Assembly (NCBI RefSeq): GCF_004801285.1
Contig: NZ_SSNY01000012.1
Span: 62,001-126,000, forward strand
DNA length: 64,000 nucleotides
Reading direction: 5' to 3'
Source: Ollibium composti
GTDB taxonomy: Bacteria; Pseudomonadota; Alphaproteobacteria; Rhizobiales; Rhizobiaceae
Shown: positions 1 to 64,000 of the stretch, piece after piece
Numbering within the stretch: the first letter of the stretch is position 1
Layout of the letters: each line of letters starts with the position of its first letter
Program-made: the position numbers and the translations under genes
The notes under the pieces: model-generated
Told to the model about the DNA's origin: nothing
Seen by the model: only the letters and a program-made list of their open reading frames with translations
Databases searched by the model: none

Positions 1-2
1 GC

Positions 3-164
3 CTGCCGGCCATTCCCGGCTCGCCGCCGTCGCTGCTGAGGCTGCCGAAGGGATGCGCCTTCGCGCCGCGCTGTCCGGTGCGCTACGAGCCCTGCGATCT
101 CGGCAAGCCGGCCCTCGGCGACGGCAACCACGCGGCCGCCTGTTTCCGGACGGCGCAACCATGA
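3..164 (+). CDS. Peptide ABC transporter ATPase, C-terminal fragment (OppD/DppD type)
   Basis: Only the last 53 codons are in the window; the gene begins upstream. The visible end carries the oligopeptide-transporter C-terminal signature, a proline-rich stretch followed by a GCAFAPRCP segment and two further cysteines (consensus PPxxxxxPxGCxFxPRCPxxxxxC). This tail is typical of the ATPases that power import of di- and oligopeptides at the inner membrane. Its TGA stop overlaps the ATG of the following ATPase gene (ATGA), so the two are co-translated subunits of one transporter whose binding protein and permeases must lie upstream of the window. Confidence 0.82.
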   Translation: MPAIPGSPPSLLRLPKGCAFAPRCPVRYEPCDLGKPALGDGNHAAACFRTAQP

Positions 165-1159
165 GCGCGCGCATGCAAGGTACGGACCAGCCCATCCTCG
201 AGACGCGCGCGCTCGGCAAGCGCTTTTCCATCGGCACCCGCTTTTCCTCCGAGGGCCGCCGGCTGGTGCATGCCGTCGACAATGTGTCGCTCACCGTGCA
301 ACGCGGAGAGACGCTCGGGCTGGTGGGGGAATCGGGCTGCGGCAAGTCGACCCTGGCGCGCTGCCTGGTCAGGCTCTACGACATCACCGAAGGCCAGCTC
401 CTGTTCGAAGGCGAGGACATCACCGGAAAATCGCTGGCCGGGCTGAGGCCGTTCCGCCGCCGCCTGCAGATGGTTTTCCAGGACCCGTCCGCATCGCTCA
501 ACCCGCGCCGCCGCGTCGGCGACCTGGTGGCCGAGCCGCTCAGGGTGCATGGCAAGCTCGGCGCCAAGGCCATCCGCGAGCGCGTCGTCGAATTGTTCGA
601 TCTGGTCGGGCTGCTGCCGGATCATGTGGTGCGCTATCCGCACGAGTTTTCCGGCGGCCAGCGCCAGCGCGTCGGCATTGCGCGCGCCATCGCGCTCAAT
701 CCCGATCTCGTCGTGCTGGACGAGCCCGTCTCGGCGCTCGACGTGTCGGTGCAGGCGCAGATCGTCAACCTGCTTGCCGATCTTCAGGAAAAACTGAAGC
801 TGACCTACGTCTTCATCGCCCACGACCTGTCGGTGGTGCGCCAGGTCTCGAACCGCATCGCGGTGATGTATCTCGGCTCGATCGTCGAGGAGGGGCCGTC
901 CGAGGCGGTTTTTTCCGCGCCGGCGCATCCCTACAGCCAGGCGCTGATCTCGGCCGTTCCGGTGGTGGAGACGACGCCCGGCGGGCGCCGCAGGCGCATC
1001 ATTCTGTCGGGCGACGTGCCGAGCCCGCTCAACCCGCCCACCGGCTGCCGGTTCCACCCGCGCTGCCCCGTCGCACAGGAACGCTGCGCCCGCGAACGCC
1101 CGGCCCTTGTGGAGCACAAAGCCGGCCGGAAAGTCGCCTGCCACTTCCCGACGATATGA
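161..1159 (+). CDS. Peptide/dipeptide ABC transporter ATP-binding protein (OppF/DppF type)
   Basis: A 332-residue ABC ATPase. Walker A is GESGCGKST at residues 56-64, the signature FSGGQRQR begins at about residue 163, and Walker B LVVLDEPVSALD follows with an H-loop in FIAHDLS. The C-terminus carries the oligopeptide-transporter domain (NPPTGCRFHPRCP) that separates OppD/OppF proteins from other ABC ATPases. The start at 161 is chosen because it overlaps the stop of the preceding OppD-type gene. An in-frame start further upstream would run antiparallel to that protein's reading frame and is unlikely. It should form the second nucleotide-binding subunit of the same importer; the substrate cannot be told from the ATPase. 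Confidence 0.93.
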   Translation: MSARMQGTDQPILETRALGKRFSIGTRFSSEGRRLVHAVDNVSLTVQRGETLGLVGESGCGKSTLARCLVRLYDITEGQLLFEGEDITGKSLAGLRPFRRRLQMVFQDPSASLNPRRRVGDLVAEPLRVHGKLGAKAIRERVVELFDLVGLLPDHVVRYPHEFSGGQRQRVGIARAIALNPDLVVLDEPVSALDVSVQAQIVNLLADLQEKLKLTYVFIAHDLSVVRQVSNRIAVMYLGSIVEEGPSEAVFSAPAHPYSQALISAVPVVETTPGGRRRRIILSGDVPSPLNPPTGCRFHPRCPVAQERCARERPALVEHKAGRKVACHFPTI

Positions 1160-1250
1160 CGGGCCGTCAGCCAACGGATAACGATGCCCGCCGAAGAAGA
1201 ACCCGGTTGCGCCGATACCGTCCGTGGAAATAGATGCGTCCGGTCGCGTG

Positions 1251-1315
1251 CTTCGGGACGCTGCCGCGCGGCAGGGTCGAGATGGCGGCGACCGACGCCA
1301 TCTTCGGGACGCTGC
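1251..1315. repeat. 14-bp direct repeat in the oppF-hydrolase gap
   Basis: The 221-base gap between the OppF gene and the serine hydrolase holds two exact copies of CTTCGGGACGCTGC, at 1251-1264 and 1302-1315. They start 51 bases apart, about five helical turns. No promoter or terminator is obvious. The repeat could be a paired protein-binding site or chance in GC-rich DNA. Confidence 0.4.
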
Positions 1316-1380
1316 AGCATGACACACCGTCCCCTGCTGGCGGCCGTCGCCCCGGATCTGCCCTGAAAGGAAAATCCCCC

Positions 1381-2826
1381 ATGCTTCTTCTGAACGACCT
1401 GCCGGAGCGCCGGACGCTCGTTGCTGCCGTGACGGAGGTCTTTTCGCGGCGGATCGCCAGTCAGGCGGCGCCGGGTGCGCGGTTCATGGTTTTCGACGCC
1501 TCGGGTCCGGCGTTCGACGGCAGTTTCGGCACCGCTGGGGCGGCAGGGACGCCGCCGGCATCGCATGGCCGCTTCCGCGTGGCTTCCTGCACCAAGAGTT
1601 TCACCGCCGCCGCGATCCTGTGCCTGCGCGACGGCGGACTGCTGTCGCTCGACGCACCGGTGACGGACTACGTGCCCGAACTTAAGCCGACGCTGCCGGC
1701 CGGCCAGCCGGAGGCGCCGACATTGCGGCTGCTCCTGTCGATGGCCGGCGGCTTTCCGACCGACGACCCCTGGGCCGATCGGCAGGAATCGCTTTCCAAC
1801 GAAGCCTTTCGCTCCGTGCTGCGCGCCGGCGTCCGCTTCGCCACCGCGCCGGGAACCCGCTACGAATATTCCAACCTGGGCTATGCCCTGCTCGGGCAGG
1901 TGATCGAGGCGGTCGGCGGCAGGCCTTATCCCGTCTACGTGACCGAGACCCTGTTGAAGCCGCTCGGCCTCGACGAGACCGGCTTCGACTTTGCCGCCGT
2001 GCCGGAAGGTTCTCTGGCGACCGGATACCGCAAGGCCGGCGAAAGCTGGGTGGCGCTGCCGTTCAGCGGCCCCGGCGCCTTCTCTTCCATTGGCGGCATC
2101 GTCACCACCGCGTCCGATCTGGCGCGCTGGGCTGGCTGGCTGTGCTCGGCCTTTTCTCCGGCTTCGGGAGAGGCCGGACCTCTCAGCGCCGCCAGCCGGC
2201 GCGAGATGCAGCGCATCCAGTGCGCCATTGTACCGGAGCAGGCGGACGACCTGCGCCTCGAGGGCTACGGTTATGGCCTGCTCGTCGAACATCATGCGCG
2301 CTTCGGCCTCGTCGTCAGCCATTCGGGCGGCTATCCCGGTTTCAGTTCGCACATGCGATGGAACCCAGCCACCGGGCTCGGCGTGGTGGCGATGGAGAAC
2401 GCCACCTATTCCGGCGCCTGGGATCCCGCGTCCGAGGCGCTTGGCCTGATCCTCAACGCCGCGGCAACCGTGACCGCGCCGGCGCCTGCGGCGCCCGCCG
2501 CCGTCAAGCGGCTGGCCGACGGGCTGCTGCGGCTGCTCTCACAAGGCTGGGACGAACGGACGGCGGACGCGATCTTCCAGGAGAACGTCGCTCTCGACGT
2601 CCCCTATGCGGAGCGCGCGCGGGAGCTCGATTCGCTGCGGGAAAAGGCGGGAGCGCTGGAGGCGGCCGGGGTGCGCGTCGTCGCCACGGACAGCGGTGCC
2701 GTCGACGGTGGCTACGGCCGCTTCGAGCTGCGCGTGCCCTGCAGCGCGGGAGAGGTCGTCGCGGCTGTGCGGTGCGGGCCTGCCGAACCGATCCGGGTCG
2801 AGACGGTGACCTGGCGGGTCGAATAG
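1381..2826 (+). CDS. Serine hydrolase, beta-lactamase/penicillin-binding-protein fold (class C related)
   Basis: A 481-residue protein with the three active-site elements of the class C beta-lactamase/DD-peptidase/esterase family: S69-C-T-K72, Y163-S-N165, and H314-S-G-G in place of KTG. The catalytic domain spans roughly residues 15-365. The remaining 110 or so residues form a separate C-terminal domain of unknown role. No signal peptide is visible, so a cytoplasmic peptidase or esterase is more likely than an antibiotic-resistance enzyme. The start at 1381 follows a GAAAGGAAA ribosome-binding site, and an in-frame upstream start at 1234 lacks one. Placement behind a peptide transporter suggests it trims imported peptides or amides, but this is inference. 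Confidence 0.87.
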   Translation: MLLLNDLPERRTLVAAVTEVFSRRIASQAAPGARFMVFDASGPAFDGSFGTAGAAGTPPASHGRFRVASCTKSFTAAAILCLRDGGLLSLDAPVTDYVPELKPTLPAGQPEAPTLRLLLSMAGGFPTDDPWADRQESLSNEAFRSVLRAGVRFATAPGTRYEYSNLGYALLGQVIEAVGGRPYPVYVTETLLKPLGLDETGFDFAAVPEGSLATGYRKAGESWVALPFSGPGAFSSIGGIVTTASDLARWAGWLCSAFSPASGEAGPLSAASRREMQRIQCAIVPEQADDLRLEGYGYGLLVEHHARFGLVVSHSGGYPGFSSHMRWNPATGLGVVAMENATYSGAWDPASEALGLILNAAATVTAPAPAAPAAVKRLADGLLRLLSQGWDERTADAIFQENVALDVPYAERARELDSLREKAGALEAAGVRVVATDSGAVDGGYGRFELRVPCSAGEVVAAVRCGPAEPIRVETVTWRVE

Positions 2827-2958
2827 ACGCGGGCGCGGCTTATTATGGCCGGTGGGGTCTGACGTTCCGGCCCGACAGGTGAAGGTTCCATGCCGCGATA
2901 CTGCCGGCAATTTTCTTACGTGGTCACATTCTTCGAATTGAGGATCGGCGTTGCGCGG

Positions 2959-3855
2959 TCAAGGACCCTTGCGGAAGGCCTCGAACACCATCGCGCGCAG
3001 CCAGCGGTGGCCGGCGTCGGCGTCCATGCGCGGATGCCATATCTGCGATATGACGAGTTCGGGCATCGCGATGGGCGGTTCGAACAGCGCGATGTCGTAG
3101 CCGGGCAGCGTCAGGCAGGCCGAACGCGGGACGAGCCCTAGGAGATCTGAAGCCGAGACCACGGCGATCACCGCGGGAAAGCCCGGAACGACCACCGTTA
3201 CCCGTCGCGCGAGCCCGAGGGCGGTTAGCGCTTCGTCCGCCGGGCTCGACCGGCCACGCCGCCGCGCGAAAACCACATGGCCCCATGCGCACAGGCGCTC
3301 CGGCGTCACGAGCCCGTCGAGCAGGGGATGGCCCGTCCGAGCGACACCGACATAGCTGTCGCGATAGAGGGTCTGGGCGCGAAGCTCGCCGGCATCCTCG
3401 GAGATCACCCCGATCTCGAGATCGACCGTCCCATCGCGCAGTGGCCCGATGTCCTTGTCGGGCTTCGGCACGAAGCGCAGCCGCACGCCCGGGGCGACGG
3501 CGGACACCGCTGCGCTCAGCTTCGCAGCATAGAGCTGGGTAAAGGCCTCGTTGGCGCGGATGGTGAACTCGCGCTCCATGTGCCTGGGATCGACGGGTTG
3601 CGGCGGCCGCAACACCACTTGCGCGCTCGCCGACAATGCGTGGACCTCCTCCGCGATGGCCTCGGCGTGGGGCGTGAGCACCATCGCGCGGCCGGCCGGC
3701 ACCAACACCGGATCGTCGAGCGCCTCCCTGAGCCGCGACAGGGTGCGGCTCATCGCCGAGGTGCTGAGCCCGAGCTTTCCCGCGGCCCGTGTCACGCTGC
3801 GCTCCTGCAACAGGACGTCGAGGGCGGTGAGAAGATTCAGGTCGACGTCACGCAT
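2959..3855 (-). CDS. LysR-family transcriptional regulator
   Basis: A 298-residue LysR-type regulator. The N-terminal winged helix-turn-helix occupies about residues 5-62 (NLLTALDVLL, VTRAAGKLGLSTSAMSRTLSRLR), and the rest is the periplasmic-binding-like effector domain. The DVDLNLL start and general layout resemble the NodD/NahR-like branch. It is transcribed away from the drug-exporter gene that begins at 3947, the usual arrangement in which the regulator controls its divergent neighbour and itself. The effector is unknown. Confidence 0.93.
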   Translation of the reverse strand: MRDVDLNLLTALDVLLQERSVTRAAGKLGLSTSAMSRTLSRLREALDDPVLVPAGRAMVLTPHAEAIAEEVHALSASAQVVLRPPQPVDPRHMEREFTIRANEAFTQLYAAKLSAAVSAVAPGVRLRFVPKPDKDIGPLRDGTVDLEIGVISEDAGELRAQTLYRDSYVGVARTGHPLLDGLVTPERLCAWGHVVFARRRGRSSPADEALTALGLARRVTVVVPGFPAVIAVVSASDLLGLVPRSACLTLPGYDIALFEPPIAMPELVISQIWHPRMDADAGHRWLRAMVFEAFRKGP

Positions 3856-3885
3856 GGCGTTTCATGCAAAGGTCAATTGAGTTCG

Positions 3886-3900
3886 TTGCGCCTGGTGCAA
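3886..3900. promoter_or_regulatory. Candidate LysR box between regulator and MFS exporter
   Basis: TTGC-N7-GCAA is an interrupted dyad that satisfies the LysR T-N11-A rule. It lies 31 bases from the regulator start and 46 bases from the exporter start within a 91-base divergent gap. Position and form suit a LysR recognition site; binding is not shown. Confidence 0.45.
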
Positions 3901-3946
3901 TTTACGGCAGTGCCATATCAGGACGGGGCCACAAAGGAAAGCTCCC

Positions 3947-5344
3947 ATGTCCCAGCCTGCTCTTGAACCCCATGCCGACGGCCTGCCGGCGCCGCGCCGC
4001 TATATCGCCGTGGCCGTCCTCCTCCTGACGCTGGTGCTGGTCGTCCTCGACATCGCCATCGCCAACATCGCCCTGCCCTCCATCGCCGCCTCGCTGCACG
4101 CCAGTCCGGGCGATACGGTCTGGGTGGTTTCGAGCTACCAGCTTGCGGTCCTGGTGGCGTTGCTGCCCTGCGGCGTCATCGGCGAGATGATGGGTGCCAG
4201 GCGGGTCTTCCTCGCCGGCGTCGCACTCTTCACGCTGGCCTCGGCGGCCTGTGCCTTCTCCGGCACGCTCTCCATGCTGGTGGCCGCGCGGTTCGTGCAG
4301 GGCCTCGGCGGCGGCGCGATCATGGCGCTGGGCATCATGAACCTGCGCTTCTCGGTGCCGCAGCGCCTGCTCGGCACGATCATCGGCATCAACGCGATGA
4401 CGATCGCCATCTCTTCGGCCGCCGGACCGGGCATTGCCGGTGCGATCCTCGCTGTGGCGCCCTGGCCCTGGCTCTTCGCCGTCAACGTCCCGCTCGGCAT
4501 CGTCGTGCTGGCGTCGGGCGCAGCTCTTGCCCGTACTGAGGGCGTGCCGCGCCGGCTCGACGGCAGGGCTTTGGTGGCCAACACGTTGATGTTCGTCCTG
4601 TTCTTCCTCGGCGCCGACCGCATCGCGCAGAACCCGGTCTTGGGCGGCCTGATGATCGCCGGGGCGGCCGTCTGCCTGTTTACGCTGCTGCGGATCGAGC
4701 GCCTGAGTGCTGCGCCGCTCGTGCCGATCGACCTTTTGGCCACGCCGGCGTTCCGGGTTGCCGTCATTGCCTCGGTCTGCTGCTTCACCGGCCAGATGCT
4801 CGGGCTGATCGCCTTGCCCTTCTATCTCCAGCACAGGCTCGGCATGACGGCGACCGAGGCAGGCCTCTATATGATGCCGTGGCCGGCGGCGGTGGCGGTG
4901 ACCGCGCCGATTTCGGGGCGGTTGGCCAACCGGGTGAAGACGGCCTGGCTCTGCGCCGCGGGCGGTGCCCTGCTGGCGGTCGGACTTGCAAGCGTCGGCC
5001 TGTCGCCAGCCGGTGCAGACAGAACGATCTTCATCGTCGGCACGGTGATCGCCGGCCTCGGCTTCGGCCTGTTCCAGACACCGAACAACCGCATCCTGCT
5101 TCTGTCGGCGCCCAAGGCGCGCAGCGGCGGCGCCGGCGCCATGCAGGGCACCGCGCGGCTGACCGGCCAGACCCTCGGCGCCATCGCCATGGCGGTCGTC
5201 TTCGGCGTCGTCCCGCTGGCTTCGGCCCCGGAGGTGGCGCTTGTCCTGGCCGCGGCTGCCGCCGCCCTCGCCGCCGTCGTCAGCCTTGGGCGCGTGCGCC
5301 ACGAGGCGGCAAGCTGGAGCCAGGCAGTGGGGAACGCGTCCTAG
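3947..5344 (+). CDS. MFS drug efflux transporter, DHA2 (14-TM) type
   Basis: A 465-residue integral membrane protein of the major facilitator superfamily. The first helix carries the DHA2-type motif LDIAIANIALPSI (residues 34-46). The loop after helix 2 carries a motif-A-like GEMMGARR (79-86), and hydrophobic stretches continue for about 14 helices. This family exports drugs, dyes or metabolites using the proton gradient. It lies divergent from a LysR regulator with an intervening LysR-box-like dyad, so expression is probably inducible. The start is preceded by GGAAAG. No membrane-fusion partner is nearby, so it likely works alone in the inner membrane. Confidence 0.9.
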   Translation: MSQPALEPHADGLPAPRRYIAVAVLLLTLVLVVLDIAIANIALPSIAASLHASPGDTVWVVSSYQLAVLVALLPCGVIGEMMGARRVFLAGVALFTLASAACAFSGTLSMLVAARFVQGLGGGAIMALGIMNLRFSVPQRLLGTIIGINAMTIAISSAAGPGIAGAILAVAPWPWLFAVNVPLGIVVLASGAALARTEGVPRRLDGRALVANTLMFVLFFLGADRIAQNPVLGGLMIAGAAVCLFTLLRIERLSAAPLVPIDLLATPAFRVAVIASVCCFTGQMLGLIALPFYLQHRLGMTATEAGLYMMPWPAAVAVTAPISGRLANRVKTAWLCAAGGALLAVGLASVGLSPAGADRTIFIVGTVIAGLGFGLFQTPNNRILLLSAPKARSGGAGAMQGTARLTGQTLGAIAMAVVFGVVPLASAPEVALVLAAAAAALAAVVSLGRVRHEAASWSQAVGNAS

Positions 5345-5394
5345 CCATCCGCGCGTTGCACGGCGCGTGCACCCTAACGACCGGTCGGCTGGTT

Positions 5395-6351
5395 TCACGC
5401 CTTTTCGACCGGATCGACAGGCCTCGACCGTAACGCCCGGGAGGATTTCCAGATCGCTTCCACCATAGTGTCGCTTGTCTTTTCCAGGCTGCGATACAGC
5501 CGGATCTCGAGATCGAGGGTCCAGGCGGGATCGCTTGAACAGGCGACGAGGGCGCCGCTGGCAATTTCCTCCGCGACGAGACTTTCCGGCAGCCAGCAGA
5601 TGCCGGCGCCCGTCAGCGCCAGTTCCTTGAGACCGGCGCTGATGCTGTTTTCATGCACCGTCTGGCGGCGGAACGGAACGCGCTTCGAAAACAGCCGCCC
5701 GAGGGCGACGCCGAAGAAGGAACTGAAGCCGTAATCCAGATAGGGCAGGGCACGCGTCGCTGTCCCGGCTTCGTCCAGAATGCCGGCTACCGGTCTGGTC
5801 GACGCATCGAGGCGCAATCGCGGCGCCGCGACGGGGATGAGCCGATCCGATCCGATCGTCAGAAAGGCGAATTTGTCGCGCTCGAGATGAAAGGGCACTT
5901 CCTTGTGCGCGTAGGTCAGGAAGAAGTCGGCCTCACCGTCCGTCAGCGCAGCGAGGTTGGCCTCGATGCCGCCTCTGTCGGCGATGAAGGAGGTACCGAA
6001 CCTGGGGGTCTCGCATTGCAGTTCCTGCAGCCAGGTCGGGAAGAAGGTGATGGTCAAGGTGTGGAGGGCGGCGAAGCGGACAAGCCCCTGCTCTGTCGGT
6101 GGGCGCAGCGATTCGCGCACTGCATAAAACATCCTGATGGCGTCTCGCGCCGTCAGGAGAAAATTCCGTCCGGCCGGCGTCAGCTCCGCCGGCATGGTGG
6201 CGCGGCTGATGAGCGGCGCTCCCACCCACGTTTCGAGCTGCTTGATGCGCCGGCTGAAGGCGGGCTGGGTGACGTTGCGGATTTCGGCCGCGCGCGAGAA
6301 ACTCGACGTTTCCGCCAGCGTCACGAAATCCTCCAGCCATTTGATTTCCAT
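5395..6351 (-). CDS. LysR-family regulator, YjiE/HypT-like
   Basis: A 318-residue LysR-type regulator whose N-terminus (IKWLEDFVTL, FSRAA, VTQPAFSRRIKQLE) matches the YjiE/HypT branch, in which a Trp-Leu-x-Asp-Phe segment opens the HTH domain. In E. coli HypT responds to hypochlorite, but most relatives in alphaproteobacteria sit beside amidohydrolase and peptide-transport genes, as here. It is divergent from the amidohydrolase/ABC operon beginning at 6659 and is the obvious candidate to control it. Confidence 0.92.
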   Translation of the reverse strand: MEIKWLEDFVTLAETSSFSRAAEIRNVTQPAFSRRIKQLETWVGAPLISRATMPAELTPAGRNFLLTARDAIRMFYAVRESLRPPTEQGLVRFAALHTLTITFFPTWLQELQCETPRFGTSFIADRGGIEANLAALTDGEADFFLTYAHKEVPFHLERDKFAFLTIGSDRLIPVAAPRLRLDASTRPVAGILDEAGTATRALPYLDYGFSSFFGVALGRLFSKRVPFRRQTVHENSISAGLKELALTGAGICWLPESLVAEEIASGALVACSSDPAWTLDLEIRLYRSLEKTSDTMVEAIWKSSRALRSRPVDPVEKA

Positions 6352-6411
6352 GCGATGCTTCCATGCGACTGGCCGCCGATCCGGCCGTCATTCCGGCATA
6401 ATGGCGGACTT

Positions 6412-6426
6412 ATGCAAATTTTACAT
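6412..6426. promoter_or_regulatory. Candidate LysR box in the 6352-6658 divergent intergenic region
   Basis: ATGCAAATTTTACAT is a near-perfect dyad (12 of 15 positions symmetric) with T-N11-A spacing. It lies 61 bases upstream of the LysR start in an AT-rich island. The rest of the 307-base gap shows no gene, and no terminator is expected between divergent genes. The operon promoter toward 6659 should lie to the right of this site. Confidence 0.5.
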
Positions 6427-6658
6427 GATTGGTTGCGAAAACCGAATTGGCCATGTGGTCGCAAACGCCACAACCTAGGTGCAACGAACAAGCCGGCGGT
6501 TCGAGCCGGCGTCCAGGAAGGGGACAATCGGGATTTCGCCGTCGGTCCGGCGGCGTTTCATGCCATCGCAGCGAAATGGCGCGGCCCGGCGAGGCGGCGG
6601 AGCGGATTTACCGTTATCGCCGCGCGCCTCGGCGACGCCAAGGGAGAATGAAAGCAAT

Positions 6659-8284
6659 ATGAATTCCGTAAGCAAGGCCGATCTCGTCCTGCATGGCGGC
6701 AAGGTCTGGACCGGTTATGGCAATCCAATTGCCGAGGCGGTCGCCGTCGCCGGCAACAAGATATTGGCCAGCGGCTCGAACGCCGATATCGAAGCGCTGA
6801 CCGGGCCGGACACGAAGGTCGTGGACCTTGCAGGGCGCTTCGCCATGCCGGGCCTCAACGACGCGCATCTGCATCTGATCTCGACGGGACTGCTGCGCGG
6901 CAAGGTCGACGCCACGGCCGATGCCGCACCGACCCGCGCCGCGCTGATCGCCGCCTTGCAGGCGCGCGCCGCCGAGACGCCGAAAGGCGCATGGGTTATG
7001 GCGCGCGGCTTCGACCAGACCCGCTATCCCGACGGGCTGATGCCCACCGCGCAGGAACTGGACGCGGCTCTGCCGGACCATCCGGTTTCGGTGACGCGCG
7101 CCTGCGGCCACGTTACCGTCGTCAATTCGCGCGCGCTGGCGCTTGCTGGCATCGATATCGATACGCCAGATCCGGACGGTGGCCTGATCGGGCGCGAGAA
7201 CGGCGCGCTCACCGGCATGCTGGCCGAGAACGCCCAGAACCTCGTCTACGATATCCAGCCGACGCCCTCGCTGGCCCAGATCGTCGACGCCATCGAGGCG
7301 GGCGGCCGACACCTCTTGCAGTTCGGCATCACCTCCTGCATGGACGCCGCTGTCGGCCAGATCGACGGCATGACCGAGATCGAGGCCTACCGGCAGGCCG
7401 AACAGAGCGGCCGGCTGCCGGTCCGTGTCTGGGCGACGCTGCTGGGCGATCCGGGTTCCTCCATCGTCGAGCCCTGCCATGCAGAGGGCCTCGTCACCGG
7501 TACGGGCAGCGACATGTTTCGCATCGGCGGCGTCAAGGTCTTCACCGACGGCTCTGCCGGCGGCCGCACGGCCTGGATGCGCCGGCCCTATGTCGGCCAG
7601 CCCGACAATTTCGGCGTCCAGATGCTGCCCGACGCGCAGCTCTTCGAACTGGTCGACCGCTTTACGGCGATGGGCTACACCATGGTCTGCCACGGCATCG
7701 GCGATGCCGCGATCGACCAGCTCATACGCGCCTATGAGCGCGTGCGCGCCGCCGATCCCGGCCACAAGCACCGCCACCGCATCGAGCATTGCGGCTATGT
7801 CGACGACGCGCTCAACCAGCGCATGCTGAAGGCAGGCATCCTGCCGGCGCCGCAGCAGGCCTTCATCTACGATTTCGGCGACGCATACGTCACCGTTCTC
7901 GGGCCGGAGCGCGGCTTGCATTCCTACCCCATCGCCACCTGGGACCGGTTGGGGATGAAGCCGTCGACCGGCAGCGATTCGCCGGTCTGCTCGCCCAATC
8001 CCTTCCCCGACCTCTACGCCATGATGACGCGCAAGACGCACAAGGGCACGGTGATGGAGGCTTCCGAGATCCTGACGCCCGAACAGGCTCTGCGCGCCTA
8101 TACCGAGCACGGCGCCTATTCACAGGGCGCGGAGGCGGTGAAGGGCCGGCTGGAGCCGGGCATGCTGGCCGACATCGCCGTGTTCTCCGGCGACTTGCTG
8201 ACCGCAGCGCCCGAGGCCATTCTGCACGGTACGCGCTGCGATATGACAATTCTGGATGGGCGCATTGTCCATGACAGAGGATGA
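6659..8284 (+). CDS. Amidohydrolase, YtcJ-type (amidohydrolase 3 family)
   Basis: A 541-residue metal-dependent hydrolase. The HxH metal motif is at H70-L-H72 (GLNDAHLHL). Later come CHGIGDAA and HRIEHCGYV histidine segments and a C-terminal STGSDSPV aspartate, the ligand set expected for this family of (beta/alpha)8 amidohydrolases. Relatives cleave N-acyl or cyclic amide bonds; the exact substrate cannot be read from sequence. The start at 6659 follows AGGGAGA. An earlier in-frame start at 6479 would add 60 arginine-rich residues unlike the family. As first gene of an operon with a complete peptide-type importer, it likely hydrolyses the imported amide or peptide derivative in the cytoplasm. 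Confidence 0.9.
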   Translation: MNSVSKADLVLHGGKVWTGYGNPIAEAVAVAGNKILASGSNADIEALTGPDTKVVDLAGRFAMPGLNDAHLHLISTGLLRGKVDATADAAPTRAALIAALQARAAETPKGAWVMARGFDQTRYPDGLMPTAQELDAALPDHPVSVTRACGHVTVVNSRALALAGIDIDTPDPDGGLIGRENGALTGMLAENAQNLVYDIQPTPSLAQIVDAIEAGGRHLLQFGITSCMDAAVGQIDGMTEIEAYRQAEQSGRLPVRVWATLLGDPGSSIVEPCHAEGLVTGTGSDMFRIGGVKVFTDGSAGGRTAWMRRPYVGQPDNFGVQMLPDAQLFELVDRFTAMGYTMVCHGIGDAAIDQLIRAYERVRAADPGHKHRHRIEHCGYVDDALNQRMLKAGILPAPQQAFIYDFGDAYVTVLGPERGLHSYPIATWDRLGMKPSTGSDSPVCSPNPFPDLYAMMTRKTHKGTVMEASEILTPEQALRAYTEHGAYSQGAEAVKGRLEPGMLADIAVFSGDLLTAAPEAILHGTRCDMTILDGRIVHDRG

Positions 8285-8291
8285 GGGGGAG

Positions 8292-8307
8292 GCCGGGCGC
8301 GCCCGGC
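8292..8307. other. 16-bp perfect palindrome between amidohydrolase and binding-protein genes
   Basis: GCCGGGCG followed by its exact complement CGCCCGGC lies in the 63-base gap. In RNA it can only form a tight hairpin by opening its centre. It may be a processing or weak attenuation element ahead of the binding-protein gene, or simple GC symmetry. Confidence 0.35.
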
Positions 8308-8347
8308 TCCGACGGAAACAAGCGACAACCACAAGGGAGGACTTCAG

Positions 8348-9940
8348 ATGTTGACCAGACTTGGCCTGATAGCGGCGCTGGCGCTCGGAACGGCAACCGC
8401 CGCATGGGCGCAGGACGCCACCCCGAAGGACGGCGGGAAATTCGTCTTCGTGGCGCCCTACGGCAACGCCATCACCTCGCTCGATATTACCGCGACGCCG
8501 CATACGCAGGACGAGATCGTCGGCAAGGCGATCAACCGCTCGCTCTACAAATGGAACCCCGAAAGCGGCAAGCCGGAGCTCGACCTGGCGGAATCCGTCA
8601 CCGTGTCGGACGACGGCAAGACCTATACCTACAAGCTCAAGGACGCGACCTTCCACAACGGCGACAAGCTCGATGCCGATGACGTGATCTGGTCCTACAA
8701 CCGGCTGGCCGACCCCAAGAAGGCGCTGCCGGGCGCCGAGCAGATGCTGCAGATCGCCGGCGTCGCCGAATACCAGGCAGGCAAGGCCGACCACATTTCA
8801 GGCCTGAAGAAGATCGACGATCGAACCGTCGAGATCACCGTCATCAACCTGGCCAATCCCGGCTGGAACCTGATGTCGAACTATGCGCCGATCTACTCCA
8901 AGGATTATCCGGAAGACCAGCTCGCCTCCAAGCCGAACGGCCTCGGGCCGTTCAAACTGGCCAACTACGTTCCCGGCTCGAAGGTCGAGCTGGTGAAGTT
9001 CGACAACTTTTTCGAGAAGGGCAAGCCGCATCTCGACAAGCTCGACATCATGCTGATGGGCGAGGCACCGGCCCGCGACGTCGCCTTCCGCAATGGCGAG
9101 ATCGACGCCAACGTGCTGGGCCCGGTGCAGTACGAAGCCTATACCCAGGACGCGGCGCTGAAGGATCACATCCTCGAAGTGGCCGAGGTCTATACGCGCA
9201 ACATCGGCTTCAATCCGAAGATCGAGGCGTTCAAGGACAAGCGCGTCCGCCAGGCGATCAACTACGCCATCAACAAGGACCTGATCGTCGAGAAGCTCCT
9301 GAAGAACAAGGCCTATCCGGCGGTCTCCTGGCTGCCGATCTCCTCGCCGGCCTTCGACAAGAATGCCAAGCCCTACGCCTACGACCCCGAGAAGGCCAAG
9401 GAACTGCTCAAGGAAGCCGGCTTCGAGACCGGCCTGAAGTTCTCGGTCACCGCGACCTCGAACGAAAGCTGGGGCCTGCCGATCGTCGAGGCGATCATCC
9501 CGATGCTCGCCAAGGTCGGCGTCACGGTGACGACCGACCCGGTGGAGAACTCGGTCCTGTCCGACAAGATCCTGTCCGACAATTTCGAGAGCTTCATCTG
9601 GTCCAACTCGTCGGGTCCCGACCCGCTGAAATACCTGACCTGTTTCTATTCCAAGACGCCGCAGAACGCCTGCAACTACGTCAAGTTCAACAACGCCGAC
9701 TTCGACAAGCTGATCGACCAGGCGGGCAACGAGACGGATCCGGCCAAGCAGAACGACATCCTGCGGCAGGCCAACAATCTGCTGGAAGAAGAGGCGCCGG
9801 TCTGGTTCTTCAACTACAACAAGGCTGTGATGGCCTACCAGCCCTGGGTGCACGGGCTGAAGCCGAACGCCATGGAACTGGCGATCCAGGACTACGAGGA
9901 TATCTGGATCGACGACAGCGCGCCCGCCTCGCGCAAGTAG
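8348..9940 (+). CDS. ABC transporter substrate-binding protein, family 5 (dipeptide/opine type)
   Basis: A 530-residue periplasmic binding protein. A Sec signal peptide covers residues 1 to about 22 (cleavage near AWA-QD). The mature protein has the SBP family 5 hallmarks: an N-terminal GGKFVFV strand, WNPESGKPELDLAESVTVSDDGKTYTYKLK-type core segments, and DADDVIWSY. It captures peptides or peptide-like opines and delivers them to the permeases encoded next. The start follows a strong AAGGGAGGA ribosome-binding site, consistent with high expression. It is second in the operon led by the amidohydrolase. Confidence 0.94.
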   Translation: MLTRLGLIAALALGTATAAWAQDATPKDGGKFVFVAPYGNAITSLDITATPHTQDEIVGKAINRSLYKWNPESGKPELDLAESVTVSDDGKTYTYKLKDATFHNGDKLDADDVIWSYNRLADPKKALPGAEQMLQIAGVAEYQAGKADHISGLKKIDDRTVEITVINLANPGWNLMSNYAPIYSKDYPEDQLASKPNGLGPFKLANYVPGSKVELVKFDNFFEKGKPHLDKLDIMLMGEAPARDVAFRNGEIDANVLGPVQYEAYTQDAALKDHILEVAEVYTRNIGFNPKIEAFKDKRVRQAINYAINKDLIVEKLLKNKAYPAVSWLPISSPAFDKNAKPYAYDPEKAKELLKEAGFETGLKFSVTATSNESWGLPIVEAIIPMLAKVGVTVTTDPVENSVLSDKILSDNFESFIWSNSSGPDPLKYLTCFYSKTPQNACNYVKFNNADFDKLIDQAGNETDPAKQNDILRQANNLLEEEAPVWFFNYNKAVMAYQPWVHGLKPNAMELAIQDYEDIWIDDSAPASRK

Positions 9941-9963
9941 CGCGGTGACATGCCGGCGGCGGA

Positions 9964-9981
9964 CGGGCGCACTCCCGCCCG
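9964..9981 (+). other. Stem-loop after the family 5 binding-protein gene
   Basis: CGGGCG pairs with CGCCCG around a six-base loop, with possible extension past a bulge. It lies between the binding-protein stop and the permease start. It has no T tract, so it probably stabilises upstream mRNA or partly attenuates the permease genes rather than ending transcription. Confidence 0.4.
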
Positions 9982-10018
9982 CCGCGCGGCGCCCACCCCT
10001 TGCGAGGCAAAACCGTTC

Positions 10019-10954
10019 ATGCTGCGCTTCATCATTCGCCGTTCGCTCCAGATGATCCCGACCCTTCTGGCGGTCGTCCTCATCATCTTCGTGATCTTCA
10101 GCGTCGTTCCCGGCTCCTTCATATCGAGCCTGATGGCGGAAGGACGCAATGTCATGAACGCGGAGGTGCTGGCGCATCTGAACGAGCAGTTCGGGCTGGA
10201 CAAGCCGCTGCCGGTGCGCCTGTGGGACTATCTGTGGGGCCTGGCGCATTTCGACCTTGGAATCTCCTACCGCACGCGCGAACCGGTGTGGAACGTCATC
10301 GAGCCGCGGCTATGGCCGTCGATCAAGCTGGCGCTGACGGCGATGGCCTTCGCCGCGGCGGTTGGCATCCCCCTCGGCTTCCTTGCCGCGCTCAAGCCCG
10401 GCAGCGTGTTCGACACCGGCACCATGATGCTGGCGGTTTCGGGCCTGTCGGTTCCCGAATTCTGGCTCGGCCTGCTTCTGATGTACGTCTTCGCCTTGCA
10501 GCTCGGCCTGCTGCCCAGCTTCGGCTATCAGCCTGGCAGCATCCGCCACATCATCCTGCCCGCCATCGCGCTCGGCGTGTCGCCAATGGCGTTGCTGGCG
10601 CGGACCACCCGCGCCGGCGTGCTGGACGTGATGAACGCCGATTTCGTCCGCACGGCGCGTGCCAAGGGGCTGTCGGAACCGCGTCTGGTGCGCGCCCATG
10701 TCACCCGCAACGTGCTGGTGCTGGTGCTGACCACGCTCGGCCTCCAGATCGGCTCGCTGATGGGGCAGGCGATCGTCATCGAGAAGCTGTTTTCGTGGCC
10801 GGGCATCGGCTCGCTGCTGGTCGACAGCGTGGCGACGCGCGACATTCCGGTGGTGCAGGGAACCGTCATCGTGATCGTGCTGTGGTTCCTCGTCATCAAC
10901 ATGCTGGTCGACGTCGCCTATGCGGCCATCGACCCGCGCATCAAGGTGACCTGA
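10019..10954 (+). CDS. Peptide-type ABC transporter permease (DppB/OppB type)
   Basis: A 311-residue inner-membrane permease with the DppB N-terminus (MLRFIIRRSLQMIPTLL) and about six transmembrane helices. The cytoplasmic EAA-like loop reads RTARAKGLSEPRLVRAHVTRN split around its conserved glycine, and it contacts the ATPases. The start at 10019 is preferred over one at 9950 because the extra 23 residues are charged and proline-rich, while MLRFIIRR is the family start. It pairs with the DppC-type permease that follows after three bases. Confidence 0.93.
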   Translation: MLRFIIRRSLQMIPTLLAVVLIIFVIFSVVPGSFISSLMAEGRNVMNAEVLAHLNEQFGLDKPLPVRLWDYLWGLAHFDLGISYRTREPVWNVIEPRLWPSIKLALTAMAFAAAVGIPLGFLAALKPGSVFDTGTMMLAVSGLSVPEFWLGLLLMYVFALQLGLLPSFGYQPGSIRHIILPAIALGVSPMALLARTTRAGVLDVMNADFVRTARAKGLSEPRLVRAHVTRNVLVLVLTTLGLQIGSLMGQAIVIEKLFSWPGIGSLLVDSVATRDIPVVQGTVIVIVLWFLVINMLVDVAYAAIDPRIKVT

Positions 10955-10957
10955 GCG

Positions 10958-11779
10958 ATGCGGCTGCGCTTCAATTTCACCCTTGGCCTGCTGCTGGCGC
11001 TGCTCGTCATCGTCGCCGCGATCAGCGCCGGCTGGCTGGCGCCCTACGATCCGGTCATGGATGCCGACCTGATGAACTCCGAGATGCCGCCGAGCTGGGA
11101 GCACTGGCTGGGTACGGACGGGCAGGGCCGCGATGTCTTCTCGCGCGTCCTCTTCGGCGCGCGGGTGTCGCTCACGGTCGGCCTCGTCTCGCAGCTGATA
11201 AATTCCTGCATCGGCACGGCGCTCGGCGTTTCGGCCGGCTATTTCGGCGGCTGGTGGGACGATCTGGTGAACGGGCTGACCAACGTCATGCTGGCGATCC
11301 CGTCGCTGGTGTTCGCGCTCGCCATCATGGCGGTGCTGGGACCGGGCCTGCCCAGCCTGCTTATCGCGCTCGGCCTGACCAACTGGTCGTGGACCTGCCG
11401 TATCGCACGCAGTTCCACCCTTTCGCTCAAGAGCCAGGGCTTCGTGCAGGCCGCCAAGACGGCGGGCTTCGGCGACACCAACATCATGCGCACGCAGATC
11501 TTGCCGAATATCCTCGGCCCTGTCCTCGTCATCGCTACCCTCGGCATCGGCGGAGCCGTGCTGGCGGAGGCGGCGCTGTCCTTCCTCGGCGTCGGCATCC
11601 GTCCGCCGCAGCCGAGCTGGGGCAACATGCTGACCGACGCGCGCGAACTGATCCGCACCGCGCCCTGGGCGTCTGTCTTCCCCGGCCTCGCCATCTTCGC
11701 CACGGTGCTGGGCTTCAACCTTCTGGGCGACGGGCTGCGCGACATGCTCGACCCGCATATGAGGACGCGCAGGACATGA
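10958..11779 (+). CDS. Peptide-type ABC transporter permease (DppC/OppC type)
   Basis: A 273-residue permease of the DppC type. It has one N-terminal helix, a short periplasmic segment ending in HWLGTDGQGRDVFSRVLFGARVSL (the family's signature HxLGTDxxGRDxxSR), and then about five helices. The coupling loop holds VQAAKTAGFGDTNIMRTQILPN. Its TGA overlaps the ATG of the next ATPase gene. Together with the gene at 10019 it forms the translocation channel. Confidence 0.94.
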   Translation: MRLRFNFTLGLLLALLVIVAAISAGWLAPYDPVMDADLMNSEMPPSWEHWLGTDGQGRDVFSRVLFGARVSLTVGLVSQLINSCIGTALGVSAGYFGGWWDDLVNGLTNVMLAIPSLVFALAIMAVLGPGLPSLLIALGLTNWSWTCRIARSSTLSLKSQGFVQAAKTAGFGDTNIMRTQILPNILGPVLVIATLGIGGAVLAEAALSFLGVGIRPPQPSWGNMLTDARELIRTAPWASVFPGLAIFATVLGFNLLGDGLRDMLDPHMRTRRT

Positions 11780-12693
11780 ACGGCGCGTCTTCCGATCCTG
11801 TCCTGTCCGTTCGCGACCTCACCATCGGCGTCGGCCGTAGTGCCGAACTCCTGCACGGCGTCTCCTTCGACATTCTGCCTGGCGAAACCTACGGCCTAGT
11901 CGGCGAATCCGGTTCGGGCAAGAGCATCACCGGCCTGTCGGTGATGGGACTGCTCAAGCGGCCGCTGGGCGTGACCGGCGGTTCGATTCTCTTTCAGGGC
12001 GAGGATGTGCTGAAGCTCGGCCGCCGCGCCCGTCGCAAGCTGCGCGGCGACCGCATGGCGATGATCTTCCAGGAGCCGATGACGGCGCTGAATCCCTTGG
12101 CGACGATCGGCCGGCAGATCGCCGAGATGTTCGTCGTGCATCGCGGCATGGGCTGGCCCGAGGCGCGCAGGAAGGCCGTCGAAGCGCTGGAAAGCGTTCG
12201 CGTGCCGTCGCCCGAGGAGCGTGCGCGTTCCTATCCGCACCAACTCTCCGGCGGCATGCGCCAGCGCGTCATGATCGCCATCGCGCTGGCCTGCCGGCCC
12301 GACCTCTTGATCGCGGACGAGCCGACCACGGCACTCGACGTCACTGTGCAGGCGGGCGTGTTGGAGCTGATCGCCGAGCTTTGCAAGGCCGAGGGAACGG
12401 CGGTGCTTCTGGTCAGCCACGACCTCGGTGTCATCGCCAATATGTGCCGGCGCGTCGGCGTCATGGATCGCGGCCGGCTGGTCGAGGAGCAGGACACGAA
12501 GGCGCTGTTCGAGAACCCGCTGCATCCCTATACGCGGGGCCTTCTGGCTGCGCGTCCGCGTCTGGGTTCGCGGCCGGTTGCCGGGCGCGGCCGCCTGACC
12601 GAACTCGACGAGGTCGTCGCCGACGAGGAACGCGGCCGCGACGCGCCGACGCTGACCACGCCGCGCGGCTCCCGGCTGGAGGCGACCGCATGA
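11776..12693 (+). CDS. Peptide-type ABC transporter ATPase (DppD/OppD type)
   Basis: A 305-residue ATPase. Walker A is [10 protein letters not shown], with isoleucine then threonine rather than the usual serine-threonine after the lysine. The Q-loop is in [12 protein letters not shown], the signature is [12 protein letters not shown], and Walker B is [16 protein letters not shown]. The C-terminal peptide-transporter domain is shortened and lacks the usual cysteine cluster seen in the first transporter of the window. The start at 11776 overlaps the previous stop. The same frame is open upstream through the permease genes, but that is a GC-rich run-through and not a fusion. Confidence 0.92.
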
Positions 12694-13640
12694 GCCGGCC
12701 GCTGCTCGAAATCCGCGACCTCACCGTCCATTTCCCGCTGCCGCGGCAATCGCCGCTCGGCCGAAAGCGGACGCTGCGCGCCGTGCAGGGCGTGAACCTC
12801 ACTTTGAACGAGGGGGAATGCCTGTCCATCGTCGGCGAATCCGGTTGCGGCAAGTCCACCACGGCGCTCACGGTCATGGGCCTGCAGGAACCGACCTCGG
12901 GCGAAATCCTGTTTCAGGGCAAGCCGCTGACTGGGGCCGGCGCGCCTTCTCGCAAGGAGCGCGCGCGCATCGCCCAGATGGTGTTCCAGGACCCTTACGC
13001 CTCGCTCAATCCGCGCCAGACCATCGGCCGCATGCTTTCGGCGCAACTCGCGCTGCACGGCATCGCCAGGGGAAGTGAAGCCCGCGATCGCGTCGCCGCC
13101 ATGCTGAAGCGCGTCGGCCTGATGCCGGACCACGCCGACCGCTACCCGCACGAGTTCTCTGGCGGGCAGCGCCAGCGCATCGGCATCGCGCGGGCCCTGA
13201 TGCTCGACCCGAAGATCCTCGTATTGGACGAGCCGGTGTCGGCGCTGGACGTCTCGATCCAGGCACAGATCATCAACCTGTTGATGGATTTGCAGGAGAC
13301 GCTGGGCCTCAGCTACATCATGATCTCGCACGATCTCAGCGTCGTCGAGCATGTCAGCGACCGGGTTGCGGTGATGTATTTCGGCCGGGTCGTCGAGGAG
13401 GGCGACTGGCATTCGATCTTCAGCCGTCCGACGCATCCCTATACGCGTCGCCTGATCGGTTCGGTTCCCGATCCCGATGCGATCCTCGCCGGCGCCCGCG
13501 GCGTACCGGACGCCGCCCCCGTCCCCGACGCGGCGCGCTTCTCGCCCGACATTTCGCGCCGTCCGAACCCCGACGAGGAACCGGAGCCGAGCGCGCTCGT
13601 GTCGATCGGCGAGAGTCACAGCGTGCGCCTGGCGCAATAG
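12690..13640 (+). CDS. Peptide-type ABC transporter ATPase (DppF/OppF type)
   Basis: A 316-residue ATPase completing the transporter. Walker A is GESGCGKST, the Q-loop is VFQDPYASLNPR, the signature is FSGGQRQRIGIARA and Walker B is ILVLDEPVSALDVSIQ. The C-terminal 60 residues are an unusual acidic/proline-rich tail in place of the cysteine-containing oligopeptide domain. Its ATG overlaps the stop of the DppD-type gene. With the binding protein, two permeases and the other ATPase it makes a complete five-component importer. Confidence 0.93.
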   Translation: MSRPLLEIRDLTVHFPLPRQSPLGRKRTLRAVQGVNLTLNEGECLSIVGESGCGKSTTALTVMGLQEPTSGEILFQGKPLTGAGAPSRKERARIAQMVFQDPYASLNPRQTIGRMLSAQLALHGIARGSEARDRVAAMLKRVGLMPDHADRYPHEFSGGQRQRIGIARALMLDPKILVLDEPVSALDVSIQAQIINLLMDLQETLGLSYIMISHDLSVVEHVSDRVAVMYFGRVVEEGDWHSIFSRPTHPYTRRLIGSVPDPDAILAGARGVPDAAPVPDAARFSPDISRRPNPDEEPEPSALVSIGESHSVRLAQ

Positions 13641-13661
13641 CCTTCACCACAGAGACCGCCG

Positions 13662-15164
13662 ATGCCCTTCACCGTCCTCACCGCAGAGTTCATGCACGAG
13701 TCCAACACCTTCTCGCGCTACCGCACCGACCTGCCGCAATTCGCGATCGACCAGCTGTTCTACGGCGACCAGGCGATCCGCGTCCGGCGCGACGCCAACA
13801 CCGAACTGGCTGGCTTCATGGACGTGGCCGAACCCGCCGGCTGGACCGTCGTCCACGCGGTTTCGGCGCACGCCGTGCCGGGCGGGCGGGTAACAAAGGC
13901 TGCCTACGACCATATCGCCGGCGTGATCCTAGATGCGGCGCGGGCGAACAAGGGCCGGCTCGACGGCGTTCTGCTCGGCCTGCACGGCTCGATGGTGCCC
14001 GATTTCTGCGACGACGGGGAAGGCTACCTGCTCGGCCTCTTGCGGGCTGAACTGGGCGAAGAAATCCCCATCGCTGTGACGCTCGACCTGCATGCGATGG
14101 TTTCGGAGGCTATGGTCCGGCACGCACAGATCTTCGTGTCCTACAAGACCTATCCGCATGTCGACATGCGCGAGATCGGCGCTCATGCCGCCCGCATCCT
14201 CGATCGTGCGATGAGGGGCGAGATCGCGCCGCGCACTGTCCGAGCGCATGTGCCGATGCTGGACGAGGCGAATGCCGGCCGCACCGACATCCCCGAGACG
14301 CTGGCGCTCTACGACCGCGCCCGCGAGGCGGAGGCCGATGGCCTGCTCGCCGTCTCCGTCAATGCCGGCTTTACCGGTGCGGACGTTTCCTGCGTCGGGC
14401 CGACGGTGCTCGCCACCTATGACAGCCGCGATCCTCAGGCTGAAGCCGCCGCTCGGCGTATCACCGAGGACCTTGCCGACGCGATCTGGCATGGGCGCAC
14501 GAGAAAGCGCAACGTCTTCATCGAGGTCGAGGAGGCAGCCGCCGAGGCACTCGCGTGGACGGGCGACAAGCCGCTGGTCATTGCCGACTATGCCGACAAT
14601 CCCGGCGCAGGATCATACGGCGATTCGACGGCGCTGCTGAAGGGTCTGCTCGACGCGGGTGTGAAGGGCGCTGTGCTTTCGCCGATGGTCGATGCCGAGG
14701 CGGCTGCGGAACTGCATCGCCGCAAGGAAGGCGAAACCGTCACGGTGACGATCGGCGGCAAGGGCGCACCGGACTTCGGCGGCGGGCCGCTGACGGTGAC
14801 GGGCGTGATCACCAGGCTCTCGGACGGCGCCTATGTCGGCGACGGGCCGATCCAGGGCGGGCTTGCCCACAGTTTCGGGCTGACCGCCGTGATTGATGTC
14901 GACGGCATCGAGGTGCTGGTCGTTTCAGAGGCGCAGCAGATGGTCGACCTGCAACAGTTGCGCGCCTTCGGTATCGAGCCGACCGCCCGCCGGGTGCTGG
15001 CGCTGAAGTCGATGCAGCACTTCCGCGCCGCCTTCGAGCCGATCGCCGGCAAGGTCATCGTCTGCGACGCCGGCGCGCTGGCGACGCCGCGGGCGGAGCG
15101 GCGCCCCTATGTCCGCGCGCCGCGCCCGCTCTGGCCGCTCGACAAGGATTTCGAGCGGGATTGA
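13662..15164 (+). CDS. M81-family metallopeptidase (MlrC-like)
   Basis: A 500-residue protein of the M81 (microcystinase C) family. Recognisable blocks are EFMHESNTFS near residues 9-18, LLGLHGSMVPDFCDDGEGYL (about 105-123), TLDLHAMVSEAMV (about 140-152) and YKTYPHVDM (about 161-169). Together these supply the histidine, aspartate and glutamate ligands expected of a zinc enzyme. MlrC opens the linearised tetrapeptide in microcystin breakdown, but most homologues in Hyphomicrobiales sit behind dipeptide-type importers and have unknown substrates. It starts 21 bases after the ATPase gene and is likely the last gene of the operon. Together with the amidohydrolase it would process whatever the transporter brings in. 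Confidence 0.9.
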   Translation: MPFTVLTAEFMHESNTFSRYRTDLPQFAIDQLFYGDQAIRVRRDANTELAGFMDVAEPAGWTVVHAVSAHAVPGGRVTKAAYDHIAGVILDAARANKGRLDGVLLGLHGSMVPDFCDDGEGYLLGLLRAELGEEIPIAVTLDLHAMVSEAMVRHAQIFVSYKTYPHVDMREIGAHAARILDRAMRGEIAPRTVRAHVPMLDEANAGRTDIPETLALYDRAREAEADGLLAVSVNAGFTGADVSCVGPTVLATYDSRDPQAEAAARRITEDLADAIWHGRTRKRNVFIEVEEAAAEALAWTGDKPLVIADYADNPGAGSYGDSTALLKGLLDAGVKGAVLSPMVDAEAAAELHRRKEGETVTVTIGGKGAPDFGGGPLTVTGVITRLSDGAYVGDGPIQGGLAHSFGLTAVIDVDGIEVLVVSEAQQMVDLQQLRAFGIEPTARRVLALKSMQHFRAAFEPIAGKVIVCDAGALATPRAERRPYVRAPRPLWPLDKDFERD

Positions 15165-15238
15165 TTTTTGCCTTGGGAGCCGAAGTGCGATCGTCTGTGG
15201 AGCCGGTCCGAGCCGACGACTGAAGTTTCCTTGCCCGG

Positions 15239-16408
15239 TCAGAGCGAGCCGAAGAACCGTTGCAGGCGGTCCATCGCCTCGGTGACACGCTCGGTCGACT
15301 GCGAGCCGAAGCAGACCCTCAGATGGCCTTCGCCGGCGGGGCCGTAGAACGAGCCGGCCTCGACCACGACATCGGCTTTTTCGAGGATCAGTTCGGCCAG
15401 TTGCTGGGCGGGAAGCCCGATCTGCGAAATATCGGGGAAGGCGTAGATGGTGCCCTCGGGCCAGTCGCAGATCACGCCCGGCATCTGGTTGAGCCGCGAG
15501 ACGACGATGTCGCGCTTTTCCCGGTCTTCCTGCACCAGTCCGGCGAGGATTTCGGCCGGACCGGTCACCGCCGCATAGGCGCCTTCCTGGATGAAGGTGT
15601 TGACGTGGGTGACGTCGCTTGTGGTGATCTTGAGAATCCCCTCGATCATAGCGGCGGGCGCGGCAAGATAGCCGATGCGCCAGCCGTCCATGGCGAAGCT
15701 CTTGGTGAAGGCGAACATGGAGACGGTGCGCTCGGCCATGCCGGGCAGCGAGGCGATGGAGATGTGCTCAGCGCCGTCGAAGAGGATTTCCTCATAGACT
15801 TCGTCGGAGATGACGACGAGATCGTGGCGGATGGCGATATCGGCCAGCGCCTCCAGCTCGGCGCGGCTGTAGACGCGGCCGGTCGGATTGCACGGATTGA
15901 CCAGGCAGATCATCTTGGTGGCGGGGGTGATCTTCGCTTCGATGCGTTCCGCGTCGATGGCGAAGCGGTTGGCCGCGTCGAGTTCGGCGAAGACCGGCTT
16001 GCCGCCGGCCAGCTCGATCTTGCCGAGATGCTGCGGATAGTAGGGTTCGAGCAGGATGACCTCGTCGCCGGGATCGACCAGCGCCATGATGGCGGCGAAG
16101 GAAGCGTGGGTGAGGCCGTTGGTGACGACGACGTCCGAAGCATCGACAGCAAGGTCGTTTCTCGTGCGTAGCTTTTCGGCCAGCGCGGCGCGCAGCTTCG
16201 GCAGGCCCTGGAAATGCGAATAATGGACGTTGCCGGCCATCAGTGCGTTGGCGGCCGCCTGCTTCACCGGCAGGGGTGTGTCGGCGTGCGGGCTGCCCAG
16301 TTCCATGTGGATGAGGTCGCGGCCCGAGGCTGCCAGCGCAGCCGCCTTTGCGTACATGCCGTAGGACTTCTTGCTGCCCTTGGTGATGCGCTGCGCGAGA
16401 TAGGTCAT
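15239..16408 (-). CDS. Class I/II PLP-dependent aminotransferase
   Basis: A 389-residue fold-type I aminotransferase. It has the NPCNPTG block at residues 171-177, the SDEVYE cofactor-binding aspartate at 202, the Schiff-base lysine K236 in FAFTKSFAMDGWRIGY, and a C-terminal GHLRVCF arginine that holds the substrate carboxylate. It probably exchanges an amino group between an amino acid and a 2-oxo acid in the cytoplasm. It lies downstream of the branched-chain-type binding-protein gene, separated by a strong hairpin, so it is likely the distal gene of the minus-strand arm controlled by the GntR regulator. The substrate is not evident. Confidence 0.92.
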   Translation of the reverse strand: MTYLAQRITKGSKKSYGMYAKAAALAASGRDLIHMELGSPHADTPLPVKQAAANALMAGNVHYSHFQGLPKLRAALAEKLRTRNDLAVDASDVVVTNGLTHASFAAIMALVDPGDEVILLEPYYPQHLGKIELAGGKPVFAELDAANRFAIDAERIEAKITPATKMICLVNPCNPTGRVYSRAELEALADIAIRHDLVVISDEVYEEILFDGAEHISIASLPGMAERTVSMFAFTKSFAMDGWRIGYLAAPAAMIEGILKITTSDVTHVNTFIQEGAYAAVTGPAEILAGLVQEDREKRDIVVSRLNQMPGVICDWPEGTIYAFPDISQIGLPAQQLAELILEKADVVVEAGSFYGPAGEGHLRVCFGSQSTERVTEAMDRLQRFFGSL

Positions 16409-16445
16409 GGAAACGTCCGGTCTGGAAGGCTGCGGTCTTGGTCGT

Positions 16446-16476
16446 GGATCGCGGCGGGACGTGCCCGCCGCGATCC
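16446..16476 (-). other. 13-bp perfect stem-loop after the Liv-type binding-protein gene
   Basis: GGATCGCGGCGGG pairs exactly with CCCGCCGCGATCC around a five-base loop. It lies just past the stop of the minus-strand binding-protein gene and before the aminotransferase. No T tract follows on that strand. This fits mRNA 3'-end protection with partial read-through. Confidence 0.65.
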
Positions 16477-16488
16477 CCTGTTGCGGTG

Positions 16489-17751
16489 CTACTTGATCTT
16501 GTCCTTGAGTGCGGCGACGTCGTCGGCGCTCAGTTCGCCTGTCGTCTCAACCTTGCCGTCCTTGATCTGCCACAGGCGGAAGGGGCCGGTGATGTCGCCG
16601 TACTGGTCGAAGTTGACCGGGCCGATGACGCCTTCGTAGCGGATCGGCTTACCTTCCTTGATCAGCTTGAGCGCCTTGGCGAATTCGTCCTTGCCGGCGA
16701 AGATCGGTTCGCCCTTGGGATCGACCACCTTGTAGATGGCGTCGCGGATCTTGGCCGGGTCCGGTCCGCCCGCCTCGGCGATCGCCAGCCCGACGATGGC
16801 GCCGGCGTCGTAGGCGCGGTCGGCAGCCGGGTTGGTCGGCTCGATGCCGCCGGAGAAGGCCTTGTAATTCTTCGTGAAATAGTCTGTCGATTTGGTCGGG
16901 CTGGTGCCCGACGAGGTGCCGCGCGCCTCGTTCAGATATTCGGCGCCGACGGAATCGATGAAGTCCGGGCTATTCATGCCGTCATTGAGCAGGAACTTCT
17001 GCACGCCGCCCTGCGAGATCCAGGTGCGGGCGATGGTGGCGCCGTCGACGGGCGTGCTGATGAGATAGAGCGCGTCCGGCTCGCCGGCCATTGCGGCGGT
17101 GACTTCCGAGGCATAGCTGGACTGCTTTTCGTTGTAGGGCGTCTGCGAGACGATGGTGCCGCCGAGCGCCTTGTAGGCCTTGGCGAACTCGGCCTCCATG
17201 TTGACGCCGAAGTCGTTGTTGACGTTGATGACGGCGAGCTTCTTGTAGCCGCTGTCGATGGCGTATTTGGCGGCGGCCACGCCCTGCAGTGCGTCCGAGG
17301 TGATGGTGCGGAAGAAGATGCCGTTGGTCTTGCCGTCGCGGCCGAGCTGGGTCAGTGTCGGCGAGGAGGCGGCGGGCGAGACCTGAACGATCTTGGCCGG
17401 CGCGGTGACCGAGGTCAGGATCGGGATCGTCACCGAGGAGATGATGCCGCCGATGATGGCCGGCACCTTCTTGACCTGCACGAGCTGGGTCGCGGCATCG
17501 ACTGCGACGTTGCCGGTGCTCTGGCTGTCGCGCGTGTCGGTGACGAGGTCGCAGCCGTTGACGCCGCCGGCTTCGTTGATGTCCCTGAAAGCCATCTCGA
17601 CCGACTTGGCGCCGGCCTGGCCGTATTCGCCGGCCGGGCCGGTCAGTTCCATGACGACGCCGACCGTGACCTTGCAGTCGGCGGCAAAGGCGCTGCCGGC
17701 GGTGCCGCAAAGCAGCAGGGCGGCGGTGAGTTGAAGCATTGTTTTCTTCAT
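16489..17751 (-). CDS. Branched-chain-amino-acid-type ABC substrate-binding protein (Peripla_BP_6, LivK-like)
   Basis: A 420-residue periplasmic binding protein with a Sec signal peptide (MKKTMLQLTAALLLCGTAGS, cleavage near AFA-AD at residue 23). The mature protein opens with the family strand VTVGVVMELTGPAGEYGQ and has two Rossmann-like lobes. Starts upstream of 17751 are rejected because they place charged sequence before the signal peptide. It should serve the LivGFHM-type transporter genes on the other arm, since no other transporter of this class is present. Proteins of this class also bind aromatic and amide compounds, so leucine transport should not be assumed. Confidence 0.93.
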   Translation of the reverse strand: MKKTMLQLTAALLLCGTAGSAFAADCKVTVGVVMELTGPAGEYGQAGAKSVEMAFRDINEAGGVNGCDLVTDTRDSQSTGNVAVDAATQLVQVKKVPAIIGGIISSVTIPILTSVTAPAKIVQVSPAASSPTLTQLGRDGKTNGIFFRTITSDALQGVAAAKYAIDSGYKKLAVINVNNDFGVNMEAEFAKAYKALGGTIVSQTPYNEKQSSYASEVTAAMAGEPDALYLISTPVDGATIARTWISQGGVQKFLLNDGMNSPDFIDSVGAEYLNEARGTSSGTSPTKSTDYFTKNYKAFSGGIEPTNPAADRAYDAGAIVGLAIAEAGGPDPAKIRDAIYKVVDPKGEPIFAGKDEFAKALKLIKEGKPIRYEGVIGPVNFDQYGDITGPFRLWQIKDGKVETTGELSADDVAALKDKIK

Positions 17752-17797
17752 TGCAGTTCCCCAGTTCGTGGTTGGTCGTTGCGGTTGTCTTGGCCTG

Positions 17798-18226
17798 TCA
17801 GTCGTTTGCCGCCTGCATCCAGGTTTCATGCAGGTGGCGCCATTCGACGCCGTTCGGCGCCGACGGATTCTCGGTGAAAAGGGCGGAAGCCCGTCGCGCC
17901 GTCGCCTCGCCGGCGCGACGCTGTTTCTCGACATAGGTGACGACGATCGCATTACCGGCCTGCCAGGACAGGCGGATGTCGGCGATCTCGATGGCGAAAT
18001 CGTTGTCGAAGGCGCCGCGATTGGCACGGACATGGCCGATGACCTGATCGCGGTCGAGGGCGGCGCCGGAGGGCGGGATCATGTGCATGCCCGGTCCCAT
18101 GGCGCGCTCGAACAGGGAAAAGTCGGCCGCATCCGCCGTGGCGCGGTTGTACCATTGGACGAAGAATCGGTGCAGCGCGATGACCTCGGCGGAGGCGCGG
18201 TCGAACAGGGTGGCGGGGAGGCTCAT
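17798..18226 (-). CDS. SnoaL/NTF2-like small protein
   Basis: A 142-residue protein with the length and pattern of the NTF2-like cone fold: an N-terminal helix pair (ASAEVIALHRFFVQWYNRA), a PSGAALDRDQVIGHVRANRG segment, a strand IRLSWQAGNAIVVTYVEKQRR, and a C-terminal WRHLHETWM edge strand. Such proteins act as isomerases, hydrolases or binding subunits; the activity here is unknown. Its ATG overlaps the TGA of the aldo/keto reductase, so translation is coupled. Confidence 0.8.
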   Translation of the reverse strand: MSLPATLFDRASAEVIALHRFFVQWYNRATADAADFSLFERAMGPGMHMIPPSGAALDRDQVIGHVRANRGAFDNDFAIEIADIRLSWQAGNAIVVTYVEKQRRAGEATARRASALFTENPSAPNGVEWRHLHETWMQAAND

Positions 18227-19275
18227 TTCTTCCCCGCGTTCAGGTTGTAGTGCATGATCGAGCCGTGCCGGCCGGTGCGGTCGCGCTCCAGCGTGTAGAC
18301 GTCGCCCTCGGGGCCGCTGCTCCTGTCGATGACGGCCTGGATGGCGGCGAGATCGGCGTCGCTCAGGACGACGTCCATGATGCCGGCATTGGCGAGCGCA
18401 TGGTCCCGGTTGCGGGCGCCGACGATGACGGCGGCGACGAGCGGCTGGCGCAGCACCCAGGCGCCGGCGACGGTGGCGATGTCGACGCCGTGGCGGTCGC
18501 CCACCGCCTTCAGAGCGCGCAGCAGGTCTTGGAACAGCGCCCAGCCGCCGAAATCGTCGATGATGAGCTTGTATTTCACCAGCGAGCGGTTCTCCAACTG
18601 CATATCCGGTTCCGGCGCGCCCAGCCATTTCTCGCTGAGGAAGCCGCCGGCCACCGTGCCGTAGCACAGGAACTTGATGCCGTTTTCGCGGGCGAAGTCG
18701 GCAAAACCGTTGAGCGGCCGCTGGTCGAGCACGGAGTACTGCAACTGCTGGCTGACCAGACGAATGCCGCTGTCGACGATCTCGGCAAGGTGCGGTACGT
18801 CGAAATTGGTGGTGCCGAGGTTGCGGATCTTGCCTTCGGCCCGCATCTCGTCCAGCCAGCCCATCGCCTCGACATAGCCGGGCAGCGCATAGTCCCACCA
18901 GTGGAACTGCACGAGGTCCAGCCGCTCGGTCTTCAGGCGCTTCAGCGAGGTGTCGACGATACCGCGAATGTAGGGACGGCTGATGCGTGACAGCGCTTCG
19001 AGGTCCGGCACCAGCTTGGTGTGCACCTTCATGCGCGCGGCGACGTCCAACCCACGCTCGGATGCGAGCTTCAGCCGTGCGGCGCCGATGAGTTCCTCCA
19101 CGCCGGTATAGATGTCGGCGCAGTCGTAGGTGGTGATGCCGGCGTCGAAGGCGGCGACGAGGTCGTTCACCGCCTGCTCGCGGTCGATAGCGCCGTGGCC
19201 GCCGGCAAGCTGCCAGCCGCCGCGGATGACACGCGGGATGACATAGCCGGGGGCGAGTTCGAAGGTCGTGGTCAT
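18223..19275 (-). CDS. Aldo/keto reductase
   Basis: A 350-residue (beta/alpha)8 NADPH-dependent oxidoreductase. The catalytic tetrad is visible: D51 and Y57 in TTYDCADIYTG, K87 in KVHTKL, and H125 in LVQFHWWDY. It probably interconverts a carbonyl and an alcohol on an intermediate of the imported compound. The start at 19275 is preferred over 19320, which would add an arginine-rich stretch. It is followed by the SnoaL-like gene with overlapping stop/start and preceded by the TIGR04076-like gene one base away. Confidence 0.9.
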   Translation of the reverse strand: MTTTFELAPGYVIPRVIRGGWQLAGGHGAIDREQAVNDLVAAFDAGITTYDCADIYTGVEELIGAARLKLASERGLDVAARMKVHTKLVPDLEALSRISRPYIRGIVDTSLKRLKTERLDLVQFHWWDYALPGYVEAMGWLDEMRAEGKIRNLGTTNFDVPHLAEIVDSGIRLVSQQLQYSVLDQRPLNGFADFARENGIKFLCYGTVAGGFLSEKWLGAPEPDMQLENRSLVKYKLIIDDFGGWALFQDLLRALKAVGDRHGVDIATVAGAWVLRQPLVAAVIVGARNRDHALANAGIMDVVLSDADLAAIQAVIDRSSGPEGDVYTLERDRTGRHGSIMHYNLNAGKK

Positions 19276-19276
19276 G

Positions 19277-19633
19277 TCAGTCGTTCTCCTGCGGCAGCGG
19301 CACCGCCGTCGTCTCGGCATGGCTGAAGCGGCGCTTGCCGAGGCGGACGATCCTCAGCCGGCTGCCGCAGTTCGGATCGGGACAGGCGATCTCGGCGTCC
19401 GAGGTCATCCAGTCGTTCGGATGCGTCTGGCGCTGCTTGGCGGCGAGCAGCGGCAGCACGGCGGCGATGGAATAGATGGAAAAGCCCTGACCGGGCGGCA
19501 GGGAGAGCATCTCGCCGCGCAGCTCGAAATGGTCGCCCGCCTTGGCGCCGCAATAGACCGGCTTGCCTTCCGGGATGACCGCCTCGACGCGCAGGTCGTA
19601 AAGCTCGAAGCCGTCGTCTCGTTCCCCAGACAT
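19277..19633 (-). CDS. TIGR04076-like small protein
   Basis: A 118-residue protein with the pattern of the TIGR04076 family: GKPVYCGAKAGDHFEL near the N-terminus, a central GQGFSIYSIAAVLPLLAAKQ helix, a tryptophan, then ACPDPNCGSRLRIVRL. Cysteines in YCG and CPDPNC could bind metal or be redox-active. The family has no established function. It is packed between the aldo/keto reductase and DUF3830-like genes, so it probably takes part in the same pathway. Confidence 0.68.
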   Translation of the reverse strand: MSGERDDGFELYDLRVEAVIPEGKPVYCGAKAGDHFELRGEMLSLPPGQGFSIYSIAAVLPLLAAKQRQTHPNDWMTSDAEIACPDPNCGSRLRIVRLGKRRFSHAETTAVPLPQEND

Positions 19634-19635
19634 GG

Positions 19636-20124
19636 TCAGGCCTCCGCTCGGCTAAACGTCACCTCGCAGGCGCCGGTCCTGCGGATGGCCGCGCAGCCGG
19701 CCGCCAGCGCCTCCCGCTCCTGCGGCCGGACCTGGGCGACGACGCTGCCGGGCAGCCAGCCGATCGGGAACAAAAGGCGGGCACCCGGCCCGTAGAACAG
19801 GCCGATGTCGAAGATCGCGCTGGGGCTGCCGCCCCACATGCGCGGCGGCACGTAGGAGAGCACGATATCGCCCGGCTGGGGGGTGAGCGTCGCGTTTTCC
19901 GCCGGCAGGGCGGCGGCATAGGACACGCCCTCAAGATGGGAGGCCGGGATCGGGCAGGAGATTTCCGGCCCGGTCCACATGGCATGGATGCCGCCGACCA
20001 CACGTGGTTCGCTGAGGTATTCCCACAGGAAGGCGGCGTTGGCCGGCGCCTTGTCGGCCAGCAGCGGGGCTAAGACGGAGAGGCCGGATTTCGGCTCGGT
20101 GATGGCGATGGCGCGGTTCGTCAT
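19636..20124 (-). CDS. DUF3830-like (cyclophilin-like fold) protein
   Basis: A 162-residue protein resembling the DUF3830 family: a KAPANAAFLWEYL segment, AMWTGPEISCPIP, NATLTPQPGDIVLSY, a strand ending IFDIGLFYGPGARLLFPIGW, and then VVAQV. This is the small beta-barrel layout shared with cyclophilin-like domains. Function is unknown in the family, and members tend to lie beside amino-acid or amide catabolic genes. Its start overlaps the stop of the GntR regulator gene by ATGA, so regulator and enzyme-like proteins form one transcript. Confidence 0.72.
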   Translation of the reverse strand: MTNRAIAITEPKSGLSVLAPLLADKAPANAAFLWEYLSEPRVVGGIHAMWTGPEISCPIPASHLEGVSYAAALPAENATLTPQPGDIVLSYVPPRMWGGSPSAIFDIGLFYGPGARLLFPIGWLPGSVVAQVRPQEREALAAGCAAIRRTGACEVTFSRAEA

Positions 20125-20858
20125 TGTGAGCCTTCCCGGTTCTCGGCGTCGGATTCCAGTTTGTTGCGCAGATAGGCGAAGGGCCGGCTGATGTCGGCCA
20201 CCAGTGCCTCGCGCGCCGCCTCGGCGTCCTGTGCGGCGAGCGCTGCGACGATGGCGCGGTGGTAGCGCGCCGTATCGACCTCGCCGGCCTCGGAGAAGGC
20301 GTAGATCGCCACGCGGATGCAGGGGCCGGATTGCAGCCACAGGCTCTCGATCATCGGCATCAGCACGGCCGAGCCGCAGGCGCGGTAAATCTCGAAATGG
20401 AAGCGCTGGTTCAGCGTGACTTCCTTGTCGACGTCCTTTTCCTGCGCCGGCGCGCGCATGTCGTCCCACTCGGCCAGCAGCGCCTCGACGGAGGCGATGG
20501 CGTGCGGCGTCATGCGCGGCGCGGCGAGCGCGATGGCCTCGCCCTCGATCAGGATGCGGGTGCGCAACAGGTCGTCCATGCGCTCGATGGTGACCGGCGG
20601 CACGCGCACGGAGCGGTTGGGCAGTGCCTCCAGCGCCTTTTCGGTAATGAGCCGACTGATCGATTCGCGCACCGGCATGGTGCTGGTGGACAGCGCGCTG
20701 GCGAGGCTGCGGATGGTCAGCACCTGGCTGGGCGCGAACAGGCCGCCGATCAGCGCACGGCGCAGTTCCGCGTAGACGCGATCCTGCACCGTCTCGCGCC
20801 CCACCGGCGCAAGCTGGGCGGCGAAGATGTCGTTCCTCTCAGCGGCGCTCTTCAGCAT
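20121..20858 (-). CDS. GntR-family transcriptional regulator, FCD subfamily
   Basis: A 245-residue regulator with a GntR winged helix at about residues 20-85 (VYAELRRALIGG, LTIRSLASALSTSTMPVRESISRL), followed by the all-helical FCD ligand domain. That domain carries metal-ligand-type residues around NQRFHFEIYRACG and YHRAIVAAL. The start at 20858 has a GGATGGAG ribosome-binding site; an ATG at 20870 is possible but has a poorer one. It heads the minus-strand arm and is divergent from the transport genes, so it probably represses both arms until the substrate appears. Confidence 0.9.
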   Translation of the reverse strand: MLKSAAERNDIFAAQLAPVGRETVQDRVYAELRRALIGGLFAPSQVLTIRSLASALSTSTMPVRESISRLITEKALEALPNRSVRVPPVTIERMDDLLRTRILIEGEAIALAAPRMTPHAIASVEALLAEWDDMRAPAQEKDVDKEVTLNQRFHFEIYRACGSAVLMPMIESLWLQSGPCIRVAIYAFSEAGEVDTARYHRAIVAALAAQDAEAAREALVADISRPFAYLRNKLESDAENREGSQ

Positions 20859-20900
20859 GCTCCATCCCATTTTCCGCTTGCGAAATATTTTAAGCCTAAT

Positions 20901-20936
20901 ATTTTGATCATAGCAAGTGTGATCACAGATCAAAAT
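20901..20936. promoter_or_regulatory. Candidate GntR operator in the divergent promoter
   Basis: Two perfect 9-bp inverted arms, ATTTTGATC at 20901-20909 and GATCAAAAT at 20928-20936, flank 18 bases. The palindrome TGATCA also occurs twice, at 20905 and 20920. The site lies in an AT-rich island between the regulator and the LivG-type gene, well placed to control both directions. Confidence 0.55.
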
Positions 20937-20968
20937 TGCGAAACGAGAGGGGCGCCTTCTTGGGAGGA

Positions 20969-21787
20969 ATGGCGAACGTGGCTTCGACCGACAGGCTGGC
21001 ACAGGGAAGTACCGTACTCGGCGCGCGCAATGTCGTTCGGCATTTCGGCGGCCTCTATGCCGTCAACGACGTATCGTTCGATGTGCGCGAGGGCGAAATC
21101 CTCGGGTTGATCGGGCCGAACGGCGCCGGCAAGACCACCATGTTCGACCTGCTGGCCGGCAGCGTCGCGCCGAGCAGCGGCGAGATCTTGCTGAACGGTG
21201 TCACCGTTTCGGGCGAGCCGGCGCATCGCCGCATCGGCCGTGGCCTCGGCCGCACCTTCCAGATCCCGCGGCCGCTGGCCAATCTCAGCCTGGTAGAGAA
21301 CGTCATGCTGGCCGAGCAGGGGCAGGCGGGCGAGCGGCTGCTCACCAATTTCCTGCAACCGTTCCGCGTCGCCGCGCAGGAGCGTGCCGCCGAGCAAAAG
21401 GCGATGGATCTGCTCGACCTTGTTTCCCTGTCGCGGCTGGCGCACGAGCCGGCGCGGGTGCTTTCGGGCGGCCAGCGCAAGCTGCTCGAACTGGCACGGG
21501 TGATGATGGCCGATCCGGCGATCATCCTGCTCGACGAGCCGGCAGCCGGCGTCAACGCCACGCTGCTGGAGGTCATCATCGATCGCATCCGCGAGATCAA
21601 CCAGCGCGGCGTCACCTTCCTGCTCATCGAGCACAACATCGACATGGTGAGCCGGCTTTGCCATCGCGTGCTGGTCATGGCCGCCGGGCAGCTCATCTGC
21701 GAGGGCACCGCGGCGGAAGTGGCGCGCGACCCGCGCGTCATCGAAGCTTATCTCGGCGGCGCGGCCCAACCCGGAGAGGCGGCATGA
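20969..21787 (+). CDS. livG: Branched-chain-amino-acid-type ABC transporter ATPase (LivG type)
   Basis: A 272-residue ATPase. Walker A is GPNGAGKTT, the family segment RRIGRGLGRTFQIPRPLANLSLVENV follows, the signature is LSGGQRKLLELARV and Walker B is IILLDEPAAGVN. The H-loop is in LIEHNIDMV. The ATG at 20969 follows TGGGAGGAA. An in-frame TTG at 20936 falls inside the operator and is rejected. First of five plus-strand genes joined by start/stop overlaps. Confidence 0.94.
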   Translation: MANVASTDRLAQGSTVLGARNVVRHFGGLYAVNDVSFDVREGEILGLIGPNGAGKTTMFDLLAGSVAPSSGEILLNGVTVSGEPAHRRIGRGLGRTFQIPRPLANLSLVENVMLAEQGQAGERLLTNFLQPFRVAAQERAAEQKAMDLLDLVSLSRLAHEPARVLSGGQRKLLELARVMMADPAIILLDEPAAGVNATLLEVIIDRIREINQRGVTFLLIEHNIDMVSRLCHRVLVMAAGQLICEGTAAEVARDPRVIEAYLGGAAQPGEAA

Positions 21788-22530
21788 GCGGCCCGGTGCT
21801 CCAGGTCGACGGCCTCGTCGCCGGCTACGAGCCGGGCGTGCCGATCGTGCGCGGCGCCTCGATCCGCGTCGAGCGCGGCGAGATCGTCGTCGTGCTCGGC
21901 CCGAACGGCGCCGGCAAGTCGAGCTTCATCAAGGCCATCGCCGGGTTGGTGCCGGTGTCGGCGGGCAAGGTGCTGCTCGACGGGACCGACATCACCGCCG
22001 TGCCGGCACACCGCATGGTGCGCATGGGCCTGGCCTTCGTGCCGCAGACGGAAAACATCTTTCCGCTGATGAGCGTGGACGACAATTTGAAGACCGCCGG
22101 CGGCATCCTCAAGGCAAAAGAGGCGGTGGAGCGCATCGCGCGGATGTACGACACCTTTCCCGACCTGAGGACGTTCCGCCGCACCGCCGCCGGCAACCTG
22201 TCGGGCGGCCAGCGGCAGATGCTGGCGGTGGCGCGGGCGCTGATCGTCGAGCCGAAGCTGCTGGTGCTGGATGAACCTTCTGCGGGGCTTTCGCCGAAGC
22301 TCGTCGCCATGGTGTTTTCCATGCTGGCCGACATCCGCAAGGCCGGCGTCACCATTTTGTTGGTCGAGCAGAACGCCAAGGCGGCGCTCGCCATCGGCGA
22401 CCGCGCCTATGTGCTGGTCGAGGGCAGGGAGGCGCACGAAGGTGTGGCGTCCGAACTGTGGAACGATCCGGTCGTCGCCGAGCTCTATCTCGGCCAGCGC
22501 GCGCAGCCGTCGAGGGGAGGCGAGGCATGA
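21784..22530 (+). CDS. livF: Branched-chain-amino-acid-type ABC transporter ATPase (LivF type)
   Basis: A 248-residue ATPase with Walker A GPNGAGKSS, the LivF-type segment LAFVPQTENIFPLMSVDDNL, signature LSGGQRQMLAVARA, Walker B LLVLDEPSAGLSPK, and H-loop LLVEQNAK. It overlaps the LivG-type gene by ATGA and pairs with it as the two nucleotide-binding subunits. Confidence 0.94.
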   Translation: MSGPVLQVDGLVAGYEPGVPIVRGASIRVERGEIVVVLGPNGAGKSSFIKAIAGLVPVSAGKVLLDGTDITAVPAHRMVRMGLAFVPQTENIFPLMSVDDNLKTAGGILKAKEAVERIARMYDTFPDLRTFRRTAAGNLSGGQRQMLAVARALIVEPKLLVLDEPSAGLSPKLVAMVFSMLADIRKAGVTILLVEQNAKAALAIGDRAYVLVEGREAHEGVASELWNDPVVAELYLGQRAQPSRGGEA

Positions 22531-23435
22531 ACCTGCAATTCGTTGTCGACGGCCTGCTGACGGGTTCGATGATCGGGCTCGGCGCCATCGGCGTGACACT
22601 GACCTATGCGATCCTGCGCTTCTCCAATTTCGCCCATGGCGACTTCATGGCCTGGGGCACCTACGCGACGCTGGCCGTTGTCGGCGCCATCGGCGCCATG
22701 GTCGGCAAGGTGGCGCCGATCGGCCCGTTTTCCTTCGGCTGGCCGCTGCTGGTCGCCCTCGTTGTCGGCTGTGCGCTGACCGGGCTGCTGGCGCTGGCGC
22801 TCGACGCCGTGCTGTTTTCGCGGCTGAGGGCCAGGGGGCAGTCGATCATCGTCGTCATGGCATCCTTCGGCGCCTCGATGGCGCTGCGCAGCCTGCTGGA
22901 GTTTGTCTTCACCTCGCGCCCGACCTATTTCTCGCGGGCGATCCAGATCGCCATGCCGGTCGGTTTCGGCATTCGCATCACGCCGGACCAGGTCGCGCTT
23001 CTGGTGTTGACGGCGGTGCTGGTGGCGGCGACGCATCTGTTAATGACGCGCACCCAGACCGGCCGCTCCATGCAGGCGGTCAGCCAGAACCCGGCGCTGG
23101 CGCGCGTCGTCGGCATCGACGTCGCCAGGGTGGTGCGCGCTACCTGGCTGCTCGGCGCGGCGCTCGCTTGCGTGGCCGGCACCATGGTCGGCATCCTCGT
23201 CCAGATCAGGCCGCTGATGGGTTTCGACATGCTGTTGCCGATGTTCGCGGCGGCGATCCTCGGCGGCATCGGCTCCGTGCCGGGCGCGGTGCTGGGCGGG
23301 CTCATCATCGGGCTGGCGGAGGCCGCCGCCGTGCAGTTCGTCGGCGCCGAATGGCGCGCCGCCGTCTCCTTCGTCATTCTCATGGCGGTGCTGTTCGTGC
23401 GGCCCATCGGCCTTTTCGGGGTGAAGGAACGATGA
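22527..23435 (+). CDS. livH: Branched-chain-amino-acid-type ABC transporter permease (LivH type)
   Basis: A 302-residue membrane protein with the LivH opening (QFVVDGLLTGSMIGLGAIGVTLTYAILRF split by helices), about eight transmembrane segments, and a PLMGFDMLLPMFAAAILGGIGSVPGAVLGG coupling region. It forms one half of the channel. Its ATG overlaps the LivF-type stop, and its own stop overlaps the LivM-type start. Confidence 0.93.
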   Translation: MNLQFVVDGLLTGSMIGLGAIGVTLTYAILRFSNFAHGDFMAWGTYATLAVVGAIGAMVGKVAPIGPFSFGWPLLVALVVGCALTGLLALALDAVLFSRLRARGQSIIVVMASFGASMALRSLLEFVFTSRPTYFSRAIQIAMPVGFGIRITPDQVALLVLTAVLVAATHLLMTRTQTGRSMQAVSQNPALARVVGIDVARVVRATWLLGAALACVAGTMVGILVQIRPLMGFDMLLPMFAAAILGGIGSVPGAVLGGLIIGLAEAAAVQFVGAEWRAAVSFVILMAVLFVRPIGLFGVKER

Positions 23436-24394
23436 TGGACCTGATCGGCTACGGCGCCTTCTTCCTCACCACGGCGCTGATCTTCGCCATCATCAGCCTC
23501 GGGCTCAACCTGCAATGGGGGCTGACCGGCCTGTTCAACGTCGGCGTCGCCGGCTTCGTGGCGATCGGCGCCTACACGTCGGCGCTAATGACGACGCCGG
23601 ACGATCCGACGCGCCTCGGTGGCTTCGGCCTGCCGATCCTGATCGGCTGGGCCGGCGCCATGGCGGTTTCCGGCATCGCTGCGGCCATCACCGGCTTCGC
23701 CACGCTCAGGCTCAGGTCGGATTATCTCGCCATCACCACTTTCGGCGTTTCGGTCGTCGTCCAGCTCGTCGCGCTGAACGCGCAGAAGCTGACCGGCGGC
23801 GCCTTCGGCGTCGGCTTCATTCCGCGCCCCTTTGCCGGCCTTGCCGAAACGCCGCTGCTGTTCAATCTCTCCAACCTCGCCATCGTGGCGGTGGTGACGC
23901 TGCTCGCCTACCTGGCGCTCGAACATCTGTCCCGCAGCCCTTGGGGCCGGGTGCTGAAGGCGCTGCGCGAGGACGAGCGCGCGGCGATCTCACTCGGCAA
24001 GAGCGCGCGCTTCTACCGGGTACAGGCCTTCGCCGTCGGTGGCGCACTCATGGGGCTGGCCGGCGCTGTGCAAGCGCATTTCACCGGCTTCATCGCGCCC
24101 GACAACTATGCGCCGATGCTGACGTTCCAGGTCTGGGTGATGCTGATCGTCGGCGGGTCGGGCAGCAATCTGGGCGCCGTCGTCGGCTCGGTGCTTGTTT
24201 GGGCGATCTGGGCCGGCTCCGGCGCGCTGACGGCCACGCTGTTCCCGCCCGAGCAGCAGGCGCGCGCAGCCTCGCTGCAAATCGTCGCCATCGGCGTGAT
24301 GCTGTGCGTCATCCTGCTGTTCCGGCCGAACGGCCTGTTCGGCAATTTGACTTACCGCCGCCGTTTCGGCCTGAAGGCACGCAAGCCTTCATGA
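23432..24394 (+). CDS. livM: Branched-chain-amino-acid-type ABC transporter permease (LivM type)
   Basis: A 320-residue permease with the LivM motif GLNLQWGLTGLFNVGVAGF, about nine helices, and the EAA-type coupling loop RVLKALREDERAAISLGKSARFYRVQAFAVGGALMGLAG. Two consecutive ATG codons (23432 and 23435) are possible starts; the first overlaps the LivH-type stop. It completes the channel with LivH. Confidence 0.93.
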   Translation: MMDLIGYGAFFLTTALIFAIISLGLNLQWGLTGLFNVGVAGFVAIGAYTSALMTTPDDPTRLGGFGLPILIGWAGAMAVSGIAAAITGFATLRLRSDYLAITTFGVSVVVQLVALNAQKLTGGAFGVGFIPRPFAGLAETPLLFNLSNLAIVAVVTLLAYLALEHLSRSPWGRVLKALREDERAAISLGKSARFYRVQAFAVGGALMGLAGAVQAHFTGFIAPDNYAPMLTFQVWVMLIVGGSGSNLGAVVGSVLVWAIWAGSGALTATLFPPEQQARAASLQIVAIGVMLCVILLFRPNGLFGNLTYRRRFGLKARKPS

Positions 24395-25677
24395 GCGGGA
24401 TTTCGCTCTGGCAGGCGGTGGCGCAGGGCCGCCGCGACCGGCCCGCGCTGGATGGATCGGCTAACGCCGACCTGGCGATCGTCGGCGGCGGCTTTTCCGG
24501 CCTGTCGAGCGCGCTGCATGCGGTGGCGAAAGGCCTGTCGGTCGTCGTGCTGGAGGCCGAGGCCGTCGCCTGGGGTGCGAGCGGCCGCAATGCCGGTTTC
24601 GTCGTGCCCAACTTCGCCAAGCGCGACCCCGACGACATCGTGGCCGAACTCGGCCGCGAGCGTGGCGAGCGGCTGGTGGATTTCGCCGCCGCCAGCGGCG
24701 ATCTTGTCTTCGAGCTGATCCGGCGCCACGCCATCGCCTGCGCCGCCGACCGCAGTGGCTGGATCCAGCCGGCGCACACCGAGGCCGCTTTCGCCAAAGT
24801 GAAGGCGCGCGCCGCGCAATGGGCGAAGCGGGGACGTCCGGTCGAGGTGCTGGACGCACAGCAGGTGGAGGCGTTGACTGGCGCCGGGGGCTATGCCGGC
24901 GGCTGGATCGACCGCTCCGGCGGCGTGCTCGATCCCGTCGTCTATGCGCTGGGGCTAGCCGACGCCGTCGAAGCGGCCGGCGCCCGCATTTTCGAGCGGA
25001 CCCGCGTGACCGCGATCCGCCGTGACGCCGGCGGCTACCGGCTGGCGACGGCGAAAGGCGAGGTGCGCGCCGCAAAAGTGTTCGTGGCGACCAACGCCTA
25101 TGGCGGGCCGCTTTTTCCGCAGCTTGCGCGCAGCTATTTCCCGCTGCGCGTCTTCCAGATCGCGACGCGGCCCTTACCTATGGCGGCGCGGCTGCGGCTT
25201 CTGCCCGGCAACCAGTGCGTTTCGGATACGCGGCGCAATCTCTTCACCTTCCGCTTCGATGCCGACAACCGCCTGATCAGCGGCGGCATGCACATCTTCA
25301 GCCCCGGCGCCGCCGAGCGCGTGCCGAGGGCCATCCATAGGCGGTTGGCGGAAAAGCTCGACCTGCCGGATATTCCGCCGATCGAACATGCGTGGTCGGG
25401 CTTGGCCGCGGTCGCGCCGGATTTCCTGCCGCATCTCGTCGACCTTGGCCCCGGCATGATCGCCGGCTTCGCCTGCAACGGTCGCGGCATCGCGATGACC
25501 ACGGCGATGGGCGCGGCAGTCGCCGACTGGGCCGCCGGCGCCGATCCCGAAGCGCTGCCGATCCCCTATGCCGCCCCGCGCGCGATTCCCCTGCACGGCC
25601 TTCTCAGGCACGCGCCCAACGCGCTTTTGCCGTGGAGCATGCTGTGCGACCGGCTGGACGAGACCGGAGCCGGATAG
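24391..25677 (+). CDS. FAD-dependent oxidoreductase, DAO family
   Basis: A 428-residue flavoenzyme of the D-amino-acid-oxidase/glycine-oxidase superfamily. The FAD dinucleotide motif GGGFSG is at residues 32-37, followed by VVLEAEAVAWGASGRNAGFV. A C-terminal WSGLAAVAPDFLP, then GFACNGRGIAMTTAMG, closes the flavin site. It likely oxidises the C-N bond of an amino compound in the cytoplasm, transferring electrons to oxygen or a quinone. It overlaps the LivM-type stop and is the last gene of the transport arm, so its substrate is probably the transported amine. Confidence 0.9.
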   Translation: MSGISLWQAVAQGRRDRPALDGSANADLAIVGGGFSGLSSALHAVAKGLSVVVLEAEAVAWGASGRNAGFVVPNFAKRDPDDIVAELGRERGERLVDFAAASGDLVFELIRRHAIACAADRSGWIQPAHTEAAFAKVKARAAQWAKRGRPVEVLDAQQVEALTGAGGYAGGWIDRSGGVLDPVVYALGLADAVEAAGARIFERTRVTAIRRDAGGYRLATAKGEVRAAKVFVATNAYGGPLFPQLARSYFPLRVFQIATRPLPMAARLRLLPGNQCVSDTRRNLFTFRFDADNRLISGGMHIFSPGAAERVPRAIHRRLAEKLDLPDIPPIEHAWSGLAAVAPDFLPHLVDLGPGMIAGFACNGRGIAMTTAMGAAVADWAAGADPEALPIPYAAPRAIPLHGLLRHAPNALLPWSMLCDRLDETGAG

Positions 25678-25773
25678 GGGCGGCCACGCCACGCTCCATT
25701 CACTCGCTCGCGTTTGCGGAAGGTCGGCCGAACGTCTGACCTGATCGCGGCCTTGCGAGACGGGGCATGGATT

Positions 25774-26031
25774 TCAGGATCGCGTACGATTCCGCAACCA
25801 CGGAAACTCGACGGCGGCCTCCTTGATCGCCGCTTCCAGGCTGTGGAAGATCGCGTTTCTGTCCGTCCGGGTTTCCCAGTATTCGTCGTGGTAGTTGTCT
25901 TCCGGCCAGTCGTCGATTTGAAACTGCTCCACCGAATACCCGAAAGCGCCGTCAGGCCGCTGATAAAACAGCACGCGCGTTCGTGCGTCGGGGCTCAGGT
26001 GGCGTTGGAGTTCCCGATTCAACGGTCTCAC
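25774..26031 (-). CDS. Small protein of unknown function (85 aa)
   Basis: An 85-residue acidic, aromatic-rich protein (VLFYQRPDGAFGYSVEQF, WPEDNYHDEYW). No signal peptide, membrane helix or known catalytic motif is visible. Its start overlaps the stop of the preceding minus-strand gene by ATGA, which argues that both are real and co-translated. The sequence is not recognised. Codon use is plausible and no longer competing frame is convincing. Confidence 0.6.
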   Translation of the reverse strand: MRPLNRELQRHLSPDARTRVLFYQRPDGAFGYSVEQFQIDDWPEDNYHDEYWETRTDRNAIFHSLEAAIKEAAVEFPWLRNRTRS

Positions 26032-26417
26032 CCATTCCGCAGCGCCGCCATCAGCAGCGTCGCGGTGTGCGTATGGTCCGTGGCGGCTTGCTGCGGCAAC
26101 GGCAATCGAGCCCAGTCCGTGAGTGCACCGACGTGTTCAGTCATCGAGGAACCGATGGAAGTCGCGCAGTCGACCGCGCCGGACTTCGCCAGGGTGACAA
26201 TGGCGGTTCCGATTCCGTCGTAGCCGATGGCGGCCAGCCGCTCCACGTCTGCATCGTCGAAAACCCTGACATCGAACAGAAGCGTGCCGCCCGTTCTTTG
26301 CGCTATGCTCGACATCCGGCTGGAAAACGGCGGCTGCAAACCGTCGGTGGGGACGAACGTGTCCTCCAGCAACGCCAACTCGACCTGTTCTGCCACCATA
26401 TCGGGAGGTTGCGCCAT
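26028..26417 (-). CDS. Protein of unknown function (129 aa)
   Basis: A 129-residue protein with mixed alpha/beta pattern (GGTLLFDVRVFDDADVERLAAIGYDGI) and no recognised motif or signal peptide. It is the upstream partner of the 85-residue gene, with overlapping stop/start. The pair has the size and coupling of a toxin-antitoxin or immunity module, but nothing in either sequence supports that beyond layout. Confidence 0.58.
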   Translation of the reverse strand: MAQPPDMVAEQVELALLEDTFVPTDGLQPPFSSRMSSIAQRTGGTLLFDVRVFDDADVERLAAIGYDGIGTAIVTLAKSGAVDCATSIGSSMTEHVGALTDWARLPLPQQAATDHTHTATLLMAALRNG

Positions 26418-26496
26418 TCATTGCAATCAGCAATAGGTTTCCGATTGAATTCACAGCAAAATCGGTGACGCAATGCAGCGGTTCCGGTCCGTGACC

Positions 26497-26532
26497 CTAC
26501 CGATGCCTCTACCGATACCTGAGGCGATGCCT
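26497..26532. repeat. Three imperfect 12-bp tandem repeats upstream of a dehydrogenase
   Basis: CTACCGATGCCT, CTACCGATACCT and GAGGCGATGCCT lie head to tail between the unknown gene pair and the hydroxyacid dehydrogenase, ending 77 bases before its start. The 192-base gap holds no gene. The repeats could be a cluster of regulator half-sites or slippage-derived DNA. Confidence 0.5.
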
Positions 26533-26609
26533 ATACTGGACCGGCCGCGTCGGTTTCGTGGCGGTCGCCGCCGTTTCGGTGCGGCGGCAAAATGGGGGAT
26601 TGAAGATCG

Positions 26610-27653
26610 ATGTCGACCGCGCCGGATAAACCCCTGATCCTCATTGCCGATCCTGAGCCGCGGACGCTGGACCTGATCTTCGAGCCGGAGGCGATGGCCC
26701 GACTGAGGGCGCTCGGCACCTTGCGCGTCCATGCCGACGGACAACGCCTTTCCGATCATGATCTGGACGCCGCGCTGGCGCAGGCGGTAATCGTCATCGG
26801 CCAGATCGACCTGCCGACCGAGCGGCTTTCGCGCATGGGCAGGCTCAGGGCGATCTTCAACATAGAGGGCAATTTCCTGCCCAATGTCGACTATGACTGG
26901 TGCTTCCGGTACGGCATTCACGTTCTCAACATCAGCCCGGTCTTCGCCACCTCGGTCGCCGAGACGGCACTCGGCATGGCGCTGGACCTGTGCCGCGGCA
27001 TCACCGCGACGCATGAGAACTTCCGGTCGAAATCGGAGGCGTGGGGCCTCGAAAGCAATGCCGAAAGCTTCCTGCTCAGCGGCGCGACAATAGGCATTGT
27101 CGGCCTCGGCGACCTCGGCAGCACCTTGCGCAAGATGCTCACGCCGTTCCATTGCGAGGTTCTGGCGTTCGATCCGTGGCTGTCGGAGCGGCGCATCCGC
27201 GAGCAGGGCTGCGTTCCCGCCAGCCTCGACGCCGTCTTCCAGCAGGCGCGCGTCGTCTTCCTGTTCGCCAGTTCGACCAGCGAGAACCAGGGGTTCATCG
27301 GCCGGCGCGAATTGCAGTTGATGCGGCGCGGCTCGGTGCTGCTGCTCATGAGCCGCGCCGGCATCGTCGATTTCGCGGCGCTGGAGGAGGCCGTGCGCAG
27401 CGGCCATGTGCGTGCTGGCATCGACGTCTTCCCGGTCGAGCCGTTGCCTGCGGATTCTGCGCTGCGGAGCCTCGACGGCGTCATCCTCTCCAGCCACCGC
27501 AGCGGCGGCACGCGCGATGCCTTCCTGGAGATCGGCCGCCTGGTCGTCGCTGACAGCGACCTGATCCTGCGCGGCCTGCCGCCGCAGGTCTGTCGACGCG
27601 CCGAACGCGAGACGGTGGCGATGATGCGCAGCCGTCCGGTGGCGAAATCCTGA
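26610..27653 (+). CDS. D-isomer-specific 2-hydroxyacid dehydrogenase
   Basis: A 347-residue NAD(P)-dependent dehydrogenase. The nucleotide-binding motif GLGDLG is at residues 165-170. The catalytic arginine R249 (LLMSRAGIVD), glutamate E277 (DVFPVEPLP) and histidine H296 (SSHRSGG) are all present. It interconverts a 2-oxo acid and a D-2-hydroxy acid; phosphoglycerate dehydrogenase-like or sugar-acid substrates are possible. It converges with the LacI regulator gene ending at 27666, with only 12 bases between the two stops, and its own promoter carries 12-bp repeats. Confidence 0.9.
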   Translation: MSTAPDKPLILIADPEPRTLDLIFEPEAMARLRALGTLRVHADGQRLSDHDLDAALAQAVIVIGQIDLPTERLSRMGRLRAIFNIEGNFLPNVDYDWCFRYGIHVLNISPVFATSVAETALGMALDLCRGITATHENFRSKSEAWGLESNAESFLLSGATIGIVGLGDLGSTLRKMLTPFHCEVLAFDPWLSERRIREQGCVPASLDAVFQQARVVFLFASSTSENQGFIGRRELQLMRRGSVLLLMSRAGIVDFAALEEAVRSGHVRAGIDVFPVEPLPADSALRSLDGVILSSHRSGGTRDAFLEIGRLVVADSDLILRGLPPQVCRRAERETVAMMRSRPVAKS

Positions 27654-27665
27654 CAGACCGGCCGG

Positions 27666-28691
27666 TCAGATTTCGGGAATGTTTTCCTTGAAGACGATCT
27701 GCAACCTCGGCGGGTGGTAGTCGCCGGCCTGTCCGCGTACGGCGTTCGACAGCACGTTCAGCGCCTCGCGCGCCTCGACGCGCGGGTTCTGGTCGATGAC
27801 GGCGTCCATCGTGCCGTCGAGCAGCAGCGACTTGGTGCCCTCCGTCACCTCATGGCCGACGAACACCACCGAGCGCTCACGGCCGCGTTCCTTCAGTGCG
27901 CGCGCGATGCCCGGATTGCCCGCACCGATGTTGTAGATGCCGGCGAGGTCGGGATGACGGTCGAGCAGGGCCGCCGCCTCCGAATAGGCGCGCTCGCGAT
28001 CGTCGAGCATCTCGCGCAGTTCGACGATCTCGATATGCGAATGCTCCTCGGCCAGCAGGTGGCGAAAGCCCATCTCGCGCTCTTCATGGCCACGATAGGA
28101 CAGCGAGCCGGCAAACAGCGCCACCTTGCCGGCCCGGCCGGTGCCCATGAAGCGGCTCATGACATAGCCGGCGAGCCGCCCAGCTGCCCGGTTGTCGATG
28201 CCGATATAGGCGACGCGCGGCACATGCAGGATGTCGGAGGCGATCGTCACCACCTTGACGTCGCTCGCCGCCAGCGAGCGCAGCGCCTCACGTACCGTCG
28301 GATGGTCGAGCGCGATGACGCCGACGCCGCGCGCGGCGGGCGGCAGTTCGGACAGGCTTTTGGCCAGCCGGTCGGGGCTGAAGCCTTCTATCGCCGTGAT
28401 GTGAACGTCGAGGTCGGGACGCGCCTGCGCCTGCGCCTCGATTTGCCGATGCAGCATCTTGATGAAGGTGTTCGTGCCTTCCGGCAGGATGAAATCGAGG
28501 CGCACGACCTCCGTCTCGTGCGCGGCGGCAAGGCGCCCGCCCGCATCGGCGATGTAGCCGAGACGCCGGGCGGCCTCCATCACGATCTCGCGGGTGCGCG
28601 GGCGCACGCCCGAACGGTTGTTCAGCACGCGGTCGGCCGTCGCCGGCGAAACCCCGGCTTCGCGGGCGACGTCAGTGAGCGTGAAGCGCAC
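27666..28691 (-). CDS. LacI-family transcriptional regulator
   Basis: A 341-residue LacI-type regulator. It has the helix-turn-helix and hinge (LTDVAREAGVSPATADRVLN, then VRPRTREIVMEAARRLGY) in the first 50 residues, and a ribose-binding-protein-like effector domain. The GTG at 28691 puts the HTH at the very N-terminus as the family requires. An ATG at 28919 would add 76 residues of unrelated cysteine- and proline-rich sequence across the promoter region. It is divergent from the MocA-like dehydrogenase/ABC operon and probably represses it in the absence of a sugar or inositol. Confidence 0.88.
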   Translation of the reverse strand: MRFTLTDVAREAGVSPATADRVLNNRSGVRPRTREIVMEAARRLGYIADAGGRLAAAHETEVVRLDFILPEGTNTFIKMLHRQIEAQAQARPDLDVHITAIEGFSPDRLAKSLSELPPAARGVGVIALDHPTVREALRSLAASDVKVVTIASDILHVPRVAYIGIDNRAAGRLAGYVMSRFMGTGRAGKVALFAGSLSYRGHEEREMGFRHLLAEEHSHIEIVELREMLDDRERAYSEAAALLDRHPDLAGIYNIGAGNPGIARALKERGRERSVVFVGHEVTEGTKSLLLDGTMDAVIDQNPRVEAREALNVLSNAVRGQAGDYHPPRLQIVFKENIPEI

Positions 28692-28712
28692 GGCTGGCCT
28701 GCCTCTCAATAA

Positions 28713-28724
28713 CGGTTGCAACCG
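28713..28724. promoter_or_regulatory. Candidate LacI operator in the 28692-29094 divergent region
   Basis: CGGTTGCAACCG is a perfect 12-bp palindrome with a central symmetry of the LacI-family kind. It lies 22 bases upstream of the regulator's GTG start, where it would control the regulator gene. The rest of the 403-base gap holds no convincing gene. An AT-rich stretch around 28928-28975 is the likely promoter of the rightward operon. Confidence 0.5.
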
Positions 28725-29094
28725 CGGCGCGGCATGGGACGGAAAGCCGGAACCCGAATTGATTCCGGCCGGCGATAATGATGCGGGCGCCGGCCCGGCA
28801 CAAGTCGCGGTGCACTCGCCGGCACATGCCGGTGAGCGCAGGTCCTGCCGATTTTGCCCCGGAAACGAGCCTGTACAGCATTGGTTGACCCCCCCGGCGT
28901 CGAACTCCATTTTCCGCACGCCGAAATGATGGTTTTTGATAAGTATTGATGTTGACTATGATGGTTTGCCTCGTCAATATCCCTCTTGCGGATTGCTGAC
29001 AGCGTCCGAAGGGGGAGGAGCCCCGAGCATCGAAATTTCGGTCCGGCCGGTGCGCGATGTGCGCTGCCGTGTCGAGCGAGGGGACTTGACGAGC

Positions 29095-30186
29095 GTGGCA
29101 GACGCCAGGGGATTCGAGCCGGACGCCAAAATCCGCGCCAGGGACTACCGGATCGGCTGCATCGGCGCCGGCATGATCATGGCCGAGTGCCATCTGGCCG
29201 CCTACCATGAAGCCGGCTTTCCGGTGGCGGCTATCGCCTCACGCACGAAGGCAAATGCCGAAAAGATTGCCGCCCGCTGGGGCATTCCAAAGGTGCACGA
29301 CACGCCGCTGGCGCTGATCGAGGACCCTGAGGTCGAGATCGTCGATCTCGCCTTTCCGCCGGACCAGCAGCCGCAACTGATCCGCCACGCGCTGAAGCAG
29401 AAGCACGTCAAGGCGATCCTCGCCCAGAAGCCGCTGGCGCTGTCGCTGGAGGAGGCGATCCGGCTGCGCGACGAGGCGGCGGCCTCCGGCAAGATCCTGT
29501 CGGTCAACCAGAACATGCGCTACGACCAGTCGATGCGCGTGCTCAAGCAGATCATGGATTCGGGCGCGCTGGGCGACATCGTCTTCGCGGAAATCGACAT
29601 GCACGCCATTCCGCACTGGCAGGGTTTTCTGCGCGACTACGACCGGCTGACGCTGTCCAACATGGCCGTGCATCATCTCGACGTGCTGCGCTTCTTGTTC
29701 GGCGACCCAGACGAGATCACCACGCTGACCCGCAAGGACCCGCGCACCACCTTCCCGCATTCGGACGGCATCACCGTCTCGACATTGCGCTTTCCGTCCG
29801 GCGTGCTGGCGGTGTCGCTGGAGGACGTGTGGTCCGGACCGCGCGCGGAGGGATACAAGGACGACCAGCATATCGCCTGGCGCGTCGACGGCACCGAGGG
29901 CGTCGCCAAGGGCACGATCGGCTGGCCGACGGGAGTTGCCTCCACGCTGACCTACGCCTCGACGAAAACGACCGGCGGCGAATGGGTGACGCCGACCTGG
30001 AAAACGATGTGGTTCCCGCATGCCTTCATCGGCGTCATGGAACAGCTTCAGCATGCCGTGAAGACCGGAACGCCGCCGGCGCTGTCGATTGTCGACAACG
30101 TGCGCACCATGGCGCTGGTCGAGGCCGGCTACCGCTCGATCGAGGAGAGACGAACCGTCAGGCTGTCGGAGGTTTTCTCCGGCTGA
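29095..30186 (+). CDS. Gfo/Idh/MocA-family oxidoreductase
   Basis: A 363-residue NAD(P)-dependent dehydrogenase. The Rossmann motif GCIGAGMIMAECH lies near residue 21. The catalytic-lysine block reads LAQKPLALS, so glutamine replaces the usual glutamate of EKP while the lysine is kept. A LSNMAVHHLDVLRFLFGD histidine segment follows. It likely oxidises a hydroxyl of an inositol or sugar. The start is uncertain: GTG 29095 is chosen over TTG 29086 (spacing too short) and an ATG at 28936 (long non-homologous leader). It leads the operon running through the first ribose-type transporter. Confidence 0.87.
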   Translation: MADARGFEPDAKIRARDYRIGCIGAGMIMAECHLAAYHEAGFPVAAIASRTKANAEKIAARWGIPKVHDTPLALIEDPEVEIVDLAFPPDQQPQLIRHALKQKHVKAILAQKPLALSLEEAIRLRDEAAASGKILSVNQNMRYDQSMRVLKQIMDSGALGDIVFAEIDMHAIPHWQGFLRDYDRLTLSNMAVHHLDVLRFLFGDPDEITTLTRKDPRTTFPHSDGITVSTLRFPSGVLAVSLEDVWSGPRAEGYKDDQHIAWRVDGTEGVAKGTIGWPTGVASTLTYASTKTTGGEWVTPTWKTMWFPHAFIGVMEQLQHAVKTGTPPALSIVDNVRTMALVEAGYRSIEERRTVRLSEVFSG

Positions 30187-30251
30187 ACCGCCATTCGCGG
30201 CCGGCCGGTCGTCAAGCCTACTGGAGTCCGTATAGGGAGAAGTTTTCTATC

Positions 30252-31166
30252 ATGATGCAAGCTGGCATTTTCACGGGCTACTTCCCGTATGGCCTCGAGG
30301 AGACCGCGAAGAAGATTCGCGCGCTCGACTTCAACACCGTGCAGCTCGACCTGCATTTCAAGGACATCGACCTGTCCGCCGGCCAGATCACCAGGGACAA
30401 GGCGAAGAAGGTGCGCGACGTCTTTCGCGACCACAACCTGCCGATCTGCTGCGTTTCCGGCTACACCAACATCATCCACCCGGACAAGGACGAGCGGGCG
30501 AAGCGCGTCGGCTACCTCAAGGAGATCATCCGCCACGCGCGCGACTTCGGCTCGGCCTATGTGATCTCGGAGACCGGCACCTTCAACACCGAGTCCGACT
30601 GGGTGCATCATCCCAAGAACAAGACCGAGGAAGGTTTCGAGGAATGCCGCAAGGTGATCGCCGAGCTGGCCCAGCTCGCCTACGACCACGGCGCGGTGTT
30701 CTGCCTGGAAACCTACGTCAACAACGTCGTCGGTTCGGTCGAGGAGACGGTGAAGATGTTCGCCCAGGTCGACCATCCCGGCCTCGGCCTCTTGATGGAC
30801 CCGACGAACTATTTCGAGAGCCACAACATCGACCGCATGGGCACGATCCTGCATCAGGTGTTCGACACCTTGCAGGACAAGATCAAGATCGCCCACGCCA
30901 AGGACGTGAAGCGCTCGGGCACCGACAAGTCTGAGAAGCACGCCGACATCGGCGACGCCGACGCGATGGAGAGCCACACCTTCCGTGGCGTCGGCGAGAT
31001 CGAGCTGCCGGCGCCCGGCCTCGGCGAGCTGGACTACGACCTCTATCTGCAATTGCTGGCGCGCAAGCACTCCAACATCCCGGTCATCATCGAGCATCTG
31101 GCGGAGGATGACATTCCGCGCGCCAAGAAATTCCTGGACGGCAAGTTCCGCGCCAACGGCCTTTGA
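30252..31166 (+). CDS. Sugar phosphate isomerase/epimerase-like TIM barrel (xylose-isomerase-like)
   Basis: A 304-residue (beta/alpha)8 protein. Conserved acidic and histidine metal ligands appear at strand ends: FCLETYVNN (Glu), GLLMDPTNY (Asp), IAHAKDV (His, Asp) and VIIEHLAED (Glu, His). This is the IolE/MocC/tagatose-epimerase-like arrangement binding Mn or Mg. Two consecutive ATG codons at 30252 and 30255 are alternative starts behind AGGGAGA. It lies between a MocA-like dehydrogenase and an ABC transporter, so it likely isomerises or dehydrates a keto-inositol or ketose made by that dehydrogenase. Confidence 0.88.
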   Translation: MMQAGIFTGYFPYGLEETAKKIRALDFNTVQLDLHFKDIDLSAGQITRDKAKKVRDVFRDHNLPICCVSGYTNIIHPDKDERAKRVGYLKEIIRHARDFGSAYVISETGTFNTESDWVHHPKNKTEEGFEECRKVIAELAQLAYDHGAVFCLETYVNNVVGSVEETVKMFAQVDHPGLGLLMDPTNYFESHNIDRMGTILHQVFDTLQDKIKIAHAKDVKRSGTDKSEKHADIGDADAMESHTFRGVGEIELPAPGLGELDYDLYLQLLARKHSNIPVIIEHLAEDDIPRAKKFLDGKFRANGL

Positions 31167-31225
31167 GCGGCCGGATTACCGGGCGGGAGGATGAAGAAGT
31201 TTGTTTTCAAAATGGGAGGTAATCG

Positions 31226-32158
31226 ATGTTGAGTAAACTGAGACTGCTCATCTACGGCATGGTCCTTGCGATGGTCCTGCCGCTCGCGGCGCAGGCCAAG
31301 ACGTTCTACTGGATTTCGCACGGCAGCCCGGCCGACCCGGTCTGGACCTACTTCCTGCAAGGCGCCGAGATGTGGGCGAAATCGACCGGCCAGACGGTCA
31401 AGACCTCGTTCCACAACGGCGACGTCCCGGCCCAGCAGGAAGCGCTGCGCGCGGCCATCGCCGCCAAGGCCGACGGTATCGTCACCACCAGCCCCGATCC
31501 GGGTAGCCTGGTCGACATCGTCAAGGAAGCGAAGCAGGCAGGCATCCCGCTCATCAACTTCAACACGCCCGACCCGTCGGCGCACTTCCAGGCCTATGTC
31601 GGCACCGATCTGGTCGTCGTCGGCAAGGGCTGGGCGCAGTATCTCGTCGACCATAACTTCGTGAAGAAGGGCGATTTCGTCTGGATGCCCGTCGAGGTCC
31701 CCGGCGCCAGCTACGGCGTCGAGGAAACGAAGGGCATCAAGGAGGTCTTCGATCCGCTCGGCATAACCTATGAGGTCACCGAGACGACGCTCGACCAGGC
31801 CGAGATCATCACCCGCATGAGCGACTACCTCAACGCCAACAAGGCCAAGATCAAGGCCATCATCGGCCTCGGCGATCTGGCCACCGGCTCGATCAAGCGC
31901 GTGTTCGACCAGGTCGGCGTCAAGGCGGGCGAAATCCCGGTCGTCGGCTGGGGCAATTCGCTCGACACCACCAGCGAGGTCACCGAGGGCTACGTCAACG
32001 CCGCCCAGTGGCAGGATCCGCAGGCGACCAGCTATCTGGCGCTCACGCTTGCCATGATGGCCACCGACGGCGTGCCGCCAGCCTTCAACATCACCACCGG
32101 CGCGCTCTACGAGAAGGACACGGCGGACGTCTACGCCAAGGTCATGTCGGCCAAATAA
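31226..32158 (+). CDS. Sugar ABC transporter substrate-binding protein (ribose/fructose type)
   Basis: A 310-residue periplasmic binding protein. The signal peptide is residues 1 to about 24 (cleavage near AQA-KT), followed by the type I fold of the RbsB/FrcB class with blocks ADGIVTTSPDPGSLVDIVKEA and GIPLINFNTPDP. It begins after a strong GGGAGG ribosome-binding site and is followed by a stem-loop, both consistent with abundant expression. The ligand is likely a pentose, ketose or cyclitol. Confidence 0.92.
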   Translation: MLSKLRLLIYGMVLAMVLPLAAQAKTFYWISHGSPADPVWTYFLQGAEMWAKSTGQTVKTSFHNGDVPAQQEALRAAIAAKADGIVTTSPDPGSLVDIVKEAKQAGIPLINFNTPDPSAHFQAYVGTDLVVVGKGWAQYLVDHNFVKKGDFVWMPVEVPGASYGVEETKGIKEVFDPLGITYEVTETTLDQAEIITRMSDYLNANKAKIKAIIGLGDLATGSIKRVFDQVGVKAGEIPVVGWGNSLDTTSEVTEGYVNAAQWQDPQATSYLALTLAMMATDGVPPAFNITTGALYEKDTADVYAKVMSAK

Positions 32159-32171
32159 GGCCCGCGCACCC

Positions 32172-32206
32172 TTGTCTCCGCGGCGCAATGCGCGTCGCGG
32201 AGACAA
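32172..32206 (+). other. Stem-loop after the first ribose-type binding-protein gene
   Basis: TTGTCTCCGCG pairs exactly with CGCGGAGACAA. The 13-base interior itself folds as GCGC-AAT-GCGC, making a long two-tier hairpin. It starts 14 bases after the stop, and no T tract follows. It probably shields the binding-protein message and lowers transcription into the permease gene. Confidence 0.65.
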
Positions 32207-32261
32207 CCCCCAGGCAACCGGCCGCCCCGCCGCACCCGCAACGCAGCCCTGAAAGTCGGAC

Positions 32262-33230
32262 ATGCAACGTTTGTTCTCCAGACCCGAATTCGGGCCGCTC
32301 GTCCTGCTCATCGTCGAACTGGTCGTCTTCCAGTCGATCAATTCGCAGTTCCTGTCGGTGCTCAACATCTCCAACACGCTGGCCTTCTCGGTCGAGCTCG
32401 GCCTTGTCGCACTGGGCATGACGCTCTTGATGACGTCGGGCGAATTCGACCTGTCGGTCGGCTCGGTCTTCGGCCTGTCGCCGGTGATCATGTGGTCGCT
32501 GTTCAACAGCGGTGCGTTGCCGCTGGAGGCCGCCTTCGTCGCCGGCCTGCTGATCGCGGCGCTGATCGGCTTCGTCAACGGCTGGTTCGTCATCCGCCTG
32601 AAAATCCCGTCCTTCCTGGTGACGCTCGGCATGCTTCTGATCGCGCGTGGCACGGCGCTGTTCATCACCGACGGCTTCCCGCAGCGCACCTGGGACGCCA
32701 GCGGGCAATGGCTGGCGGAAGTCCTCGTCGGCGACTTCTATGTCGGGCCGTTCCGCATCTACATGTCGCTGTTCTGGTTCATCCTCGCCGCCGTCATTCT
32801 CGGCTACGTGCTGACGCAGACGAAGTTCGGCAACTGGGTCCAGGCCTCCGGCGGCAATCCCGGCGCTGCGCAGGCGCGCGGCGTCAATGTCGGCCGCACC
32901 AAGATCATCCTGTTCGTGCTGTCGGCGGTGCTCTCGGCCTTCGCCGGCATCATCAGCTCGATCCGCACGTCGGCCGCCAACCCCAACAGCGGCACCGGCT
33001 ACGAGCTCGAAGTCATCGCTATGGTGGTGATCGGCGGCACGGCGCTGACCGGCGGGCGCGGCACCATCATCGGCACGGTGATCGGCATCTTCATCCTGCG
33101 CATCATGCGCAACGGCATCGTCATGGTCGGCGTGCCGGGCCTAGCCTACAACATCTTCATCGGCGCGATCATCCTCGGCATGATGGCGCTGCATTCGGGC
33201 CTCGAGCGCCGGCACCAGTCAGGGAATTAG
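32262..33230 (+). CDS. Sugar ABC transporter permease (RbsC/FrcC type)
   Basis: A 322-residue membrane protein with about eight to ten helices and the family landmarks LMTSGEFDLSVGSVFGLS, IPSFLVTLGMLLIARG, ASGGNPGAAQARGVNVGRTK and VIAMVVIGGTALTGGRGT. Residues in the last block contact the ATPase. It forms a homodimeric channel. The ATPase gene follows after four bases. Confidence 0.93.
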   Translation: MQRLFSRPEFGPLVLLIVELVVFQSINSQFLSVLNISNTLAFSVELGLVALGMTLLMTSGEFDLSVGSVFGLSPVIMWSLFNSGALPLEAAFVAGLLIAALIGFVNGWFVIRLKIPSFLVTLGMLLIARGTALFITDGFPQRTWDASGQWLAEVLVGDFYVGPFRIYMSLFWFILAAVILGYVLTQTKFGNWVQASGGNPGAAQARGVNVGRTKIILFVLSAVLSAFAGIISSIRTSAANPNSGTGYELEVIAMVVIGGTALTGGRGTIIGTVIGIFILRIMRNGIVMVGVPGLAYNIFIGAIILGMMALHSGLERRHQSGN

Positions 33231-33234
33231 GACA

Positions 33235-34011
33235 ATGGCCGAAGAACTCGTCCTGATGGACAATGTCAGCAAGTATTACGGCCGCGTCCGCGCCCTCGAC
33301 GGCGTCACCTTCCGTGTCTTCAAGAACGAGATCGTCGGCCTGCTCGGCGACAACGGCGCCGGCAAATCGACGCTCATCAAGGTGTTGTCGGGGGCCGTGC
33401 GCTCCACCGGCGGCACCATCTCGATAAAGGGCAAGAAGGTCGACATGCGCAGCACGGCCGACGCCATCGCCAACGGCATCGAGACGATCTATCAGGATTC
33501 GGCGCTGGTCACGCAGCTTTCCATTGCCCGCAACCTGTTCCTCGGCCGCGAGCCGATCAAGGGGCCGGGCTTCTTCAACAGGATGGACCAGGCCAAGATG
33601 GAGGAAGTGGCGACCGCGCTGCTGAAACGCGTCGGCATCTCCAAGAACATCCCGGTGACGACGCCGATCGGCTCGCTGTCGGGCGGCGAGCGGCAGGCCG
33701 TCGCCATTGCACGCGCCATGCACTTCCACAGCGACCTTATCATCCTCGACGAACCGACGAACAATCTGGGCGTGGCGGAGACGCAAGGCGTGCTGCGCTT
33801 CGTGCGCAACGCGCGCGACACCGGCCATTCCTGCATCTTCATCGCCCACAACATTCATCACGTCTTCGAGGTGGTCGACCGCATCGTGGTCATGCGGCAG
33901 GGCAAGGTGGTGGCCGACGACATCGATCCGAAGAAGACCACCGTTCGGCATGTCGAGGAGGTGATCACCGGCATGTCGGAAAGCGAACTCAGGAGCGCGG
34001 TGGCGCATTAG
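33235..34011 (+). CDS. Sugar ABC transporter ATPase, single-domain (FrcA type)
   Basis: A 258-residue ATPase with one nucleotide-binding domain, unlike the doubled RbsA form of the second transporter here. Walker A is GDNGAGKST, the Q-loop is TIYQDSALVTQLS, the signature is LSGGERQAVAIARA and Walker B is LIILDEPTNNLG. H-loop FIAHNIHHV follows. Single-domain members such as rhizobial FrcA import fructose, mannose and ribose, so a ketose or related polyol is plausible. Confidence 0.92.
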   Translation: MAEELVLMDNVSKYYGRVRALDGVTFRVFKNEIVGLLGDNGAGKSTLIKVLSGAVRSTGGTISIKGKKVDMRSTADAIANGIETIYQDSALVTQLSIARNLFLGREPIKGPGFFNRMDQAKMEEVATALLKRVGISKNIPVTTPIGSLSGGERQAVAIARAMHFHSDLIILDEPTNNLGVAETQGVLRFVRNARDTGHSCIFIAHNIHHVFEVVDRIVVMRQGKVVADDIDPKKTTVRHVEEVITGMSESELRSAVAH

Positions 34012-34056
34012 GCCTCCGGGAACAGCCGCGAAGGCAATCGAAGCAAGCCAGCGATC

Positions 34057-35235
34057 ATGGTGGACCTCTACGGACAGACGTTCTCGCGCCGGCAACTCGC
34101 CGAGCGCACCGGCTCGCTCTCGCAGTTCGCCGGCGTGCGGTTGATGACGCTCGGCGACGGGGTGGAGCGCGGCATCCGCATGCTGGAGTTCCGCACCGGC
34201 ACCGGCCTGCGCTTCACCGCGCTGGTCGACCGCGCGCTCGACATCGCCGACTGCGACTACAAGGGCCGGGCGATCGGCTGGCATTCGCCGAGCGGCTTCC
34301 GCCATCCCGGCCTGCACGACGTCGAGGGCGAGCAGGGGCTTGGCTGGGCGCGCTCCTTTTCCGGCCTGCTCCTGACCTGCGGCCTCGACCACACACTTGG
34401 TCCTGCCGAAGTGTCGGCCGAGACTTACAACTATCCCGGCAAGGCGACGGTGCGACACGGCCTGCATGGCCGCGTCAGCGCCATTCCCGCGCGGCTGACC
34501 GGCCATGGCGAGCGCTGGGAAGGGGATCGCTGCGTGCTTTGGGCGGAAGGTATCGTGCAGCAGGCGGCCGTCTTCGGCGAAGACCTGCACCTGATGCGGC
34601 GCATCGAGGCCGATGTCGGCTCCAACGAGATCCGCCTGTCGGACAGGGTGGTCAACCACGGCTTCCTGAAAACGCCGCACATGTTCTTCTACCACGTCAA
34701 CATCGGCCATCCGGTGCTGGACGAGGGCTCGCGCTATCTGGCGCCGATCCGCGAGGCGGTGTGGGCCGCGCATGCCGATAGCTATCGTCGGCAAGGCGTC
34801 GGCTACCGCACCTTGCCGGCGCCGCGCCATGATTTCCGCGAGCAGGTGTGGGAGCACGAGACGGCGGCGGACGGGGCTGGCCTCGTGCCGGTGGCGCTGG
34901 TCAACGATCGCATCGGCCTCGGCTTCGAGGTCGAGACGCGCAAGGACCAGTTTCCTTGCCTCTACGAGTGGCAGAATTTCCAGGCTGGCTCCTACGCGCT
35001 TGGCATCGAGCCTTCGACGCACCATGTCCTGGGAGACGCCGCCGCGCGCGAACGCGGCGAAATGATCTGGCTGGAGCACGGCGACAGCCGCGCCTACGAC
35101 ACGACTTTCCGCGTGCTCGACGGCGCGGAGGAAATCGCGGCGGCGGAGCGCCGCATCCGCGCGATCACCGAACAGCCCGACGAAGACTACCCGGCCCCGT
35201 CCGGCAGGTTCACGACCCTTGGAGGCCAGCGATGA
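34057..35235 (+). CDS. DUF4432-family protein (aldose-1-epimerase-like fold)
   Basis: A 392-residue protein of the DUF4432 family, predicted to share the galactose mutarotase beta-sandwich. Landmarks are GVERGIRMLEFRTGTGLRFTALVDRALDIADCDYKGRAIGWHSP in the first third, LLTCGLDHTLGP, TVRHGLHGRVSAIPA, and FFYHVNIGHPVLDEG. The family lacks a settled function, but the fold and placement after a sugar transporter suggest anomeric equilibration or binding of a sugar derivative. Its stop overlaps the start of the MocD-like gene, so the two are translationally coupled. Confidence 0.85.
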   Translation: MVDLYGQTFSRRQLAERTGSLSQFAGVRLMTLGDGVERGIRMLEFRTGTGLRFTALVDRALDIADCDYKGRAIGWHSPSGFRHPGLHDVEGEQGLGWARSFSGLLLTCGLDHTLGPAEVSAETYNYPGKATVRHGLHGRVSAIPARLTGHGERWEGDRCVLWAEGIVQQAAVFGEDLHLMRRIEADVGSNEIRLSDRVVNHGFLKTPHMFFYHVNIGHPVLDEGSRYLAPIREAVWAAHADSYRRQGVGYRTLPAPRHDFREQVWEHETAADGAGLVPVALVNDRIGLGFEVETRKDQFPCLYEWQNFQAGSYALGIEPSTHHVLGDAAARERGEMIWLEHGDSRAYDTTFRVLDGAEEIAAAERRIRAITEQPDEDYPAPSGRFTTLGGQR

Positions 35236-36332
35236 CGACGGCGACGTTCCAGAAGACGAAACGCGACTACAGCCTCGTCGGCGAAAGCACCAGACGCGCC
35301 ATAGAGACGGGGCTGGCCTCGGCCGAATGGTATCACACCGACGTGCCCCGCAAGGTGATGAAGGAACTGATGCAGCGCTCCGACGGACCGGCGATCCGCG
35401 ACACGGTCCTGTGGATCGCGCTGATCCTCGGCTCGGCCGCCGGGGCGGTCTTCTTCTGGGGCACCTGGTGGTGCGTGCCGTTCTTCCTCGTCTACGGCGT
35501 GCTCTACGGCTCCTCCAGCGATTCGCGCTGGCACGAATGCGGCCACGGCACCGCCTTCCGCACGCGTTGGATGAACGACGTCGTCTACCAGATCGCCTCC
35601 TTCATGCTGATGCGCAACCCGGTGCAATGGCGCTGGAGCCATGCCCGCCACCACACCGACACCACCATCGTCGGCCGCGATGCCGAGATCGCCGTGATGC
35701 GCCCGCCGGACCTTCTGAAGGCGGCGTTGATGTTCACCGGCCTGCTCGATCTGCGCTATTCGCTGCCGACGCTTTTCCGCCAGGCCTTCGTCGGGCTGAA
35801 CGCCGAGGAAAAGAGCTACGTGCCGGAGATGGAGTTCCGCAAGGCTATCGTCGCGGCCCGCTGGCATGTGGCGATCTACATCGCAACCGTCGCGGCGGCG
35901 CTCGCCCTGCGCTCGGTCCTGCCGCTGATGCTGATCGGCGGCCCGCGCCTCTACGGCTCCTGGCACATGATCCTGACGGGCCTGTTGCAGCATGTCGGGC
36001 TGGCCGACAACGTCACCGACCATCGGCTGAACACGCGCACCGTCTACATGAACCCGGTCAGCCGCTGGATCTACTGGAATATGAACTACCACGTCGAGCA
36101 CCACATGTTCCCGATGGTGCCTTATTACGCGCTGCCGAAGCTGCATGAATTGATCAAGCACGACCTGCCGCAGCCCAACCCGTCCATGTGGCATGCCTAT
36201 CGGGAAGTGTGGCCGGTGCTTTTGCGACAGCTGAAATACGAGGACTATTACCTCAAGCGCGAGCTGCCGCCGACGGCCAAGCCCTATCGGGACGAGTTCC
36301 ACAACATGACGATCCCGGCCGCCGCCGAATAG
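35232..36332 (+). CDS. mocD: MocD-type membrane di-iron oxygenase (fatty-acid-desaturase superfamily), first copy
   Basis: A 366-residue integral membrane enzyme. Three histidine boxes hold the di-iron centre: H101-E-C-G-H105, H137-A-R-H140-H141, and H287-V-E-H290-H291. Hydrophobic helices lie near residues 58-95 and 170-200. By eye it is very similar over its whole length to the copy at 49129-50244, which sits with MocE and MocF genes. Rhizobial MocD is linked to oxidative removal of the O-methyl group of a rhizopine. This copy has no ferredoxin or reductase beside it and may borrow those at 47.5-49 kb. It overlaps the DUF4432 gene and is followed by a PanB-like gene. A lipid desaturase role is less likely in this setting. 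Confidence 0.85.
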   Translation: MTTATFQKTKRDYSLVGESTRRAIETGLASAEWYHTDVPRKVMKELMQRSDGPAIRDTVLWIALILGSAAGAVFFWGTWWCVPFFLVYGVLYGSSSDSRWHECGHGTAFRTRWMNDVVYQIASFMLMRNPVQWRWSHARHHTDTTIVGRDAEIAVMRPPDLLKAALMFTGLLDLRYSLPTLFRQAFVGLNAEEKSYVPEMEFRKAIVAARWHVAIYIATVAAALALRSVLPLMLIGGPRLYGSWHMILTGLLQHVGLADNVTDHRLNTRTVYMNPVSRWIYWNMNYHVEHHMFPMVPYYALPKLHELIKHDLPQPNPSMWHAYREVWPVLLRQLKYEDYYLKRELPPTAKPYRDEFHNMTIPAAAE

Positions 36333-36363
36333 GCCGGCTTGCCGCGCGAAAAAGAGGATATCC

Positions 36364-37161
36364 ATGAGCCGGAAGAGACCGACCATCGCCGATTTGCGTG
36401 CCATCAAGGGCAAGCGGCAGCTCACCATGCTGCGCGTCACCACGATGGAGGAAGCCGAGGCGGCCGAGAAGGCCGGCATCGACATCGTGTCGATCACGCC
36501 TGAACTCATCCTCAATCCCGCTTATCGCGAGGTCGCGCCCAGCCTGTTTTCCATGCCCGGCGAGAATTTTTACGAGATCGGCACGGCCGACGATTTCGTG
36601 CGCTGGTCGTTCAAAATGGTGAAGGCCGGCGCCGACGCCGTCTATTGCAGCGCCAGCTACGCCACCATCAAGCGCATGGCCGACGAGGCGATCCCGGTGA
36701 TCGGCCATGTCGGGCTGATCCCGTCGCGGCGGACCTGGACCGGCGGCTTCAGGGCGGTCGGCAAGACCGCCGACAGCGCCATGGAAATTGTCGAGGCGGT
36801 CAGGCAGCTCGAAGCCGCAGGCGCCTTCGGGGCGGAAATCGAGGTGGTTCCCGTCGAGGTCGCCGAGGCGATCTCCAAGCGCACGTCGCTGTTCCTTCTT
36901 TCCATGGGGGCGGGGACCGGCTGCGACGCGCAATACCTGTTCGCCGAGGATATCCTCGGCGCCAATCGCGGCCACATGCCGCGCCATTCCAAGGTCTACC
37001 GCAACTTCGCCGCAGAATACGACCGGCTGCAGCAGGAGCGCATCGCTGCTTTCAGGGAATATGTCGCCGACGTCGAGAGCTGGGCCTATCCGGAAGAAAA
37101 GCACATCGTGCGCATGCCGCCGGACGAGCTGAAAGCCTTCCTCGACCGGCTCGGTTCCTGA
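36364..37161 (+). CDS. PanB-like protein (ketopantoate hydroxymethyltransferase superfamily), diverged active site
   Basis: A 265-residue protein whose second half matches PanB closely: PVIGHVGLIPSRRTWTGGFR (residues 111-130), AAGAFGAEIEVVPVEVAEAIS (151-171), LSMGAGTGCDAQYLFAEDILG (179-199), and VYRNFAAEY. The probable catalytic glutamate is kept at E160. The first half differs at key points: the metal-binding GDS segment reads ITPELI, the second metal Asp segment (VADLPF) reads LFSMPG, and the AVKLEGG lysine block reads AVYCSAS. True PanB adds a hydroxymethyl group from methylene-tetrahydrofolate to a 2-oxo acid. Here the reaction or metal use must differ. It directly follows the MocD-like oxygenase, so a role in handling the released C1 unit or cleaving a C-C bond is possible. 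Confidence 0.8.
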   Translation: MSRKRPTIADLRAIKGKRQLTMLRVTTMEEAEAAEKAGIDIVSITPELILNPAYREVAPSLFSMPGENFYEIGTADDFVRWSFKMVKAGADAVYCSASYATIKRMADEAIPVIGHVGLIPSRRTWTGGFRAVGKTADSAMEIVEAVRQLEAAGAFGAEIEVVPVEVAEAISKRTSLFLLSMGAGTGCDAQYLFAEDILGANRGHMPRHSKVYRNFAAEYDRLQQERIAAFREYVADVESWAYPEEKHIVRMPPDELKAFLDRLGS

Positions 37162-37164
37162 CCC

Positions 37165-38340
37165 TTATAGATTTGTCCAGGCCCCGTCTTTCGCTTGCGA
37201 GCCGACGGCAGCGGCCACGAACCTGACGCCGCGCGCGCCGTCCTCGACGTTCGGCACCAGTGCGGGATGGGCGTCGTCGATTTCCTGTCCACGGCGATGG
37301 GCGCCGATGAGGGCAGCGGCGTCGCGGTAAAGGTTGGCGAAGGCCTCGATGTAGCCTTCCGGGTGCGCCGCCGGCATGCGCGAGACGCGCCGGCTTTCGC
37401 CGAAGGAACCGGCGCCGCCGCGCGTGATGGTGCGCGGCTCCTCGCCATAGGGCGTGAAGCGCAATTCCTCCGGCCTCGTGCCGCGCCATTCCAGCCCGGC
37501 CTTGTCGCCGTAGACGCGCACCGACAGGTCGTTGTCGTGGCCGGGCGAGGTCTGGCTGGCGAGGATCGTGCCACGCGCGCCGCCGCTCCAGCGCACCAGC
37601 ACATGGGCGTTGTCGTCGAGTCGGCGGCCGGGAACGGCGGTGAAGAGATCGGCCGCCACCGCCTCGGCGTCGCGGCCGGAGATGAAGCAGGCGAGGTTGA
37701 AGGCATGCACGCCGATATCGGCCAGAACGGCGGACTGGCCGGCGCGCGCCGGATCGGTGCGCCATTCGGCCTGCTTCTGGCCCTCCGCGTCGATCGGTTT
37801 CGTCAGCCAGTCCTGGATGTAGGAGCCATGGATCGACACCAGCCGCCCGAGCGCGCCGGCGGCGACCATCTCGCGCGCCTGCCGTACCATTGCATAGCCG
37901 GTGTTGTTGAGCGTGACGACGAACTTGCGTTTCAGCCGCGCCGTCAACGCCACCAACGCCTCGGCGTCCGCTACAGTGGTCGAAAGCGGCTTGTCGCAGA
38001 TAACGTCGATGCCGGCTTCGAGGAAGGCGGTGGCGACCGGCGCATGCAGGTGGTTGGGCGTGACGATGACGACGGCCTCGATGCCGTCGGGCCGTGCCGC
38101 CTCGACGCGCGCCATCTCACGGTAGTCGGCATAGGCGCGGTTCGGCGCGATGCCGAGTTCGGCGGCCGAGGCCGCCGCATTGGCCGGGTCGGAGGAGAGC
38201 GCGCCGGCCACCAGCGCGATGCGATCGTCAAGCCGCATGGCGTAGCGGTGAACGGCGCCGATGAAGGCACCCTGGCCGCCGCCGACCATGCCGACCCTCA
38301 GCCGCTCATTGCCCGTTCCGTCAGCCGTCGCGTAGACCAT
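37165..38340 (-). CDS. Gfo/Idh/MocA-family oxidoreductase, second copy
   Basis: A 391-residue NAD(P)-dependent dehydrogenase. The N-terminal LRVGMVGGGQGAFIGAVHR is the Rossmann nucleotide site, VICDKPLSTT holds the catalytic lysine (D-K-P variant), and ADIGVHAFNLACFISG supplies the substrate-side histidine. It is one of many sugar/inositol dehydrogenases named after MocA and IolG. It ends three bases from the convergent PanB-like gene and is divergent from the RpiR regulator, whose motif lies between them. A GGGAGAG ribosome-binding site supports the start. Confidence 0.9.
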   Translation of the reverse strand: MVYATADGTGNERLRVGMVGGGQGAFIGAVHRYAMRLDDRIALVAGALSSDPANAAASAAELGIAPNRAYADYREMARVEAARPDGIEAVVIVTPNHLHAPVATAFLEAGIDVICDKPLSTTVADAEALVALTARLKRKFVVTLNNTGYAMVRQAREMVAAGALGRLVSIHGSYIQDWLTKPIDAEGQKQAEWRTDPARAGQSAVLADIGVHAFNLACFISGRDAEAVAADLFTAVPGRRLDDNAHVLVRWSGGARGTILASQTSPGHDNDLSVRVYGDKAGLEWRGTRPEELRFTPYGEEPRTITRGGAGSFGESRRVSRMPAAHPEGYIEAFANLYRDAAALIGAHRRGQEIDDAHPALVPNVEDGARGVRFVAAAVGSQAKDGAWTNL

Positions 38341-38399
38341 CGCGTCTCTCCCTGCGTTTCAGGAAGGAATACACGGGCGGTGGCGGTTTTCGAAGTGAA

Positions 38400-38411
38400 T
38401 TTCTATTTTTC
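38400..38411 (+). promoter_or_regulatory. Candidate RpiR operator, copy 1
   Basis: TTTCTATTTTTC in the AT-rich divergent gap between the MocA-like gene and the RpiR regulator. The same 12-mer occurs on the opposite strand just after the regulator gene. Flanking ATTTC/GAAAT (38399-38403 and 38419-38423) form an imperfect dyad here. Confidence 0.5.
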
Positions 38412-38543
38412 AAATTATGAAATGGTCCTATCATCGGCACCGACATCGGTCGCAGACGGAGGCCTGCAGGCGCGGCCTACGGGGAGGAAGATCATGCCGG
38501 CATTCGCCTTCGACACCGCACGGCACATAGAGGGCTGACGCCG

Positions 38544-39461
38544 ATGCCGCCGCGCAAGCCCGCGACTTCCGACATCCGGCCGGCGCGAACGGCTGGTGGC
38601 AAGAGCGGCGGCAAGCCGAACCGCACCGCACTCGGCTACACCAAGCCGAAAACCTATGAGGACCTGCGCGCGGTGCTATCCTCCGGTACCATCCATTTTC
38701 CCAAGCGACTGCGTCAGGTGGCGATCTTCCTGTGGCAGCATCCGGGCAACGTCGCGCTGGGCACGATCAGCCAGGTGGCGGAACAGGCCGGCGTTCAGCC
38801 CTCGACGCTCGTGCGCTTCGCCCAGATCTTCGGCTATGCGGGCTTTTCCGATTTCCAGGACCTGTTCAAGCAGCACATGAAGGGCTCGTGGCCGAGGGAC
38901 CGACTGCACGGCGAGGGATCGGCGGACGGCGACGAAAACCTGCATTTCATCAACGGATTGGTCGCGGCCTCGCAGGCCTCGCTCGGTCGCGTCGGCGAAG
39001 GTTTCGACGCCGCCGGATTCCGGCGGATGATCGAACTCCTCGCCGGGGCGGACCTCATCTATGTCGTCGGCAGCAAGCGCGCCTTCCCCGTCACCGCCTA
39101 TGTCTCGCTCGCTTTGTCACAGCAGGGCATACGCAACGTGCTGGTCGACAATGTCGGATCGACCGCCTTCGACCAGATCAATTGCGCGCAGCCGACGGAT
39201 GGGGTGCTCGCCGTCAGCTTCAGCCCGTACAATTCGATCACGCCCGACCTCGTCGCATCGGCACGCGAGCGCGACGCCCGTATCGCCTCCATCACCGACA
39301 GCACCTTCAGTCCGCTGGTGACCCTCTCGGACGTGTGGATCGAGGTCGTCGAATCCGATTTCGCCGGCTTCCGCTCGCTGGCGGCGACGCTCGCCGTCGG
39401 CATGGCGCTGGTCCATGGCGTTGCCGCCTACAGGCACAGCGAATCCGAAGCCGTCGATTGA
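38544..39461 (+). CDS. MurR/RpiR-family transcriptional regulator
   Basis: A 305-residue regulator. After a basic N-terminal extension of about 35 residues comes an HTH_6 domain at about residues 40-115 (FPKRLRQVAIFLWQHPGNVALGTISQVAEQAGVQPSTLVRFAQIFGY), then a SIS sugar-phosphate-binding domain (DLIYVVGSKRAFPVTAYVSLAL and later GVLAVSFSPYNSIT). These proteins sense phosphorylated sugars or cyclitols. It sits between two copies of a 12-bp motif on opposite strands and probably controls the divergent MocA-like gene and the operon that starts at 39520. Confidence 0.92.
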   Translation: MPPRKPATSDIRPARTAGGKSGGKPNRTALGYTKPKTYEDLRAVLSSGTIHFPKRLRQVAIFLWQHPGNVALGTISQVAEQAGVQPSTLVRFAQIFGYAGFSDFQDLFKQHMKGSWPRDRLHGEGSADGDENLHFINGLVAASQASLGRVGEGFDAAGFRRMIELLAGADLIYVVGSKRAFPVTAYVSLALSQQGIRNVLVDNVGSTAFDQINCAQPTDGVLAVSFSPYNSITPDLVASARERDARIASITDSTFSPLVTLSDVWIEVVESDFAGFRSLAATLAVGMALVHGVAAYRHSESEAVD

Positions 39462-39488
39462 CGGTCGGGAAATGTCGTTCCATATTGA

Positions 39489-39500
39489 GAAAAATAGAAA
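39489..39500 (-). promoter_or_regulatory. Candidate RpiR operator, copy 2 (inverted)
   Basis: The minus strand reads TTTCTATTTTTC, identical to the copy upstream of the regulator, with similar flanks (TCAATATG against AAATTATG). It lies 20 bases before the GTG start of the SDR gene, in an AT-rich pocket that supports a promoter rather than coding sequence there. Confidence 0.5.
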
Positions 39501-39519
39501 CCCAGTTCCGAGAGGGGCG

Positions 39520-40302
39520 GTGAAAGCGCGGGTTGACGGCAAGGTGGCGCTGGTTACCGGCGCGACGCAGGGCATCGGCCGTGCCATCGCCGAAACGCTG
39601 GCGCGCTCGGGCTCTTCCGGCCTGCTTCTGACAGGACGCGACGCTGCGCGCGGCGAAGCCGTGGCCGCCGAAATAGGCTCCCTCGGCACGCCGGCCCGTT
39701 TCGTCGCCGGCGATCTCGCCGATCCCGCTTTGCCGCCGCTGCTCGTCGAAAAGTGTCTGGAGAGCTTCGACCGCATCGATGTGCTGGTCAATGTCGCCGC
39801 GCTCACCGACCGGGCGTCCTTCCTCGACGCGGACCCCGCCTTGTGGGACCGGCTGTTCAGCGTCAACGCGCGGGCTCCGTTCTTCCTGATGCAGGGCGCC
39901 ATCCGGGCGATGCGCGAGCGAGGGCAGGGCGGCGCGATCGTCAACATCCTGTCGGTCAACACCCATTGCGGGGCGCCGGACCTCGCCGTCTATTCCGCCA
40001 CCAAGGCAGCACTAGCCCTGCTCACGCGCAACGCCGCCAATGCTCACCGCTTCGACCGCATCCGCGTCAACGGCATCAATGTCGGCTGGACAGACACGCC
40101 GGGCGAACGGGCCATGCAGGCCGAGACGCTGGGGCAGGGCGAGGGCTGGCTGGAGAAAGCCAATGCGGCGCAGCCCTTCGGGCGGCTGCTGTCGGTGCAG
40201 GACGTCGCTAACCTCGCCGTCTTCCTCGCCAGCGATGCCGGTGGGCCGATGACCGGCTCGATCGTCGATCAGGAGCAATGGGTGGCGGGGTCGGGCCGAT
40301 GA
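39520..40302 (+). CDS. Short-chain dehydrogenase/reductase
   Basis: A 260-residue SDR with TGATQGIG at residues 13-20 and catalytic S145, Y158 and K162 (VYSATKAA). The usual NNAG turn reads NVAA. It likely oxidises a sugar or cyclitol hydroxyl with NAD(P). GTG 39520 is chosen because it places the Rossmann strand at residue 8 as usual. An ATG at 39472 would add 16 residues encoded by AT-rich DNA that carries the RpiR-type motif. Its TGA overlaps the ATG of the polyol dehydrogenase gene. Confidence 0.86.
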   Translation: MKARVDGKVALVTGATQGIGRAIAETLARSGSSGLLLTGRDAARGEAVAAEIGSLGTPARFVAGDLADPALPPLLVEKCLESFDRIDVLVNVAALTDRASFLDADPALWDRLFSVNARAPFFLMQGAIRAMRERGQGGAIVNILSVNTHCGAPDLAVYSATKAALALLTRNAANAHRFDRIRVNGINVGWTDTPGERAMQAETLGQGEGWLEKANAAQPFGRLLSVQDVANLAVFLASDAGGPMTGSIVDQEQWVAGSGR

Positions 40303-41843
40303 GCGCCATGCCCCCCGAACAGGCCGGCAGGCTTGGTCCATCTCTGCTCGACCGGCTGCCGCCGGTGGTCCGCCGTCCCGCCTACGACCGCTCGAAGCTG
40401 AAGCCCGGCATGGCGCATATCGGCGTCGGCGCGTTTCACCGCGGCCATCAGGCCGAATATACCGAGGACCTGCTGGAGGCGCGGTTCGGGCCGTGGGGCT
40501 CGATCGGCGTCAACGTCCGACCGCCGGCGCTTGCCGAAACGCTCGGCCGTCAGGGCGGCCTCTACACGCGCCTGATCCGCGAGGGCGACCGGATGGAGGC
40601 GCGCGTCGTCGGCAGTATCTGTGCTGTGGTCGACAGCGTTCAGGACAGCGCGCCGGCGCTCGCCGTGCTGGCGCGTCCCGACATCCATGCCGTCACGATG
40701 ACGGTGACGGAAAAAGGCTATTGCCACCGCCCGTCCACCGGCGCGCTCGACCTCGGCCATCCCGATATCGCGCACGATCTCGCGCATCCGCAAAGCCCGC
40801 GCAGCCTGCCGGGCCTGCTGGTGCGGGCGCTGGAGCTACGCATGGCCTCGCACGGGCGGTCGCTGACGCTGCTCTCCTGCGACAACATTCCCGCCAACGG
40901 CGTCCTTCTCGGCACGGTGGTGCGCACGCTGGCCGAGCGCCGCGGCCATGCGCTGCTCAAATGGATCGACGCCAACGCCGCTTTTCCCTCCGCCATGGTC
41001 GACCGCATCGCGCCAGCCGTCACCGACGCCGACCGCGACCAGGTCGAGCGCGAGTTCGGCTATCGCGACGAAGCCGTCGCCGTCGGCGAGCCGTTCCGCC
41101 AATGGGTCATCGAAAACCGCTTTGCCGGGCCGATGCCGCAATGGGACCTTGCCGGCGCGACACTCGTCAGCGATGTCGAGCCGTTCGAGCATCTGAAGAT
41201 GCGGGTGCTCAACGGTGCCCAGTCGACGCTTTCCTATCTCGGGGTGCTCACCGGCTACGAGCATACATGCGACGACATGGCCGATCCGCTGCTGGTCGGC
41301 TTCGTACGGCGCATGCTGATGGAGGAAACCTTGCCGACCCTGCGGCCGGTGCCGGGCATCGACGCGGCGGCCTATGTCGAGCAGAGCCTGGCGCGGCTGC
41401 GCAACACCGCGATCCGTCACCGCAACCACCAGATCGCCACCGACGGTTCGCAGAAGATCGTCCAGCGTGTGCTCAATCCCATCCGCGAGCGGCTCGGCCG
41501 CGGGCAGGACGTCACCTTGCTCGCCGCTCCCGTCGCCGCCTGGATGGCCTATCTGGCGCGGGCGTCGGCGCGATTCGGCCGCCAGTGGCCGGTGGCGGAT
41601 CCCTATGCCGGCCGCATCGCGGCGATCGCCGACGGCATCGGCGACGATGCCGCAGCCCTTGCCGGCGAAATCCTGTCCATCGACACGATTTTCGATCCCG
41701 CGCTGGCGGCTGACCATGCTTTCCGGGCGAAAGTAGCGGCCCTCCTGCAAGGGTTTCTGGGGACAGACCCGCTCGGCTGCCTGCGGCGGCTGGCCGAAGA
41801 CGATTCAAGCCTTTCAAAATCGTCGCGAAAGCCACTATCGTAG
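40299..41843 (+). CDS. Mannitol dehydrogenase/fructuronate reductase-family oxidoreductase with altered catalytic motif
   Basis: A 514-residue polyol-specific long-chain dehydrogenase. The N-terminal IGVGAFHRGHQAEYTEDLL (residues 41-59) is the family's nucleotide-binding block, and TEKGYC and SCDNIPANG are also conserved. The catalytic motif KxxxxNxxH reads K300-MRVL-N305-GA-Q308: lysine and asparagine are kept but glutamine replaces histidine. Members convert ketoses or keto-acids to polyols or back. Its start overlaps the SDR stop, and a TIM-barrel isomerase gene follows, so it belongs to the second sugar/polyol operon. Confidence 0.9.
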   Translation: MSAMPPEQAGRLGPSLLDRLPPVVRRPAYDRSKLKPGMAHIGVGAFHRGHQAEYTEDLLEARFGPWGSIGVNVRPPALAETLGRQGGLYTRLIREGDRMEARVVGSICAVVDSVQDSAPALAVLARPDIHAVTMTVTEKGYCHRPSTGALDLGHPDIAHDLAHPQSPRSLPGLLVRALELRMASHGRSLTLLSCDNIPANGVLLGTVVRTLAERRGHALLKWIDANAAFPSAMVDRIAPAVTDADRDQVEREFGYRDEAVAVGEPFRQWVIENRFAGPMPQWDLAGATLVSDVEPFEHLKMRVLNGAQSTLSYLGVLTGYEHTCDDMADPLLVGFVRRMLMEETLPTLRPVPGIDAAAYVEQSLARLRNTAIRHRNHQIATDGSQKIVQRVLNPIRERLGRGQDVTLLAAPVAAWMAYLARASARFGRQWPVADPYAGRIAAIADGIGDDAAALAGEILSIDTIFDPALAADHAFRAKVAALLQGFLGTDPLGCLRRLAEDDSSLSKSSRKPLS

Positions 41844-41859
41844 GAACCGGGAGAAGGAC

Positions 41860-42774
41860 ATGAAGCTTGGGATACTGACCGCGCCGTTTCCGGATACGCC
41901 GCTGACCGAGGTCGCGGCGTGGGCGGGTTCGGTCGGCTTCGAGGCGCTGGAGATCGCCTGCTGGCCGAAGTCGGCCGGTCCGAGCCGCCGCTATGCCGGC
42001 ACCAGCCACATCGACGTGGCAGCGCTGTCGAAGGCCGAGGCGGGCGAGATCGTCGCTGCGCTCGGCGAAAAGGGGCAGGCGGTGTCGGCGCTCGGCTACT
42101 ATCCGAATCCGCTGCATCCGGACGCCGACCATCGCGCCACGGTGATCGCGCATCTGAAGAAGGTGATCGAGGCGGCCGGCCTGATGGGCGTCGGCGTCGT
42201 CAACACCTTCTGCGGCGGCGATGCGCAAAAGACCGTCGACGACAACTGGCAGGAAGCGCTGAAGGTTTGGCCCGCCATCATCGCCCATGCGGGCGACCAT
42301 GGCGTGCGGCTCGCCTTCGAGAACTGCCCGATGATCTTCAGCCACGACGAATGGCCGGGCGGCCACAACATCGCCTATTCGCCCTACATCTGGCGCCGCA
42401 TCATCGAGACATGGGACGGTGCCGTCGGCATGAATTTCGATCCTTCGCACCTGGTCTGGCAGATGATCGACCAGGCGCGCTTCATCGCCGAGTTCGGCGC
42501 GCATATGCTGCACGTCCACGCGAAGGACCTGATGATCGACCGCGACGGCCTCTATGAACGCGGCATCATGTCGGCAGGCATGGGCTGGCAGGTGCCGCGC
42601 ATGCCGGGCCTGGGCGACGTGAACTGGAACACGATCTTCTCGGGCCTGTATCGCGCAGGCTATGACGGCCCCGTCGTCATCGAGCATGAGGACAGGCGGT
42701 TCGAGGGAAGCGACGAGGCGGTCAAGCGCGGGTTCCTTCTCGCCCGCGACGTGCTGCGGCCCTTCGTCAAGTGA
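41860..42774 (+). CDS. Sugar phosphate isomerase/epimerase-like TIM barrel (IolE/MocC-like)
   Basis: A 304-residue (beta/alpha)8 protein with metal-ligand segments LAFENCPMIF (Glu), GMNFDPSHLVW (Asp, His), LHVHAKDLM (His) and VVIEHEDRR (Glu), as in xylose-isomerase-like enzymes. Length and blocks fit the branch that includes inosose dehydratase and rhizopine MocC. A GGGAGAAGGA ribosome-binding site supports the start. It follows two dehydrogenase genes and precedes the binding protein of the second ribose-type transporter, placing it in polyol or cyclitol conversion. Confidence 0.9.
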   Translation: MKLGILTAPFPDTPLTEVAAWAGSVGFEALEIACWPKSAGPSRRYAGTSHIDVAALSKAEAGEIVAALGEKGQAVSALGYYPNPLHPDADHRATVIAHLKKVIEAAGLMGVGVVNTFCGGDAQKTVDDNWQEALKVWPAIIAHAGDHGVRLAFENCPMIFSHDEWPGGHNIAYSPYIWRRIIETWDGAVGMNFDPSHLVWQMIDQARFIAEFGAHMLHVHAKDLMIDRDGLYERGIMSAGMGWQVPRMPGLGDVNWNTIFSGLYRAGYDGPVVIEHEDRRFEGSDEAVKRGFLLARDVLRPFVK

Positions 42775-42824
42775 CGGTAACAACAACAATCCAACAGATA
42801 TCCAAGCGGAGGAAAGGACATAAA

Positions 42825-43865
42825 ATGCGTATTGTGAAATCCTTGGGCTGGCTGTCGCTGCTGGCCGGCACGGCGCTGATGGCGTCGGCTGTCGGATCCA
42901 TGGCGAAGGACAGCTACACGATCGGCATCTCCAACACCGTGCAGGGCAACGGCTGGCGCGAGGAGATGGTGTGCGCGATGAAGGCCGAGGCGCTCGCTTC
43001 CGGCAAGGTCACCAAGCTCAACATCGCCCACCGCAACACCGACGCGGCCGGGCAACTGGAAGACATCCGCAATCTCATCAGCGCCGGCGTCGACGCCATC
43101 GTCGTCAACCCGTCCGATCCGTCCGGCGTCAATGCCGCGCTGAAGGAAGCCACCGACAAGGGCATCGTCGTCGTCGCCGTCGACCAGGGCGTGACGGAGC
43201 CGTCGGCCTACGTCATCTCCAACAACCAGGAGGAATACGGCTATCTCGGCGCCAAGTGGCTGTTCACGCAGATGGGCGGCAAGGGCGACGTGGTCTACAT
43301 GCGCGGCGCCGCCGGCGCTTCCGCCGACAGCGACCGCGACAAGGGCTTCAAGAAGGCGCTGGCCGAGTTCCCGGACGTGAAGGTCGTGCACGAGGTCTAC
43401 ACCGGCTGGCAGCAGGACCAGGCCAAGCAGCAGATCCTCGACTTCATCGCTACCGGCACGCCGTTCAACGGCATCTGGACGTCGGGCATCGACAACGTCA
43501 TCGTCGACGCCTTGCAGGAATCGCAGACGCCGCTGGTTCCGGTCGTCGGCGCCGACAATGCCGGCTTCGTCGGCCAGCTCAGTTCGGTCGAAGGCCTGCA
43601 GGGCGCGGCCGTCACCAATCCGGGTTCGATCGGCGGCGCCGGCGTGACGCTGGCGCTGCAGATCCTCGACGGCAAGAAGCCGGCCGACCAGACCGTGCTC
43701 GTCGAGCCGCAGATCTGGGACAACACCACCGACGAAGGCAAGGCCAAGCTGAAGGCCGCCGCCGATCCGTCGCTCAATCCGGAATGGCCGGTCTCGATCT
43801 CGATCCCGGACTGGACCACCTACACCAAGGAACAGATCGTGGCCTGCAAGGGGCCTGCCGACTGA
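42825..43865 (+). CDS. Sugar ABC transporter substrate-binding protein (RbsB/MocB-like)
   Basis: A 346-residue periplasmic binding protein with a signal peptide (cleavage near SMA-KD, about residue 27). It has type I fold blocks YTIGISNTVQGNGWREEM, IRNLISAGVDAIVVNPSDPSG and VYMRGAAGASADSDRDKGF. ATG 42825 follows GGAGGAAAGGA; the in-frame upstream ATG 42771 overlaps the previous stop and lacks the signal peptide. MocB, the rhizopine-binding protein, is of this class, so a cyclitol ligand is possible. A strong stem-loop follows the gene. Confidence 0.92.
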   Translation: MRIVKSLGWLSLLAGTALMASAVGSMAKDSYTIGISNTVQGNGWREEMVCAMKAEALASGKVTKLNIAHRNTDAAGQLEDIRNLISAGVDAIVVNPSDPSGVNAALKEATDKGIVVVAVDQGVTEPSAYVISNNQEEYGYLGAKWLFTQMGGKGDVVYMRGAAGASADSDRDKGFKKALAEFPDVKVVHEVYTGWQQDQAKQQILDFIATGTPFNGIWTSGIDNVIVDALQESQTPLVPVVGADNAGFVGQLSSVEGLQGAAVTNPGSIGGAGVTLALQILDGKKPADQTVLVEPQIWDNTTDEGKAKLKAAADPSLNPEWPVSISIPDWTTYTKEQIVACKGPAD

Positions 43866-43889
43866 TCGTCTTATCCATCCGGGAAGCGG

Positions 43890-43918
43890 GCGGGGTGACG
43901 GGTTTCCCGTCACCCCGC
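43890..43918 (+). other. 13-bp perfect stem-loop after the second ribose-type binding-protein gene
   Basis: GCGGGGTGACGGG pairs exactly with CCCGTCACCCCGC around a TTT loop, within the 66-base gap before the ATPase gene. There is no T tract. It fits protection of the binding-protein message with reduced read-through. Confidence 0.68.
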
Positions 43919-43931
43919 ATCCATCATAACA

Positions 43932-45482
43932 ATGGCTGAGCAGATCGTGACCACCCAGCCCGTCCTCGATGCCACCGGTGTCGCCAAGAATTATGGAGCC
44001 GTTGCCGCCTTGCGCAACGCTTCCCTCTCCGTCTTGCCGGGCGAAGTCCATGCGCTTATGGGGGCCAACGGCGCGGGAAAATCGACGCTGGTGAAGATCC
44101 TCACCGGCGCGGTTCGTCCGAGCGCGGGCGATATCCTCATACGCGGCAAGCCGCTCGACGTGCGCTCTCCCGCGCAGGCGCGGCGCGCCGGTCTGGTGCC
44201 GGTCTACCAGGAACCGGCACTCATCCCCGATCTCGATATCGTCTCCAATCTCAGGCTGACGCGCACGCCCGTCGAGCCGTTCCGCAACTGGGTGCGCGAA
44301 CTCGGTGTGCCCGACCTGGACCTTGATGACTTGGCGCGCGACGTTCCGCTGGCGATCCTGCGCGTGCTGGACCTTGCCCGGGCGCTGGCGGTGCAACCCG
44401 ATGTGCTTTTGCTCGACGAAATGACGGCGGCGCTGCCGGCCAACCTCGCCGAAAGGGTGCTCGACGTGGTGCGCCGCCAGGCCGCAGCCGGCCGTTCGGT
44501 CATCTTCATCTCGCACCGTTTCGTCGAGATTTCCGCCCTGTGCGACCGCGCCACCGTGCTGCGCGACGGCGAGACGGTCGGCGTCGTCGACATCGAACCG
44601 GGCGTCGAGGAGAAGATCGTCGAGCTGATGCTGGGCGCTCGCGTCGACAGGAGCCGCCCGGTCTCGGCGTCGCAAGTCGCAGCCCGTCAGCCGGGAGAAA
44701 AGCCGCGCCTCAGCGTGCGCAACCTCAGCATCGGCACCAAGCTCAACGACGTTTCCTTCGACCTCTCCAACGGCGAGGTCGCGGGTGTCGTGGCGCTGGA
44801 AGGGCAGGGGCAGGACGAATTGTTCGGCGCCCTTGCCGGGTCGATCCGGCCCGCCGGCGGAACCATCGAAGTGGATGGCCGGGCGGTCCGGTTCGGCCAT
44901 CCGGCCGACGCGATTCAAGCCGGCATCGCCTACGTGCCCGGCGACCGCGCCGAGGCGCTCCTGATGCAGCGTTCGGTGCGTGAGAACATCGCCCTGCCGT
45001 TCAGCGCGCGGCTGCGCAACTGGGGGCCGATCGGCTCGCAACGCGAGCGTGGCGCCGTCTCCAAAGCCATCGAACGGTTGCAGATCGATACGCGCGCCCA
45101 GGGCGAGGTGCAGCGGCTATCCGGCGGCAACCAGCAGAAGGTGACGATCGCGCGCTGGGTCGCGGCGGACGCCCGCACCATCCTGTGCTTCGATCCGACG
45201 CGGGGCATCGACGTCGGCACCAAGCAGGAAATCTACAAGCTGCTGAGGGAACTCGCCGGGCAGGGCAAGTCGATCCTCTTCTACACGTCGGAACTGGAGG
45301 AGGTGCGGCGTGTCTGCGACCGGGCGATCGTCATCTTCAGCGGCCGGGTGGTCGATATATTGCCCGTGGAGATCGCCGACGAAGCGGCGTTGACGCGGGC
45401 ATCCTACGGTCTGCCGCGCGGGGCGGCGGCGGATGTCGGCATTCTCGCCGACGCCGCGCAGAAAGGGGCGGGTGCGCCGTGA
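43932..45482 (+). CDS. Sugar ABC transporter ATPase, double-domain (RbsA/MglA type)
   Basis: A 516-residue tandem ATPase. The N-half has Walker A GANGAGKST, Walker B LLLDEMTAALP and an H-loop FISHRF, but its signature is lost (DVPLAILRVLDLARAL). The C-half has an intact signature RLSGGNQQKVTIARW but no Walker A lysine (ALEGQGQDELFG) and lacks the glutamate after Walker B (CFDPTRGID). One composite site, made of N-half Walker motifs and C-half signature, is therefore competent and the other is not. It energises import with the two permeases that follow; the first overlaps it by GTGA. Confidence 0.93.
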   Translation: MAEQIVTTQPVLDATGVAKNYGAVAALRNASLSVLPGEVHALMGANGAGKSTLVKILTGAVRPSAGDILIRGKPLDVRSPAQARRAGLVPVYQEPALIPDLDIVSNLRLTRTPVEPFRNWVRELGVPDLDLDDLARDVPLAILRVLDLARALAVQPDVLLLDEMTAALPANLAERVLDVVRRQAAAGRSVIFISHRFVEISALCDRATVLRDGETVGVVDIEPGVEEKIVELMLGARVDRSRPVSASQVAARQPGEKPRLSVRNLSIGTKLNDVSFDLSNGEVAGVVALEGQGQDELFGALAGSIRPAGGTIEVDGRAVRFGHPADAIQAGIAYVPGDRAEALLMQRSVRENIALPFSARLRNWGPIGSQRERGAVSKAIERLQIDTRAQGEVQRLSGGNQQKVTIARWVAADARTILCFDPTRGIDVGTKQEIYKLLRELAGQGKSILFYTSELEEVRRVCDRAIVIFSGRVVDILPVEIADEAALTRASYGLPRGAAADVGILADAAQKGAGAP

Positions 45483-46453
45483 CTTCCTTTATCCGCCGTC
45501 AAAGCTGGGTCAGCGGTCTCTTCGCCCTGCTCGTCGTCCTTTTTATCCTGACCAGGATCATCCAGCCCGGCTACGGCTCGGGTGACTTCGGCTCTCTCGC
45601 CCGTGCGGCGCTGCCCTACGCCTTCGCCGTCGCGGCGCAGACCGTCGTCGTCATAGCCGGCGGCATCGACCTGTCGGTCGCCTCGCTGATGGCGCTGACC
45701 AGCGTCATCGCCGCGTCGATGATGAACAGCGCCAGCGAGGAATATGCGCTGTTCGTGGTGCCCTTCGTACTGGCGGTCGGCTTCCTGGTCGGCGCGCTGA
45801 ACGGGCTACTGATCGTGGTGACGCGCGTGCCCGACATCGTGGTGACGCTGGCGACGCTGTTCATCCTGCAAGGGGCGGCGCTGATGGTGCTCGAGGCGCC
45901 GGGCGGTGCGGCGGCCGAATGGCTGAAAGCGTCCATCGTCGGCACCGTCGCTATCCCCGGCATTCCCGAAAGCGTCACCGCCTGGATACCGAAGGCGCTG
46001 GTCGTGTTGCTCGTGTGCCTCGGTCTCGTCTGGATTCCGTTGAAGCGCTCGGCGCTCGGCCTGTCGATCTACGCCATCGGCTCGAGCGAACTGGCTGCCT
46101 TCCGAAGCGGCGTGTCGGTGGCGCGCACCCGTATCGCCGCCTATGCCATCGGCGGCCTTTTCGGCGCCATGGGCGGGCTGTCGCTGACCATGAGTACCGG
46201 CATCGGCGCCCCCATCCCCGGCCCCTACCTGCTGGCCAGTGTGGCGGCGGTGGTGCTGGGCGGCGTTACCCTTGGGGGCGGCAAGGGCGGGCTCGTCGGG
46301 CCGATCGTGGCGGTGTTCATCCTCAGGCTCATGCGCACGGATCTCACCCTGCTCGCCATCGACCCCAACGTGACATCGATCGTGGAAGGAACCGTCATGG
46401 TGGCCGTCGTCATGCTCGGCGCCTTCCTCGCCATGCGGGAGCGCCGGCCATGA
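45479..46453 (+). CDS. Sugar ABC transporter permease (RbsC type), first of pair
   Basis: A 324-residue membrane permease with VVVIAGGIDLSVASLMAL, VPDIVVTLATLFILQG, and AAVVLGGVTLGGGKGG blocks and about eight to ten helices. GTG 45479 is used as start because it overlaps the ATPase stop and places the first helix correctly (SWVSGLFALLVVLFIL). The two permeases likely form a heterodimer. Its stop overlaps the next start. Confidence 0.92.
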   Translation: MTSFIRRQSWVSGLFALLVVLFILTRIIQPGYGSGDFGSLARAALPYAFAVAAQTVVVIAGGIDLSVASLMALTSVIAASMMNSASEEYALFVVPFVLAVGFLVGALNGLLIVVTRVPDIVVTLATLFILQGAALMVLEAPGGAAAEWLKASIVGTVAIPGIPESVTAWIPKALVVLLVCLGLVWIPLKRSALGLSIYAIGSSELAAFRSGVSVARTRIAAYAIGGLFGAMGGLSLTMSTGIGAPIPGPYLLASVAAVVLGGVTLGGGKGGLVGPIVAVFILRLMRTDLTLLAIDPNVTSIVEGTVMVAVVMLGAFLAMRERRP

Positions 46454-47439
46454 GCAGCGTCACTTCACCCACGCCGCAGGTGTCGCTCGGGCGCCGCGTC
46501 AAGCGCTTCATGAGCGACCAGCCGCTGGTGCCCCTCATCATCCTCCTGATCGCGCTGGTGATCGTGCTGCAGATCCTGCGGCCCGGCATCGTCAACGAGC
46601 GCTGGCTGGCCAATACGGTCAAGTTCTCCATTCCCCTGGCACTGCTTGCCGGCTCGCAGACCATGACGATGCTGACGGGCGGCATCGACCTGTCGGTCAG
46701 CACCGTGGCCACGATGGCCGCCTTCATCATGGCCTCGCAGGCGGCGGCGCACGGCGCGCCCGTGGCGGTTCTGCTGGCGCTGCTGCCGGCCTTGCTGATC
46801 GGCATCGCCAACGGCATCGGCGCCGGCGTCTTCCGCGTCCATCCCCTGATCATGACGCTCGGCACCAGCCTGATCGGCGCCGGCTGCCTGCAGGTCTACC
46901 AGCGCACCGTCATCGCCACCGGCACGCGCATCCCCGACCTGTTCACCTGGCTGGGAACGGGTGTGACATGGGGCATTCCCAATGCGCTGGCGCTGTTCAT
47001 CCCGGTCGCGGCGTTGATCCTGTTCATCCAGAAGCGCACCGGCTTCGGCAGGCTGCTCTATGCTCTCGGCGACAACGAGAAGGCTGCCCGGCTGTCCGGC
47101 GCGCATTACTGGCAGGTCATCCTGGCGCTCTACGTCTTCTCGTCGCTGCTGGCGGGCGTCGCCGGCCTGCTCTATGTCGGCCTGATTCGGGCGCCCTCGT
47201 CGCTGTCGCTGGCCGAGCCGCTGCTTCTGCCTTCGGTGGCGGCCGCCGTCGTCGGCGGCACGTCGATCTTCGGCGGGCGCGGCGGCTATACCGGCACCAT
47301 CGTCGGCGCGCTGATCCTGACGGTGCTCACCACCCTGCTGACGATTTTGCAAATGCCGGAGGGCGCGCGCCGCGTCCTGTTCGGCGCCATCATCCTGCTC
47401 GTCACCGCCGTCTACCTGCGCATCACCGAGGATCGCTGA
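46450..47439 (+). CDS. Sugar ABC transporter permease (RbsC type), second of pair
   Basis: A 329-residue permease. Landmarks are MTMLTGGIDLSVSTVATM, VHPLIMTLGTSLIGAG, LGDNEKAARLSGAHYWQ and SVAAAVVGGTSIFGGRGG. The ATG overlaps the previous stop. Two different permeases with one tandem ATPase is the autoinducer-2/ytfQRT-like arrangement rather than the single-permease ribose type. It converges on the MocF-like gene, whose stop lies 11 bases away. Confidence 0.92.
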   Translation: MSSVTSPTPQVSLGRRVKRFMSDQPLVPLIILLIALVIVLQILRPGIVNERWLANTVKFSIPLALLAGSQTMTMLTGGIDLSVSTVATMAAFIMASQAAAHGAPVAVLLALLPALLIGIANGIGAGVFRVHPLIMTLGTSLIGAGCLQVYQRTVIATGTRIPDLFTWLGTGVTWGIPNALALFIPVAALILFIQKRTGFGRLLYALGDNEKAARLSGAHYWQVILALYVFSSLLAGVAGLLYVGLIRAPSSLSLAEPLLLPSVAAAVVGGTSIFGGRGGYTGTIVGALILTVLTTLLTILQMPEGARRVLFGAIILLVTAVYLRITEDR

Positions 47440-47450
47440 CGCCTGCACGC

Positions 47451-48680
47451 TCAACCGGCGAGCAGCCTCTTCAGCTTGACCTCGGGCGAGGCGAGGGCGG
47501 CGGGGGCGAGCCGCGCGCCCTTGGCGATCAGCATTTCGGCCAGCCGGATATCGCGCGCCACGGCGGTGTCGGGGCCGATGCCGCTCGCCGCGACGAGGCG
47601 TCCGTCGCCGGCGAGATGGAACAGGATGAAGGCGTTTTCGCCAATGTCGCGCCGGATACTGCTGTTCGCCTCGTCGGAAAGCCCTGCGATCTGCATGGTC
47701 AGCTCGTACTGATCCGACCAGAACCATGGCACGGCGGAAACCGGCTCCTCGTGGCCGAGCATGTTCCTGGCGGCAAGCGCGCCTTGCTCCTGTGCGTTGC
47801 GCCAGGCCTCCAGTCGCACACGCCGCCCACCATAGACGGCGAGAGGAAAGGAGCAGCAATCGCCGGCGGCGAAGATCGCCGGATCGGCGGTGTGCAGCAT
47901 GGCGTCGACAGCGATGCCGTTCTCGATCCTCAGCCCCGCCGCCTCGGCCAGCCTGGTGTTGGGCTCCGCGCCGATGCCGATCACGGCGAGATCGGCGTCG
48001 ATCACGCGGCCGTCAGCCAAGGTCAGCTGCACCTTTTGGCCGTCGTCGTCGATCGCCGCGATACCGGCGCCGCATAGAATCTTCGCGCCGTGCGCCTCAT
48101 GCGCCGCATGGACGACAGCCGCGATCTCGGCCGGCACGCCGCGCATGAGGATACGCGGCTGCGCCTCGATAACGGCGACGTCGGCGCCCAGTCGCCGTGC
48201 CGAGGCGGCCAATTCCAGCCCGATGAAGCCGCCGCCGACAACGGCGATGCGGCTTTGCGGCCTGAGGTGTCGGCGGATCGCCAGCGCGTCGTCGAACGTC
48301 CTGAGATAGACGCAGCGCCTGCCGAGCCCCGGCATCGGCAGCTTGCGCGGCGTGGAGCCGGTCGCGAACAGAAGTTTCTCGTAGGCAAGCTCGCTGCCAT
48401 CGGCCAGTTTCACCAGCTTGGCTGCCCTGTCCACCGACGCGACCGTAACCGGGCGCAGATGGGTGATGGCTTTATCCGCGAGGTCGGCCTCGCCGGCGAT
48501 CGCCTTGACCGCCGGGGCATCCGCCACCATCGCGTCCTTCGACAGCGGCGGGCGTTCGTAGGGCAGGTGAGGCTCGTCGCCGATCAGCGTCACCGGCCCG
48601 GCATAGCCGAGGTCGCGCAGCGCCAGCGCCGCGCGCCCGCCGCACTCTCCGGCGCCGATGATGACCATCCCCCCGTTCAT
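47451..48680 (-). CDS. mocF: MocF-like ferredoxin reductase (FAD/NADH)
   Basis: A 409-residue pyridine-nucleotide-disulfide oxidoreductase-like flavoprotein of the rhodocoxin/putidaredoxin reductase type. The FAD motif GAGECG is at residues 9-14, YERPPLSK at 41-48, the NADH-binding IAVVGGGFIGLELA is mid-protein, and IFAAGDCC marks the second FAD contact. It passes electrons from NADH to the Rieske ferredoxin encoded just upstream. Start 48680 puts the Rossmann motif at the N-terminus. A repeat-like palindrome fills the gap to the ferredoxin gene. Order on the strand is oxygenase, ferredoxin, reductase, as in rhizobial mocDEF. Confidence 0.88.
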   Translation of the reverse strand: MNGGMVIIGAGECGGRAALALRDLGYAGPVTLIGDEPHLPYERPPLSKDAMVADAPAVKAIAGEADLADKAITHLRPVTVASVDRAAKLVKLADGSELAYEKLLFATGSTPRKLPMPGLGRRCVYLRTFDDALAIRRHLRPQSRIAVVGGGFIGLELAASARRLGADVAVIEAQPRILMRGVPAEIAAVVHAAHEAHGAKILCGAGIAAIDDDGQKVQLTLADGRVIDADLAVIGIGAEPNTRLAEAAGLRIENGIAVDAMLHTADPAIFAAGDCCSFPLAVYGGRRVRLEAWRNAQEQGALAARNMLGHEEPVSAVPWFWSDQYELTMQIAGLSDEANSSIRRDIGENAFILFHLAGDGRLVAASGIGPDTAVARDIRLAEMLIAKGARLAPAALASPEVKLKRLLAG

Positions 48681-48696
48681 GGATCTATCCTGTCTC

Positions 48697-48740
48697 GCAA
48701 TTCCGGACGGAAAACCGGTTCCCACTTTTCCTGGAATTGC
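48697..48740. repeat. RIME-like intergenic palindromic repeat
   Basis: GCAATTCC at 48697-48704 and GGAATTGC at 48733-48740 enclose a core with ACGGAAAACCGG and CACTTTTCC. The sequence resembles, from memory, an intergenic mosaic element repeated many times in rhizobial genomes. It occupies the gap between the ferredoxin and reductase genes. A hairpin here may lower downstream expression. Confidence 0.6.
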
Positions 48741-48742
48741 TC

Positions 48743-49057
48743 CTATCCGACCTGGATCAGCACCTTGCCGCCCTCGACCTTCACCGGATAGGTCTTCAGG
48801 TTGACGCAGACGGGTGCGCCCTTGGCCTCGCCGGTCTTGTAGTTGAAGCGGCCGTTGTGCTTCGGGCATTCGATGATGTCGTCTATCACCAGCCCGCCGG
48901 AGAGATGGACCTGTTCATGCGTGCACAGGCCGTCGGTGGCGAAATATTCGTCGTCCGGCGACCGGTAGATGGCGAAGGTATGTCCCGCGTGGTCGAAGCG
49001 GATGACGTCCTCCTCGTCGACGTCGTCCGCGCCGCAGGCCTCGATCCATTCACTCAC
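48743..49057 (-). CDS. mocE: MocE-like Rieske [2Fe-2S] ferredoxin
   Basis: A 104-residue soluble Rieske protein. Cluster ligands are C45-T-H47 and C64-P-K-H67, in GLCTHEQVHL and ECPKHNGRFNY, followed by the GxPV segment GAPVCVNLKTYPV. It shuttles single electrons from the reductase to the membrane oxygenase. GTG 49057 is the start: AGGGAGACGAGCAA precedes it and the length is right. The gene lies 71 bases after the MocD-like gene on the same strand. Confidence 0.9.
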   Translation of the reverse strand: MSEWIEACGADDVDEEDVIRFDHAGHTFAIYRSPDDEYFATDGLCTHEQVHLSGGLVIDDIIECPKHNGRFNYKTGEAKGAPVCVNLKTYPVKVEGGKVLIQVG

Positions 49058-49128
49058 TTGCTCGTCTCCCTGGGTGGTGTCTCTGGGTTGTAACGGAGGC
49101 GCCGCCTTTATTATCGGTCCTGAAGAAC

Positions 49129-50244
49129 CTATTCCGCCGCCGCAGGCATGCGGTCGTCCTGGTGAAGCTCCTCGCGATAGGGCTTCGCGGTCGGCGGCAG
49201 CTCGCGCCGCAGGTAGTAGTCCTCGTAGCGAAGCTGGCGCAGGAAGGCCGGGATCATCTCCCTGTAGCCGGCCCATATGGAAGGGCAGGGGGCCGGCAAG
49301 TCGTGCTTGATAAGGTCGTGCAGCTTCGGCAGCGCGTGATAGGGCACCATCGGGAACATATGGTGCTCCACATGGTAGTTCATGTTGAGGTAGATGAAGC
49401 GGCTGACCGGGTTCATGTAGACCGTGCGGCAGTTCAGCCGGTGATCGGTGACGTTGTCGGCCAGCCCGCCGTGTTGCAGCAGGCCGGTCATCACCATGTG
49501 CCAGGCACCGTAGAGGCGTGGCAGCCCGATCAGCATCAGCGGCAGCCATGAGTGCAGGGCGAGCGCGAGGGTTGCGGTCGCGATGTAGATGGCCATCCAG
49601 ACGCGGGCGACGCGGATCGCCTTCGGCCGCTCGGATTCGGGGATGAAGGTGGCTTCCTCGGCGCCGATGACGCCGGCGGCGTTGCGCACCATGTCGACCG
49701 TCGCCTGCCAGGCGTCGAGGACGCCGACGAAATTCAGCACCAGCCGCACGAGGTCGGGCGGGCGCATGACGGCGATCTCGGGGTCGCGGCCGACGATGAT
49801 GGTGTCGGTGTGGTGGCGGGTGTGGCTCCAGCGCCAGGTCACCGGGTTGCGCATGATCATGAAGCAGGCGACCTGGTAGACGGCGTCGTTCATCCACTGC
49901 GTGCGGAAGGCGGTGCCGTGGCCGCATTCATGCCAGCGCGAGTCCGACGAGGAACCATAGAGCACGCCGTAGACGAAGAAGAACGGTACGCACCACCACG
50001 TGCCCCAGAACCAGATGCCGCCGGCGGCGCTCACGATGAAGGCGGCGATCCAGATGACGGTGTCGCGAATGGCCGGGCCGTCGGAGCGCTTCATCAGCTC
50101 CTTCATCTGCTTGCGCGGCACGTCGGTGTGATACCACTCGGCCGCCGCCAAGCCGTTCTCGACGGCAAGCCGGGAGTCGCGGCCGATCAGGCTGTAGTCG
50201 CGCCTGGTTGGTCGCACGGAGGCATCGGTGACGGCTATGCCCAT
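49129..50244 (-). CDS. mocD: MocD-type membrane di-iron oxygenase, second copy
   Basis: A 371-residue membrane enzyme with histidine boxes H105-E-C-G-H109, H141-T-R-H144-H145 and H291-V-E-H294-H295, plus the shared blocks SDGPAIRDT, WFWGTWWCVPFF and NVTDHRLN. Clustering with a Rieske ferredoxin and reductase marks it as an oxygenase, matching rhizopine MocD, rather than an acyl desaturase. Start 50244 is preferred: AAGGGAG lies six bases upstream, while ATG 50250 leaves no spacing. It is divergent from a LacI regulator across a 166-base gap containing an ATTCAT dyad. Confidence 0.88.
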   Translation of the reverse strand: MGIAVTDASVRPTRRDYSLIGRDSRLAVENGLAAAEWYHTDVPRKQMKELMKRSDGPAIRDTVIWIAAFIVSAAGGIWFWGTWWCVPFFFVYGVLYGSSSDSRWHECGHGTAFRTQWMNDAVYQVACFMIMRNPVTWRWSHTRHHTDTIIVGRDPEIAVMRPPDLVRLVLNFVGVLDAWQATVDMVRNAAGVIGAEEATFIPESERPKAIRVARVWMAIYIATATLALALHSWLPLMLIGLPRLYGAWHMVMTGLLQHGGLADNVTDHRLNCRTVYMNPVSRFIYLNMNYHVEHHMFPMVPYHALPKLHDLIKHDLPAPCPSIWAGYREMIPAFLRQLRYEDYYLRRELPPTAKPYREELHQDDRMPAAAE

Positions 50245-50345
50245 CTTCATCTCCCTTGCAGTGCCCTGCTGGAGCCATATGGCCGGGCCGCATGAAATTG
50301 CTTCCCTTAAGGTAGCAAGCGGCGTCAAATTGCTCAATATCCATC

Positions 50346-50363
50346 ATTCATATTGCAATGAAT
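50346..50363. promoter_or_regulatory. Candidate LacI operator between mocDEF and its divergent regulator
   Basis: ATTCAT-ATTGCA-ATGAAT is a perfect 6-6-6 inverted repeat, centred about 57 bases from the LacI start and 110 from the MocD start, in an AT-rich island. Adjacent CTATCATTATCTATCATAA holds a direct repeat of CTATCAT at 50365 and 50374 that may extend the site or form the promoter. Confidence 0.58.
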
Positions 50364-50410
50364 TCTATCATTATCTATCATAATCACGACAAACCGGCAG
50401 ACCCGTTCCT

Positions 50411-51442
50411 ATGGTGAAGCGTCCGACCATTGCCGATCTTGCCCGCGCTGCCGGCGTCAGCGTCGCCACTGTCGATCGCGTCCTCAACGGTCGGCTGCCG
50501 GTGCGCGAAGACACCACCCGGCGCGTCTACGAGGCGGCGACGGAAATCGGCTTCCACGCCGCCGACCTGATCGGCCGGCGCCTGCACCGGGACCTGCCGG
50601 AACTGCGGCTGGGCTTTCTGCTGCTCAGGCCGGACGATCCGTTCTACCGGGCCTTCGCTACCGAACTGGAGGAGGCCGTTTCGCGCTCGCAGCGCTTTCG
50701 CGGCACGGCGGCGATCGACTTCACGGAAACGCTTTCGCTGGACGAGATCGTCGAGCGGCTGCGCCGACTGGCGGCAAAGTCGCGCGCGGTCGCCGTCGTC
50801 AGCCCCGACCATCCGATCCTGTCGAGAGCGGTGGAGGAACTGAAGCGGCGGGGCGTCCCCGTCTTCGCCCTGTTGTCGGACTTCGCCGCGGGCGTGCGGG
50901 AAGGCTATGTCGGCGTCGACAACCTCAAGGTCGGGCGCACCGCCGCGTGGATGATCGCCACGGGCGCGAAGCGGCCGGGCAAGGTGGCGCTGTTCGTCGG
51001 CAGCCACCGCTTCCATGGCCACGAATTGCGCGAGATCGGCTTCCGCGCCTTCTTCCGCGAGCATGCGCCGGACTTCACCGTCATGGAGACGCTGGTCAAT
51101 CAGGAATCGTACCAGCTCACCCACGACGCGCTGGTCCAGCTTTTGCGCCAGGATGGCGACCTCGCCGGCTGCTACATCGCCGGCGGCGGCGCGGAGGGCG
51201 GGATCTCGGCGCTGCGCGAGGTGCGGCCGCCGCGCAAGCCGGTGATGGTCTGCAACGAAATCACCGCCGACCGGCGCGTCGCCCTTGCCGAAGGGCTTTT
51301 GACCATGGTGATCGACACGCCGCTTCGGCCGCTCTGCGCGGAACTGGTGGACCTGATGGCGCACGCGCTGGAAAACGGCGCGACGGGCGCGCAGGGACAG
51401 ACCTTCGTGCCGTTCGGCGTCTATCTGCCCGAGAGTGTCTGA
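50411..51442 (+). CDS. LacI-family transcriptional regulator, divergent from mocDEF
   Basis: A 343-residue LacI-type regulator. Its N-terminus PTIADLARAAGVSVATVDRVLNGRLPVRE holds the helix-turn-helix and the start of the hinge, and the effector domain resembles RbsB-type binding proteins. It closely resembles in layout the other LacI regulator of the window (VATVDRVLN against PATADRVLN). Its placement makes it the likely controller of the oxygenase-ferredoxin-reductase set, responding to an imported sugar or cyclitol. Confidence 0.92.
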   Translation: MVKRPTIADLARAAGVSVATVDRVLNGRLPVREDTTRRVYEAATEIGFHAADLIGRRLHRDLPELRLGFLLLRPDDPFYRAFATELEEAVSRSQRFRGTAAIDFTETLSLDEIVERLRRLAAKSRAVAVVSPDHPILSRAVEELKRRGVPVFALLSDFAAGVREGYVGVDNLKVGRTAAWMIATGAKRPGKVALFVGSHRFHGHELREIGFRAFFREHAPDFTVMETLVNQESYQLTHDALVQLLRQDGDLAGCYIAGGGAEGGISALREVRPPRKPVMVCNEITADRRVALAEGLLTMVIDTPLRPLCAELVDLMAHALENGATGAQGQTFVPFGVYLPESV

Positions 51443-51662
51443 TGGGGTGCCGTCGGATAGAGCCGGCTCCGCCGATAGGCATCTGCGCCGACGGCTTCAT
51501 CCCGCGTGTCGAGGCGCTGTCAGGTTCCCGGCTGTTCGCGGCCTGAACAGCCAGCCGGGAGGACGTGGCGTTGACGGTGCCGATACGACTCCCTATGGCT
51601 GCCGGGATGCGGTGTCGCGGGGGAATGCGTCCTTCGATCGCCCAATCTCGATTGATGCCAGG

Positions 51663-52421
51663 ATGACGGACAGTTTTTTCTTCTTTTTCGCCGTCATCGC
51701 GGCCACGCTCTTTGCCGGGCTCTCGAAGGGCGGCTTCGCCGGTGTGGGTATGGTTTCGACACCGATCCTTGCGCTGGTCATGCCACCTGTACAGGCTGCT
51801 TCCGTGATGCTGCCGATCCTGCTGATCCAGGATGCCTACAGCGTCGTCTCCTATCGGCGCACCGTCGACCGGCGCAATCTTGCCATCCTGTTGCCCGGTG
51901 CGGTGCTGGGCATCGCGCTAGGCTACAGCCTCGCCTCGTATTTGCCGCAAGCCGCCGTGGCGCTTGCCATCGGCGTCATTTCCGTCGGCTTCTCCCTGCT
52001 CGGCCTGCGCGGCCGGACAGTCGCCCGCTCGAAGCGACCCGCCAAAGTCGCGCCCGGAATGTTCTGGGGCGCGCTGTCGGGCTTCACCAGCATGATCGCC
52101 CACGCGGGAACGCCGCCATTCCAGATCTACGTCATGCCGCAGAGGCTGGAGCGCGATCTTTTCGTGGGCACCAGCGTGGTGTTCTTCGCCGTCGTCAACT
52201 GGATGAAGGTCCTGCCTTACACCCTGCTCGGCCAGTTCTCCGCCGAGACGCTGAAGCTGTCGTTTCTGTTGGCGCCGTTGGCGCTGTTCTCGACGTGGCT
52301 GGGCATCCGGCTGGTGCGGCGCACGGATACCGAGCGCTTCTATCTCATCGCCTATGTCCTGCTCGGACTGGTAGGGCTGAGCCTCGGTTGGGACGGGCTT
52401 AAAGGCCTCTTTTTCGCCTGA
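51663..52421 (+). CDS. TauE/SafE-family sulfite or organosulfur exporter
   Basis: A 252-residue integral membrane protein of about eight helices with the TauE/SafE pattern: LSKGGFAGVGMVSTPILAL in the first repeat and GFTSMIAHAGTPPFQIYVMPQ in the second. Relatives move sulfite, sulfoacetate or other small anions, and many are simply clustered with catabolic genes. The start is preceded by a weak CCAGG. The 220-base gap from the LacI gene shows nothing recognisable. The substrate is unknown. Confidence 0.88.
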   Translation: MTDSFFFFFAVIAATLFAGLSKGGFAGVGMVSTPILALVMPPVQAASVMLPILLIQDAYSVVSYRRTVDRRNLAILLPGAVLGIALGYSLASYLPQAAVALAIGVISVGFSLLGLRGRTVARSKRPAKVAPGMFWGALSGFTSMIAHAGTPPFQIYVMPQRLERDLFVGTSVVFFAVVNWMKVLPYTLLGQFSAETLKLSFLLAPLALFSTWLGIRLVRRTDTERFYLIAYVLLGLVGLSLGWDGLKGLFFA

Positions 52422-52494
52422 CCTTGGAAGCCTTTCCCTCGCAAAATCCATGGTGAGGAAAACCTCGCTTGCCATGCTGCAGTTTTTTGTTCAT

Positions 52495-52510
52495 GATGAA
52501 CTTGTTCGTT
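52495..52510. promoter_or_regulatory. Candidate IclR-regulon operator, site 1
   Basis: GATGAA-CTTG-TTCGTT, a 6-4-6 inverted repeat with GAA-N4-TTCGTT core, 69 bases before the isomerase gene that opens the TRAP locus. It overlaps a second perfect dyad, GTTCATGATGAAC at 52489-52501. Two other genes of the locus carry a similar site. Confidence 0.5.
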
Positions 52511-52579
52511 AATTAAGAATCCTTGTCAGAGTGGCTATCACCCCTGACTTGAAGGACAGGCCGGGGAGGACGCACGGAC

Positions 52580-53386
52580 ATGGCCATCGCCGTTTCGACC
52601 GCAGGCTATTGGCATATCGCCTCGCTCGACGAGGCACTCGCCCAACTGGCTGCTTGCGGCATCGAGGCGGTGGAGTTTTTCCCTTATCCGCCGCACCTCG
52701 ATCCCGCGTCGTTCGGCAGCTATGAGCGCAGCCGCGTCAAACGAATGATGCGCGATCTCGGCCTGCGCTGCGCGTCGGTCAACTTCACCATGGAGCTGAA
52801 CCTGATGGCGCTTCATGCCGGGCTGCACCGGCTCGCCATGGCCGAGTTCAAGCGCGCCATGGAAATCGGAGCCGATCTCGGCGCCCCTTGCTTAGTCCTG
52901 CCGTTCGGCCGCCGCCATTCGCTGATGCCGGCGCCGGCCGACACGACCCTCGACTATCTATGCGCGGAAGTTTCCGCGCTCGCCGATCATGGCCAGCGCG
53001 GCGGCATCAAGGTGGCGCTCGAAACGCTGCCGTTCGACCTGCTCAGCACCGGCAAGGCCGTGCTCGACATCGTCGAACGTATCGGTCATCCCAATCTCGG
53101 CATCTGCTACGATTGCACCAACACGCTGGGCTTCGAGGACCCGGCCGCCGGCGTGGCGGCGGTCAGGGACAGGCTTCTGCTCGTCCATATCAGCGATAGC
53201 TGGCGCGATCGCTGGGCGCATACCTCGATCGGCCGCGGCGACATCGATTTCCCTGCTTTCGCGGCGGCGCTCGACGCGATCGGTTACGACGGCGATCTCG
53301 TCTACGAAGTGATGGACGGCGAAGACCCGACGCCGCGCCTTCGCGGCGATCTCGCCAAACTGAAACAGGCCGGCTTCCGTTCGTAG
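52580..53386 (+). CDS. Xylose-isomerase-like TIM barrel protein (hydroxypyruvate isomerase/epimerase type)
   Basis: A 268-residue (beta/alpha)8 protein with metal-ligand positions in VALETLPFDLL (Glu), GICYDCTNTLG (Asp), LLVHISDSW (His, Asp) and LVYEVMDGE (Glu). It is shorter than the other two barrels in the window and closer to hydroxypyruvate isomerase or 3-dehydroshikimate-dehydratase-like enzymes. It opens a plus-strand operon with an OYE reductase and the TRAP binding protein, behind a likely IclR-type operator. Confidence 0.87.
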   Translation: MAIAVSTAGYWHIASLDEALAQLAACGIEAVEFFPYPPHLDPASFGSYERSRVKRMMRDLGLRCASVNFTMELNLMALHAGLHRLAMAEFKRAMEIGADLGAPCLVLPFGRRHSLMPAPADTTLDYLCAEVSALADHGQRGGIKVALETLPFDLLSTGKAVLDIVERIGHPNLGICYDCTNTLGFEDPAAGVAAVRDRLLLVHISDSWRDRWAHTSIGRGDIDFPAFAAALDAIGYDGDLVYEVMDGEDPTPRLRGDLAKLKQAGFRS

Positions 53387-53424
53387 GCCCGGCATTCCCA
53401 ATCGCAAGGACCCGTCTGCCCGAC

Positions 53425-54603
53425 ATGACCATCTCGTCCGCCCCCAAACTATTCCAGCCGCTCACCTTGCGCTCCGTCACGCTGAAGAACCGCGTCGTCA
53501 TTTCGCCGATGTGTCAGCACGCCGCCAGGGATGGCTTCGCCCAGCCCTGGCATATGGTGCATTACGGCAAGTTCGCCCTCGGCGGGGCGGGGCTGGTGTT
53601 TACGGAAAGCACGGCCGTCTCGTCCAACGCCCGCGTGGGGTTCGCCGACCTCGGCCTCTGGCACGACGACCACATCGCCGGCCTGAAAGCGATCGTCGAT
53701 TTCGTCCATGCCAATGGCGCGATGATGGGCGTCCAGCTGGCGCATCCTGGCCGGAAGGCGTTTTCCGAACCGCTATGGGAAGGCGGGCGGGCGCTCACCG
53801 CCGACACACTCGACAAATCCGGCATCGCATGGCGTCGCATGGGGCCGAGCGCGCTGGCGGCGGGCGAGCAATGGTCGGTTCCCGAGGAGATGACGCTCGC
53901 GGACATCGCCACCGAGATCGAAGCCTTCGCGGCGGCGACGCGCCGCGCCGCGACGGCCGGTTTCGACGTCGTGGAACTGCATTTCGGCCATGGCTACCTG
54001 GCGGCGAGTTTCCTGTCGCCGCTCGCCAACCGCCGCACCGACGCCTACGGCGGCAGCCGCGAAAACCGGATGCGCTTCGTCATAGAGGCGGCCGAGGCGG
54101 TTCGGCAGGCATGGCCACAGGACAAGCCGCTATTCATCCGGCTTTCGTGCCTGGACGGGGCGGAAGGAAGCTGGGGACTTGGGGACACCGTGGTGCTGGC
54201 TTCGGTCCTCAAGCAGGTCGGCGTCGACGTGATCGACTGTTCGTCAGGTGGGCTGACGGAGGAAACCCGCTCGCTGACCATTCCGCGCGGGCTCGGCTTC
54301 CAGGTGCCGTTCGCCGAACGGGTGCGCCGCGAGGCCGGTATTCCCACCCAGGCCGTCGGCCTGATCGTCGATCCGCGCCAGGCCGAACAGATTCTGGCCG
54401 AGGGAAAGGCGGATCTGATCGCCATCGGCCGCGAGGCGTTGCGCAATCCCTATTGGGCGAACGAGGCGGCGCTGGCGCTCGGCCATGCCGAAGACCATTC
54501 CACCTGGTCCTTCCGCCATGCCGCCTGGCTGGCCAAGCGCGAGCCGATCATGCGCAAGATCCGGGACGAAGGACAACTGGAACAATTCAAGGCTGCCCGC
54601 TGA
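53425..54603 (+). CDS. NADH:flavin oxidoreductase (old yellow enzyme, YqjM-like)
   Basis: A 392-residue FMN-dependent ene-reductase. Its thermophilic-type (YqjM) active site is visible: C30 in SPMCQ, and H186/H189 in ELHFGHGYL with the following SPLANRRTDAYGG block. The phosphate-binding GLI and AIGREALRNPY segments are near the C-terminus. It reduces an activated C=C bond with NAD(P)H. Placement between an isomerase and DctP suggests reduction of an unsaturated ring or enone intermediate of the imported acid. Confidence 0.92.
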   Translation: MTISSAPKLFQPLTLRSVTLKNRVVISPMCQHAARDGFAQPWHMVHYGKFALGGAGLVFTESTAVSSNARVGFADLGLWHDDHIAGLKAIVDFVHANGAMMGVQLAHPGRKAFSEPLWEGGRALTADTLDKSGIAWRRMGPSALAAGEQWSVPEEMTLADIATEIEAFAAATRRAATAGFDVVELHFGHGYLAASFLSPLANRRTDAYGGSRENRMRFVIEAAEAVRQAWPQDKPLFIRLSCLDGAEGSWGLGDTVVLASVLKQVGVDVIDCSSGGLTEETRSLTIPRGLGFQVPFAERVRREAGIPTQAVGLIVDPRQAEQILAEGKADLIAIGREALRNPYWANEAALALGHAEDHSTWSFRHAAWLAKREPIMRKIRDEGQLEQFKAAR

Positions 54604-54678
54604 GCCGACGGCAGGCTCGACGGGAGGAGGAACCGGCGGAGGTCCATCCGCCACGCACACATATCTGGAGGAGAAGAC

Positions 54679-55731
54679 ATGAAACTGGACAGATTGCTGA
54701 AATCCACCGCGCTCTCGGCGGTTGTCGCGACACTCGCCTTCGTTGGCTCGGCCGCGGCCCAGGAGGTCATGAAGCTGCGCATGCATGCCGCGCACGCCAC
54801 GCAGACCCCGGTCATCGGAACGATCGTGCCGTGGATCGCCGAGCGCATCGAGAAGCTCTCCAACGGCACTCTCGACATCGAGGTCTTCGAGCCGGGCGCG
54901 CTGGTGCCGGGAACGGAATTCTTCGACGCCGTTTCGCAGGGCGCGATCGACATGGCCTATGGTACGCCGGGCTATGGCGCCGGTCTCGAACCGGCGCTCA
55001 GCGCCTTCACCTCGGTGCCCTTCGGGCCGGGCGAGACGGAGATGCTCACCTGGATGCGTTATGGCGGCGGCTACGAAATCTTCGACCGCATCCTGGCCGG
55101 TATCAACATGAAGGGCTTCGTGTGCACACTGAACCCGCCTGAAACAGCGGGCTGGTTCCGCAAGGAGATCAACAGCGTCGCCGATCTGAACGGCATGAAG
55201 CTTCGCTATTTCGGCCTCGGCGGCAAGGTTCTGTCGAAACTCGGCGCCTCCGTACAGCTCATTCCGGGCGGCGACGTCTATTCGGCGCTGGAACGCGGAG
55301 TCGTCGACGGCGCGGAATTCTCCAACCCGTCCGCAGACGAAACCATGGGCTTCTATCAGGTCGCCAAGATCGCCTACTTCCCGGGCTGGCATCAGCAGAC
55401 GTCGATCAATGCCGTCTACATCAATCTTGATACGTGGAAGAAGATGACGGCAGAACAGCAGTTCGCCATCGAGACGACATGCGGCGAAGCCACGGTCAAG
55501 ACGCTGGCCGAAGGATCGGCAGCGCAGGGGCCGGCGCTGAAGCGCATGAAGGAGGCGGGAACCGAGTTCAAGACCTGGCCGCCGGCAGTGCTGGATGCCC
55601 TGCGCGAACAGTGGAAAGTGGTAGCCGAGGAGGAGGGCGCCGCCAATCCGGTGTTCAAGGAGACGATGGATTCGCTGAACAAGTTTCGCGAGGACTACAA
55701 GCTCTGGGGCGAACTGGGCTACGTCAAGTAA
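54679..55731 (+). CDS. TRAP transporter substrate-binding protein (DctP family)
   Basis: A 350-residue periplasmic binding protein with signal peptide (cleavage near AAA-QE, about residue 27). DctP hallmarks include FEPGALVPGTEFFDAVSQGAIDMAYG, NGMKLRYFGLGGKVLSKLGAS with the ligand-carboxylate arginine, and VDGAEFSNPSADETMG. It captures an organic acid for a Na-driven TRAP permease. No permease follows; a DctM gene lies 7.5 kb away on the opposite strand. A strong GGAGGAGAAGAC ribosome-binding site and a 3' stem-loop suggest high expression. Confidence 0.93.
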   Translation: MKLDRLLKSTALSAVVATLAFVGSAAAQEVMKLRMHAAHATQTPVIGTIVPWIAERIEKLSNGTLDIEVFEPGALVPGTEFFDAVSQGAIDMAYGTPGYGAGLEPALSAFTSVPFGPGETEMLTWMRYGGGYEIFDRILAGINMKGFVCTLNPPETAGWFRKEINSVADLNGMKLRYFGLGGKVLSKLGASVQLIPGGDVYSALERGVVDGAEFSNPSADETMGFYQVAKIAYFPGWHQQTSINAVYINLDTWKKMTAEQQFAIETTCGEATVKTLAEGSAAQGPALKRMKEAGTEFKTWPPAVLDALREQWKVVAEEEGAANPVFKETMDSLNKFREDYKLWGELGYVK

Positions 55732-55746
55732 TCCGCAAGCAGCCCT

Positions 55747-55772
55747 GAGCCCGGCAGGTATCTGCCGGGCTC
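55747..55772 (+). terminator. Terminator-like stem-loop after dctP
   Basis: GAGCCCGGCAG pairs exactly with CTGCCGGGCTC around a GTAT loop, 15 bases past the stop. No T tract follows, but the next gene is convergent, so this is the probable transcript end. Confidence 0.7.
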
Positions 55773-55810
55773 ATGCCTTCGCGGCCTGTCTATTCGCTGC
55801 CGCCGTCTTT

Positions 55811-56536
55811 TCACCAGCGCCTGGGGCTGCCGGGAAACGGCTCCACCTGGTCCAGTTCTTCTGCCCTCAATTCATAGGCAAGTTGATAGAGTCCGTAGCG
55901 CGGCTTCTCCGTCGCGATGCCTGACTGCTCGAGCCGCGACAGGATCTCGGGCAGCAGTTGCGCGAGCAAGAGGCGGCTGAAGCCTTCGATGACCATCACC
56001 CCGACGGCTGTGTCGTGCCGGGTTAGCGGGGGCCGGTTCGGCGCGATGTCGGGATCGGTGACGCCGAGATGCACGGCGACGACGGGCGGCAGGCCGATCA
56101 GCCAGGCAAGGACGTCATCGACAATCGGAGCGCCGGCTACGACTTCCTCGCTCAGCGGCATGATCAGGCTGCACGCCGCGCCGCCGGTTCCGCCGCCGCG
56201 TTGCGCAAGCAAGCGGCAGTTGTTGCGCCAGGAATCGCGATACTGGTCGATGATGGCGTTGAACCATACGGACGAGCCGCCGGGATGTTCCGGCCAGGGT
56301 TTTTGCGCCAGCCTCGCGAATGCGGTCATGTCGCGCGCCGGATAGAACATGAAGTAAGCCGGTAATTGGCCCTTTCCCTCGCCGTAGCGGCGGCCGAAGT
56401 CGATCCCGCCGCGCCCGGCGGCATTGGCCACATAATCGGGCACATGCTCGCGCGTATGGACGAGATTGTATTCCTCGTCGATGCCGGGCGGCACGTTGTG
56501 CCACAAGGCGACAAACCCTCTTGCCTGCATGGTCAT
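55811..56536 (-). CDS. EthD/dimeric alpha-beta-barrel-like protein
   Basis: A 241-residue protein with two ferredoxin-like halves. The first carries GFVALWHNVPPGIDEEYNLVHTREHVPDYV, with the tryptophan-histidine pattern of EthD-type barrels. The second includes VVAVHLGVTDPDI and a C-terminal strand pair. The family name is less certain than for the gene at 56716. GGAGG seven bases before ATG 56536 supports the start. It is divergent from the EthD gene, sharing a promoter region with a perfect AACGAA-N4-TTCGTT site. Confidence 0.65.
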   Translation of the reverse strand: MTMQARGFVALWHNVPPGIDEEYNLVHTREHVPDYVANAAGRGGIDFGRRYGEGKGQLPAYFMFYPARDMTAFARLAQKPWPEHPGGSSVWFNAIIDQYRDSWRNNCRLLAQRGGGTGGAACSLIMPLSEEVVAGAPIVDDVLAWLIGLPPVVAVHLGVTDPDIAPNRPPLTRHDTAVGVMVIEGFSRLLLAQLLPEILSRLEQSGIATEKPRYGLYQLAYELRAEELDQVEPFPGSPRRW

Positions 56537-56616
56537 GCCGAAGCCTCCGAAGCGGCGGCGGTGTTGGAGGACAGCATGTCCCGTATGGCCGCCGGTTTGC
56601 AATATTTTATGTTATA

Positions 56617-56632
56617 AACGAAACGATTCGTT
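56617..56632. promoter_or_regulatory. Candidate IclR-regulon operator, site 2
   Basis: AACGAA-ACGA-TTCGTT is a perfect 6-4-6 inverted repeat, midway between two divergent genes (81 and 84 bases from the two starts) in an AT-rich island. It is the best copy of a motif shared with 52495 and 58220. Confidence 0.58.
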
Positions 56633-56715
56633 GATTCCAAGTTTTTGTCTGTCTAACGTGCACCTTTGGTAAGCCTCGCCGGACGAGGCGGATTGGCGAT
56701 AGGGAGGAGGATGGA

Positions 56716-57405
56716 ATGATCAGCCGTTTCGGATTGGTGAAGCGCAAGACGGGTCTCGACGACGAGGCATTCCTGTCGCATTGGCGCGGCACGCACGGGC
56801 CGCTGGCGGCCAGACTTCCGGGCCTGCGCAGCTATTACCAGCATCGTATCGAGGACGCGCGCCAGTTCGGCGTCGATCACCCGCGCGGCGGCTGGGACCT
56901 CGACGGGTTCTCCGAGCTCCAGTTCGACAGCGTCGGGGCGATGAAGGCGGCTATCGCCTCGCCGGAGTTCGCCCCCACCGTCGAGGACGTCGCGAAGTTC
57001 CTCGGCGAAATCCGCCTCGTCGTGTGCGAGAAGAACGTCGTCGTCCCGCTGGCGCTCGGCGACGGTCCCTTCGTCAAGCGCATGTCGATCCTGAGGCGGC
57101 ATCCGCATGTCTCCTCCGCCGACTTCCGGCGCGAGTGGCAGGAACGACACGCCGAGTTCGTCAGGCATTGGCCCAACGTGCTTGGCTATACCCAGAACCT
57201 CGTGGTCGACCGCTATTCGGCGATGGCCGAGACGGCCGCGTATGAAGCCGTGCCGGTCGACGGCATCGTCGAGTTCTGGTTCCGCTCGAAGGACGATGTG
57301 GCGGCGCTGTTCAAGTCGGACCTGGTGGCCAGGACGCAGGAACACGCCCACTCCTTCATCGCCGAGATCACTACCTATTTCGTCGAAACCGTGCAGATCG
57401 CCTGA
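56716..57405 (+). CDS. Tandem EthD-domain protein
   Basis: A 229-residue protein with two dimeric alpha-beta-barrel repeats. The first (about 1-105) holds FLSHWRGTHGPLAARLPGLRSYYQH, the second (about 115-220) FRREWQERHAEFVRHWPNVLGYTQN; both show the W-x3-H pattern of EthD proteins. EthD is needed for ether-degrading P450 systems in Rhodococcus, and other relatives cleave or isomerise ring compounds. It opens the plus-strand run EthD-GST-flavoprotein-SDR-CMD. Confidence 0.85.
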   Translation: MISRFGLVKRKTGLDDEAFLSHWRGTHGPLAARLPGLRSYYQHRIEDARQFGVDHPRGGWDLDGFSELQFDSVGAMKAAIASPEFAPTVEDVAKFLGEIRLVVCEKNVVVPLALGDGPFVKRMSILRRHPHVSSADFRREWQERHAEFVRHWPNVLGYTQNLVVDRYSAMAETAAYEAVPVDGIVEFWFRSKDDVAALFKSDLVARTQEHAHSFIAEITTYFVETVQIA

Positions 57406-57441
57406 GCGTGGAGCCTCCACGACCGCGCCCGAGAGGACATC

Positions 57442-58164
57442 ATGATCGACCTCTACGCCATGGTCAGCCCCAACGTGCAGAAGATCTACCTGATGCTCGA
57501 GGAGACGGGGCTGGCCTATACCCCGCATCAGGTCAATATCTGGAAAGGGGAACAGTTCAGGCCGGAATTCCTGGCCCTGAACCCCAACGCCAAGGTACCG
57601 GTCATCGTCGATGGCGAGGGTCCTGAGGGGCGGCCCTACACGGTCTTCGAATCCGGGGCGATCCTCATTTACCTCGCCGAAAAGACCGGCCGGTTCCTGC
57701 CCCGCGAGGGGATCGCCCGCCACGACACGCTGCAATGGCTGATGGTCCAGCTCACCGGGCTCGGGCCGATGCTCGGCCAGTTCAACCACTTCTGCCGTTT
57801 CGCCTCCGACAATGCCTATGCCGTCTCGCGCTACACGACCGAGGCTGCCCGCCTCTACAGGCTCGTCGACGATCGGTTGGGTCGGTCGCGCTATCTTGGC
57901 GGCGAGGCCTATTCCATCGCCGACATGGCGACTTTTCCGTGGTTCCGGACCGAGGCGCGCCTGTTCGGCCAGACGCATCCGTTCATGGGCGTCGGCAGTG
58001 CCGAACACCCTAACCTCTGGCGCTGGTTCGATGAGATCGCGGCCCGACCGGCGGTAGAGAAGGCGCTGGAGGTGATCGACCGGCATCCCTCGACGCTGGC
58101 AACTGCCACGACCGACGAGGTCGACCGTGTGTTCGGCCGCGGACAATACGCCCGCCGAAGCTGA
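57442..58164 (+). CDS. Glutathione S-transferase family protein
   Basis: A 240-residue GST. The thioredoxin-like N-domain has S9 in AMVSPNVQKI as probable thiol-activating residue, the cis-proline KVPVIVD, and FESGAILIYLAEKTG for glutathione gamma-glutamate binding. The helical C-domain spans about 95-240. It may add or remove glutathione during cleavage of an ether or epoxide, as do lignin beta-etherases, or isomerise a double bond. The context with EthD and flavoenzyme genes favours a catabolic role over stress defence. Confidence 0.9.
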   Translation: MIDLYAMVSPNVQKIYLMLEETGLAYTPHQVNIWKGEQFRPEFLALNPNAKVPVIVDGEGPEGRPYTVFESGAILIYLAEKTGRFLPREGIARHDTLQWLMVQLTGLGPMLGQFNHFCRFASDNAYAVSRYTTEAARLYRLVDDRLGRSRYLGGEAYSIADMATFPWFRTEARLFGQTHPFMGVGSAEHPNLWRWFDEIAARPAVEKALEVIDRHPSTLATATTDEVDRVFGRGQYARRS

Positions 58165-58219
58165 CGGCGGCTGGCGGCAAGATTCAGGTTGCGCTTCGTG
58201 TGTTTAGTCTCTATCAAAT

Positions 58220-58235
58220 AACGAACTAATTCGCA
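58220..58235. promoter_or_regulatory. Candidate IclR-regulon operator, site 3
   Basis: AACGAA-CTAA-TTCGCA keeps the GAA-N4-TTCG core of the other two sites. A further half-site ATAACGAATTAT follows at 58238. It lies 47 bases before the flavoprotein start. Confidence 0.48.
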
Positions 58236-58282
58236 GATAACGAATTATGCACAGTGAACGATCGAAGACGGGGGAGAGACTG

Positions 58283-59992
58283 GTGAGCACGATGCGTACC
58301 CATGTCTGCGATGTGCTGGTTATCGGTTCGGGCGCCGGCGGGCTGGCGACCGCGGTGACGGCTCGTTATCACGGGCTCGACGTCCTGGTGGTGGAGAAGG
58401 CGGACGTATTCGGCGGCACCACGGCGCGCTCGGGCGGCTGGTCGTGGATCCCTTGCAATCCGCTTGCCATGCGCGAAGGCGTGAGCGACAGCCTCGACAA
58501 GGCGCGCACCTATCTCCAGCATGAGACCGGCAACCATTTCGACGCCGCGCGCATCGACGCCTTCCTGGAGAACGGTCCCAGGATGGTCGATTTCTTCGAG
58601 CGCAACACCGCGTTGAAGTTCGTCCTCGGCCCTGCCTTCTCCGACTATCACCCCGATGCACCGGGCGGGATGCCGGGCGGTCGGCCTATCGTCGCCGAAC
58701 CGTTCGACGGAAGGCAACTAGGCAAGGACATCGCCCGCCTGCGGCCGCCGCTGCAGGAGATAACCTTCCTCGGGATGATGATCGGCTCGGGTAAGGAACT
58801 CCTGCATTTCTTCAACGTCACGCGGTCGGTGAAGTCGGCCGCCTATGTCGGCGTGCTGTTCACGAAATACCTGCGCGACCTTGCGCTGCATGGCCGCGCG
58901 ATGCGCCTGACCAACGGCAACGCGCTGATCGGCCGGCTGGCCAAGTCTGCCTTCGATCTCGGCGTTCCGATCTGGACTTCGGCGCCGGCGCGGGAACTGG
59001 TGGAGAGTGACGGCGGGGTCGTGGGTGCCGTGGTGGTCAGGGACGGCGAACCGGTCCGCGTCGAGGCGCGGCGCGGCGTGGTGCTGGCAAGCGGCGGCTT
59101 TCCGCAGGACGTCGCCCGCCGCAAGGCGCTTTTCGGTCACGCGCCGACCGGCAAGGAACACTGGTCGCCGGCCCCCGAAACCAACACCGGCGACGGGCTG
59201 CGGCTCGGCGAAAGCGCCGGCGGCAGCCTGATCGAGGGTTATCCGAACCCGGCCGCCTGGGTGCCGGTTTCACTGGTACCGCGCCGTGACGGCAGCAAGG
59301 GCCCGTTCCCGCATTTCATCGATCGCGGCAAGCCCGGGGTTATTGCCGTGACGCGCAAGGGCACCCGCTTCACCAACGAGGCCAATTCCTATCACGACTT
59401 TGTCCAAGCGATGCTGCGCGCGACCGCGGGCGAGGCGGAGCGCTGCGCGTTCCTGATCGTCGATCATCCGACGCTGCGGCGCTATGGCCTCGGCTTCGTC
59501 AAGCCGTTTCCGGTGCCGATCGGACCGAACCTGCGCTCGGGCTACCTGCTGAGAGGCCGCACGCTAGGGGAATTGGCGCAGAAGGCGGGCATCGACATCG
59601 CCAGCTTCGAAGCGACGGTGCGCGAATACAACAGCCATGCCGCCGCTGGAAACGATCCGCAGTTCAACCGTGGCGGCAATGCCTACAACCGCTATCTCGG
59701 CGATCCCGACCACAAGCCCAATCCGTGCGTCGGTCCGATCGCGACCGGACCGTTCTATGCCATCAAGGTCGTTCCAGGCGATCTCGGCACCTTCGCCGGA
59801 CTCCGCACCAATGCCGACAACCAGGTCATCGACGCCGGCGGCCGGCCCATTCCAGGTCTGTTCGCTGCTGGAAACGACGCCGCCAGCATCATGGGTGGCA
59901 ACTATCCGGGCGGCGGCATCACGCTCGGCCCCGCACTCACCTTCGGCTACGTCGTCGGCCGCCGCCTCGCTGGCGTCGATACCGCAGCCTGA
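58283..59992 (+). CDS. FAD-dependent oxidoreductase, 3-ketosteroid dehydrogenase/fumarate reductase-like
   Basis: A 569-residue flavoprotein of the FAD_binding_2 family. The N-terminal VLVIGSGAGGLA (dinucleotide motif at residues 15-20), VVEKADVFGGTTARSGGWSWIP, and C-terminal LFAAGNDAASIMGGNYPGGGITLGPALTFGYVVGRR are those of 3-ketosteroid-delta1-dehydrogenase-like enzymes. It likely introduces or removes a ring C=C bond. GTG 58283, nine bases after GGGGGAGA, is chosen. ATG 58247 lacks a ribosome-binding site and sits beside the operator half-site. Confidence 0.88.
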   Translation: MSTMRTHVCDVLVIGSGAGGLATAVTARYHGLDVLVVEKADVFGGTTARSGGWSWIPCNPLAMREGVSDSLDKARTYLQHETGNHFDAARIDAFLENGPRMVDFFERNTALKFVLGPAFSDYHPDAPGGMPGGRPIVAEPFDGRQLGKDIARLRPPLQEITFLGMMIGSGKELLHFFNVTRSVKSAAYVGVLFTKYLRDLALHGRAMRLTNGNALIGRLAKSAFDLGVPIWTSAPARELVESDGGVVGAVVVRDGEPVRVEARRGVVLASGGFPQDVARRKALFGHAPTGKEHWSPAPETNTGDGLRLGESAGGSLIEGYPNPAAWVPVSLVPRRDGSKGPFPHFIDRGKPGVIAVTRKGTRFTNEANSYHDFVQAMLRATAGEAERCAFLIVDHPTLRRYGLGFVKPFPVPIGPNLRSGYLLRGRTLGELAQKAGIDIASFEATVREYNSHAAAGNDPQFNRGGNAYNRYLGDPDHKPNPCVGPIATGPFYAIKVVPGDLGTFAGLRTNADNQVIDAGGRPIPGLFAAGNDAASIMGGNYPGGGITLGPALTFGYVVGRRLAGVDTAA

Positions 59993-60016
59993 CCACGCAT
60001 CGCATCGGAGATCGTC

Positions 60017-60778
60017 ATGTATCCGCTTCTGGAAGGTAAGCTCTGCGTCATAACCGGAGCAGGGCAGGGCAACGGCCGGTCGCTGGCCGTGGGCCTGGCG
60101 AAATGGGGGGCCGACGTGGTCGCAGCGGACATAGACCGCGCCAATGCCGAGGAGACGGCGGAACTGGTGCGCGCCGAGGGACGGCGTGCGCATGCCGTCG
60201 CCTGGGATGTCTCGGACCTCGATCAAGGCCGGCGCGTGGCCGCCGAAAGCGCGGCGGCAATGGGCGATGCGGCGATCCTGATCAACAATGCCGGCGTCAT
60301 CTTTCGCGGCGACAGCGACGGCGAAGCGGCGCTCAAGGCTTGGCCCAGGATCCTCGAAATCAATCTTTCCGGCACCTACTACGCGACGGTCGTCTTCCTC
60401 GAGCAATTGAAGCGAACGCGCGGCGCCGTCATCAACATCGGCTCGCTGCAATCTTTCGTAGGCCTGGCCACCAAAGGAGCGGCCTATGCTTCGAGCAAGG
60501 GCGGCGTGCTTCTGCTGACCAAGGAGATGGCCGTAGAGTTCGCGCCCTTCGGCATTCGCGTCAACGGTATCGCCCCCGGCACCATGACCACGCCGATGAA
60601 CCCGTGGATCGGCAAGGACCAGGCCAAGATGGACATGCTGGTCAAGCGTATACCGATGGGGCGCGTGGGCGCGCCCGACGAGCTCGTCGGCGCGGCGCTC
60701 TTCCTCGCTTCCGATACTCTGGCCAGCTATGTCAACGGGATCATGATCCCCGTCGACGGCGGCTTCCTCGCAATGTGA
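60017..60778 (+). CDS. Short-chain dehydrogenase/reductase
   Basis: A 253-residue SDR with TGAGQGNG at residues 13-20, NNAG at 90-93, catalytic S143, Y157 and K161, and the C-terminal SYVNGIMIPVDGG. It resembles the SDR at 62465-63211 (same GAGQGNG motif), suggesting sequential or stereospecific oxidation of related alcohols. It lies 24 bases after the flavoprotein gene in the same operon. Confidence 0.92.
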   Translation: MYPLLEGKLCVITGAGQGNGRSLAVGLAKWGADVVAADIDRANAEETAELVRAEGRRAHAVAWDVSDLDQGRRVAAESAAAMGDAAILINNAGVIFRGDSDGEAALKAWPRILEINLSGTYYATVVFLEQLKRTRGAVINIGSLQSFVGLATKGAAYASSKGGVLLLTKEMAVEFAPFGIRVNGIAPGTMTTPMNPWIGKDQAKMDMLVKRIPMGRVGAPDELVGAALFLASDTLASYVNGIMIPVDGGFLAM

Positions 60779-60804
60779 CCAACGCCATCAAAGGAGTGAC
60801 AGCA

Positions 60805-61290
60805 ATGCCCCGCATACAGGGAAAGCCAAATGTACCCGGCAGCGCCTTCCGGCAGATCATCGCGCTGCGCCCCGAGATCGCCAAGCCGTGGAACGCCCTC
60901 GATGAAGCCATGCGCTTCACCGGCGTTCTCGATGCCGGGCTCAAGGAAGAGGTGCGCCGCATGGTGGCGCGTCATTCCGGTTGCCTGTTCTGCGCTTCGT
61001 TCGGCGCGCCGCAGGACAGCTACGACGATCCGCGCTGGGCAGCAGCCGTGGCGTTCGGCAAGGCCGTGGCGACCGATCCGACGGCGGTGAGCGAAGATGA
61101 CTGGCAGGCGCTCCAGGCGCATTTCAGCGACGAGGAGATCGTCGAACTGACTGCGTGGATCGCCTTCATGTTTGCCAGCGAAATGATCGGCGCGGTGATG
61201 AAGCTGGAGCCAGCCACCCCGGAACTGAAGACCATGTATACCAACTGGATCCGCAACGGCATCGAAAAGGCTGCCCGCGCCGCGTCCTGA
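60805..61290 (+). CDS. Carboxymuconolactone decarboxylase-like protein
   Basis: A 161-residue all-helical protein with C60-L-F-C63 in VARHSGCLFCASFGA, matching the AhpD/CMD helix-turn-helix with CxxC, though the following histidine of peroxidase-type members is replaced. Such proteins are either gamma-carboxymuconolactone decarboxylases or thiol peroxidases. The CxxC favours a redox role. AAGGAG precedes the ATG. It is the last gene of the plus-strand operon, followed by a stem-loop. Confidence 0.82.
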   Translation: MPRIQGKPNVPGSAFRQIIALRPEIAKPWNALDEAMRFTGVLDAGLKEEVRRMVARHSGCLFCASFGAPQDSYDDPRWAAAVAFGKAVATDPTAVSEDDWQALQAHFSDEEIVELTAWIAFMFASEMIGAVMKLEPATPELKTMYTNWIRNGIEKAARAAS

Positions 61291-61333
61291 AACGTCCGGC
61301 CAAAACGGCCGCCAGAATCCTCTCAGGCCTGTC

Positions 61334-61367
61334 GGCAGGGGCCGGACCTTCAGGTCTGGTTCCTGCC
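61334..61367 (+). terminator. Terminator-like stem-loop after the EthD-CMD operon
   Basis: GGCAGGGGCCGGACC and GGTCTGGTTCCTGCC form a 15-pair stem allowing G-U pairs, with a TTCA loop, 43 bases past the stop. No T tract follows directly. Confidence 0.65.
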
Positions 61368-61390
61368 GTCACGGGCGGCAGACCGGTTCT

Positions 61391-61429
61391 AGATCGTTTC
61401 ACGGTTTCCCGGAAACGGTGAAACGATCT
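61391..61429. repeat. 39-bp near-perfect palindrome, rhizobial-type intergenic repeat
   Basis: AGATCGTTTCACGGTTTCC is matched by GGAAACGGTGAAACGATCT with one mismatch around a single central base, followed by a T-rich GTCTCTTTGTTT. It resembles, from memory, the other half of the mosaic intergenic repeat seen at 48697. It may also act as a bidirectional terminator between convergent operons. Confidence 0.62.
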
Positions 61430-61442
61430 GTCTCTTTGTTTA

Positions 61443-61458
61443 GCCGCATTTGTGCGGC
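61443..61458 (-). terminator. Short hairpin downstream of the IclR gene
   Basis: GCCGCA-N4-TGCGGC lies 31 bases past the IclR stop; on the minus strand it is followed by AAACAAAGAGAC rather than T residues. It is a weak candidate for the end of the regulator transcript, and could equally extend the palindrome beside it. Confidence 0.4.
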
Positions 61459-61488
61459 GCCAGCGATTCCGTCTGGCTGCAAAATGCT

Positions 61489-62355
61489 TTAGGCAGTCGT
61501 CGGACGCTGCGCGGTTCTGGCTTGTCTGCGCTGCCGGCCGGGACCGGTCGAGGCGCCTGGCGTGCCGGGCCGCTCGGCATTCGGGTCGTAGCCGAGGCTG
61601 CTCGAAATCCGGGCGCAGAAGGCGAGGGTGGCGGTGACGTAGGGGCCGTCGGTCGCCGTGGTAAGCCGCCCGGCCGGGCCGATGAGGGTGATGACGAGCT
61701 GGATCTGGCCGGTGTGGTCGAATACCGGCGCCGACACCGCGTGAATGCCGGGAACCGGAACGCCTTCGGTCGTCGCGAAGCCCGTTGCCCGTACATTTTC
61801 GTTCGACGCCTCGATCTGTCGGATCGACGTCGGAGCTCCAACCATGAACTGGGACGGGCCTTCCTTCAGTTCGGAATCGACATAGTCGCGTACCATCTTC
61901 TGCGGCAGATAGGCAGCGAAGACCCGACCGCTTGCCGTTCCCATCATCGAATAGTGCGTGCCGGCGCGGACGTTGACATGCAGCTGGCTCGCGCCTTCCT
62001 CCACATAGATCACCGTCGGGCCGCGCGTGCCAAGAACGACGATCATCGCCATCATGCCGGTTTCTTCGGAGAGTTGCGACAGGTGCTGCGTGGCGATCTT
62101 CAGCGGATCGAAACTGTACATGCGCACGATGCCGAGGTTGAGCGCGAAGGGGCCGATCCGATAGCGGCCCGCATCGTCCTGTTCCACCAGGCCGAGGCGG
62201 CGGAACGACAGCAGGTAGGCGTGCGCCTGGGCCGGCGTCAGGTCCGATTTCTGGGCGAGGTCGCGCAGCATCATCGGATGGCCTTCGGCGGCCAGCGCGG
62301 TCAGGATGCGGCCGCCGACCTCGATTGATTGAACGCCACGTCCCTTGATTGTCAT
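61489..62355 (-). CDS. IclR-family transcriptional regulator
   Basis: A 288-residue IclR-type regulator. The winged HTH spans about residues 5-70 (LRDLAQKSDLTPAQAHAYLLSFRRLGLVEQD), and the GAF-like effector domain includes ASGRVFAAYLP and a TEGVPVPGIHAVSAPVFD block. The C-terminal 30 residues are arginine-, glycine- and proline-rich and probably disordered. Start 62355 fits the family length, while ATG 62448 adds an arginine-rich leader. As the only regulator in the locus it is the probable controller of the three GAA-N4-TTCG promoters. Confidence 0.9.
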   Translation of the reverse strand: MTIKGRGVQSIEVGGRILTALAAEGHPMMLRDLAQKSDLTPAQAHAYLLSFRRLGLVEQDDAGRYRIGPFALNLGIVRMYSFDPLKIATQHLSQLSEETGMMAMIVVLGTRGPTVIYVEEGASQLHVNVRAGTHYSMMGTASGRVFAAYLPQKMVRDYVDSELKEGPSQFMVGAPTSIRQIEASNENVRATGFATTEGVPVPGIHAVSAPVFDHTGQIQLVITLIGPAGRLTTATDGPYVTATLAFCARISSSLGYDPNAERPGTPGASTGPGRQRRQARTAQRPTTA

Positions 62356-62464
62356 TGCGTGCCGCACCCGCTGATAGAGCACGCGCCGTATACGGCCGCA
62401 CCGCCCACTTTCCCGCCCCGCTATAGACGACGCGGCGTCCTGCCTCAAGCTCGGCGTCAGGCTC

Positions 62465-63211
62465 TCACAGCGCCATGTAGCCGCCGTCGACCACCAATAC
62501 CGTGCCGGTCACGTAGCTCGACATCGGTGAAGCGAGGAAGACCGCCGGTCCCACGAGTTCCTCCGGCTCGCCCATGCGGCCGAGCGGGATGCGTCCGAGA
62601 AACGATTTCAAGCGCGCCGGATCGTTGCGGGTCGCCTCCGTCATCGGTGTCGCCATGGCCCCGGGGGCGATGGCGTTGACGCGGATGCCGTCCTTGGCGA
62701 GTTCCTGCGCCAGGTTGAGGGTGAGCATCCGCACGCCCGCCTTCGACGCCGTGTAGCCGACCGAGGTCGAGGTGGACAGGAAGGAGGCTATCGAGGCGAT
62801 GTTGACGATCGCGCCACGCGTCTTGCGCAACTGGGGCAGGAAAGCCAGCGAGACGTTGAGCGTGCCGGTCAGGTTCACGTCGAGGGCCGCGTTCCACATC
62901 GCCCGCAACCCGGGGTCGTCGATCGTGTGACGGGGACAGATGCCGGCATTGTTGACGACGATGGAGGCGTCGCCGATCTCGCGCGCCACTTCGCCGGCGA
63001 CGGCATGGCAGCCGGCCTCGTCGGTGACGTCGAGCTGGAACCACCACGCCTGGCCCCCGGCCTGCCTGATCGCTTCGGCCGTCGCCGATGCCGGCTCGGC
63101 GTTGACGTCCACCGCCACCACGCCGGCGCCTGCCGCGGCCAGCCCCTTGGCGATGGCCGCGCCGTTTCCCTGTCCGGCGCCCGTCACGACGGCTATTCTG
63201 TCGGCCAGCAT
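62465..63211 (-). CDS. Short-chain dehydrogenase/reductase
   Basis: A 248-residue SDR with TGAGQGNG at 10-17, NNAG at 87-90, catalytic S140, Y153 and K157, and C-terminal SYVTGTVLVVDGG. AGGGAGGA precedes the ATG. It lies just after the DctM gene on the minus strand and is probably co-transcribed with the TRAP permease and IclR. It is similar to the SDR at 60017. Confidence 0.92.
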   Translation of the reverse strand: MLADRIAVVTGAGQGNGAAIAKGLAAAGAGVVAVDVNAEPASATAEAIRQAGGQAWWFQLDVTDEAGCHAVAGEVAREIGDASIVVNNAGICPRHTIDDPGLRAMWNAALDVNLTGTLNVSLAFLPQLRKTRGAIVNIASIASFLSTSTSVGYTASKAGVRMLTLNLAQELAKDGIRVNAIAPGAMATPMTEATRNDPARLKSFLGRIPLGRMGEPEELVGPAVFLASPMSSYVTGTVLVVDGGYMAL

Positions 63212-63236
63212 TGTCGATCCTCCCTGCGTCTTGCGC

Positions 63237-64000
63237 TTATTTGTCGAGAAGCATGTGCGGCATCCACAGCGCGATCTGCGGGAAGGCCATGACCAGGCCG
63301 AGGCCGATGATCTGCAGCAGGACGAAGGGAATGATGCCCCAGTAGATGTCCTGCATGCGCACGCCCGGCGGAGAAACCGCCTTCATGTAAAAGAGGGACG
63401 GTCCCATGGGCGGCGTCAGGAAGGACGTTTGCAGGTTGACCGCCAGCAGGATGGCGAACCAGTAGGCGACGTCGGCCTTGGCGACGTGATCGCCGAAATC
63501 GAGCGAAAGCAGGATCGGTGCAAAGACAGGCAGCACGATCAGGGTGATCTCGATCCACTCGAAGAAGAAGCCGAGGAAGAAAACCAGCCCCATGACGATG
63601 ATCAGAAGGTGCCAGGGCGAAAGGCCGAGATGCTTGATGTAGTCGGTGACCAGGTGCTCGCCGCCGAGCAGACGGAATGTCAGCGCGAAGACGGTGGCGC
63701 ACAGGATGATCATGAAGATCATGCCGGTGGTCAGGGCCGACTGATGCAGCACGTCCTTCAGCGTCGGCCACCAGCCGCGCGTTTCGGCTACCAGCCGCGC
63801 CATCAAGCCGCCCCGTGTCTCTGTCGCGGCGGAGTTCGGAATGGCAAAGCGGGTGAAGCTTAGGCCGGCGTAGATCAGCGGCCTGATGACGAAGGCCAGT
63901 AACATCGCGCCGGCGGCGCCGACGCCGGCGGATTCGGTGGGCGTGGCCCAGCCGAAGATGATCGAGCCGAGCACCAGGAAGATGAGCACGAAGGCGGGAA
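63237..64000 (-). CDS. TRAP transporter large permease (DctM family), cut by the window end
   Basis: The last 254 codons are visible; the gene continues beyond base 64000. The reading frame is open to the edge (PAFVLIFLVLGSII), so the GTG at 63989 is internal. Family landmarks are FGWATPTESAGVGAAGA, LGFFFEWIEITLIVLPVFAPIL and QTSFLTPPMGPSLFYMKAV near the C-terminus, with about seven helices in view. It is the sodium-coupled channel subunit; the small permease DctQ should lie upstream, outside the window. It is the natural partner for the DctP encoded at 54679. Confidence 0.92.
   Translation of the reverse strand, partial: PAFVLIFLVLGSIIFGWATPTESAGVGAAGAMLLAFVIRPLIYAGLSFTRFAIPNSAATETRGGLMARLVAETRGWWPTLKDVLHQSALTTGMIFMIILCATVFALTFRLLGGEHLVTDYIKHLGLSPWHLLIIVMGLVFFLGFFFEWIEITLIVLPVFAPILLSLDFGDHVAKADVAYWFAILLAVNLQTSFLTPPMGPSLFYMKAVSPPGVRMQDIYWGIIPFVLLQIIGLGLVMAFPQIALWMPHMLLDK

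Follow-up and report, generated by a model that had tools for sequence, protein, structure and literature searches.

A PanB-fold protein family encoded beside MocD-like oxygenases and its possible part in one-carbon capture

The MocDEF system carries out O-demethylation in rhizopine catabolism, and formaldehyde would be the product that demethylating oxygenases have in common. The other close system is PanB, in which we take D45, D84 and E114 to be the residues of the metal site and K112 to be the active-site lysine, and in which H136 and E181 presumably have roles as well; we know of no structure of PanB with bound tetrahydrofolate (THF).

According to the excerpted text of PMC7770189, the metal helps the formation of the enol in PanB. 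The passages of He et al. (PMC7073904) that treat the spontaneous condensation of formaldehyde with THF describe it as too slow in vivo and unable to support growth. In these passages an uncharacterised condensation enzyme could not be fully excluded, and PanB was weighed as a promiscuous catalyst; deletion of panB in E. coli left condensation-dependent growth unchanged, which suggests that ordinary PanB is without visible condensation activity. The same authors suggested that a variant of Fae for THF might have evolved. In rhizobia, LacI regulators of the FixV type and epimerases of the Msi119 type adjoin mocDEF, as the excerpts of PMC3538637 report. Among the open-licence PMC papers listed, none ties PanB-like proteins to MocD, demethylation or the THF-dependent activation of formaldehyde.

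The window gene and its operon

The window, that is, the whole stretch of 64,000 nucleotides of Ollibium composti DNA that was analysed and to which positions refer, contains a gene that we call PanBL, as we do its product and relatives. Its open reading frame is a real gene encoding 265 amino acids from an ATG start, and the alignments to most close relatives begin at residue 1. PanBL closes a run of co-directional genes. The features are:

27666..28691, minus strand: LacI-type regulator, divergent from the operon; longer reading frame to 28919
29095..30186, plus strand: Gfo/Idh/MocA dehydrogenase (Pfam/NCBIfam); a longer start at 28936 is possible
30249..31166, plus strand: xylose-isomerase-like TIM barrel (Pfam)
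31226..32158, plus strand: periplasmic binding protein; the best NCBIfam match, a rhizopine-catabolism SBP, is below cut-off (68.8 versus 420)
32262..33230, plus strand: permease of a sugar-type ABC transporter, BPD_transp_2 (Pfam/NCBIfam)
33235..34011, plus strand: ATPase of a sugar-type ABC transporter; best NCBIfam matches below cut-offs
34057..35235, plus strand: DUF4432 protein (Pfam), its last 4 bases overlapping the beginning of the MocD-like gene
35232..36332, plus strand: MocD-like membrane oxygenase with the His boxes HECGH, HARHH and HVEHH (FA_desaturase PF00487, 127 bits)
36364..37161, plus strand: PanBL, PanB-fold, no GDS loop or lysine, H115 and E160 kept (Pfam, alignment, model)
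47451..48680, minus strand: ferredoxin reductase, MocF-like by position and domains (PF07992, PF14759)
48749..49000, minus strand: Rieske ferredoxin, gene ends not fixed (tblastn, 73% identity to the Rieske ferredoxin of another PanBL locus)
49129..50250, minus strand: second MocD-like oxygenase with 72% identity to the first, no PanBL beside it

The name MocD is taken over from the original prediction; our assignment rests on the FA_desaturase family and the three His boxes found in the window protein (PF00487). That prediction had PanBL starting 31 bases after the MocD-like gene, as the coordinates bear out, with the stop of the latter at 36332 and the start of PanBL at 36364. Its description of the two as fused by position is overstated, since the genes are adjacent and not fused. 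It had also seen the PanB motifs in the C-terminal half, in agreement with Pfam, which matches PanB (PF02548) over residues 76-245 only (135.8 bits against a cut-off of 28.7), and with phmmer, which likewise places the similarity to PanB in the later part of the protein. The NCBIfam models for PanB remain below cut-off (NF001452 with 122.1 against 272, TIGR00222 with 97.1 against 207.55). Members of the family are carried in public records under the PanB name, 3-methyl-2-oxobutanoate hydroxymethyltransferase.

Among the 80 close loci, genes at least 45% identical to those of the window operon recur for the xylose-isomerase-like TIM barrel (61 loci), the Gfo/Idh/MocA dehydrogenase (60) and the DUF4432 protein (45), and a LacI-type regulator lies upstream in a few as well (L002, L004, L006, L063). 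The window LacI gene (27666-28691) and TIM-barrel gene (30249-31166) recall, by description, the gene types of PMC3538637 and may be their orthologues. The stretch 47451-51442 forms a second MocD-like cluster of reductase, Rieske ferredoxin, MocD-like oxygenase and divergent LacI gene, with no PanBL. Its ferredoxin and reductase lie 10-12 kb from PanBL; the Rieske ferredoxin is a possible electron donor in trans for the MocD-like oxygenase beside PanBL, and both MocD-like oxygenases of the window may share one electron chain.

Fold, tree and residues

The structure model of the window protein, built from 46 relatives, has a mean pLDDT of 90.9, with residues 121-126 uncertain. Among solved structures, those of PanB match the model best (Foldseek E 5e-18 and 1e-17); VIA-align gives Z 24.4 and rmsd 2.8 over 212 aligned residues for 3vav_H, and Z 23.0 and rmsd 2.8 over 210 for 1m3u_A. 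Methylisocitrate lyase and PEP mutase come next at a Z of about 15, and for 9hra_F, of the PEP mutase/isocitrate lyase superfamily, the values are Z 15.1 and rmsd 3.1 with 191 aligned. The modelled protein is nearer to PanB (Z 23-24) than to the PEP mutase/isocitrate lyase superfamily (Z 14-15). In a midpoint-rooted tree of 60 rows, 55 PanBL sequences stand apart with full support from five PanB-type rows. PanBL is a PanB-fold protein in a clade of its own, and is not PanB. Within the family, L121, L125, L131 and L214 form a clade that has no nearby oxygenase by the queries used and, in several members, an N-terminal extension; its function may differ.

The residue comparison rests on an alignment of 142 PanBL members and nine PanB-type comparators, to which L130_11, L122_1 and L123_4 were assigned; sequences of at most 200 amino acids were left out. 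Compared with E. coli PanB, the GDS segment of the window protein is replaced by T45-P46-E47, after which about 19 residues are missing, and D45 corresponds to P46, D84 to G66, K112 to Y94 and E114 to S96, while H136 and E181 are kept as H115 and E160. The GDS motif is present in none of the 142 PanBL and in all nine comparators, and the same holds for K112; an aspartate stands in the D45 column in 3/142 PanBL. D84 (1/142 PanBL versus 3/9 comparators) and E114 (0/142 versus 3/9) are less telling, because six of the nine comparators also lack both and have S or C and Q instead, so that only the GDS loop with D45 and K112 set PanBL apart from all nine. The original claim that the GDS segment, the second metal aspartate segment and the lysine segment are replaced therefore extends to the family, with the reservation that the loss of D84 and E114 is shared by these six comparators. 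E160, singled out as kept, is found in 142/142 PanBL; the equivalents of H136 and E181 are present in all 151 aligned sequences.

Several other positions are conserved in PanBL: Y94 and C95 (129/142 each), W125 (138/142), D188, H208 and R226 (141/142 each), the invariant D196, and E158, which is found in 142/142 PanBL and also in 6/9 comparators. A new metal site formed by E158, H115, D188 and H208 is possible. To judge from the sequences, metal ligands replaced in place, with which normal PanB chemistry might be kept, were not seen in the 142-member alignment. A further PanB-type subgroup (L104, L105, L107, L110, L111 and L130) has the GDS loop and the lysine, together with Q at the position of E114 and S or C at that of D84; some of its members may not be true PanB either.

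Oxygenases and folate genes around PanBL

We compared gene neighbourhoods in a close set of 100 loci, consisting of the best 80 of 135 relatives and 20 divergent stretches. A MocD-like gene lies within 4.5 kb of PanBL in 87 of these loci, and a Rieske ferredoxin lies in the same range in 73; one of the 13 loci without MocD, L130, encodes a PanB-type protein with a GDS loop. The commonest gene orders among the 100 are MocD-ferredoxin-PanBL (43) and MocD-ferredoxin-reductase-PanBL (16).

A less selected, order-wide sample of 397 genomes, in which the same genomes were searched for PanBL and MocD, yielded 60 PanBL matches in 37 genomes and 80 MocD matches in 63 genomes. MocD lies within 4 kb of 40/60 PanBL matches, and a MocD-like, FA_hydroxylase-type or Rieske oxygenase lies within 8 kb of 53/60. 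The 20 matches without MocD within 4 kb include 13 with an oxygenase within 8 kb, namely MocD in L244 and L251, a Rieske oxygenase in L197, and a protein of the FA_hydroxylase cluster in L183, L184, L185, L186, L188, L192, L200, L202, L203 and L246; these 13 further loci were assigned by BLAST clusters, with FA_hydroxylase confirmed by Pfam in L119, L200 and L203 only. As for the remaining seven, L245 has a ferredoxin at the contig end, G070 lies at a contig end, L199, L201, L214 and L247 have no oxygenase or ferredoxin by the MocD, FA_hydroxylase, ferredoxin and reductase queries, and L248 (G419:C156) is PanB-type (296 bits to the whole PanB model) and not PanBL, and is kept in the denominator of 60. 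A Rieske oxygenase was looked for in L197 only, so that "none" elsewhere means none by those four queries. In L194 and L212, PanBL, ferredoxin and MocD were all found by tblastn.

The association also holds at the level of genomes: MocD occurs in 35 of the 37 genomes with PanBL versus 28 of the 360 without (Fisher p 2e-30, kinship ignored). Among the 55 PanBL rows at 80% non-redundancy, with the window row set by hand as oxygenase-linked, an oxygenase lies within 8 kb in 39, and an oxygenase or ferredoxin in 42; the 13 rows with neither are L113 (contig end), L120, L121, L125, L126 (two), L129, L131, L199, L201, L208 (short stretch), L211 and L214. L211 is counted here as none, and the longer stretch L250 has MocD and ferredoxin 3.6 kb away. 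In the reverse direction, 40/80 MocD matches have no PanBL within 4 kb. In a phylum-wide sample, PanBL was found in 19/398 genomes at E 1e-45, all of the same class or nearer. There is thus good support for the proposal that PanBL has an activity other than that of PanB and linked to a MocD-like oxygenase, and the homologues are not scattered without MocD-like neighbours.

The oxygenases beside PanBL belong to three families (FA_desaturase, FA_hydroxylase and Ring_hydroxyl_A), and the transporters vary as well, from sugar ABC systems to a betaine-type OpuAC binding protein (L118) and a TRAP transporter, the last together with an IlvD-like dehydratase (L128). L197 has a GbcA-like oxygenase beside PanBL (123 bits versus a cut-off of 670), and GH4 is also among the skeleton enzymes that change around PanBL. 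In L196 a DddP-like M24 protein (8395-9690; 298 bits versus a cut-off of 600) stands beside MocD, Rieske ferredoxin and PanBL; DddP being a DMSP lyase, use of a methylated sulfonium compound is possible in this locus. With oxygenase type and transporter both varying around PanBL, what these loci share is probably the C1 unit that is released.

A Pfam tally of 72 neighbours, drawn from 88 clusters with most already-scanned ones omitted and a few proteins of L191, L208 and L112 added, is led by transporters and regulators. No C1 family is among the 25 of 105 families listed; the purU of L053 was in the set, among the families outside those 25. PhyH (PF05721), perhaps another oxygenase type, occurs in 2 of the 72. 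Near MocD genes without PanBL, no general substitute formaldehyde enzyme was found in 20 of the 40 loci, with ten neighbours scanned: PurU (L228), an acyl-CoA dehydrogenase and a CoA-transferase (L221), a Gfo/Idh enzyme, a carbonic anhydrase, a lactate dehydrogenase, a reductase fragment, a LysR regulator, an FMN reductase and one protein without a match.

L114, L116 and L117 carry MocD-PanBL pairs in AT-rich genomes of 1.4 Mb; two genes follow the pair in L114 and L116, in L114 encoding DUF1800 and DUF1501. One small AT-rich genome has tandem PanBL (L126:9231-10921), four copies in all, and one Mesorhizobium locus (L070) has two PanBL matches. The MocD-like gene at G688:C18:37095-38120 has an in-frame TAG.

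The gene purU, encoding formyl-THF deformylase, lies within 3.5 kb of PanBL and on the same strand in 5/143 loci (L134, L055, L059, L053 and L115). On plasmid pMHb of Mesorhizobium huakuii (L134) the order is desaturase-Rieske-reductase-PanBL-purU-folD. In L055, L059 and L053 purU is directly downstream of PanBL; in L115 it is further down, and the operon runs on as purU-iolC-iolD-iolB, all four above NCBIfam cut-offs, so that this operon pairs the inositol-ring route with the methyl-carbon route. L055 and L059 count as one event because their DNA is 93.5% identical. The purU genes split into two lineages that share 50-56% identity. L191 holds a sixth purU, 7 kb away from PanBL and next to genes for a Gfo/Idh enzyme and a Rieske ferredoxin. 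The gene folD adjoins only in L134, and the end of L214 holds a distant copy; a short folD-like stretch (L053:9767-9940; 41% over 58 amino acids) directly follows PanBL-purU in L053.

For comparison, 163 loci were searched with 58 E. coli proteins taken from two stretches, one of them picked for holding purU. The other 57 proteins reach at most two loci within 3.5 kb on the strand of PanBL (oppF two; oppD, cytR and trpB one each; metF none). Counted over the 163 loci irrespective of distance, the values are 32 for oppF, 8 for oppD, 7 for purU and 7 for cytR, and oppF, oppD and cytR are multi-copy families. In L228, purU follows MocD and a reductase without PanBL, a gene order that supports a C1 fate of the MocD product. 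This locus and the 40/80 MocD matches without PanBL within 4 kb show that the C1 route can do without PanBL.

Possible role and known systems

The original prediction offered two chemistries, the capture of a C1 unit released by demethylation and an aldolase or lyase reaction on a keto-inositol. The former is favoured, because purU and folD share operons with PanBL and because oxygenase type and transporter change around it; what speaks against the latter is that the carbon skeletons appear to vary. We consider it quite possible, at a little below even chances, that PanBL passes the formaldehyde of demethylation to THF without the metal-bound keto-acid step of PanB. From the gene order and the residues we infer the substrate, the release of formaldehyde by the oxygenase, the binding of THF by PanBL and the reaction as follows. 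The window operon would import a methylated sugar or inositol, whose O-methyl group would be oxidised to formaldehyde by the MocD-like oxygenase, with electrons from a MocE-type ferredoxin and its reductase. PanBL, as a metal-independent relative of PanB, would bind THF and speed the joining of formaldehyde to give 5,10-methylene-THF, which could pass to FolD and PurU, and so to formate, or to biosynthesis.

This role can be pictured if PanB is seen as combining two half-reactions, the transfer of the C1 unit from methylene-THF and the metal-aided enolisation of the keto acid. PanBL would be without the keto-acid half, the GDS loop and the lysine, which would bind and enolise the keto acid, being gone. 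The first half-reaction, reversed, would be the formation of methylene-THF from formaldehyde and THF, and the kept H115 and E160, the GG...G loop and the C-terminal D-LG...PR region could serve the hydroxymethyl and THF side. More tentatively, and with more doubt than confidence in the full claim, PanBL may be a dedicated, metal-free, THF-dependent formaldehyde-activating enzyme, the THF counterpart of Fae, derived from PanB minus its keto-acid half and recovering O- and N-methyl carbon across Alphaproteobacteria. A role confined to rhizopine was rejected as too narrow, since PanBL also occurs with other transporters and oxygenases.

The association of genes would fit equally well if PanBL removed formaldehyde by way of an acceptor other than THF, be it a 2-oxo acid or keto sugar in an aldol-type addition, or a thiol. 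A 2-oxo acid is the C1 acceptor of PanB itself, and for the M. tuberculosis enzyme a title cited in the excerpts of PMC7073904 names a THF-independent reaction with alpha-keto acids. However, the keto-acid site has lost D45 and K112 throughout the family, and the C1 genes beside PanBL, purU and folD, encode THF enzymes; this explanation therefore appears unlikely to us. We think it rather improbable that PanBL acts on the carbon skeleton, as a retro-aldolase, lyase or isomerase of the demethylated keto-inositol or keto-sugar. The fold resembles that of a lyase superfamily, Gfo/Idh and xylose-isomerase-like genes are present in many of the operons, and iolC-iolD-iolB in one; however, skeleton enzymes and transporters change (TRAP with IlvD-like, OpuAC, GbcA-like, GH4), whereas the link to an oxygenase is constant. 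A non-catalytic PanBL, serving as a sensor of formaldehyde or substrate or as an assembly factor of the oxygenase, would explain the lost metal-site residues and the frequent pairing with an oxygenase, but H115, E158, E160 and D196 are invariant and D188 and H208 kept in 141/142, as expected of an active site, while some PanBL have no nearby oxygenase and those that do are found with three oxygenase families, which makes this role improbable indeed.

In the window genome (G000, 99.97% complete) PanBL is the sole PF02548 match, and panC was not found as a PF02569 match at E 0.001, a search that was positive in 9/14 control genomes; with no panC and no canonical panB match, the genome is likely that of a pantothenate auxotroph. 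The PanBL on plasmid p42e of R. etli CFN42 shares 66% identity with the window protein and comes after a desaturase, a MocE-family ferredoxin and an FAD oxidoreductase. By our own identification it is RHE_PE00443, the "second panB" of PMC3082293: it lies on the same plasmid, its length is 271 amino acids versus 270 in print, and its identity to the p42f PanB is 36% over 148 amino acids versus 36% over 140 in print. The passages of PMC3082293 on this gene report that an R. etli panB mutant is still auxotrophic despite RHE_PE00443, that its constitutive expression does not complement the mutant (the authors' data not shown), and that a metal-binding domain is undetected in it. That PanBL is a diverged but working PanB, as the PF02548 match above cut-off and the PanB name in public records might suggest, is extremely improbable, and a pantothenate role was rejected, given that its own genome has no panC match, that the NCBIfam PanB cut-offs are missed and that, in those passages of PMC3082293, the R. 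etli relative does not sustain the panB mutant and does not complement it.

Returning to the transfer of formaldehyde to THF, PanBL is a concrete and conserved candidate for the enzyme-catalysed step that the excerpts of PMC7073904 leave open. If this reading is true, PanBL would be a THF counterpart of Fae and would account for the recovery of methyl carbon by rhizobia and other Alphaproteobacteria, the sources being methylated inositols, sugars and perhaps osmolytes; it would also supply a missing part for synthetic methylotrophy and correct the name 3-methyl-2-oxobutanoate hydroxymethyltransferase on many public records.

Compared with the described systems, PanBL is closest to PanB (PF02548, EC 2.1.2.11), which it resembles in fold, at 25-28% identity, in the equivalents of H136 and E181, and in keeping the GG...G loop, GxG, D-LG and the C-terminal P. 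It differs from PanB in having no GDS loop, lysine or E114, in having Y94-C95, W125, H208 and R226, and in its gene company, and a PanBL relative does not replace PanB. From RHE_PE00443 there is no difference in kind, the two being 66% identical with similar desaturase, ferredoxin and oxidoreductase neighbours; the passages of PMC3082293 on this gene give neither oxygenase neighbours nor a function. With MocDEF the PanBL loci share the desaturase-like gene, the MocE-family ferredoxin (TIGR02377 above cut-off in L134 and L135) and the FAD reductase; in the excerpts of PMC10107442 and PMC3538637 PanBL is not named as part of that system, and in the window the ferredoxin and reductase sit 10-12 kb off, beside the second MocD-like gene. 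To the barrel fold of the PEP mutase/isocitrate lyase superfamily the model aligns at Z 14-15, well below its values for PanB. The likeness to Fae lies in the proposed role only, the condensation of a pterin with formaldehyde; PanBL belongs to another protein family (Pfam PF02548 only), and the pterin of Fae is H4MPT.
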